A stretch of 12,837 bases of DNA from a bacterium (GTDB lineage: Bacteria > Thermosulfidibacterota > Thermosulfidibacteria > Thermosulfidibacterales > JALWSI01): positions 5,429 to 18,265 of the forward strand of contig JALWSI010000147.1 of NCBI GenBank assembly GCA_027080315.1, written 5' to 3'. Shown in pieces: positions 1-12,837 of this stretch (positions within the stretch are counted from its first letter, which is position 1; each line of letters starts with the position of its first letter). A program made the position numbers and the translations under genes. The notes below the pieces were generated by a model, which did no database searches, had not been told where the DNA came from, and saw only the letters and a program-made list of their open reading frames with translations.

Positions 1-38
1 CACAGTCCGATGCTCTAACCAACTGAGCCACACTCACC
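1..38 (-). tRNA. tRNA-His (anticodon GTG), 5' half, cut by window edge
   Basis: Read on the minus strand, the sequence begins with G at position -1, then acceptor half GTGAGTG, TG, a D arm GCTC...GAGC, anticodon stem TCGGA and loop start CTGTG. The window ends exactly after the anticodon. The anticodon GTG and the encoded extra G at -1 (position 38) are both hallmarks of tRNA-His. It lies 10 bases downstream of tRNA-Arg on the same strand, so the two are probably processed from one precursor. The T arm and the 3' acceptor strand lie outside the window. Confidence 0.9.
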
Positions 39-48
39 ACATGGTCAC

Positions 49-125
49 TGGCGCGCCTGGGAGGATTCGAACCCCCGACCAGCGGATTAGAAGTCCGCTG
101 CTCTATCCTACTGAGCTACAGGCGC
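49..125 (-). tRNA. tRNA-Arg (anticodon TCT), complete with encoded CCA
   Basis: The minus strand reads acceptor GCGCCTG, TA, D stem GCTC...GAGC, anticodon stem GCGGA, loop CTTCTAA, stem TCCGC, T arm with GGTTCGAATCC, acceptor CAGGCGC, discriminator G and an encoded CCA. All seven acceptor pairs match. The anticodon TCT reads the arginine codons AGA and AGG. It is the first gene of a tRNA cluster that continues with tRNA-His. The Arg-His order also occurs in other bacterial tRNA operons (for example E. coli argX-hisR), so the order is not unusual. Confidence 0.97.
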
Positions 126-162
126 CAGTAGGGAGACCTTCTCTCTCCCACAGCGCACCCCT

Positions 163-190
163 TTTATATGCCCTCCTCTTAACTTTGCAA
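163..190 (-). promoter_or_regulatory. Promoter for the tRNA-Arg/tRNA-His transcript
   Basis: On the minus strand, TTGCAA (190-185) and TATAAA (168-163) are separated by 16 bases, a good sigma70-type promoter about 40 bases before tRNA-Arg. The bases after the -10 are very GC-rich (AGGGGTGCGC), as in stringently controlled stable-RNA promoters; that regulation is an inference. The leader between promoter and tRNA carries a 6-bp hairpin (GGGAGA with TCTCCC, 149-131) next to the mature tRNA 5' end. Confidence 0.65.
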
Positions 191-212
191 GAGGGAAGTT
201 GAAGTTTTAGGT

Positions 213-240
213 AGTGAGGAGGACATTAGCCCTCCTCACT
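213..240 (-). terminator. Hairpin at the end of the secreted-protein gene, probable terminator
   Basis: A perfect 10-bp inverted repeat (AGTGAGGAGG at 213-222, CCTCCTCACT at 231-240, 8-base loop) starts 12 bases beyond the stop codon of the minus-strand gene ending at 253. It lies between that gene and the tRNA promoter. No U-rich tract follows on the minus strand (next bases ACCTAAAAC). It could therefore be a weak or factor-assisted terminator, or a hairpin that protects the mRNA 3' end. Confidence 0.55.
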
Positions 241-252
241 GATATTTGTCTG

Positions 253-1686
253 TTATTCTACTTTAAAGCTTGCCATGTCGTAAGAGACGATCCAATCTGG
301 ATTGAAGAAGGTTTTGTTGGAATCCGTGAAGAGTACCACCCACAGGTATTCGCCCTTAGGAGCGTCATCGGGGATTACGTAGGTGTAGAGGGTGATAGGA
401 TCGTCTATGTCAAACATCTCAACGTGTTTGAGCAAGGGTTGAAGAGCGTCCTCTTCTCCGAGGGTTATACCTGCTTCATTGAGAATAAGGCATCTGAAGT
501 GGCCCGTTGGGTATATGAGCCCAAAGTAGAGATCCACAACGTTCTTTTGGGTACCTGCCTTGGTGGCGATCTTGAGATCCACAGCCTCTTTGCCCAAGAG
601 ATCGTGCTGGTAGAGCGTGATATCGGCTGTTGGGATAGTGCCGTTGCCCTCTTCATTGCACCGCACAGTGAAGGTGTTCTGAGCCACTGCCAGCTTGTGG
701 TTGTCCATATCCTCACAGATCACCATGAAGGTGTAGCTACCCTGAGGCAGATTATTGTAGGTTGCATTGGTGGTTGTTCCCCAAGGAGCCCACTTAGAGT
801 CGTATCCCGCAAGTTGATACTGGTACTGGTAGTTGCCAGAGCCTCCTTCAGCCTCCCACGAGAATGAGATACTGCAGTTGCAGCAGTCAATTATGCCCGC
901 CGGCTGATTTTTGAATCTTAGTTTGAATCCGTTTCCTGTGTCTTCTCCATTGCCTCCTCCGTCACCTTCCGACGGGATATTTATGGTTGCAGTGTTGCTC
1001 TCAATCTTCCTGCCTCCTTCCAGGTTAACCACTACCTTGTATAGGTTTTCCCCTGGTTCAAAGGAGTCGTAATCAGAGAAGATGGTGATGTTTGGATCGT
1101 TAATGTTGGCTATCACTTCCCATTCAGGGGATTCGTATTTGGAAGCCACTCCTTCCTTTATGCCTCCTGGTTTCTCTGTAAGGGCATGTAGCACTTGGTA
1201 TGTCTCAAAATCGTCGCCGGTGTATTTTGTCCATTGTATATCTACAGCTTTTACATCCTCTCGGTACCTTATTGAAACCTTTATTTGCTGTAGTCCTTGG
1301 GGCTCATTCTCTATGGTGACCACATGACTAACCCACCTGTCGCCGCCTGTTGTTATGACACATACCCTGTAGTAGATGGTGCCCTTGGGTGGATTTGTAT
1401 CAATGTATGAGTCTGCATCTATGTTCCCATAGTACTTAATATAGCCATCTTCTGGATAGACGGGGTTGGGGTTGGTGGTTGATCTCACCACCTTGTAGAA
1501 CCTGAAGTCTTCAGTGTTGTTGTATGGGGTCCAGTGCATCTCTACATATCCCTCTGCAGTTAGGGTGGCGGTGAAGTTTAGCCAATCTACCTCTACGGGA
1601 TCTTTGTAGCCCGTATTTGCCCACGAAAGAGCCGTTGTACCCAAAAGAACAGCTATGATTATCCCTAACACCGTGCTTCTTTTCAT
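253..1686 (-). CDS. Secreted multidomain protein with Ig/fibronectin III-like repeats, c-di-GMP-controlled
   Basis: This 477-residue protein of unknown exact function is probably exported and possibly a surface or matrix component. A classical signal peptide covers residues 1-23: MKR, a hydrophobic core, and a cleavage-like SWA/N site with no lipobox cysteine. Two related beta-sandwich segments follow at about 32-126 and 132-237; both carry a W-T-x-Y...F-x-x-Y-x-V pattern typical of fibronectin III-like folds. A Gly/Asp/Glu linker lies at 238-253. A third beta domain (254-343) contains a Cys cluster at 268, 269 and 271 plus Cys 324 and 343. A C-terminal beta-rich domain (351-477) has alternating hydrophobic strands and no catalytic motif that I recognise. 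No sortase, autotransporter or anchoring signal is visible. The start at 1686 has an ideal ribosome binding site (AGGGAGGTG). The gene stands alone behind a c-di-GMP riboswitch and its own promoter, which points to a role in the motile-to-sessile switch, such as an adhesin or matrix protein. That role is inference. Confidence 0.88.
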   Translation of the reverse strand: MKRSTVLGIIIAVLLGTTALSWANTGYKDPVEVDWLNFTATLTAEGYVEMHWTPYNNTEDFRFYKVVRSTTNPNPVYPEDGYIKYYGNIDADSYIDTNPPKGTIYYRVCVITTGGDRWVSHVVTIENEPQGLQQIKVSIRYREDVKAVDIQWTKYTGDDFETYQVLHALTEKPGGIKEGVASKYESPEWEVIANINDPNITIFSDYDSFEPGENLYKVVVNLEGGRKIESNTATINIPSEGDGGGNGEDTGNGFKLRFKNQPAGIIDCCNCSISFSWEAEGGSGNYQYQYQLAGYDSKWAPWGTTTNATYNNLPQGSYTFMVICEDMDNHKLAVAQNTFTVRCNEEGNGTIPTADITLYQHDLLGKEAVDLKIATKAGTQKNVVDLYFGLIYPTGHFRCLILNEAGITLGEEDALQPLLKHVEMFDIDDPITLYTYVIPDDAPKGEYLWVVLFTDSNKTFFNPDWIVSYDMASFKVE

Positions 1687-1814
1687 AAAACACCTCCCTT
1701 TTATCGTTCTGCCTTTGTGTATCCCTGTTTAATTGAGCTGTCTGCCTGCAATCACAGACGAATTTACCCTTTAATTTTGGTTCTGCTCTTTTATGTGTCT
1801 CTCATCTCTCACCT

Positions 1815-1901
1815 CCCCTGGCAGCCCCGCCGCCATAGCCTTAAGCCTTAGGCCGGTGGCTTTGCGTCTCGCCCTTTCAGGCGATTTGCCCTTTTCAGGG
1901 G
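1815..1901 (-). ncRNA. c-di-GMP-I riboswitch (GEMM-I class)
   Basis: The minus strand shows the hallmarks of the class in order. P1 is CCCCTG (1901-1896) paired with CAGGGG (1820-1815). The J1/2 strand is AAAAGGGCAAA. A hairpin TCGCC/GGCGA follows (1884-1880/1873-1869) with a GAAA tetraloop. Next come the conserved GACGCAAAGCC (1868-1858), GGCCTAA (1854-1848), CTATGG (1838-1833) and a final GGGGCTGCC. The base equivalent to G20 of the V. cholerae Vc2 aptamer is G (position 1890). That favours c-di-GMP over the cAMP-GMP variant, which has A there. The aptamer lies about 20 bases after the predicted transcription start and 128 bases before the secreted-protein start codon. The expression platform is unclear: a weak hairpin at 1759-1740 lacks a U-tract. 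A ribosome-binding-like GGAGG overlaps the P1 3' strand. Confidence 0.93.
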
Positions 1902-1927
1902 GCCCCGTTTCCATAAATTGTCCTGCC

Positions 1928-1956
1928 TATATATTGGGTATCAAATGAAAAGTCAA
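1928..1956 (-). promoter_or_regulatory. Sigma70-type promoter for the riboswitch and secreted-protein gene
   Basis: The minus strand reads TTGACT (1956-1951), a 17-base spacer, then TATATA (1933-1928). This is close to consensus with ideal spacing. Initiation is expected near 1921, about 20 bases before the riboswitch P1 helix, which fits a riboswitch-led transcript. Confidence 0.82.
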
Positions 1957-2134
1957 GATGTTTTTGTATATTTAGGTTGTGATCAATTGCTCTAAACCCT
2001 GAGGTTTTGAGTGTCATGTTTCCGAGAATCTGCAATTTGCCTTGTCTGGTTTGAGATAATCTTCACAAAATTTTGGTTTTCATAATGCCTTCTATTTCAA
2101 CGAAATATTTTTGATCTCTATACCAAATTCTCTT
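1957..2134 (+). other. AT-rich divergent intergenic region upstream of nuoA, weak promoter candidates only
   Basis: No gene is visible here. The best promoter-like signal for the nuo operon is an extended -10, TGAGATAAT (2052-2060), without a good -35; it would give a leader of roughly 150 bases. A second, weaker pair is TTCAAC (2096-2101), 17 bases, TATACC (2119-2124). Small palindromes (AAACC/GGTTT at 1994-2007; CAAAATTTTG near 2066-2075) could be operator-like or incidental. I cannot choose the real promoter from sequence alone. Confidence 0.3.
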
Positions 2135-2213
2135 TCACCCCCTTGCAAGGGGACCCCCCCTGTGCTAAACGGCGCCCCGGTTTCTGAAAGATCCCAAAAG
2201 CACACGGGGGTGA
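2135..2213 (+). promoter_or_regulatory. Structured nuoA leader that sequesters the ribosome binding site
   Basis: The nuoA Shine-Dalgarno GGGGGTGA (2206-2213) has two perfect partners upstream. TCACCCCC (2135-2142) pairs with all eight bases. C2155-C2159 pairs with GGGGG as the outer part of a longer stem, in which TGTGCT (2161-2166) pairs with AGCACA (2199-2204). The palindrome CCCCTTGCAAGGGG (2139-2152) competes for the first partner. The enclosed loop carries GGCGCC and a weak AAAC/GTTT stem. The element is much more GC-rich than the flanking region. The arrangement resembles a translational switch. I could not match it to a known riboswitch or ribosomal-leader class, and no ligand can be inferred. 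Confidence 0.55.
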
Positions 2214-2217
2214 CATA

Positions 2218-2583
2218 ATGTATCACGCTATCAGTGAATATGTGCCTGTGCTTATCTTGCTGGCACTGGCAGTGGGGTTTGGTGTGGTTACCCTGCTTGT
2301 ATCCTTTCTTGTACGGCCCAACGATCCCTATCCTGATAAGCTCTCTCCTTACGAGTGCGGTATTGATCCATTCACCACAGGTAAGCTTCAGATTCCCGTT
2401 AGATTCTTCGTGATAGTGATGCTCTTTCTCCTCTTCGATGTTGAAGCGGTCTTCATGTATCCCTGGGCCGCGGTTTACAAGAAGATAGGCTGGTACGGGT
2501 TTGTTGAGATGTTCCTCTTCATCGTGATTCTGCTGGTGGGCTACATATACGCGTGGGCGAAAGGAGCTTTGGAATGGGAGTGA
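2218..2583 (+). CDS. nuoA: NADH-quinone oxidoreductase subunit A (NuoA)
   Basis: Small membrane subunit of respiratory complex I at the junction of the peripheral and membrane arms, where it helps enclose the quinone-binding region. The 121 residues contain three hydrophobic segments (about 8-32, 61-82 and 89-113). The family signatures are the loop YECGIDP, with the conserved Cys near residue 47, and [15 protein letters not shown], with its membrane-embedded acidic residues. The length matches the family. The start at 2218 follows GGGGGTGA (2206-2213), which lies inside the structured leader. It is the first gene of the operon, and its 3' end overlaps the start of nuoB. Confidence 0.97.
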
Positions 2584-3050
2584 TAGATAGGAAACTACCG
2601 GAAAACGCCCTTACCACAGCCTTGGATAAGGTGGTGAATTGGGCCAGACGGTCCTCAATATGGCCCATGACCTTCGGACTTGCCTGCTGCGCCATAGAGA
2701 TGATGGCTGCAGGAGCAGCAAGGTACGATTTTGACAGGTTTGGTGTTATCTTCAGGGCTACTCCCAGGCAGTCTGATGCCATGATAGTGGCGGGAACCGT
2801 CACCTTGAAGATGGCGCCGGTATTAAGGCGTGTGTATGACCAGATGCCTGAGCCGAGATGGGTTATCTCCATGGGCAGTTGTGCAAACTCGGGGGGTGCC
2901 TTCAACACCTACCATGTGGTACAAGGGGTGGATCAGATTGTTCCCGTAGATGTCTATGTGCCTGGTTGTCCTCCTCGCCCCGAAGGGCTCATGTACGGGG
3001 TGATCATGCTTCAAGAGAAGATAGACGACATGAAGGTTTTCAGGAAGTGA
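2574..3050 (+). CDS. nuoB: NADH-quinone oxidoreductase subunit B (NuoB)
   Basis: Peripheral-arm subunit that binds the terminal [4Fe-4S] cluster N2, which passes electrons to quinone. The 158 residues carry the ligand set of two adjacent cysteines in [10 protein letters not shown] (about 38-39), the cysteine of [10 protein letters not shown] (about 103) and that of VPGCPPRPE (about 132). I chose the ATG at 2574 (MGVIDRK) because AAAGGAG lies seven bases before it. A GTG at 2553 in the same frame would add seven residues but has no ribosome binding site. The chosen start overlaps nuoA by 10 bases, which suggests translational coupling. Confidence 0.96.
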
Positions 3051-3060
3051 GGTGTCGGAG

Positions 3061-3702
3061 ATGGGCGAGAATGAGAAGGCACCAAAAAAGAAATTGACCA
3101 AAGAAGAGGCCATTGCTTTGGCCAAGGCCCGTAAAGCTGCTAAGGCGGCAGAGGCTGCCAAGAAAGAGGCTGAGGAACCAAAAGTTGATCTTGACTCTCT
3201 ACCTTTGGTGAAGGCCATAAAAAAAGAGCATGCAGAGGCCATAGAGGATATCAAGTTTGCCAATAACGAACTCACCATAACGGTGAAGAAGGATTATCTC
3301 TTGCCTCTTTGCAGGTGGTTAAAGAGTGATCCTGAGACTGCTTTTGATTATCTTTCTGAGGTCATAGGAGTTCATTATCCAAAGAATGAAGAGAAGCCTC
3401 TCCAGGTTGTTTATCACCTCTTCTCGACCCAGAAGAATCACAGACTGCGTCTAAAGGTTAATCTCGCCGAAGACGAAGAGGTGGAAAGCGTGTATCCGGT
3501 TTGGCGCTCGGCCAACTGGTACGAAAGAGAGGCCTACGATATGGTGGGCATAAAGTTTGCCAACCATCCGGACCTGCGCAGAATACTCCTTCCGGAGGAT
3601 TGGGAGGGGCATCCATTGCGCAAAGAGTATCCTCTTCAAGGCCCAGAAGGATACCGAGAGAAGTGGTTGCGTCGTCATTGTCGTAACACCAATGCCCTTT
3701 AA
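3061..3702 (+). CDS. nuoC: NADH-quinone oxidoreductase subunit C (NuoC)
   Basis: The 30-kDa-type peripheral subunit that supports NuoD and NuoB. The C-terminal part carries the family signature: [13 protein letters not shown], then [13 protein letters not shown] and GHPLRKEYP. The first 45 or so residues are an unusual Lys/Ala/Glu-rich segment ([18 protein letters not shown]), predicted to be a charged helix and not part of the usual fold. The chosen ATG at 3061 follows GAGGTG at 3049-3054 with six bases between. An in-frame GTG at 3052, behind AGGA, would add MSE and is a real alternative. It is separate from nuoD, not the fused NuoCD form. Confidence 0.95.
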
Positions 3703-3717
3703 GAGAAGGATTGGCCT

Positions 3718-4887
3718 ATGGACGAGATAAGAGGATTAGTTGTTACTGAAGAGGGTTTGGTCGAGCAAGACCTGATGAGGGACACCCTGACCAAAGAGAT
3801 GTGGGTCAATATGGGTCCCCAGCATCCCAGTACCCACGGAGTGTTGAGGGTTGTTCTGGCTTTAGAGGGCGAGAGGATAGTCGATACAGAGATATATATT
3901 GGTTATCTGCATCGAGGATTTGAGAAGTTTGCAGAGAGTAAGACCTATCCTCAATTTCTCCCTATCACCGACAGGCTGGACTATATCTCTGCCCACGCAA
4001 TGAATTACGGTTACGTTCTGGCGGTGGAGAAGCTCATGGGCATAGAGGTGCCTTTGAGAGCCAAGTACATAAGAACCCTCATGGCAGAGCTTACCAGGAT
4101 CTCAAGTCACCTTCTGTGGCTGGCAACCCACGCATTGGACATCGGAGCCATGACGGTCTTCCTCTACTGTTTCCGTGAGCGTGAGATGATACTTGATCTC
4201 TTTGAGATGGTGTGTGGAGCAAGGCTCACCACAAGCTACTTCAGGATAGGAGGCGTGGCCAACGACCTGCCTGACGGGTTCATTGAGAAGTGTCGTGAGT
4301 TCTGCAACATATTCCCCCAAAAGGCCAAAGACTACGACGATCTCATCCTTAAAAACCGGATCTGGCTTGCCCGTACCATCAACGTGGCCAACATCTCAGG
4401 CGAAGAGGGACTGAACCTGGGGCTTTCCGGTCCCAGCATCAGAGGTTCTGGGGTGAAATGGGATATACGCGTCTCGGAGCCCTACGGGGTGTACGACAAG
4501 GTGGAGTGGGAGATGGCCGTTGAGGATGGCTGCGATGTCTATGCCCGTTATCTGGTTCGTCTTAAGGAGATGAGAGAGTCCTGCAAGATCTGTCAGCAGT
4601 GCCTTGACTTCTTAGAGAAGGACGATTCGGGAGAGTTCAGGGCCAAGGTCCCCAAGGTGATTAAGCCCCCTGAAGGCGAGGCATACGCCTGCGTGGAGGC
4701 TCCCAAAGGAGAGCTTGGCTTCTACATAGTGAGCGATGGTTCCACCAAGCCTTACAGGCTCAAGATCAGGGCTCCTTCTTTTGCAAACCTCATGTCTCTG
4801 CCCAAGATGGTTGAAGGGGCCTTAGTGGCAGACGTGATTGCTGCCATTGGAAGCATAGACGTGGTTCTGGGCGAAGTGGATAGATAA
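3718..4887 (+). CDS. nuoD: NADH-quinone oxidoreductase subunit D (NuoD)
   Basis: The 49-kDa-type subunit, related to the large subunit of [NiFe] hydrogenases, which forms the quinone site together with NuoB. The 389 residues are typical in length. GPQHPSTHG (about 33-41) contains the quinone-site histidine (His40, equivalent to His38 in Thermus), and the Tyr of LDYISAH (Tyr88) matches Thermus Tyr87. IGYLHRGFEK, LTRISSHLLWLA and the terminal GEVDR are further signatures. The hydrogenase nickel ligands are absent, as expected. AAGGA sits seven bases before the ATG. In canonical 14-gene operons nuoEFG would come next; here nuoH follows after 12 bases. Confidence 0.97.
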   Translation: MDEIRGLVVTEEGLVEQDLMRDTLTKEMWVNMGPQHPSTHGVLRVVLALEGERIVDTEIYIGYLHRGFEKFAESKTYPQFLPITDRLDYISAHAMNYGYVLAVEKLMGIEVPLRAKYIRTLMAELTRISSHLLWLATHALDIGAMTVFLYCFREREMILDLFEMVCGARLTTSYFRIGGVANDLPDGFIEKCREFCNIFPQKAKDYDDLILKNRIWLARTINVANISGEEGLNLGLSGPSIRGSGVKWDIRVSEPYGVYDKVEWEMAVEDGCDVYARYLVRLKEMRESCKICQQCLDFLEKDDSGEFRAKVPKVIKPPEGEAYACVEAPKGELGFYIVSDGSTKPYRLKIRAPSFANLMSLPKMVEGALVADVIAAIGSIDVVLGEVDR

Positions 4888-4899
4888 GGAGGAACTGTC

Positions 4900-5859
4900 A
4901 TGCTGTTGGAGATAGGAATTGCTCTACTGAAGATCATCGTGGTCTTCGCCCTTGCCCTTCTCACCGTGGCCTATCTCACCTACATTGAGAGAAAGGTTAT
5001 TGGTCACATGCAGGTGAGAATGGGGCCCATGAGGGTGGGTCCCCACGGATTGCTTCAGCCCATAGCCGATGGTTTGAAGCTCTTTATGAAAGAGGACATT
5101 GTGCCCTATGAGGCGTACAGGTTCACCTTCTACTTTGCACCTATCCTAACCTTGGTTACTGCCCTGATTCTCTTTGCGGTGATCCCTTTTGATAAGCACT
5201 TCGCAATCACCAGGCTCAACATTGGGGTTATGTACATCCTCTCAATAGCCTCTGTGGGAGTGCTTGGTATTCTGCTTGCTGGTTGGGCCTCGGGAAGCAA
5301 GTATCCCATTCTTGGAGGTTTGAGATCGGCAGCCCAAATGCTCTCTTACGAGATCTTTCTCGGATTCTCCATTATTGGGGCTCTTATGATCTCAGGCTCT
5401 CTTGATCTTGTGAAGATAGTTGAGTCTCAGCATGTGTGGAACATCGTTTATCAACCGGTGGCCTTTGTGATCTACATCATAGCTGCCCTTGGAGAGATTA
5501 ACCGTGTTCCCTTTGACCTTCCTGAGGCAGAGACCGAGTTGGTAGCAGGATTTCATACAGAGTACTCGGGGATGAAGTTTGCCTACTTCTTCTTGGCTGA
5601 GTATGCCAACATGATCATAGTCTGTTCAATGGCTACCATCCTCTTCCTGGGCGGTTGGCGCGGTCCTGTGCTTCCTGGCTTCGTTTGGTTCCTTATTAAA
5701 CTATTCGCCCTCATCTACTTCTTCATCTGGGTCAGGGCCACATTCCCCCGCTACAGGTACGACCAGTTTATGAAGATTGGATGGAAGATCATGCTGCCCA
5801 TAGTGCTGGCCAACATAGTGGTCACAGGGGTGGTTATGATGATGGTGCAGGGAGGATAA
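4900..5859 (+). CDS. nuoH: NADH-quinone oxidoreductase subunit H (NuoH)
   Basis: Heel subunit of the membrane arm. It contacts the quinone cavity and links quinone chemistry to the proton channels. The 319 residues are mostly hydrophobic, as in the eight-helix family. Signatures are [16 protein letters not shown] in the first loop, [17 protein letters not shown], and the strongly conserved [20 protein letters not shown] followed by [11 protein letters not shown]. The start has a perfect AAGGAGG site and lies 12 bases after nuoD. Its stop is four bases before nuoI. Confidence 0.97.
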
Positions 5860-5863
5860 GGTT

Positions 5864-6322
5864 ATGGGGCTTATCTCTAAGATTTTCGGAAAAGACCTCT
5901 TAATAGGACTGAACAGGACCGGGAGGTACGGTGTTAGCAAGCCCATCACCATGCAGTATCCAAAGGAGAAATGGACTCCCTATCCTGCATTCAGAGGCAC
6001 CATACGCCATCTCACCAAAGAGACGGAAGAGGGCGAGACAAGGGTGCGATGCAACGCCTGTGGCCTCTGCGCCCGGGCCTGTCCCGCCGAGTGCATCCAC
6101 ATAGTAGGTGAAGGAAAGGGAAAAGATAGGGTTCCAAAGACCTTTGTGATAGATTTTTCCCGCTGCCTCTACTGTGGGTTGTGTGTAGAGGCATGTCCTC
6201 AAGACGCCTTAGAGATGACCTCCTTCTATGAGTCTGCGGTGTATACCAGAGAGGAGATGGTCTTTGACTTAGATAAGATGCTTGAGGACTACAGCAAGTG
6301 GGAAAGGACCTTTAAGAAGTAG
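5864..6322 (+). CDS. nuoI: NADH-quinone oxidoreductase subunit I (NuoI)
   Basis: Ferredoxin-like subunit carrying two [4Fe-4S] clusters (N6a and N6b) that relay electrons to N2. The 152 residues contain the motifs [12 protein letters not shown] (Cys 63, 66, 69, 73) with C77, and [12 protein letters not shown] (Cys 101, 104, 107, 111). The N-terminal stretch is the usual membrane-contacting segment, with a [14 protein letters not shown] sequence. GGAGG lies eight bases before the ATG, inside the end of nuoH. The charged C-terminal tail ([18 protein letters not shown]) is ordinary for the family. Confidence 0.97.
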
Positions 6323-6336
6323 AGGAGAATTGGGAG

Positions 6337-6855
6337 ATGAACTGGGCAAATCTGTTCTTTGATCTATTTGCGGTGATAGTGGTGATCCTGTCGGTGATCA
6401 CTATTACTCGCCGCAATGCCGTGCACAGCGCCATTGCCCTTATGATGGCCTTTGTGGGGCTTGCTGCCATCTACGTTATTCTTGGGGCAGAGCTTTTGGC
6501 GGCCATTCAGGTGCTGGTCTATGCAGGGGGAGTTATGGCCTTGATGCTCTTCGTGATCATGAGCGTGAAGTCCGATGAGCAGAACCAGGTGAAACAGACC
6601 CATGCACAGACCTTGATAGCCGCCTTTGTGGGGGTTCTCTTTGTGGTTGAGATCGGCGTAACCGTTTGGATGGGTTTCCTCTATAAAAACACCGGGGCAT
6701 TGGCCAAGTCTCAGCTTGCCGCCATGGGCAACACAGAGGCCCTTGGAACGGTGCTTTTTACGAAGTTTCTCTTCCCCTTTGAAGTGGCTTCGGTGCTGCT
6801 TTTGGCCGCTATGGTTGGTGCCATTGTGCTGGCCAAATACAAGCTTGAGAGGTGA
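6337..6855 (+). CDS. nuoJ: NADH-quinone oxidoreductase subunit J (NuoJ)
   Basis: Membrane subunit of complex I between NuoH/A and NuoK; its third helix, with a pi-bulge, takes part in coupling. The 172 residues include five hydrophobic segments and the family signature [20 protein letters not shown] (about 51-71). A polar loop [13 protein letters not shown] follows. AGGAG is nine bases before the ATG. The stop codon lies five bases before the preferred nuoK start, and the nuoK ribosome binding site is inside the end of nuoJ. Confidence 0.96.
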
Positions 6856-6860
6856 TAACG

Positions 6861-7163
6861 GTGATTCCTGTAAACCATGTTATCGTTCTATCGTTGGTGA
6901 TCTTTGCCATCGGCATCATCGGGGCATTGAGCCGAAGAAACGTCTTCATCGTGCTCATGTCCATTGAGTTGATGCTTAATGCGGTGAATCTGGCCCTTGT
7001 GGGGTTCTCTTCCCAGCTCGCCAACCTCACGGGGCAGATTCTGGCGCTATTCGTGATCACCGTGGCTGCAGGTGAGGCAGCGGTGGGATTGGCCATTGTC
7101 GTGGCTGTCTACCGTAATCGCCACAGCGTGAACGTGGACAACATGAACATAATGAAGTGGTAG
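6861..7163 (+). CDS. nuoK: NADH-quinone oxidoreductase subunit K (NuoK)
   Basis: Small membrane subunit, homologous to MrpC of cation/proton antiporters, with three hydrophobic helices. [16 protein letters not shown] carries the conserved membrane glutamate. I chose the GTG at 6861: it gives a 100-residue protein beginning MIPVNH, matching the usual MIP(L/V)xH family start, and GAGGTG (6849-6854) is six bases upstream. A GTG at 6852 overlapping nuoJ would add three residues but has no properly spaced site. It is one of the few GTG starts in this operon. Confidence 0.95.
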
Positions 7164-7173
7164 GGAGGCAACT

Positions 7174-9243
7174 ATGATTAACTACTGCTGGTTGATCCCC
7201 GTATTTCCGTTAGTGGGTTTCGTTTTGAACGGCCTTTTCGGATTCAAGGTCTTCAAAAACAAAGCCCACATCATAGCAGTTGCTGCCCTTGGACTCTCAT
7301 GGCTAATGTCAATTCTGGTCTTCATTGACGTGCTTCACGGAAAGACCACCGAGGTTGTGCTGTGGGACTGGATAAACTCAGGAGGAGGCGATCTTCACAT
7401 ACGCCTTGCCTTCATGGTTGATCAGCTCACTGCAGTTATGCTCATGGTGGTTACAACCCTCTCCTTTTGGATCCATGTTTACTCCATAGGATACATGCAC
7501 GGAGATGAAGGCTACCCCAGGTTCTTCACCTACCTCAACATGTTCGTCTTCTTCATGCTCATCTTGGTTCTCGGCAACAGCTATGCAGTGATGTTCGTGG
7601 GCTGGGAAGGCGTTGGTCTCTGTTCTTACCTGCTAATCGGATTCTGGTACGAGAGAGACACTGCGTGGAAGGCTGGAATGAAGGCATTTATCACCAACAG
7701 AATTGGTGATGCCGGATTCATCATGGGTATGTTCTTCCTATGGTACTATCTGGGTACCCTTGAGTATCATCAGGTCTTTGCAAAGGCCCACATGCTTTCC
7801 CCCACCATAGTCACGGCTATCACCCTTCTCCTCTTTGTGGGTGCCACAGGTAAGTCGGCTCAGATTCCTCTTTACGTGTGGTTGCCCGACGCCATGGAGG
7901 GTCCCACCCCAGTCTCTGCTCTGATCCACGCTGCAACCATGGTTACCGCTGGTGTTTACATGGTTGCCAGAAGCCACGTGCTTTACAACATGGCTCCCTT
8001 CTCTATGGAGGTTGTTGCTGTGGTTGGTTGTATGACCGCCTTTATGGCTGCTACCATTGGCACAAGCCAGTTTGACCTGAAAAGGGTGCTCGCCTACTCC
8101 ACAGTTAGCCAGCTTGGCTACATGTTCTTGGGTTGCGGAGTTGGAGCCTATGTGGCTGGAGTCTTCCATTTGATGACCCACGCCTTTTTCAAAGGCCTCC
8201 TCTTTCTCTCAGCAGGTAGCGTGATGCACGCCATGAGCGATGTGCTTGATATGAGACTCATGGGGGGGCTGTTCAAAAAGATGAAGATAACAGCCATCAC
8301 CTTCATCATAGGTGCTCTGGCTCTGGGTGGAGTGCCACCCTTCGCCGGTTTCTGGTCAAAAGACGAGATCTTGGGACACTCCTTCTACTCCGGTCATAAG
8401 TTCCTTTGGTTCTTGGGCACCTTCACCGCTTTCCTCACCGCATATTACACATTCAGGGCTGTCTTCATGACCTTCTTCGGGGAGAACAGAACCCCCGAGG
8501 AGATTCACGTGCACGAGTCTCCCAAGGTGATGACGGTTCCCTTGATGTTCCTTTCAATAGGTGCCGCCTTTGCAGGATTCTTTGGATTGAAGTCAGGTGA
8601 AGAGAGCTACTTTGGGAAATTCCTTGCACCTGTGTTTGAGCATGGTCACGAGCACGCGGCGGCCATTGCTGAAGGGGCCCACAAAGTGGCAGAACACGTG
8701 GTTGAGCATGCTGGTGCTGCTGCCCATCATGCAGCAGCCGCTGCTCATCACGCGGCTCATGCAGCGGAAGGCCCTCCAGAGATGGTGTTGGTGGCCATCT
8801 CTGTTGTGGCTGGACTCTGCGGTATTCTCCTTGCCTACGCCACCTTCATGAAGAAGTGGATAGATCCCGTAGAGTGGCAGAGAAAGCTCTGGCCCATTCA
8901 CAAGGTTCTCTACAACAAGTACTGGGTGGATGAGATCTACTTCTTCTTCGTGATAGATCGTGTTGTAGATGGTGCCTTCTACTCTTGGAAGTTTGATCAG
9001 TGGGTGATTGACGGTGCTGTTAATGGCGCCGCTTGGCTTAGCAAGAAGGCTGCCTGGATAACCAGGGTTTGCACGGAGCCCTTTGTGGTTGACGGAATGG
9101 TGAACGGTTCCGCCAAGTTCGTAGAGTTCCTCTCAAAGGGCTTCAGAAGACTTCACACAGGCTATGTTGAGAACTACATGTTCTTCATGGCTTTAGGAAT
9201 AGTTGTGATGGTCACCGTCTATCTGGTGGCCCACGTACTGTGA
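7174..9243 (+). CDS. nuoL: NADH-quinone oxidoreductase subunit L (NuoL), with His/Ala-rich insertion
   Basis: Distal antiporter-like proton-pumping subunit with the long lateral helix. The 689 residues exceed the roughly 610-650 usual. Key residues are in place: Glu145 in GWEGVGLCSYLLIGFWY and Lys227 in GKSAQIPLYVWLPDAMEGP, followed by SALIHAATMVTAG. Residues about 488-532 form an extra hydrophilic segment very rich in histidine and alanine (11 His in about 45 residues), between the last core helices and the C-terminal extension. The lateral-helix region holds two similar motifs, VIDGAVNGAAWLSK (near 611) and VVDGMVNGSAKFVEFLSK (near 638). The C terminus ends in a hydrophobic anchor helix. 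GGAGG is five bases before the ATG. Confidence 0.97.
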   Translation: MINYCWLIPVFPLVGFVLNGLFGFKVFKNKAHIIAVAALGLSWLMSILVFIDVLHGKTTEVVLWDWINSGGGDLHIRLAFMVDQLTAVMLMVVTTLSFWIHVYSIGYMHGDEGYPRFFTYLNMFVFFMLILVLGNSYAVMFVGWEGVGLCSYLLIGFWYERDTAWKAGMKAFITNRIGDAGFIMGMFFLWYYLGTLEYHQVFAKAHMLSPTIVTAITLLLFVGATGKSAQIPLYVWLPDAMEGPTPVSALIHAATMVTAGVYMVARSHVLYNMAPFSMEVVAVVGCMTAFMAATIGTSQFDLKRVLAYSTVSQLGYMFLGCGVGAYVAGVFHLMTHAFFKGLLFLSAGSVMHAMSDVLDMRLMGGLFKKMKITAITFIIGALALGGVPPFAGFWSKDEILGHSFYSGHKFLWFLGTFTAFLTAYYTFRAVFMTFFGENRTPEEIHVHESPKVMTVPLMFLSIGAAFAGFFGLKSGEESYFGKFLAPVFEHGHEHAAAIAEGAHKVAEHVVEHAGAAAHHAAAAAHHAAHAAEGPPEMVLVAISVVAGLCGILLAYATFMKKWIDPVEWQRKLWPIHKVLYNKYWVDEIYFFFVIDRVVDGAFYSWKFDQWVIDGAVNGAAWLSKKAAWITRVCTEPFVVDGMVNGSAKFVEFLSKGFRRLHTGYVENYMFFMALGIVVMVTVYLVAHVL

Positions 9244-9275
9244 AAATCAGCAACAGTTTAAGGAGGATGTGAGTC

Positions 9276-10877
9276 ATGGACTTTGGGAGCAACAGTTTCG
9301 GGTTTCCAATCCTCTCCCTGATAACCTACATACCTCTTGTAGGTGCCTTTCTGATTCTCTTCATTAACAAAGAGAAGACCACGGTGATCAAGTACTTTGC
9401 CTTCGTGGTGGCCATGATAGACTTCTTGGTCTCCATTCCTCTCTGGTTCGCCTTTGATAGAACCACCTGGCACTTTCAATTTGTTGAGAGGGTGCCTTGG
9501 ATCAAGGCCCTGGGAGTGGAGTACTACTTTGGTGTTGATGGAATAAGCCTTCTGCTTGTCCTATTAACCACCTTTCTCATGGCCATTTCGGTTCTCTCCT
9601 CTTTTAATTACATCCAAGAGAGAGAGAAGGAGTACTACATTGCCCTGTTGGCCTTGGGCACGGGAATGATGGGAGTCTTCTGCGCCTTAGATGTATTCCT
9701 TTTCTACGTGTTCTGGGAGGTTATGCTTGTCCCCATGTACTTCCTCATCGGCATCTGGGGTGGTCCCAGAAAACTCTATGCGGCTATAAAGTTCTTCCTT
9801 TACACCCTGTTTGGAAGTTTATTTATGCTGATCGCCATAATCACCGCATACTTCTACTTCCACCACGTAACTGGGGAGTGGAGCTTCAACCTTGTTAAAT
9901 GGACCAACATGATGCATCTGCCTGCAGGGCTGCAGTTCTGGCTATTCTTGGCCTTTTTCTTAGGATTCGCCATCAAGGTGCCTCTTTTCCCCTTCCATAC
10001 GTGGCTTCCTGACGCCCACGTTGAGGCGCCTACCGCTGGATCCGTGATCCTTGCCGGTGTCTTGCTGAAGATGGGAACCTACGGTTTCGTTCGCTTCAGC
10101 CTTCCCCTCTTCCCAGCAGCGGCAAATTACTTTGTTCCTTTTGTGGCTGTGCTCTCCATCATAGCTATTATCTATGGAGCCCTCTGCGCTTTGGCCCAGG
10201 AGGACATGAAGAAGCTGGTTGCTTACTCTTCCGTTAGCCACATGGGTCTGGTTATGCTGGCAATGTTCGCATTGAACCCCATGGGAATTGAGGGAAGCAT
10301 TCTGCAGATGCTCAACCACGGAGTCTCCACTGGCGCCTTGTTCCTTATCGTGGGAATCATTTACGAGAGGCGCCACACAAGGCTCATCAAGGAGTTTGGT
10401 GGTATCTCAAAGGTGGTGCCGGTCTTTGCCGCCTTCTTCATGATCACCATGCTCTCTTCCATAGGTCTGCCGGGACTCAACGGATTCATTGGTGAGTTCA
10501 CCTGTCTCGCCGGAGTGTTCAAGCACAACTGGGTGTATGCCGCTTTTGCAGTCACTGGAGTGATTCTGGGTGCCGCTTACATGCTCTGGCTTTATCAGCG
10601 CACAATGTTTGGGCGCATCACCAACGAGAAGAACCTGCATCTCACCGACATGAATCTGAGGGAGTGGATCTACATGACCCCACTGGTTATTTCCTTCATC
10701 TGGATCGGTATCTACCCCAAGCCCATCTTCAACGTGATGGAGGTTTCAGTTAAGCATCTGGTGGAGCAGGTGAACCCTGACTACTACCAGAAGAGGCTTC
10801 AGCACGAGGCTAAGATAAAGAAGCAGCTTAAGATGACCAAGGCAGACCACACCGCCGAAATCAAGGTCTTGGATTGA
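9276..10877 (+). CDS. nuoM: NADH-quinone oxidoreductase subunit M (NuoM)
   Basis: Central antiporter-like proton pump of the membrane arm. The 533 residues show the usual 14-helix pattern with Glu148 in FWEVMLVPMYFLIG and Lys234 in FAIKVPLFPFHTWLPDAH, then EAPTAGSVILAGVLLKMG. A charged, lysine-rich C-terminal tail of about 35 residues (after PKPIFNVMEVS) is somewhat longer than usual. AAGGAGG is nine bases before the ATG. The 32-base gap from nuoL is the largest in the operon and shows no clear promoter. Confidence 0.97.
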   Translation: MDFGSNSFGFPILSLITYIPLVGAFLILFINKEKTTVIKYFAFVVAMIDFLVSIPLWFAFDRTTWHFQFVERVPWIKALGVEYYFGVDGISLLLVLLTTFLMAISVLSSFNYIQEREKEYYIALLALGTGMMGVFCALDVFLFYVFWEVMLVPMYFLIGIWGGPRKLYAAIKFFLYTLFGSLFMLIAIITAYFYFHHVTGEWSFNLVKWTNMMHLPAGLQFWLFLAFFLGFAIKVPLFPFHTWLPDAHVEAPTAGSVILAGVLLKMGTYGFVRFSLPLFPAAANYFVPFVAVLSIIAIIYGALCALAQEDMKKLVAYSSVSHMGLVMLAMFALNPMGIEGSILQMLNHGVSTGALFLIVGIIYERRHTRLIKEFGGISKVVPVFAAFFMITMLSSIGLPGLNGFIGEFTCLAGVFKHNWVYAAFAVTGVILGAAYMLWLYQRTMFGRITNEKNLHLTDMNLREWIYMTPLVISFIWIGIYPKPIFNVMEVSVKHLVEQVNPDYYQKRLQHEAKIKKQLKMTKADHTAEIKVLD

Positions 10878-10901
10878 GACCTGGAATAGGGAGAAGATAG
10901 G

Positions 10902-12368
10902 ATGACAACGGTGCTTCCGGTTCCAAATCTCGCAGCCATTGGGCCGGAGATTCTGGTAACGGTGCTGGCTTGCGGCCTGTTACTGGTGGATCTCTTCATC
11001 CCCAAAGACAGGAAACGGGCAGTTGGAATACTGGCCTTGGCTGGCACGGTGGTGACTGCTCTCTTCACCATGCGTTACTGGAACTATTCGGCCACCACCT
11101 TCTCAGGGATGTTTGTGGTGGACAACTTTGCCGTGATCTTCAAAGAGGTCTTCCTCTTTGCCACGGCAATCACCATTCTCATCTCTCTCAGGTACCTTGA
11201 GATAGAGAAGGTGAGCTTAGGTGAGTACTACGCCCTGATGCTCTTCTGCACCTTGGGCATGATGGTGATGGTTTCTGCCGCAGACCTGGTGGTGATCTAC
11301 ATTGGCCTTGAGACCATGGCCCTCTCGGTGTACGTGCTTTCCGGGTTCATGCGGTTCAACGTGAAGAGCAGCGAGGCGGCTTTGAAGTACTTCCTGGTGG
11401 GGGTCTTCATCTCGGGCATACTCCTGTATGGTATTGCTCTCACCTACGGCGTTGTAGGCAGCACAAACCTTAACGCCATTGCCGAAACAATCAAGCTGAA
11501 AGGCCTGAAAGACAATCCTGTTCTCATGATCGCCATGTTCCTGCTGGCGGCAGGGTTTGGCCTTGAGATTGCCATGGCCCCCTTCCACTTCTGGGCCCCT
11601 GATGTTTACGAAGGCTCTCCCACTCCTGTGACAGCCTTCATCTCTGTGGCGCCAAAGGCCGCTGCCTTTGCTGCGCTCATCAGGGTCTTTGTGGTGGGTA
11701 TAGGGCTTATGGCCCCCCACTGGCAGGTGCTGCTCTGGGTGATTGCAGCCCTCACCATGACCATAGGTAACGTGACAGCGGCTCTTCAGAGCAATGTGAA
11801 GAGGATGCTTGCCTATTCCTCCATAGCCCATGCCGGATACATGCTGCTTGGCATACTTGCCGCCAACACCACTGGATTGGCGGGAGTAGCCTTCTACTTC
11901 TTCGCCTACGCCTTTATGAATATGGGGGCTTTCGGTGTTATCATACTGCTTCGCCGTGAAGGCATAGTGGGAGACGAGGTTGACGACTTTAAAGGTCTTG
12001 CCCATACCAATCCCATGGCGGCCCTTCTCATGGTGGTCTTCCTGCTTTCGCTCACAGGAATTCCTCCTACGGCGGGTTTCATCGGAAAGTTCTTGCTCTT
12101 CTCGGCAGCCATAAAGGCAGGGTTCTACTGGTTGGTGGTGATTGCTGTGCTAAACAGCGTTGTGTCTCTTTTCTACTACTTCCGCATTGCCCAGGCCATG
12201 TACATGGGTGAGGCTCCAGACAGCTCCATACCAAGGCCTCAAGGCGCTCCCTCTCTAACCGTGGCCATTGCCATAGTGGGGATTCTTACCCTCTTCTTCG
12301 GCATCTACCCCCACCATCTGGTTGAGCTTGCCAAGGCGTCTGTGACCACATTCATTCCTTTCTTGTAG
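10902..12368 (+). CDS. nuoN: NADH-quinone oxidoreductase subunit N (NuoN)
   Basis: Antiporter-like proton pump nearest the quinone end of the membrane arm and the last gene of the operon. The 488 residues show 14 hydrophobic segments. The family signatures are IGLETMALSVYVLSGF (Glu137), MAPFHFWAPDVYEGSPTPVT, VKRMLAYSSIAHAGYML and GIPPTAGFIGKF. The ribosome binding site GGGAG is eight bases before the ATG. A strong intrinsic terminator begins 15 bases after the stop codon. Confidence 0.97.
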   Translation: MTTVLPVPNLAAIGPEILVTVLACGLLLVDLFIPKDRKRAVGILALAGTVVTALFTMRYWNYSATTFSGMFVVDNFAVIFKEVFLFATAITILISLRYLEIEKVSLGEYYALMLFCTLGMMVMVSAADLVVIYIGLETMALSVYVLSGFMRFNVKSSEAALKYFLVGVFISGILLYGIALTYGVVGSTNLNAIAETIKLKGLKDNPVLMIAMFLLAAGFGLEIAMAPFHFWAPDVYEGSPTPVTAFISVAPKAAAFAALIRVFVVGIGLMAPHWQVLLWVIAALTMTIGNVTAALQSNVKRMLAYSSIAHAGYMLLGILAANTTGLAGVAFYFFAYAFMNMGAFGVIILLRREGIVGDEVDDFKGLAHTNPMAALLMVVFLLSLTGIPPTAGFIGKFLLFSAAIKAGFYWLVVIAVLNSVVSLFYYFRIAQAMYMGEAPDSSIPRPQGAPSLTVAIAIVGILTLFFGIYPHHLVELAKASVTTFIPFL

Positions 12369-12383
12369 ATCAAAGCAAAAAAG

Positions 12384-12416
12384 AAAAAAGGGAGGGTGAA
12401 GAGCCCTCCCTTTTTT
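12384..12416 (+). terminator. Intrinsic terminator of the nuo operon
   Basis: Inverted repeat AAAAAAGGGAGGG (12384-12396) and CCCTCCCTTTTTT (12404-12416) with a 7-base loop TGAAGAG, ending in six T residues. The G/C core is seven pairs without mismatch. The upstream A-run makes it potentially bidirectional, but no minus-strand gene ends here. It separates nuoN from the next gene. Confidence 0.95.
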
Positions 12417-12462
12417 ATTAGCTGTGAAATAGAATAGCGAGTGAGAAGTTGGGGGTGGTAAG

Positions 12463-12837
12463 ATGGGTTTTCGCTTCTGGAGACGAATAAGGATAGCCCC
12501 TGGTGTGACACTAAACTTGAGCAAATCGGGAGGCTCGCTCTCTTTTGGGCCCCGGGGTGCAAAGTTCACCGTGGGACCAAAGGGCAAGAGGGTCACTGTG
12601 GGCCTGCCGGGAACAGGACTTTTCTACACCACAAAACTCTCTAATGGTGATTCAAAAAGTAGAGGGCGCCACGAAGTGGAGATACCTGAGAGTCCTGAAG
12701 AGCGACTCACCCTTGGATTTTTTCAGCGTTTGATCACTCCAGAGGACGAGAAGGCCCTTGTGGATGGCTGCCGTGAGCTGGCTCTGGGAGACGAGGATAA
12801 GGCCTTTGAGCACCTTGAGCAGGCGGTTCATCTGGCC
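12463..12837 (+). CDS. DUF4236-family protein, N-terminal part, cut by window edge
   Basis: An open frame starting at ATG 12463 runs through the window end (125 codons seen). The first 55 or so residues match the DUF4236 pattern: MGFRFWRRIRIAPGVTLNLS, then KSGGSLSFGPRGAKFTVGPKG and TVGLPGTGLFYTT. This is a small, glycine-rich, beta-structured domain of unknown function found in many bacterial proteins. From about residue 75 the sequence is charged and helical (PEDEKALVDGCRELALG, then a segment containing AFEHLEQAVHLA), which looks like the start of TPR-like helices; that reading is inference. GGGGGTGG at 12451-12458 serves as ribosome binding site. A possible -10 (TAGAAT, 12430-12435) lies just after the nuo terminator, so it may be an independent unit. 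Confidence 0.85.
   Translation, partial: MGFRFWRRIRIAPGVTLNLSKSGGSLSFGPRGAKFTVGPKGKRVTVGLPGTGLFYTTKLSNGDSKSRGRHEVEIPESPEERLTLGFFQRLITPEDEKALVDGCRELALGDEDKAFEHLEQAVHLA

Follow-up and report, generated by a model that had tools for sequence, protein, structure and literature searches.

The window, a stretch of DNA of 12,837 nucleotides, carries a complete c-di-GMP-I (GEMM-I) riboswitch aptamer on its minus strand, and the leader that contains it, roughly 235 nt from its inferred start, probably puts the synthesis of an exported, beta-rich protein of the surface or matrix under the control of c-di-GMP. This 477-aa protein is encoded by the adjacent downstream gene (positions 253-1686, minus strand), 130 nt from the aptamer.

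A cmscan search matched RF01051 at positions 1817-1900 of the minus strand with 82.8 bits (gathering score 35, E 1.7e-15) and covered the full model (positions 1-87), which is the top score among the matches listed across the surveyed genomes. All conserved and ligand-contact blocks were intact; the aptamer has the GNRA tetraloop, the receptor and the ACGCAAAGCC core, and the RF01051 alignment displays a GAAA loop and GACGCAAAGCCAC. The P1 helix comprises six pairs, formed between the 5' strand CCCCUG (1896-1901, minus strand) and the 3' strand CAGGGG (1815-1820, minus strand). It was part of the minimum-energy fold when the leader was truncated just 3' of the aptamer, and in short transcripts it was the best fold even without ligand. 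The first-pass annotation had placed a c-di-GMP-I riboswitch with all GEMM-I blocks at 1815-1901, and the search bore out both the identity and the coordinates; the strand, which that annotation had left out, is minus.

The aptamer is present as a single copy, as no other RF01051 match was found in the host genome, and none was found in eight relatives from the same small phylum. RF01786, the second class of c-di-GMP riboswitches, had no match in the host genome either, a negative that is weak because the control gave no match anywhere. Such isolation would suit an aptamer that has lost its control of the gene, whether as a decayed or unlinked relic or as a standalone RNA, as would the lack of a recognisable expression platform where 38 of 48 surveyed aptamers have T runs within 150 nt on their 3' side. 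We regard this as very improbable, since a full-length match with the highest score among those listed, with ligand-contact blocks and P1 intact, points to selection, and a gene with a strong ribosome-binding site lies directly downstream on the same strand.

Three G residues at 1889-1891 (model positions 10-12 in the RF01051 alignment) precede CAAA, and we take them to contain the equivalent of Vc2 G20, which is therefore a G. GEMM variants of the cAMP-GMP type regulate surface genes in Geobacter, and the Hypr serine is the mark of cAMP-GMP enzymes. GGDEF domains occurred in all nine genomes of the phylum, host included. Eleven genomic stretches of the host matched GGDEF above the cut-off, two of which may be parts of one gene, and those with intact GGEEF or GGDEF motifs are predicted to synthesize c-di-GMP. 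Hypr enzymes are defined by a serine in their motif (PMC8835794); we compared nine readable GHxxGx-type motifs or remnants from the host, and GHxxGx, where present, ended in Asp. c-di-GMP is thus the likely ligand, because the readable diguanylate cyclases of the host lack the Hypr serine, and no cAMP-GMP cyclase was seen among them. Sensing of cAMP-GMP by a GEMM-Ib riboswitch, the type that governs surface genes in Geobacter (PMC8835794), is exceedingly improbable for this aptamer: the selecting position holds G rather than A, and the Hypr serine is absent from every readable GGDEF domain of the host genome. The earlier prediction of specificity for c-di-GMP over cAMP-GMP, made from that same G, is consequently upheld.

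Two further features of the surveyed signaling repertoires were observed. One host GGDEF domain (L174, G000:C190:13634-14005) has an in-frame TGA just before GGEEF and represents a pseudogene or an assembly error. Separately, one c-di-GMP-I aptamer of genome G059 (L028:1501-1591) carries an A at the Vc2 G20 equivalent (AATAGCAAA) and for that reason may be a variant of the cAMP-GMP type; the same genome has seven other c-di-GMP-I matches.

The gene downstream of the leader starts with ATG, four bases behind the Shine-Dalgarno sequence GGAGGUG (1691-1697, minus strand). Its product begins with a signal peptide, MKRSTVLGIIIAVLLGTTALSWA (residues 1-23; 1618-1686, minus strand), with a basic start, a hydrophobic core and SWA before Asn; there is no lipobox in these residues. 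Two repeats with an FN3-like strand pattern follow (approximately residues 31-128 and 131-240; 967-1596, minus strand), which are 27% identical to one another (E 2e-5 in this one pairwise comparison), and the first of which was 32% identical to part of an exported protein of genome G052. Pfam FN3 did not match the 477-aa protein in scans to E 1 and E 5, so that the likeness of the repeats to FN3 lies in their strand pattern. A Y_Y_Y domain was called at residues 281-341 (664-846, minus strand; PF07495, 48 bits against a gathering score of 26.6, E 1.2e-12), and the C-terminal domain (residues 345-477; 256-654, minus strand) belongs to no known family, having no Pfam match above the cut-off. Accordingly, the exported, Ig/fibronectin-like neighbor described in the first-pass annotation stands as to its signal peptide, its adjacent position and its FN3-like repeats, but Y_Y_Y was the only one of these domains that Pfam recognized.

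Orthologs of the protein were found neither in the phylum, nor in 385 other genomes, nor in the species genome collection; elsewhere only single domains matched. A sequence search of the PDB aligned just the Y_Y_Y part, with 4a2l (E 0.002), and an AlphaFold model computed from the single sequence, without an alignment, had a mean pLDDT of 38. From the type of its domains, the protein would act in attachment or in the matrix; Y_Y_Y and FN3-like domains occur also in proteases and sensors.

The nuo operon lies on the plus strand, divergent from the riboswitch gene. Contamination of the contig was ruled out, as its NuoD is 73-85% identical to the NuoD of the eight relatives, and in the two relatives in which the genes upstream of nuo were read (G005 and G006) these neighbors are unrelated. 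Behind the riboswitch gene, the minus strand carries a tRNA-Arg, a tRNA interrupted by Ns, two genes for beta-propeller proteins, a tRNA-Ser and a gene for a YcgR-like PilZ protein. Cotranscription of the riboswitch with the genes on the far side of the tRNAs is unlikely, so that it probably controls a single gene. An inverted repeat behind the riboswitch gene (212-241, minus strand), with no U run on this strand, is a possible end of the transcript. The earlier description of a lone protein thus holds broadly for the transcript, but passes over the PilZ protein and the two exported proteins that are encoded farther along this strand, past the tRNA genes.

The two exported beta-propeller proteins are adjacent paralogs on the same contig (L045:1737-3491, 584 aa, and L045:3505-5265, 586 aa, both on the minus strand) with 25% identity (E 5e-42). 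A C-terminal domain common to them and the 477-aa protein looked plausible by eye and was not supported by BLAST. The YcgR-like protein (L045:869-1549, minus strand; PilZNR and PilZ domains), 5.7 kb from the riboswitch, is likely a further c-di-GMP receptor. The interrupted tRNA, near the left border (window positions 1-46; L045:5382-5465), contains a gap of ten Ns, was found by Rfam and missed by ARAGORN, and is probably a tRNA-His because its anticodon region reads GTG.

Upstream of the aptamer, a candidate sigma-70 promoter (TTGACT-N17-TATATA; 1928-1956, minus strand) would start the transcript near 1921, at the expected distance of about 20 nt from the aptamer. It has 9 of 12 consensus matches, but dinucleotide shuffling of the 100 nt did as well in 31% of cases; the match is no better than chance. 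The promoter is well placed, but to call it near-consensus, as had been done, is an overstatement given how many shuffles do equally well.

The minus strand has no terminator-like site anywhere within positions 1-2300, which leaves the stretch between aptamer and gene free of an intrinsic terminator. Folding of the leader gave no clear two-state switch, and the accessibility of the main-gene Shine-Dalgarno sequence was 0.42 in the free ensemble and 0.46 once the aptamer was imposed on the fold. Something other than an intrinsic terminator would couple binding to expression, and translation or the survival of the transcript is the more likely level of control, because the sole visible structural link is the pairing of P1 with the start of a second Shine-Dalgarno sequence. 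A different arrangement was seen in genome G061 (L143/L157, G061:C67:842-1062, minus strand), where two tandem c-di-GMP-I aptamers precede the gene of an exported protein and only a few bases lie between its start codon and the closer aptamer.

That second Shine-Dalgarno sequence, a perfect GGAGGUG (1810-1816, minus strand), directly adjoins P1 and overlaps the last two G of its 3' strand. It precedes a four-codon mini-ORF, MRDT* (1791-1805, minus strand), a candidate leader peptide read directly from the sequence, whose start context is GGAGGUG-AGAG-AUG. Across both strands of the window, the mini-ORF and the main gene are the only sites of GGAGGTG-N3-7-ATG. The pattern arose in 0.1% of leader shuffles; it was picked after the sequence had been viewed, and a looser Shine-Dalgarno-ATG pattern arose in 10%, for which reasons the mini-ORF is a lead rather than a result. 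Among the 48 surveyed aptamers, no other comes with a very short ORF of this kind.

One way in which the mini-ORF could serve the switch is that c-di-GMP closes P1 and partly hides the MRDT* Shine-Dalgarno sequence, so that ribosome loading sets Rho-dependent termination or RNA decay. The perfect motif at the edge of P1, rare in shuffles and shared only with the main gene, and the absence of a terminator from the aptamer-gene interval of the minus strand speak for such a route. We nevertheless judge it unlikely: the Shine-Dalgarno accessibilities are nearly equal in the free and aptamer-enforced ensembles (0.42-0.59), the motif was chosen post hoc, no orthologous leader was found for a test of conservation, and none of the other surveyed aptamers has such an ORF. 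That the translated mini-ORF is itself the expression platform, with P1 gating ribosome entry and occupancy of the leader deciding whether the mRNA is completed or survives, seems distinctly unlikely, and a literature search found no description of a translated mini-ORF as the platform of a c-di-GMP-I riboswitch. The mini-ORF and its ribosome-binding site are the sole odd feature of an otherwise well-known arrangement.

Three published systems resemble the reading that we prefer, in which the aptamer would bind c-di-GMP and adjust production of the exported protein through its leader. In Vibrio cholerae, Vc1 acts positively on gbpA, the gene of an exported adhesin, and the leader, some 225 nt long, has neither a terminator nor an anti-Shine-Dalgarno sequence (PMC4744006). 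In both loci a terminatorless leader with its c-di-GMP-I aptamer close to the 5' end precedes the gene of an exported, known or presumed attachment protein, although GbpA is a chitin-binding protein. In Geobacter sulfurreducens, a GEMM riboswitch stands before KN400_1971, which encodes an FNIII surface protein and for which mutations rather than a switch assay were reported (PMC13194489); this host, with its GEMM riboswitch 5' of an FN3-type surface protein, comes from a different phylum. In Bacillus thuringiensis, Bc2 is an ON switch for cap, the gene of the collagen adhesion protein Cap (PMC4933901), and likewise lies 5' of a surface adhesion protein, but it uses an anti-terminator whereas a terminator is absent here. 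The parallels with Vc1-gbpA and Bc2-cap, together with the logic of a sessile lifestyle, suggest that more c-di-GMP would somewhat more probably raise than lower expression.

Similar loci were present in the 49-locus survey. In G034, from another phylum, a c-di-GMP-I riboswitch lies 98 nt before the gene of a subtilase that is exported and contains a Y_Y_Y domain (L046:9112-11215); as at the present locus, the aptamer stands 5' of an exported Y_Y_Y protein, but that leader has a clear intrinsic terminator, the protein is a subtilisin-like protease, and it aligns with the 477-aa protein (41% identity) in the Y_Y_Y stretch alone. Many surveyed aptamers precede proteins whose start, judged by inspection and a simple hydrophobicity criterion, resembles a signal peptide (e.g., L013, L014, L020, L025, L144, L145, and L162). 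The idea of a new c-di-GMP output, proposed in the first-pass annotation, does not survive these precedents (PMC13194489, PMC4744006, PMC4933901): because FN3, adhesin, and collagen- or chitin-binding genes behind c-di-GMP-I riboswitches have already been published, the locus is a further case of a known arrangement and not a new class.

With this locus, the control of exported attachment-type proteins by c-di-GMP riboswitches would reach into a small uncultured phylum, among whose named genomes are bins from a vent and from Guaymas. Its leader is another terminatorless example like that of Vc1-gbpA, and the mini-ORF offers a concrete handle for testing how such terminatorless leaders work.
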